Shown here piece by piece: positions 1-64,000 of a stretch of DNA of 64,000 nt. Both the position numbers and the translations under genes were made by a program. The notes under the pieces were generated by a model. The model was given only the letters and a program-made list of their open reading frames with translations. It was not told the DNA's origin and searched no databases. Position 1 is the first letter of the stretch, and every line of letters begins with the position of its first letter. Source of the DNA: Alphaproteobacteria bacterium (lineage in GTDB: Bacteria; Pseudomonadota; Alphaproteobacteria; Micavibrionales; Micavibrionaceae); contig JAJRYK010000010.1 in assembly GCA_024275825.1 (NCBI GenBank), forward strand, positions 1 through 64,000. The letters run 5' to 3'.

Positions 1-1
1 A

Positions 2-118
2 TACAACGGCATTCCTGAAAAGCAATTTTATTGGTTCTTAAAAGAAACGGAATTTAGGTTTAATTATGGGTCGCATAAAGAGCAGTTAAAAACGCTCAAA
101 AAATGGACAAATTTATAA
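2..118 (+). pseudogene. C-terminal end of an IS1595-family transposase (cut by window edge)
   Basis: The frame starting at base 2 is open from the window edge to a TAA at 116-118 and encodes 38 residues. The motifs YNGIP, FYWFLKE and EFRFNY are those of the C-terminal end of IS1595/IS1016-type DDE transposases, which usually end in a segment like FYLHLKECEFRFN. The fragment is followed directly by a sequence that looks like the terminal inverted repeat, so this is the right-hand end of an element whose body lies outside the window. Whether the whole transposase is intact cannot be told from here. Confidence 0.7.
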
Positions 119-136
119 CTTATCTACGACAGCCCC
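118..136 (+). mobile_element. Right terminal inverted repeat of the IS1595-like element
   Basis: Read on the minus strand, the 19 bases begin GGGGCTGTCGTAGATAAG. The GGGGCTGT start next to the transposase stop is how ends of IS1595-group elements usually look. The host sequence should resume near base 137. The left end, which would prove the repeat, is outside the window. Confidence 0.55.
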
Positions 137-176
137 TTAAAGCCTAACGGGCTGCAAATAACAATTTTTTGCGCTT

Positions 177-213
177 CCGGTGCTCACGTACGTTTACGTA
201 CGCTCCGCTCCGG
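177..213 (+). repeat. Perfect-core hairpin upstream of the folate ligase gene
   Basis: A 7-base perfect stem, CGTACGT at 187-193 against ACGTACG at 196-202 with a two-base centre, is flanked by CCGGTGC at 177-183 and GCTCCGG at 207-213, which pair with one mismatch. The whole 37-base palindrome lies between the insertion sequence end and the gene at 283. It has no following T-run, so it is not a standard terminator. It may be a dispersed palindrome or part of an RNA. Confidence 0.45.
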
Positions 214-282
214 TTCTTAAAAACCATCATTTTCGCCACGTTATTCTTCAATTCTCCCTTAAAAGCCTCTATCCTCCTTCCT

Positions 283-855
283 ATGACAGACGAAAAGCAA
301 AGCATTAGAGATGAAGCTCGCCGTCAGCGGGCGTGGGTTAATCTGGATGAGGAAGACCCGCAGGACGCCGCGCCACTATTCTTCGATGCGATCAAGCCGC
401 AGGCAGGTCAAGTCATTGCTGCCTATTGGCCCAAGGACAAGGAATTCGATCCTTCCCCCATTCTTGAACAGCTTTTGAGCCAAGACATCACTTGTGCGTT
501 GCCCGTGATGCAGGGGGGCAGCCTAGAGCTCCGCTTCGCGCAGTACTCAGAGGGTATCAAGCTGGTCAAAGGCCCGCACGGCATCATGCAACCACCGGAG
601 GAGGGGGCGAATTGGCTAGCGCCTGATATCTTCATCGTCCCATTGCTCGCCTTTGATCGGCGAGGGTTTAGGGTGGGGCAGGGCGGCGGATATTATGATG
701 CGACCTTAAACGCCGCACGCGCTGCAAAAGACATTCTGGCTGTTGGCGTTGGCTATGCGCGCCAAGCTGTGCTATTCAATCTGCCAGTTGAGGAGCATGA
801 TGAAAAGCTCGATTGGGTGATTACGCCCTGCGGGACACATTATTTTGGCGAATAG
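283..855 (+). CDS. fau: 5-formyltetrahydrofolate cyclo-ligase
   Basis: This cytosolic enzyme converts 5-formyltetrahydrofolate to 5,10-methenyltetrahydrofolate with ATP and so rescues a dead-end folate. The signature GQGGGYYDATL lies near residues 132-142, and GPHGIMQPPE upstream and GVGYARQ downstream fit the family. The frame is open upstream to 169, but the first 38 residues there look like translated intergenic DNA; the ATG at 283 begins MTDEKQSIR, where the family normally starts, giving 190 residues. In many proteobacteria the 6S RNA gene lies just upstream; here an insertion sequence end occupies that place. Confidence 0.9.
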   Translation: MTDEKQSIRDEARRQRAWVNLDEEDPQDAAPLFFDAIKPQAGQVIAAYWPKDKEFDPSPILEQLLSQDITCALPVMQGGSLELRFAQYSEGIKLVKGPHGIMQPPEEGANWLAPDIFIVPLLAFDRRGFRVGQGGGYYDATLNAARAAKDILAVGVGYARQAVLFNLPVEEHDEKLDWVITPCGTHYFGE

Positions 856-881
856 GGACTTTCCCACCATTTAAAAACGTT

Positions 882-902
882 CCCCCTCCCTGAGGGAGGG
901 GG
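882..902 (+). repeat. C/G-rich hairpin between genes
   Basis: CCCCCTCCC at 882-890 pairs perfectly with GGGAGGGGG at 894-902 around a three-base TGA loop, and a further G-rich tract TTAGGGGGAGGGG follows to about 915. No T-run follows, so termination is doubtful. The motif resembles short G/C-rich dispersed repeats found between bacterial genes. It sits between the folate ligase and the phosphoesterase and could stabilise the upstream mRNA end. Confidence 0.45.
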
Positions 903-931
903 TTAGGGGGAGGGGTTTAGAAAGAGACGAA

Positions 932-1744
932 ATGAGAATTTTATTTATTGGCGATATTATGGGTCGCTCTGGGCGCGAGGCGCTGCAGAGATATCTGCCT
1001 GATCTAAAAGGCGAACTCAAGCCCGACGTCGTTATCGTCAATGGCGAGAACGCGGCCAATGGCGCAGGGATTACCGAGAAAATCTGCACCGAATTCTACG
1101 ACTGGGGCGTTGATTGCATCACGACGGGCAACCATGTCTGGGATCAGCGCGAGATCATTCCCTATATCGCCCGCGATGAAAAGCTTTTACGTCCGATCAA
1201 TTACCCCGAGGGCACACCCGGTAACGGCGTTGTACGCCTCAGCGTTAATGGCCAAACTCTAACTGTGATCAACGCCATGGGCCGCTTGTTCATGGACACG
1301 CTCGATGATCCGTTCAGAGCGCTGCGCGATATTCTGGAGAAAGAGCGTTTAGGCCAAAACACAGACGCGATCTTCGTTGATTTTCATGCCGAGACAACCT
1401 CAGAGAAAATGTCACTCGCTCATCACATCGATGGCCGTGTCTCTGCCGTTATCGGCACGCACACGCATATTCCAACAGCTGATGCGCATATTCTGAAAAA
1501 CGGCACAGCCTATCAGACCGATGCCGGTATGACAGGCGATTACGATAGCGTGATTGGCGTTGAAAAAGAGCTGGCGATGCACCGCTTTATCAAGAAAATG
1601 CCTGGCGAGCGCTTCCGTCCAGCGAGTGGTGATGGCACGATCTGCGGCGCTCTGGTGATCACAAATGATGATACGGGGCTAGCAGTTTCTATTGAACCGA
1701 TAAGACGCGGCGGGATTTTGGCGTCCGCTACAACCGTGGCTTAA
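932..1744 (+). CDS. YmdB-type (TIGR00282) metallophosphoesterase
   Basis: This 270-residue protein has the full set of metal-binding motifs of the YmdB calcineurin-like phosphoesterases: GDIMGR at residues 7-12, NGENAANG near 38, GNHVWD near 68, DFHAE near 150 and GTHTHIPTAD near 177. In Bacillus the family acts as a 2',3' or 3',5' cyclic-nucleotide phosphodiesterase that affects RNA turnover and multicellular behaviour; the substrate in this organism is unknown. The start has a purine-rich site, GAAAGAGACG, just upstream. It follows the folate ligase by 76 bases, as it does in several alphaproteobacteria. Confidence 0.88.
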   Translation: MRILFIGDIMGRSGREALQRYLPDLKGELKPDVVIVNGENAANGAGITEKICTEFYDWGVDCITTGNHVWDQREIIPYIARDEKLLRPINYPEGTPGNGVVRLSVNGQTLTVINAMGRLFMDTLDDPFRALRDILEKERLGQNTDAIFVDFHAETTSEKMSLAHHIDGRVSAVIGTHTHIPTADAHILKNGTAYQTDAGMTGDYDSVIGVEKELAMHRFIKKMPGERFRPASGDGTICGALVITNDDTGLAVSIEPIRRGGILASATTVA

Positions 1745-1749
1745 GGCGC

Positions 1750-2262
1750 CTATTTGCTCTTCTCAAAATACCGCGAACAAGCCTGGTTCAGTGCATAGAG
1801 CAGCTCTTTCCCATGTGTGCCGCCATCACCTTTGATCCGTCCCATTACAACGGCGCGGGTGGTTGTGTGGAAAGCGAGCACGATCTCGACGGCCTCAATA
1901 TCCGGCTCATTAATCACTTCTAGAAAATGAATAAGCTTGTCGGCAATGGCGCTGATTAGCGGGTATTGAAACATCCCGCCATTGGCTTTGAGCTGCATCG
2001 CCGGGTACATCATGGTGGAGATCACATATTCGTCGTCTTGCTCTTCGCCACCAGATTTTGCCAGCTCAATGCCCTCCATTAGCGAAGCTAAATACATCTC
2101 TGCCAAGGGTTGAAAGTCGGCGGTGTTATTCTCCAGCAGTGTTTGCGCTTTCCTTAAAATATCATCACTCAAACCACCTGAACCAACTTTGGCCTTGAGA
2201 GTGTTGGGCGGCATAATGAACTCCGCCCTACGCCGTGGTTTTTGATTATAGTGCGGGTCCAT
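1750..2262 (-). CDS. Conserved hypothetical partner of the response regulator
   Basis: The 170-residue product is not one I can name. It is mostly helical in appearance with no signal peptide or membrane segment. The N-terminal 30 residues are basic and disordered-looking, the middle holds LAEMYLASLMEGIELAK, and the C-terminal part has a glycine-rich turn (IKGDGGTHGKELL) before a helix. Its ATG overlaps the stop codon of the receiver-domain gene (TAATG at 2260-2264), so the two are translationally coupled, and it probably works with that regulator as an output or binding partner. An internal ATG at residue 17 is an alternative start. Confidence 0.7.
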   Translation of the reverse strand: MDPHYNQKPRRRAEFIMPPNTLKAKVGSGGLSDDILRKAQTLLENNTADFQPLAEMYLASLMEGIELAKSGGEEQDDEYVISTMMYPAMQLKANGGMFQYPLISAIADKLIHFLEVINEPDIEAVEIVLAFHTTTRAVVMGRIKGDGGTHGKELLYALNQACSRYFEKSK

Positions 2263-2810
2263 TATTGCTCTTTCGATTGCGGTAACGTTGATTCAAATGA
2301 TAGGTCATAATCTTCTTGTCGCACATCGGTTTGGCGCCGAAGCTGACCGTCATAGCCATCTTTACGGTTACGGCGGCGATCAGGGCCAAAGAAGCCTTCA
2401 GAGCGTACAAACTGTCGTGGCCGCTCGATAATTTGCTCCAGCCGTTTATACAAATCGCGCGCATTAAACGGTTTCACCAAAAACTCGGTCACGCCCGCAT
2501 CACGAGCCTGCAGCACGCGGCGTTTTTCGCTAAAGCCCGTCATTAAAATAATCGGCACCAATTGATTGGGGCTGCCGGGGTCGTTACGAATGCGCCGCGC
2601 CAGAGAGATGCCATCTGTTGGCTTCATCATCCAATCTGCGATCACGATATCTGGTTTCTCACGGCGAAATAGCTCAAAGCCCTGCTCACCATTTTGCGCG
2701 AGGACAATCTTCTTTACGCCAAACGTGACCAGCAGAGATTTAATCAGCTCCAGCATAGGCTGGTTATCTTCGACAACCAGGATGGAAATATTCTGTAATT
2801 GATAGGTCAT
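2262..2810 (-). CDS. CheY-like single-domain response regulator
   Basis: A receiver domain spans roughly residues 8-128: acidic pair E14-D15, phospho-acceptor D59 in VIADWMM, switch threonine T91 in LMTGF and conserved lysine K113 in VKPF. After it comes a ~55-residue arginine-rich tail (DRRRNRKDGYDGQLRR) without a recognisable DNA-binding or enzyme domain. Such regulators act by protein contact. The downstream gene overlaps it and is the obvious candidate partner. A Shine-Dalgarno-like AAAGG precedes the ATG. No histidine kinase is nearby. Confidence 0.88.
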   Translation of the reverse strand: MTYQLQNISILVVEDNQPMLELIKSLLVTFGVKKIVLAQNGEQGFELFRREKPDIVIADWMMKPTDGISLARRIRNDPGSPNQLVPIILMTGFSEKRRVLQARDAGVTEFLVKPFNARDLYKRLEQIIERPRQFVRSEGFFGPDRRRNRKDGYDGQLRRQTDVRQEDYDLSFESTLPQSKEQ

Positions 2811-2960
2811 AGGCCTTTAAACATTAGATTTACGTTATGTTTCCCATTTAATATTGTAGCATAAAGAGCTGATAAATCAGGTTTTTATTTGCAACTCTGT
2901 ACGTATTTGTTTTATAAAAGAGGTCAATAACGCACTGAAATAATACTAAAGGATAGGGTC

Positions 2961-3716
2961 ATGGCCGGTCATTCCAAATGGGCAAATATTAAACACCGTA
3001 AGGGCGCACAAGATGCCAAGCGCTCAAAAGTTTTTTCCAAGCTGGGCCGTGAAATCACGGTGGCGGCAAAACTGGGCGGTGAAGACCCGGATATGAACCC
3101 GAGACTGAGGCTCGCCGTATCCACCGCGCGTGGCCAATCCATGCCCAAGGACGCGATTGAGCGCGCGATTAAAAAGGGCGCTGGCGGCGGGGAGGGCGCT
3201 GATTACACCGAAATGCGCTATGAGGGCTATGGCCCAGGCGGCGTTGCCGTGATTGTCGAAGCCCTGACCGACAATAAAAACCGCACAGCGTCGGAGGTGC
3301 GCTCCATCTTCGACAAAAATGGCGGAAATTTAGGCGAGACGGGCTCCGTCGGATTCATGTTCGATCGCGTGGGGGAAATCATTTATCCCCTCGATAAAGC
3401 CAGCCCCGACGACATGTTCGAGGCCGCTGTCGAAGCGGGCGCCATGAATGTCCAGAGCGATGAAGAGACTCACGAAATCATCTGCGAATCCGAAGATTTT
3501 GCCACCGTGCGCGAGGCTTTGGTCAGTAAATACGAAGAACCAGAAAAATCAGGTCTAGCCTGGAAAGCCAATGTCAGTGCCGAAGTAAACGAAGCCCAAG
3601 CTGCCACCGTTCTAAAGCTCATCGACGCATTAGAAGATAATGACGACGTACAAAATGTCTATACGAATTTTGACGTGAGTGACGAGGTTATGGAAAAATT
3701 ATTGGCGGCGGGTTAG
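2961..3716 (+). CDS. yebC: YebC/PmpR-family regulator
   Basis: The start [14 protein letters not shown] is the invariant N terminus of the family, and the 251-residue length is typical. Motifs [22 protein letters not shown] near residues 74-95 and [10 protein letters not shown] near 107 are also diagnostic. The family covers DNA-binding regulators; some members have been linked to translation through proline stretches. The AGGATAGGGTC site upstream gives a good ribosome-binding site. In many proteobacteria yebC sits just before ruvC, as here, apart from the small convergent gene in between. Confidence 0.93.
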
Positions 3717-4032
3717 CTTTAACTTCGAGCTCGCTCTCTGTAACCCAAATTACAGTCCTCTGCGTGTTTTGAAACATCATGATAATGCTGCCTTCTTCGA
3801 AGCTATCTTCAGCTTTTGGTGGTTGCCAAAGGTCTAAGCCCCACTCATTGTTATTGTTGTTCTTTGTAACGAGTCTTATGTGTTGAGCAGTGTATTCATG
3901 ATTTGGTTCAAAACCGGCTGCTGTGAACTCTTCTATAAATTCCTCGGATCTTCCCTTTTTGAGACGGAAAGCTTTTCCTAGATAGCCTCCGGAGTGTTTG
4001 CTGGCGGCTATGAATTCTGATTTTTGAGGCAT
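3688..4032 (-). CDS. Small hypothetical protein between yebC and ruvC
   Basis: The 114-residue product is unrecognised. It is soluble, without a signal peptide, has a run of five asparagines near the middle (codons AAT/AAC, a small microsatellite) and ends in a proline-rich tail. The gene is convergent with yebC and the coding ends overlap by 29 bases. The surrounding DNA is AT-richer than yebC and ruvC and no strong ribosome-binding site is visible, suggesting late insertion into the yebC-ruvC junction. It could be a lineage-specific gene. Confidence 0.55.
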
Positions 4033-4115
4033 GTTTTATTTTCTTATTAATTTTTAAAGATTGGAAGATATTTCTAATAATGTTTTAGTTTTTATTCAAG
4101 TACTTTATTTTGTTC

Positions 4116-4143
4116 TTGCTTCGTTCCATAAATCTGCTATCCT
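4116..4143 (+). promoter_or_regulatory. Sigma-70-like promoter of ruvC, likely giving a leaderless mRNA
   Basis: TTGCTT at 4116-4121 and TATCCT at 4138-4143 are 16 bases apart. The -10 box ends 6 bases before the ruvC ATG at 4150, so transcription would be expected to begin at about the A of the start codon. No Shine-Dalgarno sequence is seen upstream. Confidence 0.5.
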
Positions 4144-4149
4144 AAAACT

Positions 4150-4653
4150 ATGTTGATTCTAGGCATAGATCCGGGGCTGCAAAAAACTGGCTGGGGGCTT
4201 ATCCGCAGCGAGGGGCACGCGCTTAAATTTATGGCTAGTGGGCTGATCAAGACCAATCCGGCGGAGGTCCTTGCGTTGCGGCTGGCCTGTATCCATCGGG
4301 GGTTGGTTGATGTGATTAAGGCGCATGACCCTGACACAGCAGCGATTGAGGAAATATTTGTGAACCGCAACCCCGCATCGGCGCTGAAATTGGGGCAGGC
4401 GCGCGGTGTGGCGCTTATGGTGCCGGCGCTCTATGGCATTTCCATTGCGGAATACGCGGCGAACAAGGTCAAAAAATCTGTGGTCGGGGCAGGGCACGCG
4501 AGCAAGGACCAAATCGGCATGATGGTGCGTACGCTGCTACCGGCTTGTGGGCAAGTTAGCGAGGATGAAGCCGACGCGCTTGCCGTGGCTATCTGTCACG
4601 CGCATTATGGGGCTTGGAATGCGAGGGCGGAAAAGGCTTTGATCGAGGCTTAA
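4150..4653 (+). CDS. ruvC: Crossover junction endodeoxyribonuclease RuvC
   Basis: RuvC is the Holliday-junction resolvase that cleaves crossed strands held by RuvAB. The 167-residue protein has the acidic active site expected: D7 in GIDPGL, E67/E68 in AAIEEIF, and a C-terminal acidic pair in EDEADALAVA near 138-147. The VNRNPASALKLGQARG segment after E68 is typical. Unlike E. coli, ruvC here is separated from ruvAB by 135 bases and has its own promoter-like sequence. The ATG chosen is the only one that keeps the N-terminal strand MLILGIDPG. Confidence 0.95.
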   Translation: MLILGIDPGLQKTGWGLIRSEGHALKFMASGLIKTNPAEVLALRLACIHRGLVDVIKAHDPDTAAIEEIFVNRNPASALKLGQARGVALMVPALYGISIAEYAANKVKKSVVGAGHASKDQIGMMVRTLLPACGQVSEDEADALAVAICHAHYGAWNARAEKALIEA

Positions 4654-4723
4654 GCGTAAAATAAAGCGTCAAAACAATGTGATACTTCCCCGCCCTCCAT
4701 ATTTGAGCAAACGAAAAGAAGAA

Positions 4724-4792
4724 ATGGACTTTATTGAATTAAATCAGTGTTTTATTTTGAATGGTAAATCTGAGTATTGGAAAGTAAAATGA
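4724..4792 (+). CDS. Possible 22-residue upstream ORF coupled to ruvA
   Basis: An ATG at 4724, preceded by AAAAGAAGAA (a plausible ribosome-binding site), opens a 22-codon frame whose TGA at 4790-4792 overlaps the ruvA ATG at 4789 as ATGA. This is the same overlap that joins ruvA-ruvB in this operon. The peptide shows no known motif. It may serve only to bring ribosomes to ruvA, which has a weak site of its own. It could also be chance. Confidence 0.25.
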   Translation: MDFIELNQCFILNGKSEYWKVK

Positions 4793-5415
4793 TCGGAAAA
4801 TTAAGCGGCATAATTGATAGTTTTCAGGATAATCACATCATTTTGGATGTGGGCGGAGTCGGCTATCTGGTCTATGCCTCGCGCCGGACGATGGGTAAAA
4901 TTGGCCAAGCGGGTGATGTGGCATCGCTGCTGATCGATACACATGTGCGTGAGGACCATATTCATCTCTACGGTTTCGCTGATGCGGGCGAACAGCAATG
5001 GTTCCGCTTACTCACCAGTGTGCAGGGCGTTGGCGCGAAAGTCGGTCTGGCCATTCTCGCAACCTGTCCACCAGAAAAGCTCGGCATTATCATTGCTGCG
5101 CAGGACAAAGCTGCGATCACTCAAGTCGGCGGCGTCGGCCCAAAGCTCGCCACGCGCATCCTCACCGAGTTGAAGGACAAAGCCGGTAAGATTGAACTCG
5201 CCGCTGCGGGCTTCGCGCCGCAAACTGGCGCCAAATATACAGACGTCGCCGCGAATGCGGAAGAACAGAGCATTGATCAAGATGCGATTTCTGCGCTCAT
5301 CAATCTCGGCTATGCTCGCGCCGATGCCTACACGGCCGTCATGAACGCGAAGGCCAAAGCCAATGACAATCTTCAGGATATCATCCGCGAAGCGCTGAAG
5401 GAGCTGAGTGCATGA
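4789..5415 (+). CDS. ruvA: Holliday junction branch migration protein RuvA
   Basis: RuvA forms the tetramer that binds the four-way junction and recruits the RuvB motors. The 208-residue protein begins [11 protein letters not shown], has the helix-hairpin-helix segments [17 protein letters not shown] and [13 protein letters not shown] in the middle and a C-terminal UBA-like domain ([10 protein letters not shown]) that contacts RuvB. The frame is open to a TTG at 4777, but the ATG at 4789 gives the canonical N terminus. It overlaps ruvB by four bases (ATGA). Confidence 0.94.
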
Positions 5416-6458
5416 GCGAAGCGATGAAAAACATAGAGCTGGATGCCTTAACGCAAGACTTTGAAAAAGGCGAAGAGGGTGCGCTGCGTCCGCTGTCCCT
5501 CGATGAATTTATCGGCCAGCCCGCGTTGCGCGATAATCTCCGTGTGTTTGTTGAGGCTGCAAAAGGTCGCGGTGATGCGATGGATCATGTCTTGTTGTTT
5601 GGCCCGCCGGGGTTGGGCAAGACGACCCTGGCGCAAATTGTGGCGAAGGAGCTTGGCGTGGGCTTTCGCGCAACCTCTGGCCCGGTTATCGCGAAATCCG
5701 GTGATCTCGCGGCGCTGCTCACCAACTTAGAGCCTAATGATGTTCTGTTTATTGACGAAATTCACCGCCTTAATCCAGCGGTGGAGGAGATTCTCTATCC
5801 TGCTATGGAAGACCGCAAGCTCGATCTGATTATCGGTGAGGGGCCGGCGGCGCGCAGCGTACAGATTGATCTCGTACCCTTTACGCTCGTTGGCGCAACA
5901 ACACGTTCAGGCTTGCTGACCAACCCCTTGCGCGACCGGTTCGGCATTCCGCTGCGTCTGGAATTTTATGGTGCGAAAGATCTGGCATTGATTGTGAAGC
6001 GTACCGCAGGACTTCTTAAAATGCCACTGACCGAAGAGGGCGCTTTAGAGGTCGCCAAACGTTCACGTGGTACGCCGCGTATTGCCGGACGCCTTACACG
6101 CCGCTTACGTGATTTTGCGCAAGCCGATAAAACGAGCTCCATTTGCAAGGCCGAGGTTGATGCCGCACTTAGGCGGCTTGATGTCGATGGATCTGGCCTT
6201 GATTCGATGGATCGTCGTTATCTTTCTTGTATCGCCGATAGCTATGGCGGTGGACCCGTCGGCGTAGAAACGCTCGCTGCGGCGCTGTCCGAACAGCGCG
6301 ATATGATCGAGGATGTGATTGAACCTTATTTGATGCAGCAAGGTTTGGTGCAGCGTACGCCGCGCGGGCGGTGTTTATCAGTCAAAGGCTTCACCTATCT
6401 CGGCTTGAAGCCGCAAGCGCGTCCCGATCAAACCGCATTATTTGGTGAGGATTCGTGA
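5412..6458 (+). CDS. ruvB: Holliday junction branch migration helicase RuvB
   Basis: RuvB is the AAA+ motor that drives branch migration. The 348-residue protein has the Walker A motif GPPGLGKTT at 64-72, Walker B in LFIDEIHRL near 112, the sensor motif GATTRSGLL, the GTPRIA(G)R arginine-rich region, and the C-terminal winged helix [10 protein letters not shown]. It overlaps ruvA by four bases and the next gene begins at a GTG that overlaps its stop. Confidence 0.96.
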
Positions 6459-6862
6459 GTCATACGATCGAGGTACGCATATATTACGAAGATACCGATG
6501 CTGGCGGCATTGTCTATCATGCACGTTTTTTGCATTACGGAGAGCGTAGCCGGACGGAATATTTGCGCGATCTTGGTTTTGAAAATAGCGCGCTCGAAAA
6601 AGAATTGGGCATAGGCTTTGTTGTGCGCAATATCGACATAGATTATTTAAAGCCGGCGGTGCTGGATGATTTCTTGACCGTGACGACCAGCGTCACAGCG
6701 ATCAAAAACACCAGTTTCACGATGACCCACAGCATGCGTAACCAGTGTGATGAATTAATTTGTGAGATGGCGGTGGCTTTGGTATGTGTAAACATGAAAG
6801 CGATGAAACCAGAGCGCATTCCGCCTGCGCTCAAAACGAAGTTCGAACAGGATATAGGATAA
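6455..6862 (+). CDS. ybgC: YbgC/Tol-Pal-associated acyl-CoA thioesterase
   Basis: A hot-dog-fold thioesterase of 135 residues that belongs to the standard tol cluster; family members hydrolyse short or long acyl-CoAs and interact with phospholipid-synthesis enzymes. The active-site segment [17 protein letters not shown] is present near residues 9-25 with the catalytic aspartate of DTD. Translation starts at a GTG overlapping the ruvB TGA (GTGA at 6455-6458), and tolQ begins 7 bases after its stop. Confidence 0.92.
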
Positions 6863-6868
6863 AACACC

Positions 6869-7627
6869 ATGGCCGATCCGATTGTTGACACCGTAAATCT
6901 TGGCAGCTACGCCCATGATATGAGCATGTGGGGCCTGTTCCTGCAGGCTGATCCTATTGTGAAGGCGGTGATGTTTATTTTGATCGCGGCTTCGGTGTGG
7001 AGCTGGACGATTATTCTGGCCAAGCGCTCGAGCTTACGAAAGCTCGATAAAAAGGCCAATGTTTTCGAGGATTCCTTTTGGTCTGGCGAGCCGCTCGATA
7101 AAATTTATGCACGCGTGAAAAACTCCAAGCATGACCCTATGCTCTCCACTTTTTCGGCTGGGATGGAGGAGTGGCAGGTTGGGATCGCCAATGGCGTGCC
7201 GTCCAAGGAAAGCCTGCAAGCCGGCATTCGTCAGCGCGTTGAACGCGCGATGAGCGTCGCTATCGGGCGCGAGATGAATATGCTGGAGCGCGGGATGACA
7301 TTTCTCGCCAGTGTCGGCTCAACCGCGCCCTTTATCGGCCTGTTTGGTACGGTCTGGGGAATTATGGGGAGCTTCTCTTCGATTGCTGCGACCAATAACA
7401 CCAGTCTGGCGGTGGTTGCTCCCGGTATTGCGGAGGCTCTGTTTGCCACAGCGCTTGGCTTGGTGGCGGCTATCCCTGCCGTTATTGCCTATAATGTATT
7501 TTCGACCGGCCTAAATCGTTATGCGGATCGCCTTGATGCCTTTGCGGATGAGTTTACGGCGATTTTATCACGGCATTTGGACTCGCAAGATTCCGGCGGC
7601 ATCGCTAAATCTAAAAAGGTGGCTTAA
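6869..7627 (+). CDS. tolQ: Tol-Pal system protein TolQ
   Basis: TolQ is the inner-membrane proton-channel subunit of the Tol motor and, with TolR, energises TolA. The 252-residue protein has a first membrane segment near residues 28-46 (VMFILIAASVWSWTIILA), a long cytoplasmic loop and two C-terminal segments containing GSTAPFIGLFGTVWGIM and LFATALGLVAAIPAVIAYN, both highly conserved in the TolQ/ExbB family. It is four bases from tolR in the same operon. Confidence 0.95.
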   Translation: MADPIVDTVNLGSYAHDMSMWGLFLQADPIVKAVMFILIAASVWSWTIILAKRSSLRKLDKKANVFEDSFWSGEPLDKIYARVKNSKHDPMLSTFSAGMEEWQVGIANGVPSKESLQAGIRQRVERAMSVAIGREMNMLERGMTFLASVGSTAPFIGLFGTVWGIMGSFSSIAATNNTSLAVVAPGIAEALFATALGLVAAIPAVIAYNVFSTGLNRYADRLDAFADEFTAILSRHLDSQDSGGIAKSKKVA

Positions 7628-7630
7628 GCC

Positions 7631-8071
7631 ATGGCTGGAGCGCTTGCCATAAAATCAAAATCTCGCGGACGCAGAAGTGGCGGCGCTTATCGTCCGATGG
7701 CTGAGATCAATGTGACGCCCTTTGTTGATGTCATGCTGGTGTTGCTGATCGTTTTTATGGTGGCCGCGCCGTTATTGACTGCCGGTGTGCCGGTTGATTT
7801 GCCACAATCGGACGCGCAAGCGATTTCGGATGAGGATAACAAGCCCATTGAAATTACTGTGACCAAGGAGAATAAAATTTTTATCGGCGAGACGGAGGTG
7901 AGAGATGGCAATTTGATTAATCTCTTAAGTGCGATGACCGAAGGTAATGAAGAGCGCCGCATTTATATTCGCGGTGATCAGGCGCTGCCTTACGGCAAAG
8001 TCATGGCGGTGATTGGCACGGTAAACGGCGCCGGGTTTAAAAAGGTCGCGCTGATTTCTGAGGCGCAATGA
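7631..8071 (+). CDS. tolR: Tol-Pal system protein TolR
   Basis: TolR is a single-pass inner-membrane protein that carries the proton-relay aspartate. The 146-residue protein has a basic N terminus, then INVTPFVDVMLVLLIVFMV where the aspartate of FVDV enters the membrane segment, and a periplasmic domain ending in GDQALPYGKVMAVIG and a short hydrophobic strand. Length and motifs match the TolR/ExbD family, and the position between tolQ and tolA identifies it as TolR. Confidence 0.94.
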   Translation: MAGALAIKSKSRGRRSGGAYRPMAEINVTPFVDVMLVLLIVFMVAAPLLTAGVPVDLPQSDAQAISDEDNKPIEITVTKENKIFIGETEVRDGNLINLLSAMTEGNEERRIYIRGDQALPYGKVMAVIGTVNGAGFKKVALISEAQ

Positions 8072-8097
8072 TCTGGTCGTATATGGAATCCTGAGTG

Positions 8098-8919
8098 ATG
8101 AACGCAACAATACGGCATGATTCCGGTCTGTATGAGGCTCCCTCAATGAAGGTGCCTTTGGTTACATCGGGCGCGCTTCATCTTGCGATTTTTGTGGTTG
8201 TGACTATGGGGCTACCGTTTGCGGCACAAAAGCCGTTGGAGCAAATCACCGCGATTAATGTAGAGCTGGTTGACATTGGTGATATCACCCAAACCACGCG
8301 CCTAGCTGAGCCAGTAAAAAAGCCTGAAGAACCCAAAGAAGAAAAGCCGCCCGAAGCAAGAAAGCCGAAACCCAAACCGGAAGAGCTGAAAGAGCCAGAG
8401 CCGCCAAAGATCGAAAAGCCGGCCGAAAAACCGCCGGAGCCGGTTGAAAAGCCAAAACCCAAACCAAAACCGCCGGAGAAAAAGCCAAAACTAGAGCTAA
8501 AAACGAATGATTTCGAAAGCTTGCTCAATAACATAGCGCCAGATCTAGAGGAGGCTGCGCCAGAGAAACCTGAAGAGTTGCCGTCGCAAATTGCCAGCCT
8601 TGGTGATCGTATAACAATCAGCGAGCGCGATGCGATTGGGCAGCAGCTTTATCCATGCTGGAACGTGCCAGCGGGCGCGAAATATGCGGAAAATTTGGTG
8701 ATTGAGATTCGTGTCTTTATGAATGTTGATGGCTCTATTCGTGATACGCAGATTTTGGATCGGGGGCGTTATGCAGGTGATAGCCATTTCCGCGCCGCGG
8801 CAGATTCGGCGGATCGGGCGCTGCGCAATCCGCGCTGTACGCCGCTGAAATATCCGCCAGAAAAATATGAGCAGCTTAAGCAGTTTGTGTTTAGATTTGA
8901 TCCGCGAGACATGCTATAA
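8098..8919 (+). CDS. tolA: TolA-like energy transducer
   Basis: This protein should bridge the TolQR motor to TolB/Pal across the periplasm. After a short cytoplasmic N terminus comes one membrane segment (about residues 20-43), then a ~90-residue stretch of Pro, Lys and Glu repeats (KPKPKP, PEPVEKP) that serves as the extended periplasmic spacer, then a C-terminal TonB/TolA domain with one cysteine in YPCWNVP and another in NPRCTPLKYP, likely forming a disulfide. ATG at 8098 is preferred over the adjacent GTG at 8095. The helical Ala/Lys domain of the E. coli protein is replaced by the Pro-rich spacer. Confidence 0.88.
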   Translation: MNATIRHDSGLYEAPSMKVPLVTSGALHLAIFVVVTMGLPFAAQKPLEQITAINVELVDIGDITQTTRLAEPVKKPEEPKEEKPPEARKPKPKPEELKEPEPPKIEKPAEKPPEPVEKPKPKPKPPEKKPKLELKTNDFESLLNNIAPDLEEAAPEKPEELPSQIASLGDRITISERDAIGQQLYPCWNVPAGAKYAENLVIEIRVFMNVDGSIRDTQILDRGRYAGDSHFRAAADSADRALRNPRCTPLKYPPEKYEQLKQFVFRFDPRDML

Positions 8920-8947
8920 GGATTGAGCAATAAAGGACGCCTTCATC

Positions 8948-10273
8948 ATGAATTTTCGATATGTATTTCTCTTTCTCATTTTAGCCTTTCTCCCGTTTTC
9001 AGCGCGCGCTGAACTGACGGTCGATGTGACGCGCGGTATTAGCGAGCCGGTGCCGATTGCGATCTCTATGTTTTATGCGCAGCCCAATACGCCCAACCGC
9101 TCGCTTGCGACGCGCGTTCCGGGGATTATTGCTTCTAATCTTGAAAGCTCTGGGTTATTTCGTCCGATTAGTGCGGGGGCGTTTGTGCAGGATTCTCACT
9201 CGATCAAGACTAATGGTGTACGCTTTGCGGAGTGGCGTGCAAGCGGTGCGCAGGCCTTGGTTGCGGGCACAGTCAGCCGCGCGGATGATGGTCGCACGCG
9301 TGTTGAATTTCGCTTGTGGGATGTGTTCTCGCAAAAAGAAATGATCGCGATGGCCTATATGACGACCGACCGTAATTGGCGGCGCATTGCGCATATTATT
9401 TCTGATGAGGTTTATAAGCGCCTGACGGGTGAGGAGGGCTATTACGATACGCGGATTGTCTATGTGTCTGAAACCGGGCCGCCGCAAACGCGCCGCAAGC
9501 GTTTGGCGATTATGGATCAGGACGGCGCGAACCATAAATATTTGACCGATGGTAGTGATCTTGTGCTGACGCCGCGCTTTTCACCGACGAAGCAGTTGAT
9601 CACATACATGTCTTACGGTCGCACTGGGCCGCGGGTTTATTTGTATGATCTGACGACCGGCGCGCATGACCGGTTGGGCAATTTTCCGGGCATGACTTTT
9701 GCCCCGCGCTTTTCACCGGATGGCCGCAAGGTGATTATGAGCCAGGCAATTAATGGCAATAGCGATATTTACGAGATGGATTTGCGCTCCAAACGTAAAA
9801 AGCGCATCACGAAAAATTCAGCGATTGATACCTCGCCATCTTATGCGCCGGACGGACGCCAGATTGTGTTTGAATCGGATCGTGGCGGGACGCAGCAGCT
9901 TTACACCATGTCCGCAAGTGGCGGCAGCGCAACGCGGATTACGTTTGGCAAGGGCCGTTACGCCAATCCGGTCTGGTCGCCGCGCGGAGATTTAATTGCC
10001 TTCACGCGCATGTATAAGGGGAAATTCTATATCGGTGTTATTCGCCCGGATGGTAGTGGGGAGCGCTTGATTACGAATGCGTATCATGTCGAGGGCCCAA
10101 GCTGGTCACCCAATGGTCGCGTGCTGACGTATTTTAAGGAGCGTCCAGTTGGCGCAGGCGGACGGCAACGCTCTGCCAAGCTCTATACGATCGATATTAC
10201 GGGGTATAATGAGCGGTTACTGCAAACACCGCGGGATGGTTCTGACCCGGCCTGGGGTCCGCTCAATCCTTAG
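8948..10273 (+). CDS. tolB: Tol-Pal system beta-propeller protein TolB
   Basis: TolB is the periplasmic beta-propeller that binds Pal and TolA. The 441-residue precursor begins with a Sec signal peptide (cleavage after ARA near residue 22), has the TolB N-terminal domain, and then repeated propeller blades each with the PxFSPD/WSP motif: [35 protein letters not shown]. It ends at the tol cluster; the usual next genes, pal and cpoB, are absent, and its 3' end overlaps the convergent rppH by 11 bases. Confidence 0.95.
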
Positions 10274-10733
10274 CGATATTTTGAAAAAGGCCAATGATTT
10301 TTTCATAAACTTTGCGTTTAAAGGGAACAATCACGTCGAGCGTATCTTCGAGCGCTAGCCATTGCCAGGCGGAGAATTCAGGCTTTGCGTGTTGGTTTAA
10401 ATTGATGTCGCTGTCTTGTCCGGTGAAACGCATGGCGATCCAGTATTGCTCTTGGCCGCGGAATTTCCCATCCCAGAATTTTTTCTGGAGCGCGGGCGGA
10501 AGATCGTAGCAAATTGTTTCGTCTGCGATTTTGATGATCACGGCATCTTTGATGCCGGTTTCTTCATAGAGCTCACGAAAGGCGGCGATCTCTAGATCCT
10601 CACCTTCGTCGATGCCGCCTTGCGGCATTTGCCATGCGCCTGGCGTATCAATGCGTTCACCAACAAAGACTTTGCCTTCAGCATTAAACAGTGCAATACC
10701 AACACAAGGGCGATAGGGAAGGGACTCTGGCAT
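10263..10733 (-). CDS. rppH: RNA pyrophosphohydrolase (Nudix)
   Basis: RppH removes pyrophosphate from the 5' end of mRNAs and so starts RNase E-dependent decay. The 156-residue protein has a full Nudix box ([20 protein letters not shown] then TGI) near residues 39-61, the family start [11 protein letters not shown], and the QMPQGGID and EQYWIAMRF segments typical of RppH rather than other Nudix enzymes. It is three bases downstream of the deacetylase gene and likely in the same minus-strand operon. Confidence 0.92.
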
Positions 10734-10736
10734 AGC

Positions 10737-11789
10737 TTAGTGTCTATTCTGCGCCGCAATGGCAGAGACGGGCGCGAGCGCGAAGCCTTTGGCTTCAAGC
10801 GTATCTAGCCAGCTTTTTAGCGATTTTATAGTGTTGGGATTCGGGTGGACGACACCGATGACATAGCCGCGACCCTCGGCGATGGTTTCAAGCGCTTTGA
10901 GAGAGGTGTTTTCGAGGAATTGAATGTTTTTAGCGTAAGGCGCGCGCTTTGACTTCGCGATGTTTTCAATGGCCTTGCCCGCGCTTGGGTTGATTTCGAG
11001 ATAGCCGAGACCGCGATCAAAGATGTCCGTGAAAATATTTTTGATCGCGGTGTTTGCGTTGTTAAAGTCGTTGCCGATCATACTGGCCACGCCGACATAG
11101 CCTGTTGTCCGGGATAATGCCCAGAGATAACGATCTTGATTTTGTTTCAGGCCTGCGCCCTGAGAGAGCGCTTGCGGGCCGAAATCATGATTGGCGTTTT
11201 CTTCATCCACAAGTGGTAAGCCGAGCCAGAGTTCGTGACCTGCAGCGCGCGCTGTTTTTTGAAGATCATCCAGGTGATCGGCGTAGGGCGACAGGATCAG
11301 CGAGACCTCGGATGGAAGGTTGCGCAGAATTTGGTTAGAGGCCGTCTGAGACAAGCCGAAATCTGTAATGATGATTGCGACCAGAGGCTTTTGTGTTTGA
11401 GGCCCAGGTTTTTTGTATCCATCGAATGGTGTCATGCCAGAAGGAGAGATTTTAGGCAGTAAGCCTTCTGGCTCTTGAAGGTAAAGGCCGGCCAGCGGTG
11501 CGGGCGTAAGGGAGGGGCCTTTGGTGATAGGTGGTGTGATTGGGCGGCCTTGTCCATGAGGGGCGCTATTGGCATCATCCGTTGCTCCGGGATGAGCGAA
11601 TATGGCTTGAATGGGGCGTTCGATCGCAACGGAGTCGGAGGCTAGCTTTTCCTCCATTTTGTGCAGTGTTTTTCCAGCGCCGAGGCCGACAAATAGAAAG
11701 ATTACAAGGTAAATACTCGACGCCATTCCTAAACCGACGAGCAGAGGCTGCGGCTTGAGGGTGGTTTTTATGACGCCTTGTATATCCAT
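10737..11789 (-). CDS. YibQ-type divergent polysaccharide deacetylase
   Basis: The 350-residue protein has one N-terminal membrane segment (residues about 19-40) and a periplasmic domain of the divergent polysaccharide deacetylase (DUF610/YibQ) family. Recognisable landmarks are LVAIIITDFGLS, where the family usually has IIDDxG, HELWLGLPL, and GVVHPNPNTI near the C terminus. The first metal aspartate is replaced (TDFG), so catalysis is uncertain. In many proteobacteria this gene follows ctpA and envC, exactly as here, and it is likely linked to cell-wall remodelling. Confidence 0.85.
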   Translation of the reverse strand: MDIQGVIKTTLKPQPLLVGLGMASSIYLVIFLFVGLGAGKTLHKMEEKLASDSVAIERPIQAIFAHPGATDDANSAPHGQGRPITPPITKGPSLTPAPLAGLYLQEPEGLLPKISPSGMTPFDGYKKPGPQTQKPLVAIIITDFGLSQTASNQILRNLPSEVSLILSPYADHLDDLQKTARAAGHELWLGLPLVDEENANHDFGPQALSQGAGLKQNQDRYLWALSRTTGYVGVASMIGNDFNNANTAIKNIFTDIFDRGLGYLEINPSAGKAIENIAKSKRAPYAKNIQFLENTSLKALETIAEGRGYVIGVVHPNPNTIKSLKSWLDTLEAKGFALAPVSAIAAQNRH

Positions 11790-11790
11790 G

Positions 11791-13167
11791 TTATGGGGCG
11801 GCCTCTGTTTGAGGTGTTTCTGCCGGGGCAGGCGCTATTATTTTTGCTGTTGGAGAGACTTCGCCATAAAGAGACAGGCCGTTTAGAAGATCAAGCGCAC
11901 GTGTGAGCTGGTAATCGATGGGCTTCTCTTTATCTTTATCCTCATCATTTTCGGCAGATTTATTTTTGTTTTTATCACCGTTACCTTTATCCAAGGCGCC
12001 GCGCAGGTCTGATTCTTTAACGCGCTTTACGGTCACGATTTCGACTTTAGCGGGCTCAACAATGATATCCGGGGTTATGCCGGTGGCCTGAATGGAGCGG
12101 CCAGATGGCGTATAATAGCGTGCCGTTGTTAGGCGCATAGCGCCGTGACCGGGCAGGGGGATGACCGTTTGAACCGAGCCCTTACCGAAGCTTTGTGTGC
12201 CCAGGATGATCGCGCGCTTGTGGTCTTGTAGAGCGCCCGCAACAATTTCAGAAGCCGAGGCTGAGCCGCCATTGACGAGAACGACAATCGGCAGGCCCTT
12301 GGCCATGTCGCCGGGGTTGGCATTATCGCGCTTTGTATCAGCATCTTCGCGGCCGCGGGTTGAAACGATTTCGCCCTTATCAAGAAAAACATCAGAGACT
12401 GCAATAGCTTGCTCAAGAAGGCCGCCAGGGTTATTGCGCAAATCGAGGACATAGCCGGTGAGTTTGTTCCCAAGCTCTGTATCGATTTTTTCTATCGCTT
12501 TTTTGAGGCCGGGATAGGTGTTTTGATTAAAGGTCGTGATGCGGAGATATCCGGCATTACCCTCAACGCGGCTGCGAACGGATTCAATTTTGATGATGGC
12601 GCGCGTGATGGTGATTCCCTGCGGGCCGCCGGCACCCTCGCGGGCGACGGTCAGTTTGATCTTTGTATCGACAAGGCCGCGCATTTTATCAACGGCTTCG
12701 GCAAGGCTCAGGCCCATGACGGGTTCATCATCGATATGCGTGATATAATCTCCGGCGAGCATGCCGGCGTGGAAGGCCGGGGTATCATCAATGGGAGAGA
12801 CGACTTTGACGAAGCCGTTTTCCATGGTGACTTCGATTCCGAGGCCGCCAAATTCACCCTTTGTGCTGATCTGCATATCGCCGAAGCTGTCCTCATTGAG
12901 GTAGGAGGAATGCGGATCGAGATCGGTGAGCATGCCGTTGACAGCGGCTTCGATCAGCTCTTTGTCGGTGACTGGTTCAACATACTGGCTGCGGACGCGC
13001 TCAAACACATCGCCGAACAGGTTGAGTTCGCGGTAGGTTTCGCTGTAGTTATTCTCCGGTGTTGGCTGCGTGCCCGCGGTGCGATCATCATCGGCGAGTG
13101 TGGGTTGCGTAAAACACAGGACGGCCATAATAGAAACAAGAAAGAGATGTTTGAGGGAGCTGTTCAT
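11791..13167 (-). CDS. ctpA: Carboxy-terminal processing peptidase (S41)
   Basis: A periplasmic serine protease that trims proteins and, in several bacteria, degrades cell-wall hydrolases. The 458-residue precursor has a signal peptide (cleavage near LAD, residue 26), a PDZ domain around 100-185 (GEFGGLGIEV, AGDYITHIDD), and the S41 catalytic domain with the nucleophile in NGGSASASEIVAGAL and the lysine in GTQSFGKGSVQT. A low-complexity, acidic/lysine stretch (NKNKSAENDEDKDKEK) precedes the C terminus. Together with the EnvC-like gene upstream it forms a conserved pair. Confidence 0.94.
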   Translation of the reverse strand: MNSSLKHLFLVSIMAVLCFTQPTLADDDRTAGTQPTPENNYSETYRELNLFGDVFERVRSQYVEPVTDKELIEAAVNGMLTDLDPHSSYLNEDSFGDMQISTKGEFGGLGIEVTMENGFVKVVSPIDDTPAFHAGMLAGDYITHIDDEPVMGLSLAEAVDKMRGLVDTKIKLTVAREGAGGPQGITITRAIIKIESVRSRVEGNAGYLRITTFNQNTYPGLKKAIEKIDTELGNKLTGYVLDLRNNPGGLLEQAIAVSDVFLDKGEIVSTRGREDADTKRDNANPGDMAKGLPIVVLVNGGSASASEIVAGALQDHKRAIILGTQSFGKGSVQTVIPLPGHGAMRLTTARYYTPSGRSIQATGITPDIIVEPAKVEIVTVKRVKESDLRGALDKGNGDKNKNKSAENDEDKDKEKPIDYQLTRALDLLNGLSLYGEVSPTAKIIAPAPAETPQTEAAP

Positions 13168-13221
13168 GTGGGCGTGATATCCTTTTGGTTTGTATCGAGT
13201 TTAGGTTCTAATATGGGGTCG

Positions 13222-14382
13222 TTAGCTTAAATTGCCAAGCTTTTGCGCCGGATTTATTGGCTTGCCGTTGTGACGCAGCTCGTAATATAGCGCGGGCTTG
13301 ATGTTGTTTTCTGCGTAATGGAGATAACCGAGAGGTTCTCCCGCAGAAACGCGCTGTCCTACCACTGTATCAATTTTCTCAAATCCTGCAATAAGACTGT
13401 GATAGCCATTTTTATGCTCGACGATCATCATATTGCCGTAATTCTTGAACTGACCAGCAAAACGGACCGTACCGCCCATTGGCGCAACGATGAGTGAGCC
13501 GCCCAGCCCTTCAATGCTCAAGCCCTTGCTGGGCGCGCCGAAAGCATCTGAATCGTTGTAGCCGATACGGATAATACCGGAGATTGGCAGGCGGGAATTG
13601 CCAACGGGTGGTAGCGCTTTTTTCTTTTTGGCGCGACCAAGACTGGCTGTGCGTTGTTTTTCTGTATCGAGGCGTTTAACTAGGTCTTTGATATTTTGCG
13701 CTTGCCGAGAGATTTGTTTTGCGCGCTGTTGTTCTTTCTCCAGATCTCTGTGTGTGGAGGCGTAGAGTTTTTCGCGGCGCTCAACAAGGCTGGACATTTT
13801 GCTATATTCGGTTTTGAGCGTTGATGCGGTTTTGAGGGCGTTACTGCGCTTTTCCTGAAGCTCTGTGGTGATATTTTCCAGATCTTCAAGGTTTGTACGG
13901 AGGGCTTCTGCTTGCTGATTTATGGCTGGAATGATGTTGCGCATAAGCATCGCGCTTTGCGCAGTTTTCAGCGGGGCATCCGGTTTGGCGATGAGCGCCT
14001 CTGGCGGCACACGGCGGATGCGCTCTAGTGCTAAAATAAGACGCGAGATTGATTGGCGGTCATTTTTGAGCTTTTGCTGGAGGGTGAGTTGTTTAATTTC
14101 TAAACCTTCGATTCGATTCTCGAGGCTCTGTAGCTCTTTCTCATTCTTTTGGACTTTATCACCGATTGTGATCAGATGCTTACGCGTATCTTCCAGGCTG
14201 GTTTCGATGTCGTCTATACGTCGTTCCAGGCGGGCTTTTTCTTTCTTCTTCTTCTCTAATTGCTGTTGCAGGTGGGGCAGGTCTGGTTTTTTCTGGGGCT
14301 TGATCGGCACGGCGGCATGCACGCCCCAAACGGGCATCAGGCAAAAAGAGAGAAGGGTGAGTATAAGAAAGCGTGCGCGCAT
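13222..14382 (-). CDS. envC: EnvC-like murein hydrolase activator with degenerate M23 domain
   Basis: The 386-residue precursor has a signal peptide, long coiled-coil segments from about residue 45 to 240 (heptad-rich Lys/Glu/Leu) and a C-terminal LytM/M23 domain. The zinc ligands of active LytM enzymes are missing: the HxxxD position reads SKGLSIEG, and the second histidine motif is YELRH. This fits EnvC, which does not cut peptidoglycan but activates N-acetylmuramoyl-L-alanine amidases at the septum. The frame is open to 14421, but the ATG at 14382 begins the signal peptide and avoids overlapping rlmH. Confidence 0.86.
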   Translation of the reverse strand: MRARFLILTLLSFCLMPVWGVHAAVPIKPQKKPDLPHLQQQLEKKKKEKARLERRIDDIETSLEDTRKHLITIGDKVQKNEKELQSLENRIEGLEIKQLTLQQKLKNDRQSISRLILALERIRRVPPEALIAKPDAPLKTAQSAMLMRNIIPAINQQAEALRTNLEDLENITTELQEKRSNALKTASTLKTEYSKMSSLVERREKLYASTHRDLEKEQQRAKQISRQAQNIKDLVKRLDTEKQRTASLGRAKKKKALPPVGNSRLPISGIIRIGYNDSDAFGAPSKGLSIEGLGGSLIVAPMGGTVRFAGQFKNYGNMMIVEHKNGYHSLIAGFEKIDTVVGQRVSAGEPLGYLHYAENNIKPALYYELRHNGKPINPAQKLGNLS

Positions 14383-14392
14383 ATTTATAGTG

Positions 14393-14854
14393 TTAGCCTT
14401 CACGGTGATAAGGGTGGCCAATTAGAATTTGTTGCGTCCTGTAAATTTGCTCTAAAAGCATCACGCGTGCAAGCATATGGGGCCATGTTTGCTGCCCAAA
14501 GCTGAGGAGAAGATTGGCGCGGCCTCTGATCTCGTCACTTAGGCCGTCGGCACCGCCAATAATGAACTGGATGTAGCTCTCGCCGGAATTTTGTAGATTT
14601 TGGACGGTTTTGGCAAAATCGAGGCTGCGCAGACCGTTGCCCTTTTCGTCCATGACAATGACGAAGGCGCGATCATTGATGTGAGCGGAGATTTTTTGGA
14701 GCTCTTCGAGATTAACGGCGATGGAGTCTTTGAGTTTGCTTTCAACTTCAAAGACCGAGAGCGACCATTTGATGCGCTTCATATAGTCTTGTGCGAGGTC
14801 AAAATAGGGCCCTTTGCGCAGGCGGCCAACAACAATGAGATCGATCTTTGCCAT
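14393..14854 (-). CDS. rlmH: 23S rRNA (pseudouridine1915-N3)-methyltransferase RlmH
   Basis: RlmH is a SPOUT-class methyltransferase that acts on pseudouridine 1915 in helix 69 of 23S rRNA in the complete 70S ribosome. The 153-residue protein has the family landmarks FVIVMDEKGNGLRSLDFA, FIIGGADGLSDEIRGRAN and the C-terminal RVMLLEQIYRTQQILIGHPYHR. It follows rsfS and precedes the EnvC-like gene, the usual alphaproteobacterial order. Confidence 0.95.
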   Translation of the reverse strand: MAKIDLIVVGRLRKGPYFDLAQDYMKRIKWSLSVFEVESKLKDSIAVNLEELQKISAHINDRAFVIVMDEKGNGLRSLDFAKTVQNLQNSGESYIQFIIGGADGLSDEIRGRANLLLSFGQQTWPHMLARVMLLEQIYRTQQILIGHPYHREG

Positions 14855-14936
14855 AGCGATAGTATGGCGCAGGGCGCGCAGAAAGGATAGGGGGAAGTCA
14901 TTCGAAATTTTTAGGATATGGCGCTATTTTGATTGC

Positions 14937-15004
14937 GTCATTGCACGATTTATTCGTGCAATCCATGTTAGATTGTAGATTACACGGACAAGCCGTGTAA
15001 TGAC
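14937..15004 (+). repeat. Compound double-hairpin palindromic element
   Basis: A 68-base unit bounded by GTCATT (14937-14942) and its complement AATGAC (14999-15004) holds two perfect hairpins: TTGCACGA/TCGTGCAA at 14941-14961 and ATTACACGG/CCGTGTAAT at 14979-15001, each with a five-base loop. Folded, it makes a three-way structure. It lies between the ends of rsfS and rlmH with no T-run. It resembles the short interspersed palindromes (GTCATTGC...GCAATCC type) known from alphaproteobacterial genomes. No second copy was noticed in the window. Confidence 0.6.
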
Positions 15005-15035
15005 GGTGTTGGTAGGTATGGACGGATGGGCGTAT

Positions 15036-15422
15036 TTATACGTTAATTGCTGTGTCTGCACCTGTATCCGGGATAACCATGCCCCACATTTTTTCAATGT
15101 TATAAAACTCACGTACTTCGGGGCGGAAAAGATGCAGGATCACATCACCAGCATCAAGGACAACCCAGTCAGATTGCTCAAGGCCTTCGATGCGAACGTT
15201 CTGAATGCCGCGAATGTTTAGTCTGTCTTTGAGTTTTTGGGCAATGGCAGACACATGGCGGGAGGAGGTGCCAGAGGCAACGATAATGTGATCAGCCAAT
15301 CCGGTTTGATCATCCAGATCAATGGTAACGATATCTAGCGCTTTATCTGCGTCCAGAGACTTCTCGATTAGCGCTTTTATGTTTGATGGACCAGTATGTC
15401 CATGTGGGTCATAAGTTAAAAT
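15036..15422 (-). CDS. rsfS: Ribosomal silencing factor RsfS, probable ATT start
   Basis: RsfS binds ribosomal protein uL14 and blocks subunit joining when nutrients are short. Motifs VTIDLDDQTGLADHIIVASGTS (split in the middle of the protein), VRIEGLEQSDWVVLDAGDVILHLF and REFYNIEKMW are diagnostic. The only in-frame ATG is at 15500, but it overlaps the stem of an intrinsic terminator and would add an unrelated N terminus. An ATT at 15422 lies 9 bases after AAGGAG and gives 128 residues, the normal family length. ATT starts are rare but known for infC and pcnB. If the ATG is used, the gene spans 15036-15500. Confidence 0.85.
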   Translation of the reverse strand: MLTYDPHGHTGPSNIKALIEKSLDADKALDIVTIDLDDQTGLADHIIVASGTSSRHVSAIAQKLKDRLNIRGIQNVRIEGLEQSDWVVLDAGDVILHLFRPEVREFYNIEKMWGMVIPDTGADTAINV

Positions 15423-15471
15423 GGTTTGAGGCTCCTTTCGATTGTTGAAATGTGTGAGCGCACTCAAGCAC

Positions 15472-15498
15472 AAAAAAAGCCGAGCGGCAAGGCTCAGC
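15472..15498 (-). terminator. Intrinsic terminator upstream of rsfS
   Basis: On the minus strand GCTGAGC and GCTCGGC form a 7-base stem (one G-T pair) with a 6-base loop, followed at once by seven T residues. It ends 50 bases before the proposed rsfS start. It would terminate the transcript made from the promoter at 15618-15647. Confidence 0.7.
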
Positions 15499-15611
15499 AT
15501 ATTTATAGCGATTTACGCTTGAGATAATGTGCGCGGTGGGCGCTGTATGGAGCAAATTTGCCCTCATGCTCCTCCGCTTTCAGTTCGAGACGATAAAAAA
15601 ATAAAGCTCAT
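15472..15611 (-). ncRNA. Candidate small RNA or attenuated rsfS leader (about 140 nt)
   Basis: A consensus-like promoter ends at 15618 and a strong intrinsic terminator ends at 15472, so a discrete RNA of about 140 bases is expected. Inside, GGAGCA pairs with TGCTCC and outer GCGG with CCGC (about 15534-15575), giving a nested hairpin. No long reading frame fits well; a 52-codon frame from 15567 with a GGAGG just upstream and a 15-codon frame starting at the predicted first base are both possible. It matches no RNA family I know. It could be a stand-alone small RNA or a leader that controls rsfS by read-through. Confidence 0.4.
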
Positions 15612-15617
15612 GTATAT

Positions 15618-15647
15618 ATTATATAATTTATTGCAGGGGGGAGGCAA
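15618..15647 (-). promoter_or_regulatory. Sigma-70-like promoter for the rsfS leader/small RNA
   Basis: On the minus strand TTGCCT (15647-15642) and TATAAT (15623-15618) are separated by 18 bases. The -10 box is a perfect match to the consensus. The predicted start is near 15611. Confidence 0.55.
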
Positions 15648-15691
15648 TAAAAACTCGTTGTGCATGAGCGTTGCAAAAGGCTTTGAAGCCG

Positions 15692-16318
15692 TTAATGCGC
15701 TGTTTTAGAGCCATTTTCTCTGATTTCACTCGATGAAATATTGACCATTTTTTTCTGCAACATCCAGTATGTCAGTCCCGGATTTAGAGGGAATCGGGCT
15801 GCTTTTGTTACAAACACGTGTTTTTGACGCGTATAGAGGCGCAATGGGCAGTGCTGAACCAGAGAGCGTCCCGTTTTGCGGCTAAGGTGAACCATCGGAA
15901 TTTCGCGCAGCAAATCCTGCCAATGGTGCCATTTATGAAGGCTGTGGGCGTTATCCATACCGCTGATCCAGACGAAGTCTGTTTTTGGGTAATGTGCCTT
16001 AAGGCCCTTGATTGTGTCATAGGTGATGGTTGTGCCCAATTGACGTTCAAGATCAGAGACAAGGATCTTGGGATGAAATATGAGGTTTTGTGAGAGCCTC
16101 ATTCGCTCTTCTAGCGCTAACGGCTTTTCTTCTTTGAGCGGGTTTTGCGGTGTGACCAGCCACCAAACAGCATCAAGCTTGAGCCCTTTGAGCGCGGACA
16201 GGGAGATATGAACATGCCCCTCATGTGGGGGATTAAACGACCCGCCTAAAATGCCAACGCGCAGGCCAGCCCATTTGGGGCTGTCTAAAAGATTTGGCGG
16301 GTGGAAGAGGGCTGGCAT
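15692..16318 (-). CDS. nadD: Nicotinate-nucleotide adenylyltransferase
   Basis: NadD adenylates nicotinate mononucleotide to deamido-NAD, a required step in NAD synthesis. The 208-residue protein has the nucleotidyltransferase motif GILGGSFNPPHEGH near residues 22-35, WISGMDNAHSLHKWHHW near 115-131 and the C-terminal ISSSEIR. The N-terminal 20 residues form an extension common in alphaproteobacteria. The nadD-rsfS-rlmH order is conserved, although the 190 bases before rsfS contain a separate transcription unit. Confidence 0.93.
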   Translation of the reverse strand: MPALFHPPNLLDSPKWAGLRVGILGGSFNPPHEGHVHISLSALKGLKLDAVWWLVTPQNPLKEEKPLALEERMRLSQNLIFHPKILVSDLERQLGTTITYDTIKGLKAHYPKTDFVWISGMDNAHSLHKWHHWQDLLREIPMVHLSRKTGRSLVQHCPLRLYTRQKHVFVTKAARFPLNPGLTYWMLQKKMVNISSSEIRENGSKTAH

Positions 16319-16339
16319 AATGAAGCCTAACCGTTGTGA

Positions 16340-16828
16340 TTAGTGGATGTGTTTACCAACATCCTTTATAGCCTGATTCACGAGCTTTTCGTTGGATTTC
16401 TTGTCGAGATGCTCAGTTATGATCTCTGTTGTGGCTTTGATGGCGAGATCGGCGGCATACTTTTGGATTTGTGCGATGGCGGAGTGCTCCATACGATCTA
16501 AGCGTTCCTGAAGCTGTTTTTCACGGCGCTCCATGGTTTCTTTCAGATCAGCGTCGGCCTTCTTTTGAATCTCTTTGGCTTGTTTCTCGGCGGTTTTGAC
16601 AATGCCTTCAGCCTCTTTCACAGCATCGCGATGTTTGCGCTGATATTGTGCGAGCAGCTCTTGTGCTTCGGTGCGGAGATTCTCTGAGGTCTGGATATCC
16701 TGACGGATGCCTTCAATACGCTTGTCGAGTAAATCAGTGATGGCTGTCTTGCCCTTGCGCCATAAAATAATGGAAAATAGGATAAACGAAATCAGCAGCC
16801 AGAATGTTGAGTCATGAAGAAGGGTCAT
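16340..16828 (-). CDS. atpF: F0F1 ATP synthase subunit b
   Basis: Subunit b is part of the peripheral stalk that holds F1 against rotation. The 162-residue protein has one N-terminal membrane segment (residues 8-25, FWLLISFILFSIILW) followed by a long charged coiled coil, the usual architecture. It is the last gene of the F0 operon and starts four bases after the b' stop. The F1 genes are elsewhere, as is normal in alphaproteobacteria. Confidence 0.92.
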   Translation of the reverse strand: MTLLHDSTFWLLISFILFSIILWRKGKTAITDLLDKRIEGIRQDIQTSENLRTEAQELLAQYQRKHRDAVKEAEGIVKTAEKQAKEIQKKADADLKETMERREKQLQERLDRMEHSAIAQIQKYAADLAIKATTEIITEHLDKKSNEKLVNQAIKDVGKHIH

Positions 16829-16831
16829 GAT

Positions 16832-17452
16832 TTATGCTGCCTTTTTATTAATGTTTTTAATTACGCTTTTGGCCTGGTCAAGATCGGTAGAGATACCAAC
16901 AATCTTCTCAGCGGCTTGTGAAGCAATCTCAGCGGCAATCACATCCATGTCTTTCATGGCCGCTTTTTTTGCTTTTTCGACTTTGCCCTCAGTTTCTTGT
17001 GATTGGCTTAGGGACCTCTCACGGAAATTATCCATGGTGTTTGCAGATTTACCTTTGATATTTTCTTCGGTTTTCAGGAAAAGGTCAGATGATTTTACAC
17101 GTGCCCCATCAAGAATTTCTTCGTAGGCCTCATGGACTTTTTCAGCTTCTTCTTTCAGCTTCTGGGCTTCTTCCAGATCACCCTGAATGCGCTCGTTCCG
17201 GCTATCAATTGTTTTTGAAAACTCAGGCAAAACCTTTTTCGAGAAGACGACATAGAGGGTAACGAAGGTGATCGCTAGCCAGAAAAGCTGGCTGGCAAAC
17301 CATGTCGGGTCAAGCTGCGGTATGCCTGCGTCCTTTTTATGCCCGGCGGCCTGCGCGACATCATACGCCGTTTCCGCAGCCAAAACTCCGCTTGCTGGTA
17401 AAAGCGCAAGCGAAATTTGCAGGCATATTCTAGAGAGACGATGGTTCATCAA
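16832..17452 (-). CDS. atpX: F0F1 ATP synthase subunit b'
   Basis: A second, diverged b-type stalk subunit (b') of 206 residues that pairs with subunit b to give a heterodimeric stalk, as in photosynthetic bacteria and alphaproteobacteria. It starts with a signal-like hydrophobic segment, has a membrane helix near residues 52-72 (FWLAITFVTLYVVFS) and then a long coiled coil. The motif LPEFSKTIDSRNERI after the membrane segment is typical. It lies between subunit c and subunit b. Confidence 0.9.
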   Translation of the reverse strand: MMNHRLSRICLQISLALLPASGVLAAETAYDVAQAAGHKKDAGIPQLDPTWFASQLFWLAITFVTLYVVFSKKVLPEFSKTIDSRNERIQGDLEEAQKLKEEAEKVHEAYEEILDGARVKSSDLFLKTEENIKGKSANTMDNFRERSLSQSQETEGKVEKAKKAAMKDMDVIAAEIASQAAEKIVGISTDLDQAKSVIKNINKKAA

Positions 17453-17490
17453 GGCTTTTGCTCTTGTTGGCGGCGTTATCTTTGATACCC

Positions 17491-17718
17491 TTAAAATACG
17501 AACAGGATAAGGAGTGACACACCAAGCGCAAAAATCGCGAGCGCTTCTGTTAGAGCAAATGAGATAAAGAATTTCTTATCTAGAATTTCTGCAGAGGACG
17601 GGTTGCGGCCAATGGCTTCGTTATAGGACGAGAAAATGCTTCCCAAGCCAAGGGCAACGCCAAAAAGAGGCAAGAGGGCTAGGGCGGCTGCGATGAGTTT
17701 TACTGCTTCGGTTTCCAT
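17491..17718 (-). CDS. atpE: F0F1 ATP synthase subunit c
   Basis: The 75-residue proteolipid forms the rotor ring. Two membrane helices flank the polar loop GRNPSS, and the ion-binding glutamate is in FALTEALAIFALG in the second helix. The helix does not show the Gln/Glu plus Ser/Thr pattern of sodium-binding rings, so proton coupling is expected. It lies between subunits a and b' in the F0 operon. Confidence 0.95.
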   Translation of the reverse strand: METEAVKLIAAALALLPLFGVALGLGSIFSSYNEAIGRNPSSAEILDKKFFISFALTEALAIFALGVSLLILFVF

Positions 17719-17791
17719 AGTTTATTTTCCTTTTTCGTTATTTAAGTTATTAAAGGTCTAACGTTTTAATTCCTCGCAAGATCCTACACAT

Positions 17792-18538
17792 TTAGTGCGC
17801 AAGATCAACGGTATCTTTCAAATAAATTGCGCTTAGTATGGCAAAAATATAAGCCTGTAAGAGCGAAACCAGTAATTCAAGCGCCAAAATCGCGACATTA
17901 AAGAACATCGGGACTAGGCCAGCAAACAGGCCGGTAAGCCCCATGCCCAGCATCATTGTGCTAAACCCCGCAAAGACCTTTAGCATCAGGTGACCGGCCA
18001 CCATATTGGCGAACAGGCGCACAGACAGGGTAACCGGACGAATGATAAAGGACAGAATTTCAATAGGTACAATCAGGATCTTAAGCAAAAATGGAATGCC
18101 CGGCGGCGAAAAGAGCGACAGGAAATGCATGCCATGATTGATAAAGCCAAAAATAGTAACCGCCAGAAAAACCATAAAGGCCAAGGCAAAAGTTACGATA
18201 ATATGGCTCGTATAGGTGAATGAATAGGGCAGCAACCCAAGGACATTCCCCATCAACACAACGATGAACAGGGTAAAGATAAAGGGGAAATATTGACGAC
18301 CATCTGGGCCGGTATTTTCACGGATTATGCCCGCGATAAATTCATAAAGCATTTCCCCAACAGTCTGCACACGGCCGGGAACCATGGCTTTTTTACCAGA
18401 GGCAATCGTTAAAAACGCAATAGACAGCGCTGCACCAATAACCATCCAAAGGGCTGAATTGGTAAAGGATAAATCAACCCCCCCAATTTCAAAGGGGATA
18501 ATGGGTTTAATTACAAACTGGTGAAGAGGGTCTGCCAC
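17792..18538 (-). CDS. atpB: F0F1 ATP synthase subunit a
   Basis: Subunit a forms the proton half-channels facing the c-ring. The 248-residue protein has five to six membrane helices and the essential arginine in the segment TLSVRLFANMVAGHLMLKV near residues 170-188. The conserved GLLPYSFTYTSH and LELLVSLLQAYIFAILSAIYL are present. It follows atpI by 25 bases. Confidence 0.95.
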   Translation of the reverse strand: MADPLHQFVIKPIIPFEIGGVDLSFTNSALWMVIGAALSIAFLTIASGKKAMVPGRVQTVGEMLYEFIAGIIRENTGPDGRQYFPFIFTLFIVVLMGNVLGLLPYSFTYTSHIIVTFALAFMVFLAVTIFGFINHGMHFLSLFSPPGIPFLLKILIVPIEILSFIIRPVTLSVRLFANMVAGHLMLKVFAGFSTMMLGMGLTGLFAGLVPMFFNVAILALELLVSLLQAYIFAILSAIYLKDTVDLAH

Positions 18539-18563
18539 GTTTTGTTTCTCTCGTTTTTTCTCT

Positions 18564-18944
18564 TTAGTCTTCTTTTAAATCGAGGTCCGATGCCTCAGTT
18601 TTTTCTTGTTCCGGCGCAGTTTTAGCCTGTTTTTCACGCCGATGCAACTCCGAATATCCAACGGTTGCCCCTAAATTTTGAGAAACGCGGTAAACGTTAA
18701 AGAATCCAGCAAATACCCCGAGGAAAAAAAGAATGATCATAAAGAACGGCTTGGTCCCCAGCCAGTGATCAAGCCCAACACCCAGCGCGGTGCTGATCAC
18801 AATAGAGCCGACCAGCTCAAAGCCAACCTGAATGCCAGCGTGAGAGTTGCTGGCGCTTTCAGTTTTATCTGCGGTTTTTGATGGCTTTGTATCGCTACCG
18901 CGCGCTTTTTTGATTTTTTCGTCTAAATCGCTGAGGTCTGACAT
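18564..18944 (-). CDS. atpI: ATP synthase assembly protein AtpI/AtpZ family
   Basis: This 126-residue protein opens the F0 operon. It has a charged N-terminal stretch, two membrane helices around residues 40-90 (VGFELVGSIVISTALGVGLD and FFMIILFFLGVFAGFFNVYR) and an acidic C terminus. The GVGLDHWLGTKPFF segment is the family hallmark. AtpI is thought to help assemble the c-ring. It begins three bases after smc, so smc, atpI and the F0 genes could be cotranscribed. Confidence 0.88.
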   Translation of the reverse strand: MSDLSDLDEKIKKARGSDTKPSKTADKTESASNSHAGIQVGFELVGSIVISTALGVGLDHWLGTKPFFMIILFFLGVFAGFFNVYRVSQNLGATVGYSELHRREKQAKTAPEQEKTEASDLDLKED

Positions 18945-18947
18945 GTG

Positions 18948-21900
18948 TTACGCGGCCTCTTCGAGGAAGTCGAAACTTTGTTGCAAGTCTACGGAGACGA
19001 GCTGGGAGACGCCTCTTTCCGCCATTGTGACACCATAAAGGCGGTCCATACGGGCCATGGTCATGCGGTGGTGGGTGATGATGATGAAGCGGGTGTCGCC
19101 GCGCTCTGCGATTTCTTCGAGCAATGTACAGACACGATCTACATTGGCGTCATCCAGCGGCGCATCGATCTCATCGAGGACACAGATCGGTGATGGGTTG
19201 GTGAGGAACATCGCGAAAATGAGCGCGATGGAGGCCAGTGTTTGCTCTCCACCAGACAGCAAGGAGAGCGATTGGAGCGTTTTACCCGGCGGTTGCGCGA
19301 AGATTTCCAGACCGGATTCTAGTGGGTCATCCGAATCGATCAGGGCGAGATATGCTTGCCCGCCGCTGTAAAGCTGGACGAACAGGCGTTGGAAATGAGC
19401 ATTTACATGTTCGAAGGCGATGAGGAGGCGTTCGCGGGCTTCGTCGTTGATCTTCTTGATTCCGCCGCGCAATTCTTCAATGGCTTGGATCAAGTCATTG
19501 CGTTCATGCAGAAGTGTGGATACTTCTTTTTCGAGCTCTAATACTTCTTCGTCGGCGCGGAGGTTAACTGGGCCGATCGAATCGCGCTCGCGAGTGAGTT
19601 TTTCTTTTTTGTGCTTAATTTGATCGAGCGATTCTGTTTGTTTTTCTGTGTCGATGGCGGCATTTGCAGCCAAATTAGCAGGAGACATTTCAAATTGCTC
19701 TTGGATGGCCGCATTCATTGCCTCTATCTGCTCTTGCAGCGAGCCAAGCGTAGCTTGGGCGTGGGCGCGTAATTCGCGGGCATTAGAGAGCATGCTCTCA
19801 GCCTCTTTCAAAGCGCGATTGGTTTCTGTGACTTCAGTTTCTGCAGCGGCGAGTTTTTCAGCACTTTGATCGCGGGTTTGCTCAAGACCTGAGATGAGGG
19901 TCAGGAGCTTTTCTTTATCGTCTTTGAAATCCTTAGGCTGCGCTTTGAGCTCTTGGAGCTTTTCGCTTAAGCTTTTCTGGCGCTCTTTCAGCGTTTTTAG
20001 ATGCTCACGTGAGCGAATGGTACGGTTTTGTAGATTGATGCGTTCATCGGCAATTGCGTGCAGACGGGCCTTGCGGCTGTTTTGTTCTTGCAGATAGGTG
20101 TCAAAGGCACGGATGGCGGCGTTATGGGCTTCGCGGGATTCATTCAGCGCAGCCTTCAGCGCATCGGTATCTTCAGATTTCTGCTCGCTCGCTTCTTTCT
20201 CATAGGTCTCTAGGCGCTGGCGGTCCCAGCGGATGACCTCTTCCAACGTTTTGATGTCTTCAGCGGCCATTGCGGCAGTTTCTTTGACGCGTGTCACTTC
20301 GCTATCGTGACGAGCGCGGGATTCGCGCAGAACGCTTAAGATCGCAGTGTTCTCTTTGAGGGTTTCTTCTGCGGTGCGGAGGTCGGTTTTGAGTGTTCTT
20401 AACTGTTCTTCGGCGGCCTCTTGTTTGGCGAGTGCCTTATCCATTGTGCTTTGCGCTTTTTCGGTGAGGGATTCAATCTCTGGTAGCTTTTTCTCAAGCG
20501 CCTTGAATTTGTTCTTTTGCTCCAAATGCAGGGCGTTGCGGTCAGTTGCTTCAGCCTTCACGCAATAGCCGTCCCAGCGCCAGTAGGTACCGCTTTGGGA
20601 CACGAGGGCTTGACCGGGGAGGAGGTCATTCACCAGAGTGTCACCTTGTGCATCATTGGTGATATAGCCAATCTGGCTGAGGGCTAAATGTAGCTCTTTC
20701 GGCGCCTTGACGTGTGGGAGCAGGGCCGAAATGCCGCCGGGCAGGGCGGGCAGATCTTTGCTCATTGCGCGTTTGATCCAGCGCACGGGTGCTTCATCAT
20801 TGAGGGAGGCGAGCAGCCCATCGCCCATCGCGCGGGACAGTGCTTTTTCAAAGCCAGTATCGGTCGTGATGTCATCGAGGACGGCGTTGAAGGTCTCTTC
20901 TCCGTCTTTGTCGAAGAAGGATTCGAGAACCGACAACTCGGCCCTGAATTCTGAATGTTTGTTTTTCGTCAGAGACAGAGCTTCGCGGGCGTCTTGCAGT
21001 GTTTCTTTGGCCTTGTCTTGTGTGGATTCGGCGGCCTCAATTTCTTTGTGTTTTACTTTAATTTCTTCTTCTAATTTATTGACTTTATATTCTAAGTCAC
21101 TTGCCTCAGAAGAGTCTTTATTGGCATTTTGAAGGGTTTCTAACTCTTCTTCTGCTTTCGCTTTTCTTTGGGTAACGGTTTCAAGGCGCTCTGTATTGAG
21201 CTTGATTTGCTGCTCGAGCGATTGTTTTCGTGCTTTCGTTTCAGCCTCATTTTGCATCAGGGCGGTGTATTTTTCCTCTAGCGCAATGACGCGACTTTCC
21301 AGCTCGTCGCGCTTTTTCTGCTTTTCTGTGAGTTTCTCGCCTTCGCGGTTCTGCTCTTCGGCGATGCGCTTTTGCTCTTCTTCCAGCTTTTCGAGCACGG
21401 CTGTACTGTCGCTCAGGCTTTGTTGCTCGTGACTTTGATCAGTTTCAGTTTGGGCGAGCTGGCCGGTTGTTTCATGCAAGATTTGCGCGTGGTGCTGGGC
21501 TTCGTCTTCCAAGCGCTGTAGGGCAATGCGTTGATTCTGGAGGGCTGCGGCAGCCTGTGTTTCAGCGTGGCGCAGTGGCGCGATTTCCTGGGTCTGGACG
21601 TTCTGGGTTTTGGTGAGCTGTGTCACAACACCGAGTTTTTCGGCCACAGCACTTTCGGCTTCATCAAAGCTCTTGCGCGTTGCATTTGCGCGCTCATTAA
21701 GGGTTTGCCACTCCAGATAGGCGACCAGGATTTCAAACTGGCGGATTTGCGCGCTGACATTGCGGTATCTGGTGGCTTGGCGGGCTTGGCGCTTCAGGCC
21801 GTTGAGGCGGCCTTCCATGCTGCCGAAAATATCTTCGATGCGCACGAGATTGGTATCGGCGGCGCGCAGGCGCAACTCGGCCTCATGACGGCGCGCAAAC

Positions 21901-22421
21901 AGGCCGGAGATGCCAGCAGATTCTTCGAGGATCAGGCGGCGCTCTAGTGGTTTGGAGTTGATGATTTGGGTCACACGCCCCTGGGAGACCATAGCGGGAG
22001 AGTTCGCGCCGGTGACCGTGTCGGCGAAGAGCATCTGCACGTAGCGCATACGGACATTCTTACCGTTGATTTTGTAATTTGAGCCGCGATCGCGCTCGAT
22101 ACGTCGCGTAACCTCAATCTCGTCACTGCCGTTATAGGCGGCGGGAGCGGTGCGGGCGGTGTTATCGAGCAGGAGGGAGACTTCGGCGATATTGCGCTGA
22201 GAGCGTTTGGTGGTGCCGTTAAAGATCACATCTTCCATGCCGCCGCCGCGCATGCGTTTGGCGGAATTTTCGCCCATGACCCAGCGTAGCGCCTCCACCA
22301 GATTGGATTTGCCGCAGCCATTGGGCCCGACAATACCACTCATACCCGGCGCTATCTCAAGTTCCGTGCGGTCCACAAAGGATTTAAAGCCGTTTATACG
22401 CAGTTTAGAGAACTGGACCAT
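18948..22421 (-). CDS. smc: Chromosome segregation protein SMC
   Basis: SMC is the ring-shaped ATPase that, with ScpAB, compacts and separates chromosomes. The 1157-residue protein has Walker A GPNGCGKSN near 33-41, two very long coiled coils (about 170-500 and 660-1000), a hinge around 510-640, and the C-terminal signature LSLLSGGEQTLASIAL with Walker B CVLDEIDAPLDD. All features are intact. The dsbA-like gene ends three bases before its start, an arrangement conserved in alphaproteobacteria. Confidence 0.96.
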   Translation of the reverse strand: MVQFSKLRINGFKSFVDRTELEIAPGMSGIVGPNGCGKSNLVEALRWVMGENSAKRMRGGGMEDVIFNGTTKRSQRNIAEVSLLLDNTARTAPAAYNGSDEIEVTRRIERDRGSNYKINGKNVRMRYVQMLFADTVTGANSPAMVSQGRVTQIINSKPLERRLILEESAGISGLFARRHEAELRLRAADTNLVRIEDIFGSMEGRLNGLKRQARQATRYRNVSAQIRQFEILVAYLEWQTLNERANATRKSFDEAESAVAEKLGVVTQLTKTQNVQTQEIAPLRHAETQAAAALQNQRIALQRLEDEAQHHAQILHETTGQLAQTETDQSHEQQSLSDSTAVLEKLEEEQKRIAEEQNREGEKLTEKQKKRDELESRVIALEEKYTALMQNEAETKARKQSLEQQIKLNTERLETVTQRKAKAEEELETLQNANKDSSEASDLEYKVNKLEEEIKVKHKEIEAAESTQDKAKETLQDAREALSLTKNKHSEFRAELSVLESFFDKDGEETFNAVLDDITTDTGFEKALSRAMGDGLLASLNDEAPVRWIKRAMSKDLPALPGGISALLPHVKAPKELHLALSQIGYITNDAQGDTLVNDLLPGQALVSQSGTYWRWDGYCVKAEATDRNALHLEQKNKFKALEKKLPEIESLTEKAQSTMDKALAKQEAAEEQLRTLKTDLRTAEETLKENTAILSVLRESRARHDSEVTRVKETAAMAAEDIKTLEEVIRWDRQRLETYEKEASEQKSEDTDALKAALNESREAHNAAIRAFDTYLQEQNSRKARLHAIADERINLQNRTIRSREHLKTLKERQKSLSEKLQELKAQPKDFKDDKEKLLTLISGLEQTRDQSAEKLAAAETEVTETNRALKEAESMLSNARELRAHAQATLGSLQEQIEAMNAAIQEQFEMSPANLAANAAIDTEKQTESLDQIKHKKEKLTRERDSIGPVNLRADEEVLELEKEVSTLLHERNDLIQAIEELRGGIKKINDEARERLLIAFEHVNAHFQRLFVQLYSGGQAYLALIDSDDPLESGLEIFAQPPGKTLQSLSLLSGGEQTLASIALIFAMFLTNPSPICVLDEIDAPLDDANVDRVCTLLEEIAERGDTRFIIITHHRMTMARMDRLYGVTMAERGVSQLVSVDLQQSFDFLEEAA

Positions 22422-22424
22422 GAA

Positions 22425-23150
22425 TTATTCGCCGTTATCCCCTTCAATTGCTTGTTCAAAGGCTTCGATTGGCTGACCACCGCTGAGCACTGTTTTATTA
22501 TTGATCACAAAGCTTGGTGTTGAGCTGATCTCCCACTGCGCTTGCGCAGCGCGCATGCGGCTCAGTATGGCTTCCTGAATGGCCTTATTTTCTATGCAGG
22601 CTTTGAAGCTCTCCTTGCTGAGTCCCGCTTGTTTGGCTTTGCCTTGAAGAATGTTGAGATAGTTTTTCTAATAGGCACACTCATCTTGTGTTTCGAACAG
22701 CATCTGTAGGAAGTCAAAATATTGGTCCTGCGGCAGACAGCGCGCCACCATACTGGCATGCATCGCCGGGCCGTTAAGCGGGAAGTCGGAGAAAACGAGA
22801 TAAGCTTTACCGGTGTCGATCAGGCGTTTTTTAAGCTCTTTAAATGTGCCCTTGTGAAAGTTCCCGCAGTGACCGCAGGTCAGAGAGCTGTGCTCGCTGA
22901 TTTTGATGGGGGCGTTTGGGTCGCCAAGAATGCGGTCGCTGATGGCGGCGGCGGTGTCTATTTCTACAAGCTGCGTTTCGTCTGTCGCCCTTTCTGCTTC
23001 GGCTTGTTCCTCCACGTGCGGTGTGGACATGTGGTCAGCAGGCTCTTGCGGCGTTTTTTGGCTGTAAAAATACCAGCCAGCTGCGGCGATACCGACGACG
23101 AGCAGGAGCAATAATGGAACGAGAGATTTTTGTTTTGTAGAGTCAGTCAT
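22425..23150 (-). pseudogene. DsbA-family thiol:disulfide protein with in-frame TAG
   Basis: The frame would encode a 241-residue membrane-anchored DsbA-like oxidoreductase: an N-terminal membrane segment (10-28), a Glu-rich linker and a thioredoxin fold with the active-site CGHC at residues 92-95. Codon 161 is TAG (22668-22670). After it the same frame continues for 80 codons to TAA at 22425 with typical DsbA C-terminal sequence, including the cis-proline loop STPSFVINNK. The truncated product ends within the helical insertion and would probably not fold. Either it is a recent nonsense mutation, or the stop is read through or is a sequence error. Confidence 0.85.
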
Positions 23151-23321
23151 GTAAAAACACCTATGGTTATTGCAAAATTATTCATAAAGAATAGTTTTGA
23201 TAGCAAGAAAAACGTTGGAAATACAAGTCTAAAGTCACATTTTGCGCTTTGGCTTGTCAAATGTTTCGGGGCTGAGGCTGAGGCTTATCCACACGTTCGC
23301 GCAAAGGTGAGGTGTGAGGTG

Positions 23322-24236
23322 CTATTGCACGAAGCGGATATCGACGCGGTTTTGCGGAATGATTTTGACGCTGTCGCCAAGCGGATGCAAGCTGATGAGC
23401 TGTTCATCAATGCCGCTGCTGACCAGAAAGTCTTGCAGCTCTTGCGCGCGTTTGAGGGCTATGTCACCGGCGGCTGATGGGGTTTTGTCGGGGCTCTCAG
23501 CATAGGCCATGATTTCTATGCGCATATCCTTTGACCCCACAATTTTGTTGAGTGCTTTTTCTTTTAGGGACGGTTTGATGGCATCGGGCAGGGTTGTTAT
23601 GGCTGCGATATAGCCTAGGGATATTGTGTTGTTTTTTGTGGGGATAAAGGGTTTTGGCTTGGGGGGTGTGAAATCGATTTTTGCATTGCCGGCGGCGGGT
23701 TCGATTTGGGCGAGGATGTCCGTCACACTTGGGTTGACCAGTGTTTTGCCGAGTGGATCATGTGTCTGCATGGTGGGCAGAGGATTGGTTTTGCGTACAA
23801 TAGCTTGGCGTATTGGGATTTTTTTACGGGTTGTTGTTTTAGTGACGTTGCTTGCTGTTGGTATGTCAGTTTTGATGCCGAAACTGTTGCGGGCCTGTTT
23901 AATAAAGCTGTTTGAGGCGTGGAATATTGTGGGGCGACGGCGCGGTAGGGGCGCTTTCACAGGGTCATAGGGCGTGATTTTGGTTATGATGCGTGTGCTG
24001 GCTTCAGAGCGCGTTCTTGTCGTTGGACGCCTTTGTGGTTCTGGCTTTTGTTCTAAAAGAAGGTTTTCTGATTCAACCCTGTTTTTATCGGAAGCGCCGT
24101 AAATAGCGTCAAGTTGGTCGAGGACATAGCTGTTCGGTTCGAAATCAGAGCTTTGTTCGCGTGGCTGCGCCATAGAGAGAGCGGGGAAGCAGGCCCCTGC
24201 AAATAGTATAATGACGAAATATGCATGTCGTTTCAT
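23322..24236 (-). CDS. Exported protein with OmpA-like C-terminal domain
   Basis: The 304-residue precursor has a signal peptide (cleavage after SMA near residue 23), a long basic, proline-rich and probably disordered region to about residue 195, and a C-terminal domain reminiscent of OmpA-type peptidoglycan binding: MRIEIMAYAESPD, then ALKRAQELQDFLVSSGID, then RVDIRFVQ. It may tether the envelope to the cell wall. The central region contains many RRP and KTT motifs. It is an unnamed protein and the domain match is by eye. Confidence 0.65.
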   Translation of the reverse strand: MKRHAYFVIILFAGACFPALSMAQPREQSSDFEPNSYVLDQLDAIYGASDKNRVESENLLLEQKPEPQRRPTTRTRSEASTRIITKITPYDPVKAPLPRRRPTIFHASNSFIKQARNSFGIKTDIPTASNVTKTTTRKKIPIRQAIVRKTNPLPTMQTHDPLGKTLVNPSVTDILAQIEPAAGNAKIDFTPPKPKPFIPTKNNTISLGYIAAITTLPDAIKPSLKEKALNKIVGSKDMRIEIMAYAESPDKTPSAAGDIALKRAQELQDFLVSSGIDEQLISLHPLGDSVKIIPQNRVDIRFVQ

Positions 24237-24267
24237 TTACCAGCTTTACCATTTTCTCTGCTCTGTC

Positions 24268-25086
24268 TTAGAGAGAGGGAGCGGGGGTTCCAACAGCTCT
24301 GATTACTTTTTTAAGTGGATTAAGTATCTCTCCATTAGCAGCCAGAATACTGCAGGTCTTAAGAGGATTGGCGCGGTCGTTGTCAATATCACAGATAAAA
24401 CCGCCAGCTTCTTTCACAATAATGATTCCTGCGGCGATGTCCCAAATTTTCAAATCGCGTTCCCAAAAACCTTCATAGCGACCAGCAGCGACATAGGCTA
24501 GATCGAGCGCTGCGGCGCCAAAGCGGCGCAGGCCGGGCGTGACATTCATGACGGCTTCATATTCTTTTATAAATTGTGTTTTGGACTCAGCTCTGCCGCG
24601 AGGAGAGCCTGTGGCGATCATGGAGTGCGTTAGGTCGCTACGACCAGAAACGCGCAGGCGGCGGCGGCGCATATAGGCCCCTTCGTTCTTATCAGCATGG
24701 AACATGTCATCTTTGATGGGGTCATAGACGAGACCGGAGATGATCTCGCCTTTATGTTCCAGTGCGATGGATATTGCCCAATGTGGAATGCCGTGAAGGA
24801 AATTTGTGGTGCCATCGAGCGGGTCGACGATCCAGTTATAGTCTTCGTCTTCACCTTTTTTTATGCCAGATTCTTCCATCACAAAACCATATTTTGGACA
24901 GGCTTTGGAGAGCTCTTCGTGAATAATTTCCTCGGCGCGGATGTCGGCGGCGGAGACGAAATCGCCTGGGCCCTTGCTGGAGACCTGAAGGTTTTCAACC
25001 TCGCCAAAGTCACGGATGAGAGAGCGTGCAGCCTTTTCAGCGGCGCGGATCATGATGTTTAAATGGGGGGAGCGATTTGCTGCCAT
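24268..25086 (-). CDS. suhB: Inositol monophosphatase family protein
   Basis: A magnesium-dependent phosphatase of 272 residues. The metal-binding motifs are EES near residue 72, WIVDPLDGTTNFLHG near 84-98 and WDIAAGIIIVKEAGG near 219. Bacterial members dephosphorylate inositol-1-phosphate or related sugars, and in E. coli SuhB also joins the rRNA antitermination complex. It lies downstream of efp with 22 bases between, in the same direction. Confidence 0.9.
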   Translation of the reverse strand: MAANRSPHLNIMIRAAEKAARSLIRDFGEVENLQVSSKGPGDFVSAADIRAEEIIHEELSKACPKYGFVMEESGIKKGEDEDYNWIVDPLDGTTNFLHGIPHWAISIALEHKGEIISGLVYDPIKDDMFHADKNEGAYMRRRRLRVSGRSDLTHSMIATGSPRGRAESKTQFIKEYEAVMNVTPGLRRFGAAALDLAYVAAGRYEGFWERDLKIWDIAAGIIIVKEAGGFICDIDNDRANPLKTCSILAANGEILNPLKKVIRAVGTPAPSL

Positions 25087-25108
25087 TTGATTGCTGAGCC
25101 CTTAACTC

Positions 25109-25669
25109 TTATTCCTTGCCGACATAGCTGCCGTCTTCGGTTCTAATGGTGATACGGGTGCCAACATCGATATGCGGGGGGACCATAACGCGTTCGCCAC
25201 CCTCTACGTTGGCGGGTTTGTAGGATGTGGTGGCGGTTTGGCCCTTCACGACCGGCTCGGCCTCGATAACCTCTAGCGTGACGGTGTCAGGCAATTTTAC
25301 GCCCAGAGGCTCATCTTCATAGCTCTCAACCTCGACAATCATGCCCTCTTGCAGGAAGGCTGCCGGATAGCCGATGATGTCTTTGCTGATGCTGATTTGC
25401 TCGTAATTCGCGGTGTGCATGAAGGTGAAGCCGTCGCTGTCAGAGAACAAAAACTGGTGGTCCTCTTGTTCCAGGCGTACGCGCTCAATGGTTTCCTGCG
25501 TACGGAATCGGACATTATCCTTTGAGCCACTGCGTAGGTCGCGCATCTCGACTTGGGCCACCGCAGCGCCTTTACCGGGCGCTGAGATTTCGTTTTTGAT
25601 CACAATCCACAGCTTGCCATTATAATCAATAACGTTGCCGGAGCGGAGTGTGTTTGCGTTTACTTTCAT
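25109..25669 (-). CDS. efp: Elongation factor P
   Basis: EF-P rescues ribosomes stalled at polyproline. The 186-residue protein has the three-domain fold and the tip loop APGKGAAVAQV, with the lysine that is modified in many bacteria. It ends with TRITIRTEDGSYVGK. The Pro-rich TolA and OmpA-like proteins in this window are likely clients. No EpmA or EpmB gene is nearby. Its ATG overlaps the TGA of the DciA-like gene by four-base overlap, so the two are coupled. Confidence 0.95.
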   Translation of the reverse strand: MKVNANTLRSGNVIDYNGKLWIVIKNEISAPGKGAAVAQVEMRDLRSGSKDNVRFRTQETIERVRLEQEDHQFLFSDSDGFTFMHTANYEQISISKDIIGYPAAFLQEGMIVEVESYEDEPLGVKLPDTVTLEVIEAEPVVKGQTATTSYKPANVEGGERVMVPPHIDVGTRITIRTEDGSYVGKE

Positions 25670-26136
25670 GATGTCTCTTTAGTAATGACGAATTGACCGA
25701 GCGCTTCTAAACGCTCCCTTATATCTTCATCCTCAACGCCCTGCAACACGTTAGAGAGATTATTTTGCTCTTCTTCATTGAGTTTCTTTGGGGTTTTCTT
25801 CTTTGGTTTTAGAAATTTGGAATTTGCTGGAACATTCACGAAACGAATATCGGTGATCCAGCGATCGCCGAATACTTGATTAATACGCTCCAGAATCAGG
25901 TCTTTTTGGTAATGGAGGAGGGTGGCTTCGGCGCTGCTGACCGCGATGTCCAGACGGGCTTCGGCCTTTTTGCCGCGCTCTTTCTTGCGGTAGTTAATTT
26001 TGACGGGCTGCGCCTTGGCAGCAAAGCCTTCGCCAACTATCTGGTTCCAGGCATTCACAATTCGGCCGAGCGCTATATACTTGCGCTCAAAGCTTTTACC
26101 GGCGATGCGGGATGTGGACTCTGATAGGGGTCTCAT
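25666..26136 (-). CDS. DUF721/DciA-like protein
   Basis: The 156-residue protein has the DUF721 fold landmarks: a basic N-terminal helix, then VNAWNQIVGEGFAAKAQPVKI, a strand-rich centre ARLDIAVSSAEATLLHY and QKDLILERINQVFGDRWITDIRF. DUF721 includes DciA, the ancestral loader or operator of the replicative helicase DnaB. A lysine-rich C-terminal tail (LKPKKKTPKKL) may bind nucleic acid. It is divergent from mutY; mutY-DUF721-dsbA-smc is a common alphaproteobacterial neighbourhood, here opened by efp, suhB and the OmpA-like gene. Confidence 0.8.
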   Translation of the reverse strand: MRPLSESTSRIAGKSFERKYIALGRIVNAWNQIVGEGFAAKAQPVKINYRKKERGKKAEARLDIAVSSAEATLLHYQKDLILERINQVFGDRWITDIRFVNVPANSKFLKPKKKTPKKLNEEEQNNLSNVLQGVEDEDIRERLEALGQFVITKETS

Positions 26137-26169
26137 TTTTACTCTTAATGTTCAAATTAGACATAGATA

Positions 26170-27267
26170 ATGACAAGAACGAAAACAAACAACAAGAGCG
26201 CAGATGAGTTTGTGCCCGAATTTCGTGGACAAGTTCTGAATTGGTACGATAAGCATCAGCGTATTTTGCCATGGCGCGCGGCGGGCGGTAAAGTTCCAGA
26301 CCCGTATCATGTCTGGCTGTCAGAGATTATGCTCCAGCAAACGACCGTTGGTGCGGTCAAGCCGTATTTCCTGAAATTCATCGAGATGTGGCCGAGCGTT
26401 GAAGATCTGGCCGCTGCGGAGACTGAGGATGTAATGAAGGCTTGGGCGGGGCTTGGGTATTATGCGCGGGCGCGAAACCTGCATAAATGCGCGAAAGTTG
26501 TAGCGTACGAGCTGAGCGGTGTGTTTCCGCGCGATGAATCGGCATTGAAAGCTTTACCGGGGGTTGGTGATTACACGAGCGCAGCTATTCGTACGATTGC
26601 ATTTAATAAGCCGGCGACGGTAATGGACGGTAATATTGAGCGGATTATGGCGCGGTATTTTGCTGTGACGGACCCGTTGCCTAAATCCAAGCCACAACTG
26701 AAAATGCTGGCCGCGCAGTTCTTTGATGGATTTGAAGCGCGGCCTGGGGATTTTGCGCAGGCGTTGATGGATATTGGCGCGACGATTTGTATCGGTAAAA
26801 CGCCGCGTTGTGTGCTTTGTCCTTTGGCGGAGGGGTGCCAGGGCAAGGCGAAAGGAATAGCTGAGACGCTGCCGCGCAAGGATAAGAAGAAGGCTGTGCC
26901 TAAGAAAATTGGCCATGTCTATTGGATTGAAAATGAGGAGGGGCAGATTTTACTACATCGTCGGCCAGATAAAGGGTTGCTTGGCGGTATGGCGGCTTTA
27001 CCGACATCTGATTGGGTGAAGCGAATGAAAAGCCCAGACATCAGCGCGCCGTTATTTATAAAGAGCAGCAATAAAAGCAATAAAAAGCAGCCCATGAGTA
27101 TTCATCATGTGTTTACGCACTTTGAATTGGAGCTTATTCTGGAGCGCTCTACGCTAACGAATGCCCCATTACCAGATGGTCATTACTGGTCAAATATCCC
27201 AAAACCTGAAGAGACTGGCTTCCCGACTGTGTTTCAGAAGGCTTTCGTTGCGTTTATAAAGGATTAG
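26170..27267 (+). CDS. mutY: A/G-specific adenine glycosylase MutY
   Basis: MutY removes adenine paired with 8-oxoguanine. The 365-residue protein has the catalytic glutamate in WLSEIMLQQT near residue 57, the helix-hairpin-helix LPGVGDYTSAAI with the aspartate in VMDGNIERI, the [4Fe-4S] cluster motif C-X6-C-X2-C-X5-C (CIGKTPRCVLCPLAEGC) near 212-228, and a C-terminal Nudix-like domain that recognises 8-oxoguanine. Start, length and motifs are complete. Confidence 0.95.
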   Translation: MTRTKTNNKSADEFVPEFRGQVLNWYDKHQRILPWRAAGGKVPDPYHVWLSEIMLQQTTVGAVKPYFLKFIEMWPSVEDLAAAETEDVMKAWAGLGYYARARNLHKCAKVVAYELSGVFPRDESALKALPGVGDYTSAAIRTIAFNKPATVMDGNIERIMARYFAVTDPLPKSKPQLKMLAAQFFDGFEARPGDFAQALMDIGATICIGKTPRCVLCPLAEGCQGKAKGIAETLPRKDKKKAVPKKIGHVYWIENEEGQILLHRRPDKGLLGGMAALPTSDWVKRMKSPDISAPLFIKSSNKSNKKQPMSIHHVFTHFELELILERSTLTNAPLPDGHYWSNIPKPEETGFPTVFQKAFVAFIKD

Positions 27268-27347
27268 CATGACGTTGCAGTGCGCAGTAGAAGCGCTTAA
27301 ACTATAAGGGACAGTAATATTCACGCCGCATGAAAGATTTATTCTAA

Positions 27348-29376
<2,029 letters not shown>

Positions 29377-29420
29377 GCTGTCAAGGCAAAAAATGAATTT
29401 TTTTTAGTGGAGTCAGTGAT

Positions 29421-30065
29421 TTATGAGGCTTTGCTGAGAGGTGGTTTGATCGTGCCGAATTCCATGTAATTCCGTATGGGCGCAAAGCTTTTGCGGTGAT
29501 GCAGCGTGATGCCGTGGACATTGATCGCCTCAAGATGCTGTCGGCTGGGGTAGCCGACATTGGTGTCCCAGCCATAATGCGGGTGCGCAATCGCAAGATT
29601 TTTCATCAGGCCATCACGATAGGTCTTAGCCAGAATGGAGGCTGCGGCGATAGAGGTGGATTTATCGTCCCCCTTGATCACAGCCGTCATCGCGCACGTC
29701 AAGTTCGGACAGTGATTGCCATCAATCAGTGCATGTGTGATATTTGCGGCGTTATTCATTTGTTCAAACGCACTCTTCATTGCCAGCAGAGAAGCTTGCA
29801 GAATGTTGACCTCATCAATGTCTGCCGGGCTGCACTCAGCAATCGCCCAAATGCAATGCTCCCGGATCAGTGCATCAAGCTCTGCCAGTTTCTTCTCGGA
29901 AAGTTTCTTACTGTCTTTGATTTTCGCAATAAAATTCAGAGCGCGCACCTCTTCCGGAATATAAACACACCCCGCAACAACCGGTCCAGCCAAGGGGCCG
30001 CGACCCACTTCGTCAATGCCGCAGACGCGGTCGTTTATTTCATTTTCTAGAGAAAAATCAGGCAT
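29421..30065 (-). CDS. rnhB: Ribonuclease HII
   Basis: RNase HII cuts RNA-DNA hybrids and removes single ribonucleotides from DNA. From the ATG at 30065 the protein is 214 residues, with the catalytic motif CGIDEVGRGPLAGPVV near 15-30, the acidic residues in ALIDGNHCP and the family C-terminal HPHYGWDTNVGYPSRQHLEAI. The frame runs open to 30131, but that part is inside pepN. The start overlaps the pepN stop region by eight bases, so the genes are coupled. Confidence 0.93.
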   Translation of the reverse strand: MPDFSLENEINDRVCGIDEVGRGPLAGPVVAGCVYIPEEVRALNFIAKIKDSKKLSEKKLAELDALIREHCIWAIAECSPADIDEVNILQASLLAMKSAFEQMNNAANITHALIDGNHCPNLTCAMTAVIKGDDKSTSIAAASILAKTYRDGLMKNLAIAHPHYGWDTNVGYPSRQHLEAINVHGITLHHRKSFAPIRNYMEFGTIKPPLSKAS

Positions 30066-32634
30066 TGAGGGACTTATTCGCAATCTCAAAAACATCAGGC
30101 GAAAGGTTGGGTTCGGCCAGAATGCGCACAAGGCTAGCTTTCATCCTCTCTTGCCGATCGGGCGTGTAGCGTTTCCATTCGCGCAGAGGTGTGAGCAGGC
30201 GGGCGGCGATTTGGGGGTTGATGGTGTTTAGCTCTATGATTGCATCCGTGAGAAAGCTATAGCCCGAGCCGTCTGCGGCGTGGAAGCTGACAGGGTTGTT
30301 GATCGCGAAGGCAGCGTATAAGGAGCGCACTCTGTTTGGATTTTTAATATTAAAATCAGTATGCCCTTTTAATTCACTAAGGTTTTGAATGATGTCTGCG
30401 CGTACGGCAGAGGCTTGTAGCCCGAACCATTTATCGATGACCAGCGGATAGGACTTAAAGCGCTTATAGAAGTCCGCGAAGGCGCCTTGGCTTTCTTCGC
30501 AATTGATTGAGGAGAGGATGCCCAGCGCAGCGATACGGTCGGTCATGTTGTTGGCGGCGTCATATTGCTCTTTCGCGCGGCGACGACAGCCTGTGCCTTG
30601 GGTGGCAGTGAGGATGCTGAGCGCTGTGTTCTTCAGCGTGCGGCGGCCCATCGCCTCTGCATCGATAGAAAATGAGCCATCGTCGCTGAAGTCCGCGTAG
30701 AGTTTGTCTAAAGCCTTGCGGTGATCGCGCTTTAGTCGAGCGATCAAGGCTTTGCGGGTTTTATGGATCGCGGGGGGATCGACCTCGTCATGGTGCTGAC
30801 CGATGGTGTTGACGCTTGGTAAGCTCATAGCGCGGGCGAGCAGGGCAGGATCGCTTGTGTCTTCTAATAGTGCGCCATAGGCCTGTAGGTAGAGGTCTTC
30901 TGCATCGTCGTTGAGTGCTTTGAGCGCTAGGTTTTGCGAGGCTTCCCAGCGGTTGAATGGATCGCTGTCATGGGCCATGAGGAACGCGAGATTGTCTGCG
31001 CTTTGATCAGTTTTGAGCTTCACGGGGGCAGAAAAATTGCGGAGTATGGATGGGGTTGGTGCCTCTGTGATGTTTTCAAAGGTGAAGCTTTGCTTGGCCT
31101 CTGTTAGATGGAGGATCTGCTCTGCCATATCTTGGCCGCTGCTATCCAGAAGTCCGATGCGCACGGGAATATGCATAGGTTTTTTGTCGCTCTGGCCGGG
31201 CGTGTCTGGTGTATTTTGGCTTAGCGTGACGCTGTAGGTTTGCTCCGCCTCATCGTATGTGCCGGTGAAGTTGACATCCGGCGTGCCGGCCTGGCTGTAC
31301 CAGAGTTTGAATTGAGAAAGATCTGTGCCGCTTGCCTCTTGCAGGCAGGCGGTGAAATCCTCACAGGTTGCGGCGTCGCCATCATGGCGAGCAAAGTAGA
31401 GATCCGTGCCTTTGCGATAGTTTTCTGGCCCCAAGATGGTGTGGAGCATGCGGATGATTTCTGCGCCCTTTTCATAGATGGTGGAGGTGTAGAAATTATT
31501 GATCTCGATATAATTATCCGGGCGAATGGGGTGAGCGAGCGGCCCGGCATCTTCAGGAAACTGACGGGCGCGAAGGTCGCTGACATCATCAATACGTTGT
31601 AGGCCGCGGGAGTTCATGTCGGCGGAGAATTCCTGATCACGAAAGACGGTAAGGCCTTCCTTGAGCGAGAGCTGGAACCAGTCGCGGCAGGTCACGCGGT
31701 TGCCGCTCCAATTGTGGAAATATTCATGCGCAATCACGCTTTCAACGCGGATGAAATCGCCATCTGTGGCGGTGTCCTGATGCGCGAGCACAAGCGCGGT
31801 GTTGAAGATGTTGAGCGATTTATTCTCCATCGCGCCCATATTAAAATCGCTCACCGCAACGATATTGAACAGATCCAAATCATATTCCAGCCCGTACGTG
31901 TCCTCGTCCCATTTCATGGAGCGTTTCAGAGATTCCATCGCATGTCCGCACTGGGGCTCATCGCCGGGGCGTACGTATATATAAAGCTCGACAGTGCGGC
32001 CGGACTTCGCCGTGAATTCATCCTCGATATGGTTGAGGTCGCCCGCAACCAGCGCAAAGAGATAGCAGGGCTTGGGAAACGGATCGTGCCATGTGGCGAA
32101 GTGGCGGCCATGGCTGGTCATGCCGTGATCAAGGCGATTACCATTGCCCAGCAGCACAGGGTAGGCGGTTTTATCAGCCTCAATGCGCGTGGTGAATGTG
32201 GTCAGCACATCCGGGCGATCGGGGTAGTATGTGATACGGCGAAACCCCTCCGCCTCGCACTGCGTGCAATATGTATCGCCGGATTTATACAGCCCCTCCA
32301 GACGGGTGTTTTGCTCCGGCTGGATGCGGGTTTGAATCTCGAGGGTGAAGTGTTTATCATGCGGCGTCAGCGTTAATCCCACGTCATCCGCCTCAAAATC
32401 TGTTGTTTCCTCTTTATTATATTTTACATAACGCAAATGCAAGGATTCGCCGTTGAGAAAGAGCGGGGGCAGGTGAGCCGTATGGGAATGACTGTCTTTG
32501 ACTTCTATCTCCAAAATAGAAGTCACAATCGTATAGCCCTCATGCAAATCGAAATTCAGGTCGATATGCTGAATATCATAGGGGTAGGGGGTGTAGTCTT
32601 TGAGATAGATGGTTTTTGGTGTGTCTGTTTTCAT
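30058..32634 (-). CDS. pepN: Aminopeptidase N (M1 family)
   Basis: A cytoplasmic zinc aminopeptidase of 858 residues that clips N-terminal amino acids from peptides. The substrate-binding GAMEN motif (NMGAMENKSL) is near residue 256, and the zinc site HEYFHNWSGN is near 290 with the distal glutamate in LKEGLTVFRDQEF. The C-terminal helical domain typical of E. coli-type PepN is present. The length is close to the family norm of about 870-890. Confidence 0.95.
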   Translation of the reverse strand: MKTDTPKTIYLKDYTPYPYDIQHIDLNFDLHEGYTIVTSILEIEVKDSHSHTAHLPPLFLNGESLHLRYVKYNKEETTDFEADDVGLTLTPHDKHFTLEIQTRIQPEQNTRLEGLYKSGDTYCTQCEAEGFRRITYYPDRPDVLTTFTTRIEADKTAYPVLLGNGNRLDHGMTSHGRHFATWHDPFPKPCYLFALVAGDLNHIEDEFTAKSGRTVELYIYVRPGDEPQCGHAMESLKRSMKWDEDTYGLEYDLDLFNIVAVSDFNMGAMENKSLNIFNTALVLAHQDTATDGDFIRVESVIAHEYFHNWSGNRVTCRDWFQLSLKEGLTVFRDQEFSADMNSRGLQRIDDVSDLRARQFPEDAGPLAHPIRPDNYIEINNFYTSTIYEKGAEIIRMLHTILGPENYRKGTDLYFARHDGDAATCEDFTACLQEASGTDLSQFKLWYSQAGTPDVNFTGTYDEAEQTYSVTLSQNTPDTPGQSDKKPMHIPVRIGLLDSSGQDMAEQILHLTEAKQSFTFENITEAPTPSILRNFSAPVKLKTDQSADNLAFLMAHDSDPFNRWEASQNLALKALNDDAEDLYLQAYGALLEDTSDPALLARAMSLPSVNTIGQHHDEVDPPAIHKTRKALIARLKRDHRKALDKLYADFSDDGSFSIDAEAMGRRTLKNTALSILTATQGTGCRRRAKEQYDAANNMTDRIAALGILSSINCEESQGAFADFYKRFKSYPLVIDKWFGLQASAVRADIIQNLSELKGHTDFNIKNPNRVRSLYAAFAINNPVSFHAADGSGYSFLTDAIIELNTINPQIAARLLTPLREWKRYTPDRQERMKASLVRILAEPNLSPDVFEIANKSLNA

Positions 32635-32652
32635 GGGTGGATTCTAACCACA

Positions 32653-32682
32653 GATGAACACGGATGAACATAGATATGATTG
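32653..32682 (+). repeat. Short imperfect 10-base tandem repeat
   Basis: GATGAACACG, GATGAACATA and a decayed third unit starting GATATG follow each other, upstream of pepN. Motifs of the type CAGATGAACACGGATGAACA recur as short interspersed repeats in many bacterial genomes. The rest of the 165-base gap (32635-32799) is AT-rich and holds only the ribosome-binding site of the next gene. Confidence 0.35.
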
Positions 32683-32799
32683 GTGAGTGCGTTAAAACTG
32701 TTGAAAAGCAAGGTTTTATATGTTATTTTTTTTGTATTATTTAAGGGAGGTAAATCCTCAGGTGTTTGAGTAAGTAACGGAATTAAGGAGGCATTTTTT

Positions 32800-33021
32800 G
32801 TGGATATTGATATTCATGAGTTTCACACTACTGTAGTTTTAGCGTTGTTTGTTGAGTTTAATGAAAGCGGACTGTCTCTTCCGGGAATCCAAGAAAAAAT
32901 AGATTGGGAGATAGATGAAATACGTCCTGCGTTAGATTGGTTGGTGAGTAAGGGGTATGTGACTCAAATTGAAGCCCCTGGCTTTTACGCGCTAACGCCT
33001 GATTACGTGGGCACTATTTAG
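32800..33021 (+). CDS. Small hypothetical protein with winged-helix-like pattern
   Basis: A GTG at 32800 lies eight bases after a perfect TAAGGAGG ribosome-binding site, strong support that this 73-residue frame is translated. The residue pattern (helix, then [29 protein letters not shown], then a two-strand wing ending in FYALTP) suggests a winged-helix fold of the kind found in small DNA-binding proteins. No specific family is recognised. It is convergent with obg and overlaps it by eight bases. Confidence 0.65.
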
Positions 33022-34018
33022 TGTTTTTATGCTTCTGAATCTTCTCCGCCAGCTTAAACAAGATCGGTCTGGTGCCGTCGCCGGAGACGGCGGAGATTTT
33101 GTATACGGGCTTGCCCACAGCTTTTTCGAGGATCTGGCGTTGGTCTTCGGCTAGCTCTTCGCCTAGGGCATCTGCTTTGTTTAGGGCTATTATTTCTTCT
33201 TTTTTATCAAGGTCATATCCGTATTCTTTAAGCTCGTTTCTTATCACTCTATAGGCCTCCACAATATCGTCATGCGTACAGTCTATGAGGTGGAGCAGGA
33301 CATTTGTGCGCTCGACATGGCCGAGGAACTGATGCCCTAAACCAGTGCCCTCGTGTGCGCCCTCGATCAGGCCGGGAATGTCGGCCAGTACGAAATCGTA
33401 ATCACCAATCTTAATTACCCCCAAATTCGGGTGCAGGGTGGTGAAGGGATAGTCGGCGATTTTGGGTTTGGCGTTGGAGCAGGCGGCCAGAAAGGTTGAT
33501 TTTCCGGCATTGGGCAGGCCCACAAGCCCCGCATCAGCGATCAGTTTCAGGCGTAGCCACACCGTGGCCTCTTGCCCCGGCCAGCCGGAGGTGGATTTGC
33601 GGGGGGCTTGATTGGTGGAGCTTTTGTAATGCGCGTTGCCAAAGCCGCCGTCGCCGCCCTTGAGGAAGGTGTAGCGTTCACCCTCTTTGGTGAAGTCGGC
33701 CAGAAGGGTCTCGCCATCCTCGTCTAACACTTGTGTGCCGACAGGGATTTTGACGATGCAATCCTTACCGCCAGCGCCGCTGCGGTTTTTGCCTTGGCCG
33801 CCCTTGCCGCTATCGGCCTTGAAACGTTGCTGAAAGCGGAAATCGATGAGGGTGTTGAGATTATTGACGACTTCAAAAATCAAATCGCCGCCTTTGCCGC
33901 CGTTGCCGCCGTTGGGGCCGCCAAATTCGAGGTTTTTTTCGCGATGAAAGCTAACGCAACCAGAGCCGCCAGAGCCGCTCATCAGGTTAATCTTTGTTTC
34001 ATCGAGGAATTGCATCAC
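33014..34018 (-). CDS. obg: GTPase Obg/CgtA
   Basis: Obg is an essential ribosome-associated GTPase for 50S assembly and stress control. The 334-residue protein has the glycine-rich Obg fold ([23 protein letters not shown]), then the G domain with G1 GLPNAGKST near 168, G3 DIPG, and G4 NKAD. The C-terminal TGS-like extension seen in Gram-positive members is absent, as usual for proteobacteria. It lies downstream of rplU-rpmA beyond a terminator-like hairpin. Confidence 0.95.
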
Positions 34019-34058
34019 ATTATCCGTAGGTTGTCGTTCGTGTATTTGGGTATGAAAA

Positions 34059-34082
34059 AGGGGAAAGGCTAACCTTTCCCCT
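34059..34082 (-). terminator. Terminator-like hairpin after rpmA
   Basis: AGGGGAAAGG pairs perfectly with CCTTTCCCCT around a four-base loop, and on the minus strand the stem is followed by a T-run (TTTTCAT). It lies between rpmA and obg, so it may end rplU-rpmA transcripts while allowing some read-through into obg. A 10-base stem with this T-run makes a good intrinsic terminator. Confidence 0.8.
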
Positions 34083-34105
34083 GATCAAATCTTTATTTGT
34101 GGCGA

Positions 34106-34387
34106 TTACTCAGCCGCTTGCGCCTGTGCGTCATTGGCAGGCATGATGTTTACGAAGGGCTTGTCACCTGAGCCCTTTGTGAACATGACTTGTCCATCAA
34201 CAAGGGCGTAGATTGTGTGGTCTTTGCCCAGACCAACATTCTTGCCGGGGCTGTATTTTGTGCCGCGCTGACGCACGATGATGTTGCCGGCCAGAACCTG
34301 CTCGCCACCAAATTTCTTAACGCCAAGACGACGACCAGCGGAATCGCGGCCGTTTCTGGAGCTACCACCTGCTTTTTTATGTGCCAT
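34106..34387 (-). CDS. rpmA: 50S ribosomal protein L27
   Basis: The 93-residue protein begins [18 protein letters not shown], the invariant N terminus of bL27 that reaches the peptidyl-transferase centre, with no extra leader that would need cleavage. The rest ([32 protein letters not shown]) is standard, with a short Ala-rich tail. It follows rplU by 42 bases. Confidence 0.97.
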
Positions 34388-34429
34388 TATTTATCTCCTA
34401 AATATGTGTTGTGTCTAACGTAAGCGACC

Positions 34430-34744
34430 TTAGGCTGCTTTGATGTCTGTAATTTGTATAACTGTCAGAGGCTGTCTATGCCCCTTTGTGCGGCGATAGT
34501 TCTGACGGCGCTTTTTCTTGAAAATCACAATCTTCGGTGCGCGCTTTTGCATCAGCACTTTCGCTTTAACTTCTGCGCCCTTAACCAACGGCAGGCCTGC
34601 CGTTGAGGTTTTTCCGTCATTAATGAAGAGAACTTCGTTTAAAGCAATGCTGTCGCCTTCTTTAGCGTCGAGCTTTTCAACTTCGATTTTATCGTCCTTT
34701 TGGACTTTGTACTGTTTTCCGCCTGTGCGTATAATCGCAAACAT
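34430..34744 (-). CDS. rplU: 50S ribosomal protein L21
   Basis: The 104-residue bL21 starts [15 protein letters not shown] and has the lysine-rich [18 protein letters not shown] near the C terminus, both invariant. A GAGGAA ribosome-binding site precedes it. It heads the rplU-rpmA-obg group, the normal order. Confidence 0.97.
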
Positions 34745-34808
34745 TTTTAATTCCTCGTGTTTATGGAGCCGGCAATATATGAGGCATTGGCGATTTTGTC
34801 AATAAAAA

Positions 34809-35615
34809 TCAGAACCTAAATATTACAAGACTAATCGCCATCAGCGCCATGCCCAAAACCAGGCCATATACGGTCTCGTGCCCCTTGGCGTAATGTTTGG
34901 CTGCGGGGATGAGCTCATCGAGCGACAAAAACACCATAACCCCAGCGATTAGGCCGAATACAGCGCCAAAGACGGGTTCGGAGAGGAAGGGGCGGAGGAT
35001 GCCGTATCCGATAGCTGCGCCGATGGGTTCGGCAAGACCAGAGAGGAGGCACGCACCGATGGCTAAAGGTTTGTTTTTTGTAGCAAAATAGACGGGGATG
35101 GCGATGGAGACGCCTTCTGGGATGTTGTGCACCGTGATGGCGAGCGCTAAGGATATACCTACGCCCGGGTCTTCGAGCATAGCGAAGAAGGTTGCTAGCC
35201 CTTCTGGGAAATTGTGTGCGGTGATGGCGATGCAGGTGAGTAGGCCGACATGGCGGATATAGGCTTTGCTGTGGCCGCTGGCGATTGTTTCATCAAGGGA
35301 TAAGCGTTCATGGGGGTTGGGGAAGACGCGGTCGATGATCATGATGATGAAAACGCCCGCCAAGAACCAGAATGTGCTATAGGCAAAACCAAGGTCATCA
35401 CCATATTAATGGGCAAAGGCGATGGTGGATTTTGCAAGAATTTCCACCAAAGACACGTAAACCATGGCGCCAGCCGCAAAAGCTAGGCCGAAGGCGAGCA
35501 GGCGCGGGCTGGGGGATTTGCTCGTGAGGACAATGAGACCGCCAAGCACTGTAGCCAAACCGGCGCCGGTGGTCACAAGAAAGGCGAGAATAAGTGTTTC
35601 TGTTGCGATATCCAT
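34809..35615 (-). pseudogene. zupT: ZupT-family zinc/divalent metal transporter with in-frame TAA
   Basis: The frame encodes a ZIP-family importer with the metal-binding motifs HNFPEGLATF and HNIPEGVSIA, and the C-terminal SVDELIP-like motif (SLDELIPAAKHY). A TAA at 35406-35408 breaks it after helix 2 (AKSTIAFAH); the same frame continues directly (YGDDLGFAYSTFWF) into helix 3. The pieces are thus 69 and about 199 residues. The start at 35615 (MDIATETLILAF) is the natural one. As with the DsbA-like gene, there is a single stop and no frameshift, so this is either recent inactivation, read-through or a sequence error. Confidence 0.85.
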
Positions 35616-35738
35616 GATGGAAGCAGTGTTATCTTTTAATACATCTTGCAGCAACAGTTTTTGATTGAAACTTTGTGAAAGTGATTTACTCTAAGGCTCT
35701 GTTTTATATTCTGAATTTTTCTCGAAAGATCTTTATAG

Positions 35739-37154
35739 ATGCTTCGCCTTATTTTAAGCGCTTTGTTTGTTAGCCTTATTGCCATTGACCCAGCTCTGGC
35801 CGCACCGCGTGGCGAGGCGGACGATATTATCCATGCGGGTATGCATTGGGGCGGTATTCTCTGTGTTGTGATTTTTGTACTGTCGTATGTAGCGGTGCTG
35901 TCTGAGGAATATACGCATTTGCGCAAATCAAAGCCGGTCATGCTTGGTGCCGGTCTAATTTGGATCGTCATCGGGGTTATAGCGCCTGACTTTGGGGTGA
36001 GTCATGAAGCGCTGAGAGTGGCGATTTTCCATGGCCTTGAAGAGTATGGAAGCCTGTTACTCTTTTTGCTCGCCGCGATGACCTATATTAGCGCGCTTGA
36101 GAACAGGAAGGTGTTCGCTGTGCTGCGCGCAAAGATGGTGCAAGCTGGCCTGACGCTGAGACAACTTTTTTGGGCGACAGGTATTCTGGCGTTTATGCTC
36201 TCACCGATTGCAGATAATTTGACAACAGCCCTTGTTCTGGGCGCTGTGGTTATTGCGGTTGGAGGGCGTAACGCGAAATTTGTTGGTATTTCCTGCGTGA
36301 ATATCGTTAGCGCGGCGAACGCCGGCGGCGCATTCAGCCCGTTTGGCGACATCACAACGTTGATGGTTTGGCAGGCGCAAAAGCTTGAGTTTTTCGAGTT
36401 CTTTGCCTTGTTCTTACCGTCGGTCGTGTGTTTCGTTGTGCCGGCCTTGATCATGAGCTTTTTCGTGTCGCAAGATAAGCCAGAGCCTATTAAAGAGGAT
36501 ATAAAGCTCAAAAAGGGAGCAAAGGTCATTATTGGCCTTGGGCTTTTGACAATTGCGATGGCCGTTGGGTTTGAGCAAATGTTGGGCCTTCCGCCTTTTG
36601 TCGGGATGATGACTGGCTTATCGTTACTGATGTTATTTTCCTGGTTTATACGTCACTCTGGTGTTGAGAAGGATAAAGAGTTCGATATTCTCGATAACGT
36701 GGCCGCGGCGGAGTGGGATACGTTGCTGTTTTTCTTTGGTGTAATCTTTAGTGTTGGTGGACTTGGTTTCTTGGGGTATTTAGAGGCTATGTCGATGACT
36801 TTCTATGAGGGTTGGGGCGCGAGTATGACGAATATTCTATTGGGCTTTGTCTCAGCGATTATCGACAATATCCCGGTGATGTTTGCGGTATTGACGATGG
36901 ATCCGCAAATGGATCATTTCCAGTGGCTATTGGTGACGCTGACGGTTGGTGTTGGTGGCTCAATGCTCTCGATTGGCTCGGCGGCGGGTGTTGCCTTGAT
37001 GGGAAGCGCACGTGGACAGTATACATTCTTCGGTCACCTGAAATGGACGCCGGTTATCTTGCTGGGCTACGCCGCGGCGGTGGCGGCGCATTTCTGGCTC
37101 AATGCCGATTTAATCGGTGTCATGAGCGGGGCAGGCGAAGTGAGTGCTCACTAG
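35739..37154 (+). CDS. nhaD: Na+/H+ antiporter NhaD
   Basis: A 471-residue inner-membrane antiporter with about 12 hydrophobic segments. The N-terminal 21 residues look like a cleavable or signal-anchor segment (LSALFVSLIAIDPALA), also seen in other NhaD proteins. The conserved SPIADNLTTALV, NAGGAFSPFGDITTLMVWQ, and the C-terminal DNIPVMFAVL and GSAAGVALMG segments identify the NhaD group of the ArsB/NhaD superfamily. It exports sodium in exchange for protons and is common in marine or salt-exposed bacteria. Confidence 0.92.
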   Translation: MLRLILSALFVSLIAIDPALAAPRGEADDIIHAGMHWGGILCVVIFVLSYVAVLSEEYTHLRKSKPVMLGAGLIWIVIGVIAPDFGVSHEALRVAIFHGLEEYGSLLLFLLAAMTYISALENRKVFAVLRAKMVQAGLTLRQLFWATGILAFMLSPIADNLTTALVLGAVVIAVGGRNAKFVGISCVNIVSAANAGGAFSPFGDITTLMVWQAQKLEFFEFFALFLPSVVCFVVPALIMSFFVSQDKPEPIKEDIKLKKGAKVIIGLGLLTIAMAVGFEQMLGLPPFVGMMTGLSLLMLFSWFIRHSGVEKDKEFDILDNVAAAEWDTLLFFFGVIFSVGGLGFLGYLEAMSMTFYEGWGASMTNILLGFVSAIIDNIPVMFAVLTMDPQMDHFQWLLVTLTVGVGGSMLSIGSAAGVALMGSARGQYTFFGHLKWTPVILLGYAAAVAAHFWLNADLIGVMSGAGEVSAH

Positions 37155-37170
37155 CCAGCGCTAATGTTTT

Positions 37171-38004
37171 CTATTTCTGAATGACTAACGCTAAGGTTGT
37201 TGCGCTTGTGCCTTGCTTCGTTGGCCATGGCAGGTTTCCTAAGGGAAGGACCTCGATATCGTTGCCTTCGCGCTTTATGCGATCTAAGGCCTTAAATGGC
37301 CCATTGATGACGATGTTGTCTGGATAGAGTGGCTTAGCGTCAGGAAAGAAGTCATGCAGCAGAATAACCCCGTTTTTATTTAACAAAGGCAATGCGGTGC
37401 TTATTTCTTGATATACGGCGTGAGCTGCATGGTCGCCATCAAGAAAAATAAAATCATAACGATCTGTTGTTTTCTCCATGAGATCCATGCAAGGGCCTAC
37501 GTGAAAGTTGATGTATTGTGAGCATTCAAGGTCTTTGGCAAAGGCTTCTGGTGGCTTAGGAAGCCCTATATTCTTCCAAGATCCTGTATCAGGGTGATTG
37601 ACGTCGATGATATCGGCGCTTGTTACGATGCCGTTGTTATCTAGTTGTTTTAAAGCGCGGGCGATGTGGAGGGTTGAGGCTCCGATATGTGTTCCGATTT
37701 CCAAAACTTTTTTCGGGTTTAAGGCCATCGTTAGATAGTAAAGGGCGCGTCTGTCGCCAGGGTTTACGCCGCCCAAATTGTCTTCATCACCATAGGCTTT
37801 CACAATCATCTCGTGATCTTGTGCCCAGGCTTTACCTATTTTCTCATCCTGGTAAATGTCAGAAAGAGATAGCGTGCCAGAAGAGCATAAGTTTGTGGGA
37901 TTAAAGTCTTTTTGAGGCATTGTTACAAACCGTGCCCAATCTCTAATCTGTATAGCTTTACGAATAGCGGGTTCGGGAAGGATTGCTTTGACAGTTTCTT
38001 TCAT
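37171..38004 (-). CDS. Class I SAM-dependent methyltransferase (Methyltransf_24 type)
   Basis: The 277-residue protein has the AdoMet motif VLEIGTHIGASTLHIA near 95-110, the acidic loop SADIID, and FIFLDGDHAAHAVYQEI near 180, which resembles cephalosporin hydroxylase/O-methyltransferase-like members of the Methyltransf_24 family. There is no membrane segment. Such proteins are frequent in surface-polysaccharide regions, and this one lies close to the nonulosonate cluster, so it may act on a sugar. A purine-rich AGAGG precedes the start. Confidence 0.75.
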   Translation of the reverse strand: MKETVKAILPEPAIRKAIQIRDWARFVTMPQKDFNPTNLCSSGTLSLSDIYQDEKIGKAWAQDHEMIVKAYGDEDNLGGVNPGDRRALYYLTMALNPKKVLEIGTHIGASTLHIARALKQLDNNGIVTSADIIDVNHPDTGSWKNIGLPKPPEAFAKDLECSQYINFHVGPCMDLMEKTTDRYDFIFLDGDHAAHAVYQEISTALPLLNKNGVILLHDFFPDAKPLYPDNIVINGPFKALDRIKREGNDIEVLPLGNLPWPTKQGTSATTLALVIQK

Positions 38005-38094
38005 AAGAAGCCTCTTGGTTTTTAATTGATTGCGACGTTATATCTTAATGTGTTTTCCGTTATTATGAGGACAAAAGTCAACAGAGCTTGAATA

Positions 38095-38820
38095 TTATTT
38101 GTGATTATTTGGTTGAAAATGCCCATCTTCTCCCAAATGAATTCCACATTCTGTTTTACCTTCTTCTGACCATCGACCGCTTCTGGGGTTGTTTAGATCT
38201 TTTGGAACAGAAGTGCAAGGCATGCAGCCTATTGATAAATAGCCGTGTTCGAGTAATGGATGTTCGGGGATTTTGTGCTTTTTAAATGTTTCTTGAATGT
38301 TCCGCCTTGTCCAGGTGGCAAGCGGGTTGATTTTTATGCGCCCATCAAGGGCCTCTATCAGCGGCATATCTGTTCGTGTGCCGGCTTGGTAGCGTTTACG
38401 TCCGGTAATCCAGGCATCAAAGCTCTTTAATGCTCGCGCCAGAGGTTGAACTTTGCGAATGTAACAACATGCATTTGTGTTGCTTTTCCACAGATTACTG
38501 TTGGGATCCGAGCGTGATGTGTCTACGTAATCGGGATAATATGTGCGCACATCTTTTAAGGAAAAGTGTTTGATGAGAGTGTCTCTGTATTCCAGCGTTT
38601 CGGGGAAAAGCTTTTGTGTGTCTATGAAAATAACGGGAAGACTTGGATCAATGCGTGAAACCATATGTAGTAAAATCGCAGCCTCAGCGCCAAAAGAGGA
38701 GACGAGACAGATACGATCAGGGAAAACCTCTTTGATCATGGCGGAGAGCAGCTCTTCACCGCTTTTATTGCCGTGATGTTCTAAAAGATCTTGAGCTGTC
38801 TGATATGAATTTATGGACAT
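38095..38820 (-). CDS. cysH: Phosphoadenylyl/adenylyl-sulfate reductase (iron-sulfur type)
   Basis: CysH reduces activated sulfate to sulfite. The 241-residue protein has the PP-loop ATP-pyrophosphatase motif SSFGAEAAILL near 41-51, the catalytic C-terminal ECGIHLGEDG, and, importantly, the two cysteine pairs CCYIRK and GCMPCT that ligate a [4Fe-4S] cluster. That marks it as the APS reductase type (called CysH2 in many bacteria) rather than the E. coli PAPS enzyme. No cysD, cysN or sulfite reductase gene is near. Confidence 0.9.
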   Translation of the reverse strand: MSINSYQTAQDLLEHHGNKSGEELLSAMIKEVFPDRICLVSSFGAEAAILLHMVSRIDPSLPVIFIDTQKLFPETLEYRDTLIKHFSLKDVRTYYPDYVDTSRSDPNSNLWKSNTNACCYIRKVQPLARALKSFDAWITGRKRYQAGTRTDMPLIEALDGRIKINPLATWTRRNIQETFKKHKIPEHPLLEHGYLSIGCMPCTSVPKDLNNPRSGRWSEEGKTECGIHLGEDGHFQPNNHK

Positions 38821-38831
38821 TGCTTGCGTGT

Positions 38832-38860
38832 TTGTTTTTAATAGAGTGCATCAGTATAAG
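38832..38860 (+). promoter_or_regulatory. Possible promoter for the pseB transcript
   Basis: TTGTTT at 38832-38837 and TATAAG at 38855-38860 are 17 bases apart, in the 108-base gap between divergent cysH and pseB. It would give a leader of about 60 bases. The -35 box is only partly conserved. Confidence 0.35.
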
Positions 38861-38907
38861 CGCCGCTGGCCTTGCTAACCAGTATAAAATAAGTTACATC
38901 GAAATGA

Positions 38908-39966
<1,059 letters not shown>

Positions 39967-39971
39967 AAATA

Positions 39972-40000
39972 TTGACATATAGCAAGTAGCGGTGTATAGA
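39972..40000 (+). promoter_or_regulatory. Consensus sigma-70 promoter before the unknown gene
   Basis: TTGACA (39972-39977, perfect -35) and TATAGA (39995-40000) are separated by exactly 17 bases. It lies 36 bases before the ATG of the unknown gene at 40036, which has an AGGAA site. This is the best promoter match noticed in the window, and it sits inside the locus. Confidence 0.7.
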
Positions 40001-40035
40001 CTCTCCTGATATCAATAAATTATGAGGAATAGAGT

Positions 40036-41337
40036 ATGGCTGTCGTTCGCAAAAATCCTGAAACTGGTCAAATTGAAACCTGTACGCATATAATGTCGGG
40101 CAAGCCGATGGATGTACCGTTTGATCATTCATACAGTGTTCCGGTTAGTGCAGAGCGTCAAGCCTTTGTGACGGCGGCGTTAGCCAAGCACTATCCAGAT
40201 AAAGACGTTTCTGTGAAAGGGCAGCCTTGGGACTATAGCCTTACAGACAATCCAGCTGTTCATGAAGAGACAATGGCTGGTCATTACCGCACAGAGATTG
40301 AGGGTGTTGGCGAGGTCGTTGTTTGTGTCAATATCCATGATGTGGAAGAGGCAATCGCGCTTGGTGGAGAAGTGTTTGATGCGTTTAATGAGCAAGACGT
40401 ACAAACGCAAGGCGCTGTGAAGTTACCGGAAGGCCAGTGGTCTTTTGAAAAAGATGGCGTTTTTATCCATTTGCAGGCGTTCTCTGAAAACACAGTATCT
40501 TTAGCGCAATCTAATATGATCGCTCGGGGAGAAGAGCTTGGCCGTATGGTCGGGCGCATGCATGTTGCGGCTTTGGCTCTGCCAGAGGATACGCAGGAAC
40601 GCTTGAAAGTGTTTAGCGATGATACGACATACCAATTGTGGACAGCAGGCTTTGTTGTGGGGAATAAGGGCGATAGCAACACAATGATAGATCTGGCGGG
40701 GCTTGTTTCTAAAAAGGCTGAAGGGCGCGGCAAGGATCCAGTAAAAGCGACAAATGATTTATATGATGCTGTTGAGTCTGTTATTCAAAAGAATAGTGAT
40801 CGTATTTTGACGGTTATTAATGACTCTCCTCGCGTTGCAACATCATTCAATGTGATTGAGAAGATGGTTTTGGTGGGTAAGGGGGGTGCATTAACATTCG
40901 CTTCTTGCGACACGCCAAGTCGTGGTTTTGTTGGCATGTTAACACCGCATATGACGTATGATGCAGGCGTTGCGCTTTATCGGATTGTGATGAATGAAGC
41001 GCTTTACGGTGATGCGACTGATATTTATCCGTTGGCGCAAAAGGAAATAGAATCTTTTGTCCGCGGCTATAACGAAGAAACAGGATGTAACGTTACAATC
41101 CAGGAGGCGTTGGAAGCCGCAGAGCTTGCCAATGCGCTTGATACAACGATCAGTCTGGGGTTCGCAGCTTTGACTTCTAAAGACAATGCGGCCACCAGAG
41201 CGGATCTGGCTGAACATATTATCACGATGAAAATGCCACATGCTGAGCGTGTTCATGGTTTTGTGGAGTATTATGGTGCGCACCCACGTCTCGATCCTGA
41301 TGCGGTACATGGTTATGGTGATCGAGAGCCCGAGTAG
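40036..41337 (+). CDS. Unknown protein with a degenerate aminoglycoside-phosphotransferase-like pattern
   Basis: The 433-residue soluble protein lies between pseB and pseC and I cannot name it. The stretch from about 145 to 200 (GVFIHLQAF, ELGRMVGRMHVAALALP) resembles the hinge and following helix of APH/choline-kinase-type phosphotransferases, and around 320-360 (YDAGVALYRIVMNEAL, SFVRGYNEETG) resembles their C-terminal helices. Where the catalytic HGDxxxxN and metal DxD motifs should be, only ATSFNVIEKM and ASCDTPSRG are seen, so the active site appears lost. The fold call is by eye and uncertain. It has its own strong promoter. Confidence 0.6.
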   Translation: MAVVRKNPETGQIETCTHIMSGKPMDVPFDHSYSVPVSAERQAFVTAALAKHYPDKDVSVKGQPWDYSLTDNPAVHEETMAGHYRTEIEGVGEVVVCVNIHDVEEAIALGGEVFDAFNEQDVQTQGAVKLPEGQWSFEKDGVFIHLQAFSENTVSLAQSNMIARGEELGRMVGRMHVAALALPEDTQERLKVFSDDTTYQLWTAGFVVGNKGDSNTMIDLAGLVSKKAEGRGKDPVKATNDLYDAVESVIQKNSDRILTVINDSPRVATSFNVIEKMVLVGKGGALTFASCDTPSRGFVGMLTPHMTYDAGVALYRIVMNEALYGDATDIYPLAQKEIESFVRGYNEETGCNVTIQEALEAAELANALDTTISLGFAALTSKDNAATRADLAEHIITMKMPHAERVHGFVEYYGAHPRLDPDAVHGYGDREPE

Positions 41338-41373
41338 CATGCAGAATAACTTTTCCCGCTATCATAAAGATTC

Positions 41374-41401
41374 TTGCACTTTTGTGATGCCCTGATACAA
41401 A
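41374..41401 (+). promoter_or_regulatory. Promoter of pseC, likely giving a leaderless mRNA
   Basis: TTGCAC (41374-41379) and TACAAA (41396-41401) are 16 bases apart. The -10 box ends seven bases before the pseC ATG at 41409, and no Shine-Dalgarno sequence lies between. Confidence 0.4.
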
Positions 41402-41408
41402 TAGCGGC

Positions 41409-42551
41409 ATGTTACCCTATGGACGTCAAACAATTGAAGATGATGATATCGCAGCCGTTACGGACGTACTGCGTGCCGATTTTTTGACGACAGGTCCCAA
41501 GGTTCAAGAATTTGAACGCTCTTTACAAGAAACGACGCAGGCAGAACATGTTGTTGCGTGCTCGAATGGTACGACAGCGCTTCATTTAGCGGCTTTGGCT
41601 CTTGGTCTGGGGGAGGGTGATGTTGCGATTGTGCCATCGGTGACGTTTCTTGCAACTGCAAACGCCGTGCGTTATTGCGGCGCAGAGGTCATTTTTTCTG
41701 ATGTTAGCTCAGAGACCGGGTTGATGGAGGTGGAGCATTTTAAGGGCGCCCTCGATCGATGTGAGGGTAAGAATGTTAAAGCCGTTTTCCCGGTTCATTT
41801 AACAGGCCAATGTGTTGATTTGAAGGCTGTCAGCGCGTTTGCTAAAGAGCGCAATATAAAGATTGTCGCCGATTCTTGTCATGCTTTGGGCGGGCACTGT
41901 AACGATAAGCCTGTCGGCGCAGGCCTATATGAGGATTTATCTACATTTTCATTTCATCCCGTAAAAACTATTGCGATGGGTGAGGGCGGGGCAATTACAA
42001 CCAATAATGCTGATTATGCTGAAAAAATGCGTGTTTTGCGTAGTCACGGTATGGTCAAAACTGGTTCCGATGAGCCATGGTTCTATGAGATGCCGGAAAT
42101 AGGATTTAATCATCGTCTGACAGATATTCAATGTGCGCTCGGTATTTCTCAAATGAAGAAATTGGAGCGTTTTGTTGGACGCAGAGCGGAACTGGTCGCG
42201 CTTTATGATGAGCTTTTAAAGGACCTTGCGCCATTAGTTATGGCGCCGAAAAGGGTGGGGCATTGTGATCCCGCTTGGCACTTATATGCTGTGCGGATAG
42301 ACTTTGGGCAAGCTGGTACAACGCGCGCTGCTGTAATGGGGGGGCTTACGCGAGGCGGCGTGGGGACACAAGTGCACTATATTCCCGTTCATACGCAGCC
42401 TTACTATAAAAAACGATATGGCGATGTTGTATTGCCGGGCGCTGATCACTATTATGAGCACACATTATCTCTTCCGTTATTCCCGGCGATGCAGGATAGC
42501 GATGTGCATCTGGTCGTTGAGCAACTTAAACAAGCAATTGGAGCCTCTTAA
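41409..42551 (+). CDS. pseC: UDP-4-amino-4,6-dideoxy-N-acetyl-beta-L-altrosamine transaminase PseC
   Basis: PseC aminates the PseB product at C4, using PLP and glutamate. The 380-residue DegT/DnrJ/EryC1 enzyme has CSNGTTALHLAALALG near 51-66, the family DSCHALGG near 157 and the PLP lysine in FSFHPVKTIAMGEGG near 178-192. The N-terminal YGRQTIEDDDIAAV matches PseC. It follows the unknown gene by 71 bases and is followed at once by the first NeuB-family gene. Confidence 0.92.
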   Translation: MLPYGRQTIEDDDIAAVTDVLRADFLTTGPKVQEFERSLQETTQAEHVVACSNGTTALHLAALALGLGEGDVAIVPSVTFLATANAVRYCGAEVIFSDVSSETGLMEVEHFKGALDRCEGKNVKAVFPVHLTGQCVDLKAVSAFAKERNIKIVADSCHALGGHCNDKPVGAGLYEDLSTFSFHPVKTIAMGEGGAITTNNADYAEKMRVLRSHGMVKTGSDEPWFYEMPEIGFNHRLTDIQCALGISQMKKLERFVGRRAELVALYDELLKDLAPLVMAPKRVGHCDPAWHLYAVRIDFGQAGTTRAAVMGGLTRGGVGTQVHYIPVHTQPYYKKRYGDVVLPGADHYYEHTLSLPLFPAMQDSDVHLVVEQLKQAIGAS

Positions 42552-42553
42552 AT

Positions 42554-43660
42554 ATGTACACTGAACAAAAAACTGTTTCTTTTGGCGATAAGAAAATTGG
42601 AGATGGTCACCCATGCTTTATTACATTTGAGGCTGGCCCAACGCATGATGGTATAGAAACAGCGAAGAAGCTTGTTGAGCTGACGGCGGAAGCGGGTGCA
42701 GATGCGGTGAAATTTCAAATTGTTGATCCAGAGCGCCTTGTTGCTGATAAGAAGCAGCCTTTTAGTTATGATATTCTGGTCGATCGAGAAACAGGCAAAA
42801 CGGAGACGGTAACGGAGCCCCTTTATGACATTCTTTGTCGCCGGGCATTAACGAAGGATGAGTGGCGAGAGGTTAAGGCGCTTTGTGACACGCTCGGTCT
42901 GGCGTTTTTTGCGACTGCGACTTTTGAAGACGAAATTGAGTTGATGGAGGAGCTGAAATGCCATTCTATTAAGATTGCGTCTGGCGATGTTAATCATATT
43001 CCGCTTATTCGCCGGGCTGCGCGGACAGGAATGTGTATTCAGCTTGATACTGGAAACTCGACGCTTGGTGAAATTGAAATGGCCATTGATGCTGTGCGCA
43101 GTGAAGGGAACGAAAACATTATTGTTCATCAATGCCCATCGGGGTATCCGGCGCGTATTGATAGTGTAAACCTGCGGATCATCCAGACATTGAAGCAAAT
43201 GTTTGGTTATCCGGCCGCCTATTCTGATCATGTGCCAGGGTGGGAAATGGATGTGGCTGCGGTGAGTCTGGGGGCCAATCTTGTTGAAAAGACGATTACT
43301 TTGGACCGTATGACGCCAAGTGTAGAACATATTATGTCTCTTGAGCCGGCTGACATGTCAGCTTTTGTGAAAATCATGAGAGACCTTGAGGTGGCGATGG
43401 GGGATACACGTCGAATTTTGCATGCGCCAGAGCGTCAAAAGCGTGATGCGATACGTCGTAGCATCTTCTTGGCTGGACCAGCTAAAAAGGGACAAAAATT
43501 GAGTGATGTAGAGGTGGAATTTCGTCGTCCCGGCTACGGTATTGGGCCTGAGCAATATGAAGGTCTTTTGAACTCTATTTTTGTTAGGGATCTTGAGAAA
43601 GATGAACGCTTAAGCTTTAGTGATCTCATGCAGCCCGAGGAAAAATCTCAAGCGGCTTAA
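42554..43660 (+). CDS. N-acetylneuraminate synthase-family protein (first NeuB paralogue)
   Basis: A nonulosonic acid synthase of 368 residues that should join a six-carbon amino sugar with phosphoenolpyruvate. It has the NeuB barrel: CFITFEAGPTHDG at the start, AGADAVKFQI near 49-58, FFATATFE, IKIASGDVNH, YSDHVPGWE near 228, EKTITLDRM near 255, and a C-terminal antifreeze-like (SAF) domain from about 305. It differs from the second synthase in the locus (51566) in most variable regions, so the two probably use different substrates. It starts two bases after pseC. Confidence 0.85.
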   Translation: MYTEQKTVSFGDKKIGDGHPCFITFEAGPTHDGIETAKKLVELTAEAGADAVKFQIVDPERLVADKKQPFSYDILVDRETGKTETVTEPLYDILCRRALTKDEWREVKALCDTLGLAFFATATFEDEIELMEELKCHSIKIASGDVNHIPLIRRAARTGMCIQLDTGNSTLGEIEMAIDAVRSEGNENIIVHQCPSGYPARIDSVNLRIIQTLKQMFGYPAAYSDHVPGWEMDVAAVSLGANLVEKTITLDRMTPSVEHIMSLEPADMSAFVKIMRDLEVAMGDTRRILHAPERQKRDAIRRSIFLAGPAKKGQKLSDVEVEFRRPGYGIGPEQYEGLLNSIFVRDLEKDERLSFSDLMQPEEKSQAA

Positions 43661-43679
43661 TCCCAACGCCAGGTGCGTC

Positions 43680-44669
43680 ATGAAAATACTCATTATCGGA
43701 TGCGGGTCTATTGGTCGCAGGCATGCTGAAAATGCAGTGTCTTTGGCTGATGATGTGGCTGTTTTCGACCTTAACTCGACGCTTTCGCGAGACTTAGCCG
43801 GCCATGTTGGTGCAAGGTCTTTTTCTTCTTTGGAGGAGGCTTTGGCATGGGGCGCAGATGGCGCCGTGGTTGCCACGCCGCATAAAATGCATATTGGGCT
43901 GGCCCGCCACGTGATTGAGAGCGGCGCGGACGTGCTGATTGAAAAGCCCATTTCCAATAGCCTTGAGCACGTTGATGACTTTCTGCAACAAGCCAAGATA
44001 CTAGGGCGTCAGGTTTTTGTTGCCTGTAATATGCGGTTTCATCCTGCGGTTGCGACGCTTCGTCAAAATTTAGAGCGTATTGGCGATGTTATGTATGCTC
44101 GCGCTCAGTACGGTAATTATCTGCCGAATATGCGGCCTGATAGCGATTATAAGGCGCTGTATTGCGCACATGAAAGCGAAGGCGGCGGTGTTATTCTTGA
44201 TGCCATTCATGAAATTGATTATCTATCCTGGTTTTTTGGTGATGTAGCTTCCGTGATGTGTGATGCAGCGAAAAGAAGTAACCTGGATATAGATGTTGAG
44301 GATTATGCAGCGCTTGTTCTTCGTCATGAAAATGGTGTGCGCAGTGAGGTGCATCTGGATTACCTGCAGCAATATAAGCGGCGTGGCTGTGAGATCATTG
44401 GATCAGAAGGGACGCTAGTTTGGCGGAGCGAAGGCAAGGCTCCTGAACACTGCCTGGTCCGCTTGTATGATGCGAAAGCGCAGCAGTGGAAGGTGCTCCA
44501 CGAAGATCGCGATTTAGATGCAGGTAATATGTACCGCACCTTGATGGAGAATTTCATTGCGGCGATAAAGGCGCCGGGCATGCCTTCAGATCTGCTTACT
44601 GGTGACGAGGCTTTAAAGTCATTGGCGATTGCTCTTGAAGCCCGTGCGCAGGTTAAATCACTTCGATAG
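43680..44669 (+). CDS. Gfo/Idh/MocA-family oxidoreductase
   Basis: An NAD(P)-dependent sugar oxidoreductase of 329 residues. The Rossmann motif ILIIGCGSIGRRHAENA is at residues 3-19, the EKP motif (LIEKPIS) is near 88 and the conserved H-containing helix in GGGVILDAIHEIDYLSW near 174-190. The frame runs open to 43620 but the ATG at 43680 starts the Rossmann fold. It follows the synthase by 19 bases and is likely cotranscribed. The 3' end overlaps the convergent methyltransferase by 12 bases. Confidence 0.87.
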   Translation: MKILIIGCGSIGRRHAENAVSLADDVAVFDLNSTLSRDLAGHVGARSFSSLEEALAWGADGAVVATPHKMHIGLARHVIESGADVLIEKPISNSLEHVDDFLQQAKILGRQVFVACNMRFHPAVATLRQNLERIGDVMYARAQYGNYLPNMRPDSDYKALYCAHESEGGGVILDAIHEIDYLSWFFGDVASVMCDAAKRSNLDIDVEDYAALVLRHENGVRSEVHLDYLQQYKRRGCEIIGSEGTLVWRSEGKAPEHCLVRLYDAKAQQWKVLHEDRDLDAGNMYRTLMENFIAAIKAPGMPSDLLTGDEALKSLAIALEARAQVKSLR

Positions 44670-45371
44670 CTTGACTGTATACCAAGGCATCAGCATATAA
44701 GGGCTGATTTGCATGCGCTTTCCATCTTCTGTTTTTACGGTGTAGGTTGAAAGCGTTAGAGGGTCTGGCTTTGGTAGGTCTACATCAATTTCGGTGGCTT
44801 CTGAAGATAGAGTGACATTCTTATCTTCGATGAAATCCTCTAAACGTTTCAGAGAGTCTATTTTATAGATAAATGTTTTGTTATTTTTTAAATCACGCCG
44901 GATTGTGTCTTGTTCGAAGTATTCTTCGGAGAACAGGGAGGTTAAAACGAGGTGTTGGCCTGCGAGGGGAAGGGCTGCATCAAGAAAATCATAAAGGCTG
45001 AAGGGCGCTGTGACCACGACTTGAATAGAAAGCACAAGATCAAAGGGGCCGCTTTCAAGAGCGTCTTTTAAATTTAAAATGTCTTCGCAAAAGAATGTTT
45101 CTGTTGGGTTTTGCTCCTGAGCGACTTCAACGGCTTTTGGGTCAAAATCTACGCCCACAAATTTCCAGTTTGGAAAGGCTTCTTTAAGCCAATGAATATT
45201 AGCGCCACCGCCACACCCGAGATCCAGAACTCTTTTAACGTCATTTGTATCAATATTGTTCTTTAGGTATTCAATCAGAGACACCGTGCTGCGATACGGC
45301 GTTTTATATTGCCGTAAATGATAGTCAAAATTAGAGGTGTAACTTATTTTTTCTTTTGCAGGGCTCGTCAT
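44658..45371 (-). CDS. Class I SAM-dependent methyltransferase
   Basis: The 237-residue soluble protein has the AdoMet motif VLDLGCGGGANIHWLK near 49-64, the acidic loop GVDFDPKAVEVAQ near 78 and motif LVLSIQVVVTAPF near 116. It is the last gene of a five-gene minus-strand run in which most neighbours overlap by ATGA; its ATG overlaps the stop of the cytidylyltransferase. Sugar O- or N-methylation is likely. Confidence 0.82.
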   Translation of the reverse strand: MTSPAKEKISYTSNFDYHLRQYKTPYRSTVSLIEYLKNNIDTNDVKRVLDLGCGGGANIHWLKEAFPNWKFVGVDFDPKAVEVAQEQNPTETFFCEDILNLKDALESGPFDLVLSIQVVVTAPFSLYDFLDAALPLAGQHLVLTSLFSEEYFEQDTIRRDLKNNKTFIYKIDSLKRLEDFIEDKNVTLSSEATEIDVDLPKPDPLTLSTYTVKTEDGKRMQISPYMLMPWYTVKLSK

Positions 45372-46081
45372 ATGTATTCCTTGTTGATGTTGGCAATATC
45401 GGGATTGGCTTGAAGGTAATTTAAAACGTCATCTAAGTACAGGATACGATTTTCAGCATGAAGGCCCTTTATAACATGACGCAAAACGGTGAGGTCCTTT
45501 TCGTAATCTAACGTAAGGCGGTAATTCTCAAAGTAATTTTCTGCGGCCGTGATGTTTTTAAATTGATATGGAGCTCCATCACGCCAAAACTCTGATAAGT
45601 GTTCAGGGCGGTTTTTTTCTTCAATATCCGCACATGCTTTCCGCAGAGATTCTATGCTCATGACTGAAATATCATAGCCATCAGGGAATGTGTGAGGATT
45701 TTGGTTCGTTACCATGTCTAGGTCTGGATTCTTTGTTAGTGTGTCGATTGCTTCATCAATAAGCTTGGGGTCAATGAGCGGGCAATCCCCGAGCAGGCGT
45801 ACAACGATATGCGTTTCACAGGTTTCTGCTGCGCCAAGAAGGCGGTGCATTATTTTGTCTTCATCTCCTCTATAGACCTCTATGCCAATGTCTTTTGCGT
45901 GTTGGGCCAGCACGTCATCGCGGGGATGGCCCGAGGTTGTGAGGATGATGTGGTCAAGTTTTTGGGCCCCACGCACTTGTTTGACGATCCGTTCAATAAC
46001 CGTCATGCCACCTAAGTCTTTAAGGACTTTGTTGGGGAGTCTGCTGGACCCTGTGCGGGCTTGGATAATACCGTTAATCAT
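45368..46081 (-). CDS. SpsF/CMP-NeuAc-synthetase-like cytidylyltransferase
   Basis: The 237-residue protein has the nucleotidyltransferase signature IIQARTGSSRLPNKVL at residues 5-20 and the metal/base site RLLGDCPLID near 94. It belongs to the SpsF family, related to CMP-sialic acid synthetases. No other CMP-transferase (PseF, NeuA) is visible in the locus, so this is the best candidate to activate the nonulosonic acid with CTP. It lies directly downstream of a class III aminotransferase. Confidence 0.83.
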   Translation of the reverse strand: MINGIIQARTGSSRLPNKVLKDLGGMTVIERIVKQVRGAQKLDHIILTTSGHPRDDVLAQHAKDIGIEVYRGDEDKIMHRLLGAAETCETHIVVRLLGDCPLIDPKLIDEAIDTLTKNPDLDMVTNQNPHTFPDGYDISVMSIESLRKACADIEEKNRPEHLSEFWRDGAPYQFKNITAAENYFENYRLTLDYEKDLTVLRHVIKGLHAENRILYLDDVLNYLQANPDIANINKEYI

Positions 46082-46085
46082 AGCG

Positions 46086-47489
46086 TTATTCCGAACAGCA
46101 TGCGGCTTTTGGAGCGTCTTTGTGAAGAAGCCCGCATTGTCTTTGGAGGCATTTATTATAGGTCCGCATAACGGGCTTTATAGGGTCGCCAACTAAAATA
46201 TTTTCAACGTCATCATTTTCAAGAATGGGCTTTAAGCTTTTCATGACCTCGCTGAACACTTCAAAGGTGCGTTTTAGGTGCTCTGGTGTGTGAGAGTAGG
46301 TAACTGTAAGCCATGATGCCATGATGCCCCGGGCGAGACACTCCTGTATAAATAAGGTCATAAGGGTCATAGAGGGCGCGCCAGTTTTGTCCTTAAAGGA
46401 AAAAACGGGATTGCAATCAAAGCCTGCAGCGCTGATGAACTCAGAAACGCCTTCTTGCTCGGCAATGGTATTCATACCGTTTTTGAAGGCTTTGCCAGTG
46501 TCCCAAATATGCTGCGTCGCATTTACTCTTTTGCATTCTTCCAATGTAGCCATAATGGCGGCGAGGCCGACAGTCTCGGAGGCGTGCGTTTGGGACAGCA
46601 GAAATGTACGCACCTCATCATGGAAAATACCGCCGATCTCCATGATGTCCTTTTGACCAGCTAATACGGAACAAGAATACCCATTACTTACACATTTACC
46701 AAAGGTTGCGAGGTGCGGATAAACGCCCCAGCGGTGATGCGCGCCGAGTAAGTCAAAGCGAATACCGGAAATCATCTCATCAAAAATTAAGATAGTACCG
46801 TTTTTGTCGCAGAGGTTTTTTAGTTTTTGTAAGAAATTATCGTGGGGTTCAACGTCTTTTACGGGTTCAAGAATTATACATGCGATGTCATCGGGGTGGG
46901 CGGCGAATAAATCTTCTACGCTTTGGATATCATTATACTTAAAGTTAAGAGCATAATCTTTGATTTCACTAGGTATTCCACGATTACAGGGCGTTGTTGA
47001 GATGAACCAGTCATGAGTGCTGAAGAAGGGATGCTCGGCACATTTCGCGATATAGTTTCGTCCGGTATAGGCGCGCGATAGCTTAACGGCAGCATGTGTA
47101 ACGTCGGAGCCGTTTTTGCCAAACTTCACCATTTCTGCAACGGGCCAGAGGTCGACCAGATATTCAGCAACCTCATATTCAAGAAGGCCTGGACGTGAAA
47201 AATTGGTTCCCTTGCTGATTTGCTCTATCACGGCTTGATCAACAGCATCGTAGGCATGCCCAAGAACAAAGGTTCTGTTGCCCATCATCCAATCGATATA
47301 TTCATTACCATCAACGTCCCAGCATAGGGCGCCCTTGGCATGAGACACTAACTTTGGTGATAAATGGGGCTGTTGATCCTCACCTTTGGAATAGGTGTGG
47401 GACCCACCGGGAACGAGCGCATGAAATTTTTTCTGCAGGGCAAAGGACTTTTCGTAGCGTTTATATAGCTCATCAGGAGGGGTGATCAT
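46086..47489 (-). CDS. Class III aminotransferase (glutamate-1-semialdehyde-mutase-like)
   Basis: A PLP enzyme of 467 residues. It has the fold-type-I landmarks LVPGGSHTYSKGEDQ near 29, GNRTFVLGH near 70, LIFDEMISGIRF near 223-234 and the likely PLP lysine in LATFGKCVSNGY near 254. The extra 60-residue tail ends in several cysteines (CLQRQCGLLHKDAPKAACC). The class is used in aminated sugars of surface glycans. It overlaps the oxidoreductase upstream by four bases. Confidence 0.8.
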   Translation of the reverse strand: MITPPDELYKRYEKSFALQKKFHALVPGGSHTYSKGEDQQPHLSPKLVSHAKGALCWDVDGNEYIDWMMGNRTFVLGHAYDAVDQAVIEQISKGTNFSRPGLLEYEVAEYLVDLWPVAEMVKFGKNGSDVTHAAVKLSRAYTGRNYIAKCAEHPFFSTHDWFISTTPCNRGIPSEIKDYALNFKYNDIQSVEDLFAAHPDDIACIILEPVKDVEPHDNFLQKLKNLCDKNGTILIFDEMISGIRFDLLGAHHRWGVYPHLATFGKCVSNGYSCSVLAGQKDIMEIGGIFHDEVRTFLLSQTHASETVGLAAIMATLEECKRVNATQHIWDTGKAFKNGMNTIAEQEGVSEFISAAGFDCNPVFSFKDKTGAPSMTLMTLFIQECLARGIMASWLTVTYSHTPEHLKRTFEVFSEVMKSLKPILENDDVENILVGDPIKPVMRTYNKCLQRQCGLLHKDAPKAACCSE

Positions 47490-48388
47490 TTCAGGCCTTC
47501 TTCGATTATATTTATTACTTTGAGTGTCTCGGTTTTTGGTATGGCTATAGTGGAGCTACGCACCGTTTCTACAAAATGCATTAATGCTGTTTTAAAGGCT
47601 GAAAAGGGATCCGTAAACTCTTTCGTAACATATCCATTTTCACCGTAATAGGTGATACGGATGGGGCCTTTTTTAACATTGTGGCCCATAGCTTGAAACT
47701 CTGTGATGATGTCATTATCCCATTTGGCTATTACGGAGACTGTCTCGCCTATCTTTGATGTTTTTATCTCTGAAATATTTGAATTGAACCCTAAAAAGTT
47801 AATGACTGGCTCAATCAAATGTATTGCGTATTTGTCCCATGATTTAACTGTTGAGCCCATAATATGGGTTATGGGTCCTATTTCCTGAAGCTCTTGCGGT
47901 GAGGGATATAACTCTTCAGCAAAGCGTAGCGCGGAGCATGTGAAAATTTGCCCTTCATAGGTTTGAAGATCAAAAATATCATTAGCGCTTTGAGATGACG
48001 TTGCGAGAGGTTTGTCGATAAATATTGGTAGTCCGGCGTTTAAGAACGGCTTGCTTATCTCATGGTGGTTTTCGTGATCGTCTCTGGCCAGCAAAATCGC
48101 ATCGACCTCGCCTATGAAGTCGGTGTAATTTTCAGGTGTATTGGAGATGTTACAGCTTTCAGCGATGTTTTGTGTAATGGCTGGGTCTTGTGTCCAAGCG
48201 TGACTGATGGTGGCATCCGTTATTTGATCTTCGGGAAATTTTTGTTTTTTCAAGTAAGACACAATGTTTGGAAAGGCTGATTTTTTCATTTCATCAGGAT
48301 TGTAGCCATTAAAAATTGTAGACCAAGAGTAAGGATGTCCATTGCCTTCGCTTAACCCAATGACACCTAATTTTAGCACATTCTTCAC
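47486..48388 (-). CDS. Gfo/Idh/MocA-family oxidoreductase (second)
   Basis: The 300-residue protein has the Rossmann start LKLGVIGLSEGNGHPYSW, the motif DAILLARDDHENHHEISKPF and IFIDKPLATSS in place of the usual EKP segment, with a C-terminal sheet domain. The variation around the EKP lysine is retained (DKP). It is overlapped by four bases on both sides. A sugar dehydrogenase or epimerase role in glycan synthesis is likely; the substrate cannot be deduced. Confidence 0.8.
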   Translation of the reverse strand: MKNVLKLGVIGLSEGNGHPYSWSTIFNGYNPDEMKKSAFPNIVSYLKKQKFPEDQITDATISHAWTQDPAITQNIAESCNISNTPENYTDFIGEVDAILLARDDHENHHEISKPFLNAGLPIFIDKPLATSSQSANDIFDLQTYEGQIFTCSALRFAEELYPSPQELQEIGPITHIMGSTVKSWDKYAIHLIEPVINFLGFNSNISEIKTSKIGETVSVIAKWDNDIITEFQAMGHNVKKGPIRITYYGENGYVTKEFTDPFSAFKTALMHFVETVRSSTIAIPKTETLKVINIIEEGLK

Positions 48389-49920
48389 GCAGCACCTCGT
48401 TTGGGCGTGTTTAGCAAGTCGTTGTCAAAATTGCCATTAATAGTATACCCCCATTCTTCGATGTATTTCCGCATGGCTTTGGCGAAAAGAATAGCATTGT
48501 CGCGAGCCCCATCCTGGGTTACCTCATTGCCAATATCTCCATTTTTGCTTTTGCCGCAGGTGGCATAAAAGGCACGGAATGCGTTGAGTCGCTCTTTTTT
48601 GTTGGGTTTAAAGTTGTCGAGATAGTCTATGAATTCATCATGAAATTGATCATTAATAGATGCCTTATAGACGCCAGGAAGAAAATTATAAAAGACATTC
48701 CCGAGTGCGATAACGGGGGTGCCTAGCAAAAAGGCTTCCCACCCTGCTGTGCCTGTAACAGCGGCAACAGCGCGTGCCTTTTTTGTTAATTCAAATGTGT
48801 CGACCGAGGGCGCGATGATGCGGACGTTATATATAGAGTTTAATTTTTTATAAAAAGCCGTGGGCCGTTGTCCGAGCATGGAGGTGTGCTCCTTTACGTA
48901 TAGCTGGCAGTCGGAAGGTATGTGCTTGGCAAATTGTGCAACAAATCCACTATGGTGGTCATAGGCGCTACCAAAATACATATCACTTACTTCTGGTACA
49001 TAGTGGAGAGGTAAATAGATGAAAGGTGTATCCATGTCTGGTGCGTCATCAAAGGCTTTTTTCAGCTTTTGTTCTAGGCGTCTGTACTTACCCAGCAAAC
49101 CATTCTTTAGATATGTAAGCGGGTGTGCTTCATAATGAAAGGCACGATCAAACTCGACAACTCTTTGATGGGGAAATAACTTTTTTAGTTGTAATGTTTG
49201 ACGCAGATTGCTGAATATTTTTGTGAGACTAAGTTTGACGACTGAGTTATTGACAGCATAGGCCGGGCGAACGGGGGTTTCTATGAAGGCTTGGAATAAT
49301 TTGTCTGCCGTTTTGATGGCTTCATTGGTGATATATGTTTGTTTTCCGTTTTCTAAATCCTTGAAGCACTCTTGCAATCCCAGATGTTGTCCATTGATGT
49401 GAAGTGCGTTGATATGCCCGTTAAGTCGGCTGTTTTGTGTTAGGGGATATGGAATATTTTTCTGTGTACAGGCTGCGCGTAAGACAAGATGTAAATATGT
49501 AACAACCCCATCCATTACAAAAACGGGGGTTACTTTGTTTAAAAAATCGTCAACAAACATCATTGTGGCGAGTTGATGAACTTTCACTTTCTTATAGTCT
49601 TCAGCCCACCTTAGTCCACGGTCGTGTTGTGCTAACGCCGTATTGTTTTGTATACTGAGTTTTTTTTCTAGTTTAGAAAAAGTTTTATCGAAAGTTGCCG
49701 CATCCATTTGCTCAAGTTCTTTTTTGTGAGCAAAATAAAAATCTGGAAGGGAATATATTGTATCAAAAATGTTCCGAATTTCGGGTGTAATTTCTTCTTC
49801 TATTCGCGTGTAATTCGTTATTCCAATGACCGGTCTATCGAACTCTTTTGATAGTGCCTCGGCTAAATAAAATTGACCGGAAACACCCAGAACATAAACT
49901 ATTGGCTTTGTACTTTTCAT
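48385..49920 (-). CDS. Capsule-type glycosyltransferase-like protein (KpsS/KpsC-like)
   Basis: The 511-residue protein resembles capsule polysaccharide biosynthesis proteins: PFIYLPLHYVPE near 310, LYVKEHTSMLGQRP near 347, and a donor-site region AVAAVTGTAGWEAFLLGTPVIALGNVFYN near 395-423. Related proteins attach Kdo-type sugars to lipid acceptors or work with them. The frame opens at 49971, but the ATG at 49920 starts MKSTKPIVYVLG, where the fold begins. It heads the five-gene minus-strand operon. The -10 box TATAAT ends six bases before the ATG and there is no Shine-Dalgarno. Confidence 0.72.
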   Translation of the reverse strand: MKSTKPIVYVLGVSGQFYLAEALSKEFDRPVIGITNYTRIEEEITPEIRNIFDTIYSLPDFYFAHKKELEQMDAATFDKTFSKLEKKLSIQNNTALAQHDRGLRWAEDYKKVKVHQLATMMFVDDFLNKVTPVFVMDGVVTYLHLVLRAACTQKNIPYPLTQNSRLNGHINALHINGQHLGLQECFKDLENGKQTYITNEAIKTADKLFQAFIETPVRPAYAVNNSVVKLSLTKIFSNLRQTLQLKKLFPHQRVVEFDRAFHYEAHPLTYLKNGLLGKYRRLEQKLKKAFDDAPDMDTPFIYLPLHYVPEVSDMYFGSAYDHHSGFVAQFAKHIPSDCQLYVKEHTSMLGQRPTAFYKKLNSIYNVRIIAPSVDTFELTKKARAVAAVTGTAGWEAFLLGTPVIALGNVFYNFLPGVYKASINDQFHDEFIDYLDNFKPNKKERLNAFRAFYATCGKSKNGDIGNEVTQDGARDNAILFAKAMRKYIEEWGYTINGNFDNDLLNTPKRGAA

Positions 49921-49926
49921 GGGGGT

Positions 49927-49932
49927 ATTATA
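49927..49932 (-). promoter_or_regulatory. -10 box of the minus-strand sugar operon
   Basis: A perfect TATAAT, extended by an upstream TGATA, ends six bases before the ATG at 49920, with ACCCCC between. A -35 box is not clear. If used, the mRNA would begin close to the start codon, making a leaderless transcript. Confidence 0.4.
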
Positions 49933-49995
49933 TATCATAGCCGATGGAAAGAAAGAATAGGGTTTCCGCATATAGTCAGGGTGAAATATTTTAAT

Positions 49996-51012
49996 ATGTT
50001 GAATGTTATTTTTCGTGCGGATGCTTCATCCTTTATTGGTGGTGGGCATGTTATGCGGTGCTTAACCTTAGCGGATGCTTTATCTCATTCGGGTTGGCAA
50101 TGCTCTTTTGCTTGCACAGAGGCAACCGTTGAAATGATGCCATTTTTACTTCGCTCTGAGCATCAGGTTATTTCCACTGGCGTGCCTGATTATGAAGTAG
50201 ATCTGCTTGTCGTTGATCATTATGCCTTAGATGATAAATATGAGGCTGGATGTCGTGCCTGGGCGAAGCATATTCTTGTGATAGATGATTTGGCTGATCG
50301 CAGGCATGATTGTGATCTCCTTATGGATCAAACGCTTGGTCGATCAGCAAATGATTATAAAGACCTTGTGCCTGAGCATTGTGACGTTATGACTGGGGCT
50401 CGATATGCTCTTTTACGCCCTCAATTCGCAGAAAAGAGAGAAGAGTCGCTTGGTCGCCGGAAAAGTGCCGTAGGCGATATCCGCAAAGTCTTGGTTATGT
50501 TAGGGGCTGGCGATAAAGATAATGTTACAGGCTTGGTTCTTGAGGCGCTTGAGGGGCTGGCTGGTTCTTTGGATGTTGATGTGATTATGGGGGCAAATGC
50601 GCCGCACCTGGAGCTTATCAAGGGACTGACACAAAACTCTCATCATAATATAAATGTTTATGCTGGTATTGAAGATGTTGCCTCTCTTATGGCCAGTGCA
50701 GATTTAGCCATTGGCGCTGGCGGGACGGCGAGTTGGGAAAGGTGTTGCCTTGGTTTGCCGACATTGGTGATAGAAATTGCGGATAATCAACGTAAAATTA
50801 TTCAAGAAATTGTTGCAAGGGGAGCTGCGATTAGTGTGGGTCATTATAAAGATATTGTTTCGGAAGATATTGTTAAGGCTGTTGAGCGATTACAAAACAC
50901 ACCATCCATTGTTGCCGAGATGGGCATAAAGGCAGCGGGGGTGTCTGATGGTCAAGGTGTGGCACGTTTAGTTCAGCGAATAGAGACAAAAGGTGTGATA
51001 TGCGAATTTTAG
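49996..51012 (+). CDS. pseG: UDP-2,4-diacetamido-trideoxy-altropyranose hydrolase PseG
   Basis: PseG removes UDP from the pseudaminic precursor so the free sugar can enter PseI. From the ATG at 49996 the protein is 338 residues: FRADASSFIGGGHVMRCLTLADAL at the N terminus carries the catalytic H and GGGH loop, LVVDHYALD and VIDDLADRRHDCDLLMDQ follow, and the C-terminal GAGGTASWERCCLGLPTLVIEIADNQ is the nucleotide-binding motif. It is divergent from the minus-strand operon and overlaps the formyltransferase by 13 bases. Confidence 0.9.
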   Translation: MLNVIFRADASSFIGGGHVMRCLTLADALSHSGWQCSFACTEATVEMMPFLLRSEHQVISTGVPDYEVDLLVVDHYALDDKYEAGCRAWAKHILVIDDLADRRHDCDLLMDQTLGRSANDYKDLVPEHCDVMTGARYALLRPQFAEKREESLGRRKSAVGDIRKVLVMLGAGDKDNVTGLVLEALEGLAGSLDVDVIMGANAPHLELIKGLTQNSHHNINVYAGIEDVASLMASADLAIGAGGTASWERCCLGLPTLVIEIADNQRKIIQEIVARGAAISVGHYKDIVSEDIVKAVERLQNTPSIVAEMGIKAAGVSDGQGVARLVQRIETKGVICEF

Positions 51013-51569
51013 TGCTCTCGCCATATGCTCAGCACTTAACACCGACGCTTGAAGAAGCTGGAGATCAGTGGCTTGTTGTGCAGGATAAAATTACGCCTGA
51101 GTATTTGGCCGAACATAAAATAGAGATGGGCGTGTCCTATGGTTATCGCCATATTTTAAAAAGCGATATTCTTGGGATTTGTCCGTTTATAAATCTGCAT
51201 ATTTCTTATCTGCCGTGGAACAGGGGAGCTGATCCGAATATATGGAGCTGGATTGATGATACGCCTAAGGGGGTAACTATTCACAGTATAGATGAAGGTA
51301 TAGATACCGGAGATATTCTGGTTCAAAAGGAAGTGCCTATGGGGGATGATGAAACGCTATCCACATCATATCAAAAGCTGCAAGATGCCATTGTGCAGCT
51401 TTTTTATGATTCATGGGGTGATATTAGGGCGGCTAAGGTGTTAAAGACGCCGCAATTAGTTCAAGCTGGAAGCATGCATTATGCATCCGATAAGGCAGGA
51501 ATAGAGTTTTTATTAAGCGACGGGTTTGATACCTATGTTAGTAAGATTCAAGAAAAGGTTGTCAGTTGA
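51000..51569 (+). CDS. Formyltransferase-like protein in the place of PseH
   Basis: The 189-residue protein is a short methionyl-tRNA-formyltransferase-fold enzyme. The catalytic triad pattern is visible: N and H in FINLHISYLPWNRGADP near 62-78 and D in IHSIDEGIDTGDIL near 90-104. Such enzymes use 10-formyltetrahydrofolate to formylate amino groups of sugars such as dTDP-Qui4N or UDP-L-Ara4N. Here it sits between PseG and PseI, where the acetyltransferase PseH would be expected, so it likely formylates the 4-amino group of the altrosamine intermediate. It overlaps both neighbours. Confidence 0.8.
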   Translation: MRILVLSPYAQHLTPTLEEAGDQWLVVQDKITPEYLAEHKIEMGVSYGYRHILKSDILGICPFINLHISYLPWNRGADPNIWSWIDDTPKGVTIHSIDEGIDTGDILVQKEVPMGDDETLSTSYQKLQDAIVQLFYDSWGDIRAAKVLKTPQLVQAGSMHYASDKAGIEFLLSDGFDTYVSKIQEKVVS

Positions 51570-52729
51570 GCAGATCATTTAAGATAGAAAACCGCACGGT
51601 TGGCGGCGATGCGCCATGCTACATTATTGCTGAGGTGTCCTGTAATCATGAAGGTGATTTTGATGAAGCGCGCAAAATAATAGAGGCCGCTGCGGCAGCC
51701 GGCGCAGATGCGGCGAAGCTTCAAACCTATAAACCGTCAACAATGACGGGAAATTTTGAACAACGGGCTGAAGGGACAATGTGGTCAGAAATTGACCTCT
51801 ATAAGCTCTATGAAAAGGCACAGACACCGTGGGATTGGCATGGGGATCTTTTAAGGGTGGCGCAGGATAATGGTATTCATCTTTTTTCTAGTCCTTTTGA
51901 TGAAACGGCTGTTGACCACCTTATGCAATTTGATCCGCCTGCTTTCAAGATTGCTAGTTTTGAGGTTGTGGATACTAAGCTTTTGGAAAAAGTGGCTAAA
52001 ACCGGCAAGCCGATCATCATTTCTAATGGCATGACTACTTATTTGGAAATCCGTGAAGCGGTTGATACACTGCGCACTCATGGTGCTAAGGATCTTGCCG
52101 TTTTGCATTGTAATAGCGGTTATCCAGCCTCATTTGATGAAGCAAATTTAAATACTATCCCTGTTATTGAAGATATGTTTGACGTCGTTCCTGGACAATC
52201 TGACCACACTATTTTTGCGGATGATAAAAATTACAAATCCCCGATGGCACATGTGACGCCATTAGAGGCGGTGAAGATGGGTGCTAAAATTATTGAAGTA
52301 CACCTGTTGCTTGATCGCGGGAAGGCGCAAGCGTTAAACAAAAACGACGAAGGTGGCTTTGACTGGCCGTTTTCGCGAGAGCCTGATGAGCTCAAAAAAA
52401 TGGTTGATATGATTCGCGCTTATGAGCGTGATGGCGCTGTTGAGTATGGCAATGAGGACGAGCGCGTGGCGGCTTTGCGTACACATGGACAGGTGTGTTT
52501 TGACCCAACTGAAAAAGAGCTTGCAAGTCGTCAGTTGCGGCCTTCTCTTTGGATTGTAAAAGACGTTAAAGCCGGAGAACTGTTGCAGTTTGCCCCAGAT
52601 GGACAAGGTAATGTTGATTCTTTAAGACCTACAGGTGGGATACATATTCGCTTTGCTGATATGATTTCTGGGAAAAGGGCTGTGCGAGATATTAAGGCGG
52701 GAGAGCTATTAAGCTGGGACATGGTTTGA
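51566..52729 (+). CDS. pseI: Pseudaminic acid synthase-like protein (PseI, second NeuB paralogue)
   Basis: PseI condenses the freed trideoxy sugar with phosphoenolpyruvate to pseudaminic acid. The 387-residue protein starts at a TTG overlapping the formyltransferase stop (TTGA). It has CYIIAEVSCNHEGDFDEA, AGADAAKLQTYKP, LFSSPFDETAV, FKIASFEVVD, HCNSGYPAS, GQSDHTIFADD and a C-terminal SAF domain. The metal-binding segment is unusual, reading EVHLLLDRG with a longer insertion after it. The position next to PseG suggests it is the true PseI of the two synthases. Confidence 0.85.
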   Translation: MSRSFKIENRTVGGDAPCYIIAEVSCNHEGDFDEARKIIEAAAAAGADAAKLQTYKPSTMTGNFEQRAEGTMWSEIDLYKLYEKAQTPWDWHGDLLRVAQDNGIHLFSSPFDETAVDHLMQFDPPAFKIASFEVVDTKLLEKVAKTGKPIIISNGMTTYLEIREAVDTLRTHGAKDLAVLHCNSGYPASFDEANLNTIPVIEDMFDVVPGQSDHTIFADDKNYKSPMAHVTPLEAVKMGAKIIEVHLLLDRGKAQALNKNDEGGFDWPFSREPDELKKMVDMIRAYERDGAVEYGNEDERVAALRTHGQVCFDPTEKELASRQLRPSLWIVKDVKAGELLQFAPDGQGNVDSLRPTGGIHIRFADMISGKRAVRDIKAGELLSWDMV

Positions 52730-52741
52730 AATCCTAAGGCG

Positions 52742-53509
52742 CTACAGCTTTTTGGCAATCAGCGCAGAATTTGGCGATAAATAAGGGGTGTTAGGAACGA
52801 TGTATGCCCCTAAGCGTTCCAAAAGAGCCAGTGGCTTTTGAACCATCAAGTACGGTAGCTTTGGCCATTTTTGTATCGCCGGATAAAGGCAAGCATTCCA
52901 AAATCCAATATGGCCATAATAGCCACCTTCTAATATTTTAGCCTGCTTTGTTTTGTTCAGCGCTGCTTCCATCTGCTTATATGGCATCAGGTTATGAATT
53001 TCATATTTCTCTTCATCCATAATTTTCATGATTTGTCCATTTAGTCCCGCATGATTGGGAATGACTAACACCAAGTAACCGCCAGGCTTAACCATATCAA
53101 GATGGCGCTGAATGACAGCTTGCGTGTCATGAAAATGTTCGATAAACCCAAAGCTTACAACAACATCCCAGAGCTCATCATTTGGTTCATACTCAAAAAA
53201 ATCATCATGTATGACGTCTGCATCAACGCCGAGCGTTTCCATGAATTTCTTGCAGGGCTCGATACATTCATCAACATATTCAATACCTGACGCTTGATAA
53301 CCAAAATATTTATTAAAATACCACATGTATGTGCCGGGATAGCAGCCCACCTCCAAACATCTCATCGTCTTGTCAAAAGGTAAGTGGCGCTGACATAGCT
53401 TGTGTATATCCCTAAAAAAAACAGTATTCGGATCAAATTCCAACATTACATCGGCCTGAGCCCATTCATCTGCCCACTCTTCTTTTTTTGATAGCCTGTC
53501 TGTGTCCAT
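52742..53509 (-). CDS. Class I SAM-dependent methyltransferase (third in locus)
   Basis: The 255-residue protein has the motif CLEVGCYPGTYMWYFN near 50-65, GIEYVDECIEPCKKF near 78, and FGFIEHFHDTQAVI near 120, a typical methyltransferase-11/23 arrangement. It lies alone on the minus strand between pseI and the ABC transporter, 13 bases after the pseI stop. It probably methylates a sugar or a glycan end; no target can be named. Confidence 0.8.
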   Translation of the reverse strand: MDTDRLSKKEEWADEWAQADVMLEFDPNTVFFRDIHKLCQRHLPFDKTMRCLEVGCYPGTYMWYFNKYFGYQASGIEYVDECIEPCKKFMETLGVDADVIHDDFFEYEPNDELWDVVVSFGFIEHFHDTQAVIQRHLDMVKPGGYLVLVIPNHAGLNGQIMKIMDEEKYEIHNLMPYKQMEAALNKTKQAKILEGGYYGHIGFWNACLYPAIQKWPKLPYLMVQKPLALLERLGAYIVPNTPYLSPNSALIAKKL

Positions 53510-53588
53510 AAAAATGACCGCTTTAAAAAGTTAGTAATTTCACATTTTACTTTGCCAATATATGGATTGTGTTTACTGTTGGCAAGTT

Positions 53589-55316
53589 ATGATGAAAAGC
53601 TGGAAAACCTTTGCCTATTTTATTCGCGCCTATCCCGTGAGGGGTGGGTTAATGATTGGATCCCTGACATTGGCGGGATTTCTTGAGGGTGTTGGTATTA
53701 TTGCCCTTTTGCCACTGATTACAATTTTAATTGATCAAGGGCAAACGCAGACCGGATTTTTAGCAGATACAGCTCATTTTATATTTGATACGTTAGGCTT
53801 TGAGCCCACGGTTTTGACTGCGTTACTTTTCATTGTTGGCGCGATGTGTTTAAAGGCGGCTGTAAATATGCTGGCTTTTATACAGGTGGCGTATTCCGCT
53901 TCACATGTTTGTGCCGACTTAAGGCTAAACTTTATTTACCATCTTTTTTGCGCGCGTTGGTCTCATTATGTGGGCATTAAAAGTGGCGCGACAGCAAATG
54001 CTATAGGTACGGAAGCGCAAAGAGCGGCCATATCATTTAAGCAAGGCTGTCAGGCCTTTTCATACATTATTCAAATTTTTGTTTATGGCCTTTTGGCCCT
54101 TCTTGTGTCGTGGGAACTAACAGTTTTAGCTGTGTGCGCTGGCGGGTTTATGGTGCTGTCTTTAAGCTTTCTGATTAAAGAGGCGCGTCGATCAGGAGCG
54201 AAGATGACACAGGTTTATGATGATGTTCTCAGCCTTATTACAGATTCATTTTATGGGGCAAAGCCTTTGAAGGCGATGAGTAAGGGGATGAACCTTTATT
54301 CTATTTTAGAAAAACATATACATGATTTGCAGTCGGCACAAAGGCGCCTTGATATCGCTGATCAAAGCCTTGGTGTTTTGTCAGAGCCTTTGATGGTTAT
54401 ATTCATTGCTGGGGGGCTTTATGGTGCTTTAACGTTCAGTGATTTGCCGATGGCTGAGCTGTTATTTATGGCTGTGTTGTTTTTGCGAACAATCATGCGC
54501 GTGTCTTCTGCACAAAGATCATATCAGAGCATGGCTGCCAATGAGAGTGCTATGCAAGCGCTGCAGAGTAAGGTTGATGCGGCAATTGAAGCTAGAGAAA
54601 ACTTTTCGGGAACAATTAAACCAACGCTTGAGGACTGCATCACTGTTGAGGATGTATCCTTTTCTTATGGTGGTGAAGATATTATAAAAAACGTATCTTT
54701 GAAAATACCGGCTAAAACACTGCAAGTTATTTATGGGCCATCTGGCACGGGAAAGACAACTTTGGTTGATTTGCTTATTGGGCTCTATCAGCCCAGCGCC
54801 GGAGACATCAAGATTGATGGTCATTCCTTGGCTGATGTGAATCTGTCCCAGTGGCGACAAATGGTCGGTTATGTGCCTCAGGATGTGTTGCTTTTCCATG
54901 ATACTCTCTTGAACAACATTAGATTAAATGATGAAAAATTCACTGATGAAAATGTCAGAAAAGCATTGGAGATGGCTGGCGCATGGGAGTTTGTAAAGGA
55001 TTTGGAAGACGGGCTGGATACTATTGTCGGGGAGCGTGGTTCACGCTTTTCTGGTGGCCAGAGACAGCGCATTGCCATCGCTAGAGCAATCATTAACAAG
55101 CCTTCAATTTTGGTCCTGGATGAAGCGACCAGTGCCCTGGACCCAGATACGGAGAAGCGGATATTGAAAACGGTGAAAGCGTTATCTAAAGAGATGGCTG
55201 TACTCGCCATATCGCATAATGCGGCTATTTTAGAGATTGCTGATCATGTTTATAAAATGCACGAACCTCTCTTAACTGAGAGAGGAATTGATACAGATAA
55301 AAAGCAACATGCATGA
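53589..55316 (+). CDS. ABC transporter, fused permease and ATPase (PglK/MsbA-like)
   Basis: The protein (575 residues from the ATG at 53589; the frame is open to 53562) has six membrane helices in the first 330 residues and a nucleotide-binding domain with Walker A GPSGTGKTTL, Q-loop YVPQDVLLF, signature RFSGGQRQRIAIARA and Walker B ILVLDEATSALD. The type IV exporter architecture matches PglK and MsbA, which move lipid-linked glycans or lipids. In this locus, moving a lipid-linked glycan is the likely role. Its 3' end overlaps the glycosyltransferase by ATGA. Confidence 0.88.
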   Translation: MMKSWKTFAYFIRAYPVRGGLMIGSLTLAGFLEGVGIIALLPLITILIDQGQTQTGFLADTAHFIFDTLGFEPTVLTALLFIVGAMCLKAAVNMLAFIQVAYSASHVCADLRLNFIYHLFCARWSHYVGIKSGATANAIGTEAQRAAISFKQGCQAFSYIIQIFVYGLLALLVSWELTVLAVCAGGFMVLSLSFLIKEARRSGAKMTQVYDDVLSLITDSFYGAKPLKAMSKGMNLYSILEKHIHDLQSAQRRLDIADQSLGVLSEPLMVIFIAGGLYGALTFSDLPMAELLFMAVLFLRTIMRVSSAQRSYQSMAANESAMQALQSKVDAAIEARENFSGTIKPTLEDCITVEDVSFSYGGEDIIKNVSLKIPAKTLQVIYGPSGTGKTTLVDLLIGLYQPSAGDIKIDGHSLADVNLSQWRQMVGYVPQDVLLFHDTLLNNIRLNDEKFTDENVRKALEMAGAWEFVKDLEDGLDTIVGERGSRFSGGQRQRIAIARAIINKPSILVLDEATSALDPDTEKRILKTVKALSKEMAVLAISHNAAILEIADHVYKMHEPLLTERGIDTDKKQHA

Positions 55317-56293
55317 GCACAGGTTCTTCTAAAAAAATGTTTGTTATTTCTTCGCTGGATGGTGGTGGTGCTGAGCGTGTTGTGTGCTCTATGGCAAGTT
55401 ATTGGGCGGATAAAGGTGAGGACATCGTTGTCGCTACCTTGGCAGGTAAGGATTCTCCTATCTCTTTTCCATTATCAAAGGCTGTGACATTAAGGCCTTT
55501 GGGCGTTTTAGGTAAAAGTAAGAATGCGGTTTGGGATAACATGGCGCGCCTTAAAAAGCTGCGCGATGTTTTTGAGGAGGAGCAGCCTGATGTTGTATTA
55601 TCTTTCATGGAAAATGTTAACGTTCTTTCTATCATCAGCTCAGTGGGGCTGAGTATTCCTGTTATTATTTCAGACCGTATTGACCCTAAGTCGTATGGTT
55701 ATGGGCGCATTTGGCGCTTTTTAAGAAATATTACCTATCCATTCTCTTCTTTTCTTGTTGTCCAAACTAAAGCTGTATTGCAGCGCTATCCTAGGTTTGT
55801 TAGCAGAAATGCTGTTGTTGTCCCAAATTTTGTTGCTCCTCAGCCTGAGTGCGGTGAAGATAGGGGTGGGAGCGCCCTTATATGCGCGATGGGCCGCCTA
55901 AGTGAACAAAAGGGCTTTGATGTTTTGATTAGAGCGTTTGCTCGTCTTTCTGTGAACTTTCCCGACTGGTCATTGGAAATCTGGGGAGAGGGGGAAGAGC
56001 GAAGAAATTTAGAAAAGCTGATTGTTGAATTGGATATCTCAGAAAAAGTTCAATTACCTGGGTTTTCGCAATCTCCTTACAATGTCATGAAGCGTAGTGA
56101 TCTTTTCGTTCTTTCGTCTCGTTACGAAGGATTCCCCAATGTTTTAATGGAGGCTATGGCTTGCGGTTTGCCTGTTATATCAACCCGCTGCCCTTTTGGG
56201 CCGGAGGAAATTGTTAGAGACGGAGAAAATGGAATATTGGTTCCGGTTGATGATGTTGATGCATTAGCCTCTGCTTTGGTGGCGCTGATGTAA
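55313..56293 (+). CDS. GT4 glycosyltransferase cut short by an in-frame TAA
   Basis: The 326-residue product is a GT-B, family-4-type transferase: DGGGAERVVCSMASYW at the N terminus, CAMGRLSEQKGFDVLI near 192, and SSRYEGFPNVLMEAMACGLPVISTRCPFG near 264. It stops at TAA (56291-56293), but the same frame runs on for 34 more codons to TAG at 56396-56398 and encodes the C-terminal helix pair normal for the family (TLCEDLGGAAKEV, IMKVWDNLL). With the extension the protein would be about 361 residues, the usual length, and its end would overlap asnB by ten bases like the other junctions here. The stop may only trim the enzyme. Confidence 0.85.
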   Translation: MSTGSSKKMFVISSLDGGGAERVVCSMASYWADKGEDIVVATLAGKDSPISFPLSKAVTLRPLGVLGKSKNAVWDNMARLKKLRDVFEEEQPDVVLSFMENVNVLSIISSVGLSIPVIISDRIDPKSYGYGRIWRFLRNITYPFSSFLVVQTKAVLQRYPRFVSRNAVVVPNFVAPQPECGEDRGGSALICAMGRLSEQKGFDVLIRAFARLSVNFPDWSLEIWGEGEERRNLEKLIVELDISEKVQLPGFSQSPYNVMKRSDLFVLSSRYEGFPNVLMEAMACGLPVISTRCPFGPEEIVRDGENGILVPVDDVDALASALVALM

Positions 56294-56388
56294 GACAGGA
56301 CATTATGCGAAGACTTAGGCGGGGCAGCGAAAGAGGTGCAAAGCACATATAGTCAAAATCAAATTATGAAGGTGTGGGATAATCTTTT

Positions 56389-58269
56389 ATGTGCGGTATA
56401 GCTGGCTTTATTGATATAGGAAAAAATTTGAACGCTGATGCTTTGTCTTCGACAGTATCAGGGATGAACGATGTTTTGTCGCATCGTGGTCCGGATGGTG
56501 CGGGTATCTGGGTTGACCAAGAGGCTGGCATAGCTTTGGCACATAGAAGGCTTGCGATTATTGATTTAAGTGAACTGGGGTACCAGCCCATGGAATCTCA
56601 CTCGGGGCGCTATGTTATAACGTTTAATGGAGAGATCTATAATTTCTTATCTTTAAAGCCAAAATTGGAAGGTAAGGGACATAGGTTTCGTGGAACGTCA
56701 GATACTGAAGTATTGTTGGCGGCCATCGAGGAATGGGGCCTAAAGCACGCTTTAACAGAAATAAATGGGATGTTTGCTTTTGCCTTATGGGATCGTCAGG
56801 AGCGTGTTTTGCATTTGGCGCGTGACCGGATGGGCAAAAAACCTATTTACTATGGCTGGAGCGGCCAAACATTCCTTTTTGGCTCTGAGTTAAAAGCGTT
56901 GCGTAAGCATCCTGATTTTGTGCCTGAAATCGATCGTAATGTCCTTTCTGTATATACTCGTCATAATTATGTGCCGACACCGTGGTCTATTTACAAAGGG
57001 ATTTATAAGCTGCCGGCAGCATCTTTCATTTCTTTGTCTGAAGGTAGCTCACGTGATGTGCAGCCAGAGCTATATTGGGATTTAAAGGCTATCGCTGAGG
57101 AGGGGGTGTCTAGCTCGTATAATCCGCCTTTTGATGATGCTTTAAATGAACTAGATAGCATTTTAAATACGTCCGTTGCTGAACGCATGATTTCTGACGT
57201 ACCGTTGGGGTCTTTTTTGTCTGGGGGAATAGACTCTTCACTTGTTACGGCCATTATGCAAAAAAATGCACAAAACCCCGTCAAAACATTTTGTATTGGA
57301 TTTGAAGAATCTGGATATAATGAGGCGCCCTTTGCGAAGGACATTGCTCAACATTTGGGAACGGACCACGTGGAGTATTTTGTGACAGCCGAGGAGGCAC
57401 GAAATGTTATTCCTGATATTCCTTTTATGTTCGATGAGCCCTTCGCAGATCCGTCACAAATTCCGATGTATCATGTGTCGCGCTTGGCAAGGCAAGATGT
57501 AACGGTCGCTCTTTCCGGTGATGGTGGCGATGAAGGATTTGCTGGATATGATCGCTATCATCGAGCGAATAAGGCGGTCTCTATACTCAGTAAAGTGCCG
57601 TCAATAATGCACCCGATTTTGATGAAGATGCTCCATTTTTCGCCTCTGTCTTCAAAGGCAGAAAAGATTGAGATTCTACTGAAGGGCGATGAAGAGCAAT
57701 TTTATAGATCCATGATGTCGTATTGGAGCGCTCCTGAAGAGCTTGTTGTCTCTGGAGAAGAGCCTGTCGTGAGTGCGTTTCATGATGTTCCTGATGTGGG
57801 GGCTTTTATGAACAAAATGATGTATATGGATATGACGTCTTATTTGACGGACGATATCCTTGTGAAGGTTGACCGCGCCAGCATGGCGGCCTCACTAGAA
57901 ACGAGAGCGCCTCTGTTGGACCACAAGGTTATTGAGTATGCCTGGAGGGTACCCATATCAATGAAGGTTGATCATAATGGCGGTAAGTTGTTATTGAAGA
58001 GTCTTCTTGAGCGTTACGTGCCGAGGTCATTTTATGATAGGCCGAAACAGGGGTTTGGTATTCCACATGGGGAATGGATAAAGGGACCACTAAAAGATTG
58101 GGCTGAAGCTTTGCTGGATGAAGAGCGTCTAAAGCAAGAGGGGTTTTTTCATCCAGCCGCTATACGACAAAAATGGGAGGAACATCTTTCTGGTGGAAAA
58201 GACTGGAGTTATGCTTTGTGGGGTATATTAATGTTTCAGGCGTGGTATGAGGTAAATCATTCTTCATAG
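56389..58269 (+). CDS. asnB: Asparagine synthase (glutamine-hydrolysing)-type amidotransferase
   Basis: The 626-residue protein starts MCGIAGFID, so the processed cysteine of the class II glutaminase is exposed, and has SHRGPDGAG and the synthetase ATP motif SFLSGGIDSSLV near 282-293. It either makes asparagine or, as often in glycan loci (for example WbpS-type), amidates a carboxylic sugar. It lies among glycosyltransferases, which favours a sugar or peptide target, but the protein is full length and could serve either role. Confidence 0.87.
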   Translation: MCGIAGFIDIGKNLNADALSSTVSGMNDVLSHRGPDGAGIWVDQEAGIALAHRRLAIIDLSELGYQPMESHSGRYVITFNGEIYNFLSLKPKLEGKGHRFRGTSDTEVLLAAIEEWGLKHALTEINGMFAFALWDRQERVLHLARDRMGKKPIYYGWSGQTFLFGSELKALRKHPDFVPEIDRNVLSVYTRHNYVPTPWSIYKGIYKLPAASFISLSEGSSRDVQPELYWDLKAIAEEGVSSSYNPPFDDALNELDSILNTSVAERMISDVPLGSFLSGGIDSSLVTAIMQKNAQNPVKTFCIGFEESGYNEAPFAKDIAQHLGTDHVEYFVTAEEARNVIPDIPFMFDEPFADPSQIPMYHVSRLARQDVTVALSGDGGDEGFAGYDRYHRANKAVSILSKVPSIMHPILMKMLHFSPLSSKAEKIEILLKGDEEQFYRSMMSYWSAPEELVVSGEEPVVSAFHDVPDVGAFMNKMMYMDMTSYLTDDILVKVDRASMAASLETRAPLLDHKVIEYAWRVPISMKVDHNGGKLLLKSLLERYVPRSFYDRPKQGFGIPHGEWIKGPLKDWAEALLDEERLKQEGFFHPAAIRQKWEEHLSGGKDWSYALWGILMFQAWYEVNHSS

Positions 58270-58290
58270 GGTGGGTAATAATTTAAGGAA

Positions 58291-59406
58291 ATGATGAACG
58301 CACAAGAAAAAATCAAAGCTGTTTTTGTCTTGCCGGCTATGACGGCAGGTGGAGCAGAGCGCGTTTTGATAACGTTAGCTAATACATTGGATAATATAGA
58401 GTACACCCCGACCTTTGTTACGGTTAGTGATGAAGGTCCGATGAGGCCGGCTATCGCGAGCAATATTCCTTTTCACAGCTTATCAAGCAATCGTGTGTCC
58501 TTATCTCTACCAAAGCTTTATTTTAAGCTGAAAGAGCTTCAGCCAGATATTGTGATTTCGACGATGGCACATATGAATTTTATTATCCTTATACTTAAGC
58601 CACTCTTTCCAAAAACACGTTTCATCGTCAGGGAGGCGATCACGCCTTCTTTTATATTTAATCAGCACCCTCGCTTAGCTTTCTTAATTAAGAAGGCTTA
58701 TCAAATCCTTTACCCCTTGGCAGACAGAGTGATTAGTCCTGCGCAAATTATTATAGATGAATTTAAGCTAGATCTTGGGATGAGCTGTAAAAATCATGTG
58801 CTTCTTCATAATCCAGTAGATCATGATTGTATTAGAGCACAGGAAGATGAGCCTCTTCAGCAAGGCGAGGAGCGCCATGAGGGAAGGGTTCACTTTATCG
58901 CTGCTGGTCGATTGCATTATCAAAAGGGATTTGATCAATTACTCAATGCCTTATCTGATATGAATCCAGATTATGACTGGGTATTAACTATTTTAGGGGA
59001 GGGGCCGGAACGTCAAAATCTCGAGCGCCTTGTTAAAGAAAAGGGACTTGATGGTAAAATACAATTACCGGGATTGAGTGATAATCCGTGGCCACATTAT
59101 GCTGCTGCTGATTGTTTTTTAATGCCATCAAGGTGGGAGGGGTTGCCGAATGTTGTTTTGGAATCATTAGCTTGCGGTACGCCTGTAATTGCTACAAAAG
59201 AGTCTGGTGGTATTGATGAAATTTCAAGGCATGCTTCAAGTGGCGCTGTAACTGTCGTGGCTGGCATGTCGAATTTTATTAACGCGATGCAAAAGGTGCG
59301 GCCAAAATCAAGCAAAGTGTTTGGACCTTCTTTGTTACCGGATAACTTTAGTCGGGAAAATGTACGATTACAATTTTCTGAAATTCTTGGTTCTATAACA
59401 TCTTAA
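58291..59406 (+). CDS. GT4-family glycosyltransferase
   Basis: A GT-B glycosyltransferase of 371 residues. N-terminal AGGAERVLITLANTL near 19-33 is the usual acceptor-side motif, HFIAAGRLHYQKGFDQLL near 209 and the donor-site PSRWEGLPNVVLESLACGTPVIATK near 279-303 are intact, including the E-x7-E pair. Two ATGs (58291 and 58294) follow AAGGA. It is the last gene of the glycan locus and is 21 bases after asnB. Confidence 0.88.
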   Translation: MMNAQEKIKAVFVLPAMTAGGAERVLITLANTLDNIEYTPTFVTVSDEGPMRPAIASNIPFHSLSSNRVSLSLPKLYFKLKELQPDIVISTMAHMNFIILILKPLFPKTRFIVREAITPSFIFNQHPRLAFLIKKAYQILYPLADRVISPAQIIIDEFKLDLGMSCKNHVLLHNPVDHDCIRAQEDEPLQQGEERHEGRVHFIAAGRLHYQKGFDQLLNALSDMNPDYDWVLTILGEGPERQNLERLVKEKGLDGKIQLPGLSDNPWPHYAAADCFLMPSRWEGLPNVVLESLACGTPVIATKESGGIDEISRHASSGAVTVVAGMSNFINAMQKVRPKSSKVFGPSLLPDNFSRENVRLQFSEILGSITS

Positions 59407-59634
59407 TTCACCGGAGTTTTAGTAAGTGAATGCACAATCAATCTTAATCTTCTATGTCAGCCCCAAGTTAAATACATTGATATGAGTGATTTTGTGCCTG
59501 ACGATGATTTCGAAGATGGTTCACATCCCAGAGAGGGCGCGGAGCATGTATGGACCAGAGAGGTTGATTGCCTTGATTGAGCAGCAGCTCAAGATTGCTG
59601 ATTAAGGGGGAATTGCTCGTGGTGAGCTGTAAAA
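59407..59634. other. Intergenic stretch before the serine tRNA
   Basis: No gene is supported. A 32-codon frame from ATG at 59482 to TGA at 59580 exists but has no ribosome-binding site. The segment separates the glycan locus from the tRNA-Ser and may mark the locus edge. GC content rises here compared with the preceding glycosyltransferase. Confidence 0.3.
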
Positions 59635-59724
59635 TGGCGGACAGACAGGGATTCGAACCCTGGAAGGGCTTGCACCCTTGCCGGTTTTCAAGACCGGTGC
59701 ATTCAACCACTCTGCCATCTGTCC
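59635..59724 (-). tRNA. tRNA-Ser (anticodon UGA)
   Basis: The reverse complement folds as a class II tRNA: acceptor GGACAGA pairs with TCTGTCC, the discriminator is G, and the gene-encoded CCA is at 59635-59637. The anticodon stem CCGGT/ACCGG holds the loop CTTGAAA, so the anticodon is UGA, reading UCA. There is a long variable arm, GGGTGCAAGCCC, as in serine tRNAs, and the T-arm has GGTTCGAATCC. It stands alone at the border of the glycan locus. Confidence 0.95.
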
Positions 59725-59820
59725 GCAAAAATATGTTAGTCGCTTTGGTTGACGCTGTTTAAGCGCTTCATTGTTTACCGATATTTTAGTATCTCTGTCT
59801 AGAGGAAAAAGGAATTATTT

Positions 59821-60264
59821 GTGCTTATTCAGTTTTTGATAGGAGCTTTCTTGATTTGTATTACCGTGTTGATCCATGCTGTGGCGTTAGATCGGCTTAT
59901 GATTCTGCTTGAGCGTATAGGTCCAAAGATTTTCAAGCGCTTTCGCCGTATTTGGAAAATTCCGATGTTGGTGGTTACTGTCTTAGGCGTTTTTCTTGCA
60001 CATATTATTGAGGTTTGGGTGTGGGCCATTGTTTATATTGTGATTGGTACGTTTTCGAGCCTTGAAGCTGCGCTGTATTTTTCGACAACAACCTTTACAA
60101 CCGTGGGGTACGGGGATTTGGTGCTCGGTATGGATTGGCGATTATTGAGTGCGTTTCAATCTGCCAATGGTTTTATTTTGTTTGGGTGGAGCACTGCGTT
60201 TATCTTTGAGGTAATGTCTAAGCTGTATAAAGGTGAAACGATTAAGAAGACTGAAAAAAAATGA
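59821..60264 (+). CDS. Small two-helix potassium channel
   Basis: The 147-residue protein starts at GTG and has the selectivity filter TTVGYGD near residues 95-101 in a pore helix between hydrophobic segments. N-terminal helices at about 3-22 and 46-75 precede it. This is the architecture of bacterial two-helix ion channels (Ion_trans_2); no regulatory domain is attached. The stop overlaps the mltB start by four bases (ATGA at 60261), so it belongs to the wall-remodelling operon. Confidence 0.85.
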   Translation: MLIQFLIGAFLICITVLIHAVALDRLMILLERIGPKIFKRFRRIWKIPMLVVTVLGVFLAHIIEVWVWAIVYIVIGTFSSLEAALYFSTTTFTTVGYGDLVLGMDWRLLSAFQSANGFILFGWSTAFIFEVMSKLYKGETIKKTEKK

Positions 60265-61238
60265 TAAATGACTTTAAAAAAACGTCGTATCTATTTATTC
60301 TGTTGTGTTTTGTTCAAGTAACGGTTGCGCAAGCATCTGTACCGTTTGACCAATGGCTGGTTGATCTTAAGCGTGATGCTTTGGCGCAGGGCATTTCAGC
60401 CAATATTGTTGATGTGGCATTTGTGGATGTGAAGCCTATTCCGCGCATTATTGAGCTGGATAGGAAACAGCCTGAGGGCACAATGACCTACGCTCAGTAC
60501 TATGATCGCGTTATCAGTCAAAAGCGGATCAATGATGGCCGCGCGCTTTATCGGCAGCATAAGGCGTTGCTTGATAGAACCAGTGCAAAGTATGGTGTGC
60601 CGGCAAATGTGATTGTATCTCTGTGGGGTATTGAGACGAGCTATGGCAATAATACGGGTGGATTTGGCGTTGTACCTGCGTTGGCGACTTTGGCCTATGA
60701 CGGGCGCCGGAGCAGCTTTTTCAGAAAAGAGCTGATGAACGCCCTTAAAATTTTGGATGAGGGGCATATAGCTCCGGCAAAGATGAAGGGATCATGGGCT
60801 GGGGCGATGGGGCAAAACCAGTTTATGCCCAGCAGCTTTCATGCTTTTGCTGTGGACGGTAACGGTGATGGGAAGCGCAATATTTGGACCAGCTTGCCTG
60901 ATGTGTTTGCCTCTACCGCAAATTATTTGAGCAAAAGCGGCTGGAATGCGGATGAGCGTTGGGGGCGTGAGGTTAAGCTGCCGCAAGGGTTTCAGAAAAA
61001 CTTAACCGGGCTTGATACAAAGAAGTCATTGAAGCAATGGGCCGGAATGGGCGTTACGCTGCCAGATGGAACGGCCCTGCCTGTGAGCGTTGGCATGAAG
61101 GCCTCTGTTGTTGTCCCTGATGGCGTCGGTGGCAGGGCATTCTTGGCTTACGATAATTATCGTGTTATTATGAAGTGGAATAAATCGACCTATTTTGCCA
61201 CTTCCGTGGGCCTTCTTTCGGATGACATTTCTCGTTAA
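60261..61238 (+). CDS. mltB: Lytic murein transglycosylase B (GH103)
   Basis: MltB cuts peptidoglycan between MurNAc and GlcNAc to leave a 1,6-anhydro end. The 325-residue precursor has a signal peptide (cleavage near AQA, residue 21), no lipobox, and the GH103 fold: catalytic glutamate in LWGIETSYGNNTGGFGV near residue 119, GSWAGAMGQNQFMPSSF near 172 and YLSKSGWN near 215. It is followed by rlpA. Confidence 0.9.
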   Translation: MINDFKKTSYLFILLCFVQVTVAQASVPFDQWLVDLKRDALAQGISANIVDVAFVDVKPIPRIIELDRKQPEGTMTYAQYYDRVISQKRINDGRALYRQHKALLDRTSAKYGVPANVIVSLWGIETSYGNNTGGFGVVPALATLAYDGRRSSFFRKELMNALKILDEGHIAPAKMKGSWAGAMGQNQFMPSSFHAFAVDGNGDGKRNIWTSLPDVFASTANYLSKSGWNADERWGREVKLPQGFQKNLTGLDTKKSLKQWAGMGVTLPDGTALPVSVGMKASVVVPDGVGGRAFLAYDNYRVIMKWNKSTYFATSVGLLSDDISR

Positions 61239-61260
61239 CATAAACTTTTATTGGAATTCG

Positions 61261-62256
61261 ATGCGCAATACGCTTTTTCTTCTTTTTGCTTCTGTCTTTT
61301 TCATTACAGGCTGTACAGAAACGCAGCTGGTATCGCATGCGGTGAAAAGGGCGGTTGAGGGACGATCATCGAGCAGTGAAGGGAGCTTTAAGGTCGGGAA
61401 CCCATATGAAATTGCGGGTAAGCGGTATGTGCCGCAGGAAAGCTATAATTACAGCGAAACCGGCATAGCGTCTTGGTATGGGCCGAATTTCCATGGCAAG
61501 AAAACCGCGAATGGCGAGATTTTTGATATGAGTGAGCTGACGGCGGCGCACAGGACGCTCCAGATCCCGTCGCTTGTGCGCGTAACAAATCTTGAAAATG
61601 GGCGCTCGATTATCTTGCGGGTGAATGATCGCGGACCGTTTAAGCGCGGGCGGATTATTGATGTCTCCAAGCGCGGGGCAGAATTACTTGGCTTTAAGAA
61701 TAAGGGTGTGGCAAAGGTTAAGGTGCAGGTGCTATCCAAGGAAAGCATGGCCATTGCCCAGGCCGCCAAGCGCGGAGAGGATACGAGCGGCGTGGAAGTG
61801 GCGATGAATGAAAACCGTTTGGCGCGCACGCAGGGGCGGGTTCGCCCTGTAGTGGCCAAGCCTACATCATCACCGGTTATCGAAACGGCAAGCTATAGCC
61901 CGCCGCTTGAGCAGGTATATGGGCAACCGGTTGAGAGCCAAACACTCGCCGCACGAGACATTACAGGACACGTGAAGGACGGAAATTTCTTGCCTGATCC
62001 TGTGGTAAAACAGCTGCCTGTGGGGCCTGCCAATATTTATGTGCAGGCTGGATCATTTGGAAATCAGGCCAATGCGCAAACGCTTGCCAGCTCTATTGCT
62101 GAATTTGGGCAGGCGGATGTTTATCCGGCGCTGGTTGATGGTAAACAATTCTATCGCGTACGCATTGGGCCAATCAGTGATGTGCGCCAAGCGGATATCG
62201 TGCTGGCTAATCTGGCGGATAGTGGTCGCGGTAATGCGATGATTGTTGTTGATTGA
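61261..62256 (+). CDS. rlpA: RlpA-family septal ring lytic transglycosylase with SPOR domain
   Basis: RlpA acts on glycan strands lacking stem peptides at the division site. The 331-residue lipoprotein precursor has a lipobox-like FFITGC (lipidated Cys18), the double-psi beta-barrel ASWYGPNFHGKKTANGE near 73-90 with DMSELTAAH and RVNDRGPF, and a C-terminal SPOR domain (YVQAGSFGNQANAQTLA to the end) that targets denuded septal peptidoglycan. The start at 61261 is chosen because it begins the signal peptide; the open frame begins earlier within mltB. Confidence 0.92.
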   Translation: MRNTLFLLFASVFFITGCTETQLVSHAVKRAVEGRSSSSEGSFKVGNPYEIAGKRYVPQESYNYSETGIASWYGPNFHGKKTANGEIFDMSELTAAHRTLQIPSLVRVTNLENGRSIILRVNDRGPFKRGRIIDVSKRGAELLGFKNKGVAKVKVQVLSKESMAIAQAAKRGEDTSGVEVAMNENRLARTQGRVRPVVAKPTSSPVIETASYSPPLEQVYGQPVESQTLAARDITGHVKDGNFLPDPVVKQLPVGPANIYVQAGSFGNQANAQTLASSIAEFGQADVYPALVDGKQFYRVRIGPISDVRQADIVLANLADSGRGNAMIVVD

Positions 62257-62316
62257 TAAGGCTTAGACTGCATTCTGGTGGTTGTATCAGCGCGCATAAG
62301 CTGCTTTATTAAAGCC

Positions 62317-63450
62317 ATGACCAAATATTTTTTCATTTTTGCATTTATTCTTATCCTTCCTTTAGCTGCGCATGCGCAAGTCTCTATTCAAACAAAGGCT
62401 AAGCAGGCTATTGTCGTTGATTATGATACGGGCGCCGTACTGTTTGCCAAAAACGCGCAGGAGCGTATGCCGACCTCGTCCATGAGCAAGGTGATCAGTA
62501 TGTATGCGGTGTTTGATACGCTTAAAAGCGGGCAGATATCATTGGATGATACGTTTATTGTCAGCGAGAAGGCGTGGCGTAAGGGCGGTTCAAAGATGTT
62601 TGTTGAGGTGAATAAACGCGTAAAAGTCGAAGACCTCATCCGCGGGGTTATTGTGCAGTCGGGCAATGACGCGACGATTGTTTTGGCTGAGGGACTGAAG
62701 GGTAACGAGGCCGAGTTTGCTGATGTGCTGAATGAGCATGCAAAAGCGCTTGGTATGGCGAGCAGTAACTTTATGAATGCGAGCGGCTGGCCTGATCCGG
62801 ATCATTATTCAACGGCAGAAGATCTGTCCATTCTGGCGAAATCGATCATTAGAGATTTTCCTGAATATTATAAATATTACAGCGAGCGTGAATTTACTTA
62901 CAATAATATTACGCAAGCTAATCGCAACCCACTGATTTACAAAAATATCGGGGCGGACGGTATTAAGACGGGACATACTGAGGCTGGCGGTTACGGCCTG
63001 ATGGGCTCTGGGACGCAGAGCGGGCGTCGTGTGATTATTGTGGTGAATGGCCTGGACAGCACGCAGGCGCGCGCGGAAGAGTCTGGCGCACTTTTGGAGT
63101 GGGGATTGCAGCGTTTTAAGAACCATACGCTTCTCAGCGCCGGTGACGTGGTTGATCAAGCGCCCGTTGCACTTGGTAGAGAAAATACTGTTGATCTCAA
63201 TGTTGGTAAAGAGATTGTGGTGACCTTGCCGAAGGGCGGCGAAAAGGCAATTGAGGTTACGGTAAAATATAAGGGGCCTTTGATTACCCCAATTGCACAG
63301 GGTCAAGAGGTCGGCACGTTAGAGATTAAATTGCCGTATGATCAGGTGATCACGGTTCCGCTTTATGCGGCGCAAGCGGTTGAAGCGCAGGGCTTCTTTA
63401 GCGCAGCAATAACGCGTGCAAAATATTTAATTGCTGGTTATGGAGCATAG
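62317..63450 (+). CDS. D-alanyl-D-alanine carboxypeptidase (S11, PBP5/6 type)
   Basis: This low-molecular-weight PBP trims the terminal D-Ala of peptidoglycan pentapeptides. The 377-residue precursor has a signal peptide (cleavage near AHA-QV), the SxxK motif PTSSMSKVIS, the SxN motif VQSGNDATI, the KTG motif DGIKTGHTEAGG and the C-terminal PBP5_C beta domain, followed by an amphipathic C-terminal helix (FFSAAITRAKYLIAGYG) that may anchor it to the membrane. The frame opens at 62278, but the ATG at 62317 gives the signal peptide. Confidence 0.93.
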   Translation: MTKYFFIFAFILILPLAAHAQVSIQTKAKQAIVVDYDTGAVLFAKNAQERMPTSSMSKVISMYAVFDTLKSGQISLDDTFIVSEKAWRKGGSKMFVEVNKRVKVEDLIRGVIVQSGNDATIVLAEGLKGNEAEFADVLNEHAKALGMASSNFMNASGWPDPDHYSTAEDLSILAKSIIRDFPEYYKYYSEREFTYNNITQANRNPLIYKNIGADGIKTGHTEAGGYGLMGSGTQSGRRVIIVVNGLDSTQARAEESGALLEWGLQRFKNHTLLSAGDVVDQAPVALGRENTVDLNVGKEIVVTLPKGGEKAIEVTVKYKGPLITPIAQGQEVGTLEIKLPYDQVITVPLYAAQAVEAQGFFSAAITRAKYLIAGYGA

Positions 63451-63457
63451 TAAAGCG

Positions 63458-64000
63458 ATGAGTGGCTTATTTATCACATTCGAAGGCGGCGAAGGTAGCG
63501 GAAAAACCACGCAGATTAACCGTCTTGCGCAGACCTTAACGGCGGCTGGGCACAAGGTGATCACAACGCGCGAGCCGGGCGGTACGCCGGAGGCGGAGAA
63601 GATCCGCGAGTTTATTGTCCAGCGCGAGGGCGGCGATTGGTCATCAATGGCCGAGTGCTTGCTGCTGTTCGCCGCGCGGGTCATGCATGTTGATAAAATT
63701 ATCCGCCCTGCTCTGGAGGAGGGCAAGATCGTGATCAGTGATCGCTTTACTGACTCCACGCGCGCTTATCAGGGCTATGGCCGCGGGTTTGATCTGGCGA
63801 AGATGGAAGAGCTGAATGATATGGTGCTTGGCGGGTTTGGCCCTGATTTGACGTTCATTCTCGATGTAGAGCCCAAAATGGGGCTTTCGCGCTCTGAGCG
63901 GCGTTTAGCTGCTGAAATTCTCGATGCAGCCCAGACGGAAGATAAGTTTGAGCGCATGGATACAAGTTTTCACGAGAAAATCCGTCAGGGCTTTCTGGAT
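63458..64000 (+). CDS. tmk: Thymidylate kinase (runs off the window)
   Basis: Tmk phosphorylates dTMP. The visible 181 residues show the P-loop FEGGEGSGKTT at 8-18, the TREPGGTP substrate motif near 39 and DRFTDSTRAYQG near 93-104, including the DR(F/Y) pair, then the lid region RSERRLAAEI near 144. It begins 8 bases after the carboxypeptidase stop. The C-terminal ~25 residues are outside the window. In alphaproteobacteria tmk is usually followed by holB. Confidence 0.95.
   Translation, partial: MSGLFITFEGGEGSGKTTQINRLAQTLTAAGHKVITTREPGGTPEAEKIREFIVQREGGDWSSMAECLLLFAARVMHVDKIIRPALEEGKIVISDRFTDSTRAYQGYGRGFDLAKMEELNDMVLGGFGPDLTFILDVEPKMGLSRSERRLAAEILDAAQTEDKFERMDTSFHEKIRQGFLD

Follow-up and report, generated by a model that had tools for sequence, protein, structure and literature searches.

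What enzyme acts at the PseH step in a pseudaminic acid (Pse) locus in which pseG and pseI are separated by a formyltransferase gene? The question is raised by a 64,000-nucleotide stretch of DNA (the window) from an alphaproteobacterium of the family Micavibrionaceae. A preliminary description of this DNA, arguing from gene order alone, had placed the formyltransferase at the PseH step and had proposed Pse carrying a formyl group at C7 as the product. Our analysis supports this proposal through the apparent orthology of the formyltransferase with PseJ. We consider it very probable (roughly 0.9) that the locus encodes synthesis of Pse5Ac7Fo with PseJ at the step of PseH; the substrate, product and activating enzyme are those that we infer from the genes.

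Gene content and layout of the locus

NCBIfam models were applied to the window ORFs. PseB, PseC and PseG scored above their equivalog cut-offs (Table 1). For PseI, TIGR03586 was the best model, at ~5 bits below its cut-off of 340.25; the NeuB model gave 212 bits. The four Pse proteins listed in the preliminary description are thus all present, PseI lying just under its cut-off. The formyltransferase gene is compact and sits between pseG and pseI, as described previously, and it shares 13 nt with pseG and 4 nt with pseI. By this overlap, pseG, pseJ and pseI are a single operon. pseB and pseC are located 8-11 kb upstream of these three genes.

Table 1. Features of the Pse locus, in window coordinates.
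Feature	Position	Strand	Model evidence and remarks
pseB, UDP-GlcNAc 4,6-dehydratase (inverting)	38929-39966	+	TIGR03589 538 bits, cut-off 407.75
433-aa protein	40036-41337		no Pfam or NCBIfam match
pseC, UDP-4-amino-4,6-dideoxy-L-AltNAc transaminase	41409-42551	+	TIGR03588 480 bits, cut-off 423.5
second NeuB-family synthase	42554-43660		NeuB model 253 bits, PseI model 204 bits, both below cut-off
minus-strand gene group	44658-49971	-	
cytidylyltransferase (CTP_transf_3), candidate for CMP activation	45368-46081	-	PF02348 96 bits
pseG, UDP-sugar hydrolase	49996-51012	+	TIGR03590 278 bits, cut-off 153.55; ATG at 49996
pseJ, 189-aa N-formyltransferase (predicted)	51000-51569	+	PF00551 62.8 bits, cut-off 26.1
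pseI, pseudaminic acid synthase	51566-52729	+	TIGR03586 335 bits; NeuB and SAF domains; TTG start

The second NeuB-family synthase gene directly follows pseC. This position, and the slight shortfall of PseI, would fit a scheme in which PseG, PseJ and PseI use a close stereoisomer, or in which the second synthase acts, so that a formylated nonulosonic acid distinct from canonical Pse is made. We regard this scheme as quite improbable, because the three proteins PseB, PseC and PseG pass equivalog cut-offs and the best model for the last gene of the operon is PseI itself.

Several other features of the region were observed. PseI is ~40 residues longer than usual, with an apparent insertion around the SDHT motif; this long form is common to two other genomes of the family (G064, and G100 from another genus) and does not occur in a more distant member of the class (G514). 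The second synthase has a counterpart in G100 that is ~88% identical over the first 255 residues, and it is better conserved than pseI. The 433-aa protein encoded between pseB and pseC is missing from G100, where the gap between these genes is ~20 bases. The minus-strand group encodes a methyltransferase, the cytidylyltransferase, a class III aminotransferase (PRK06209, 547 bits), a Gfo/Idh protein and a Capsule_synth-like protein. Its order is kept in G100, and it perhaps has a role in another nonulosonic acid.

Identity of the formyltransferase

phmmer analysis against PDB sequences gave Anoxybacillus kamchatkensis PseJ as the top match (E 2.4e-46; 45% identity over the full length). The formylation domain of the linear gramicidin synthetase LgrA was second (E 1.3e-30), and other sugar N-formyltransferases had E values of 1e-13 or weaker. 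The catalytic Asn-His-Asp residues (N65, H67 and D102) were intact and were invariant across the aligned homologs. When an AlphaFold model of the protein (pLDDT 89) was compared with the PDB, 6ci4 ranked first (TM 0.88), followed by 6edk and 6ci2; all three are PseJ. A maximum-likelihood tree placed the protein inside the PseJ/LgrA-F clade (support 100/98); PurN, Fmt and ArnA fell outside this clade. By sequence, predicted fold and tree, the formyltransferase is a PseJ ortholog, with predicted PseJ activity. A role as PurN, Fmt or ArnA was ruled out by the tree and the search scores; separate copies of PurN and Fmt are present elsewhere in the genome.

The PseJ structures were released in the PDB in 2018. 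In the entry titles, UDP-4-amino-4,6-dideoxy-L-A(...) is given as a soaked ligand and N10-formyl-THF as a partner in a complex. We take the soaked ligand to be the PseC product, UDP-4-amino-4,6-dideoxy-L-AltNAc, and we assume the function of PseJ from these titles and general knowledge.

Formyltransferase matches in the phage collection were partial and weak only. The PseJ-like formyltransferases L096, L097, L098 and L099 formed a separate subclade (support 100/99) marked by an N-terminal FLGY motif and an RGAHPNFW motif; their genes do not immediately adjoin pseG.

Absence of PseH and distribution of acetyl and formyl loci

The window ORFs gave no match to a purpose-built PseH HMM based on seven members of the class, and a domain search revealed no fused GNAT or acetyltransferase domain in PseG, in contrast to many PseG relatives that have a C-terminal GNAT domain. 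The earlier statement that no PseH is visible in the locus was therefore correct. The genome-wide search for a PseH homologue suggested at that time also revealed none: in the 99.8% complete genome, the top TIGR03585 score was 14.5 bits (cut-off 93.1). A PseH fused to PseG was ruled out by the lack of the GNAT domain, and a PseH elsewhere in the genome by the TIGR03585 scores and a survey of GNAT proteins (PF13302).

This survey bears on another explanation, namely that the formyltransferase modifies a different amino sugar of a surface glycan while an unlinked GNAT acetylates the Pse intermediate. The genome does contain GNATs, with PF13302 matches at C35, C22 and C36 and weak matches to the PseH model at C26, C36 and C23. 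The window also has another aminotransferase gene and Gfo/Idh genes, whose products might be formylated. However, none of the GNATs exceeds 14.5 bits against PseH, and they are encoded on other contigs among unrelated neighbours, none of them near the locus. The nearest characterised relative of the formyltransferase is PseJ, for which there is a structure with the presumed PseC product; moreover, pseJ overlaps both of its neighbours, and its gene order is conserved elsewhere. The explanation is thus very improbable.

Conservation of gene order was evident in several genomes. G100 has the identical cluster order, including pseG-pseJ-pseI, and its PseJ is 65% identical to that of the window. 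In G514 the order is pseC-pseG-pseJ-pseI, a Clostridia MAG has the mirrored triplet pseI-pseJ-pseG, and in Sinorhizobium fredii pseJ adjoins pseI. A single-protein query against the genome contigs returned one relative only. In G064, by contrast with the pseJ of the window, a PseG-GNAT fusion gene with pseB and pseC upstream directly precedes a pseI whose product is 63% identical to window PseI. Judged from these sequences, the two loci form a natural swap within one family, with acetylation in G064 and formylation in the window at the same pathway step.

We examined the pseG loci of the 30 highest-scoring PseG matches in the class. PseJ was found at 3 of the 30 and a PseH-like GNAT at 21 (6 as separate genes, 15 as PseG fusions); no locus had both. 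The chance of zero overlap is ~0.02 if relatedness is ignored, a value that is no true probability because the loci are interrelated and were the highest-scoring PseG matches. At the whole-genome level, 9 genomes with PseJ-like proteins and 16 with PseH among 385 showed no overlap, counts too sparse for significance; the locus-level count is the better measure of exclusivity. G514 carries a weak PseH-like GNAT (46 bits) ~4 kb from pseG. Because this GNAT lies in the pseG cluster, the replacement of PseH is perhaps not strict everywhere.

Proposed pathway and comparison with known systems

The order of steps in Pse synthesis is well established. In the locus studied here, PseB and PseC would convert UDP-GlcNAc to UDP-4-amino-4,6-dideoxy-L-AltNAc. 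PseJ, using N10-formyl-tetrahydrofolate and its Asn-His-Asp site, would then formylate the free 4-amine in place of acetylation by PseH. PseG would remove UDP after this step, and PseI would condense the sugar with phosphoenolpyruvate, by which the C4 nitrogen becomes the C7 nitrogen. The acetyl group on the C5 nitrogen would thus derive from GlcNAc and the formyl group on the C7 nitrogen from PseJ. Because the cluster has PseJ instead of PseH, the 7-N-formyl variant of this Pse-type surface sugar is most likely the one made. A cytidylyltransferase would complete the pathway, with CMP-Pse5Ac7Fo as the likely end product. The protein encoded at 45368-46081 probably performs this activation; it scored 26 bits against the PseF model (cut-off 205.7) and is not a PseF equivalog, and no protein in the whole genome exceeded the PseF cut-off. 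It is conceivable, though rather unlikely, that a single PseB/PseC pool feeds both formylated Pse, through PseJ, PseG and PseI, and an undescribed second sugar, through the second synthase, the Gfo/Idh protein, the class III aminotransferase and the cytidylyltransferase.

The swap of acetyl for formyl is not new, since the PseJ class of enzymes has already been described. The enzyme, its substrate and the kind of sugar are known, and the window locus is a further example. It extends the range of PseJ to an alphaproteobacterial family with small genomes. When products are predicted from genomes, PseJ should be looked for at any pseG locus that lacks PseH before Pse5Ac7Ac is named as the product.

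That formylated Pse exists in nature, as the preliminary description stated, is confirmed by Pse with a 7-formamido group (PMC3210612). The Pse5Ac7Fo structure was determined in Pseudoalteromonas distincta KMM 638, according to the passages of PMC3210612 and PMC7281560 that cite it; the same sugar is predicted for the window locus, here from genes alone. A Geobacillus survey described Pse islands in which PseH is absent; some types of island contained formyltransferase genes (PMC5109656). PseH, whether stand-alone or fused to PseG, shares its pathway step and operon position with window PseJ, but it is a GNAT acetyltransferase of an unrelated family. The LgrA formylation domain has the same clade and fold (TM 0.83-0.87, ~36% identity); however, it is part of a nonribosomal peptide synthetase, whereas the window protein is stand-alone and encoded in a sugar operon. 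A. kamchatkensis PseJ (6CI2, 6CI4, 6CI5 and 6EDK) resembles the window protein in its short form of ~190 aa, its Asn-His-Asp triad and its fold; the window host differs in being an alphaproteobacterium, and the activity of its PseJ is predicted from homology.
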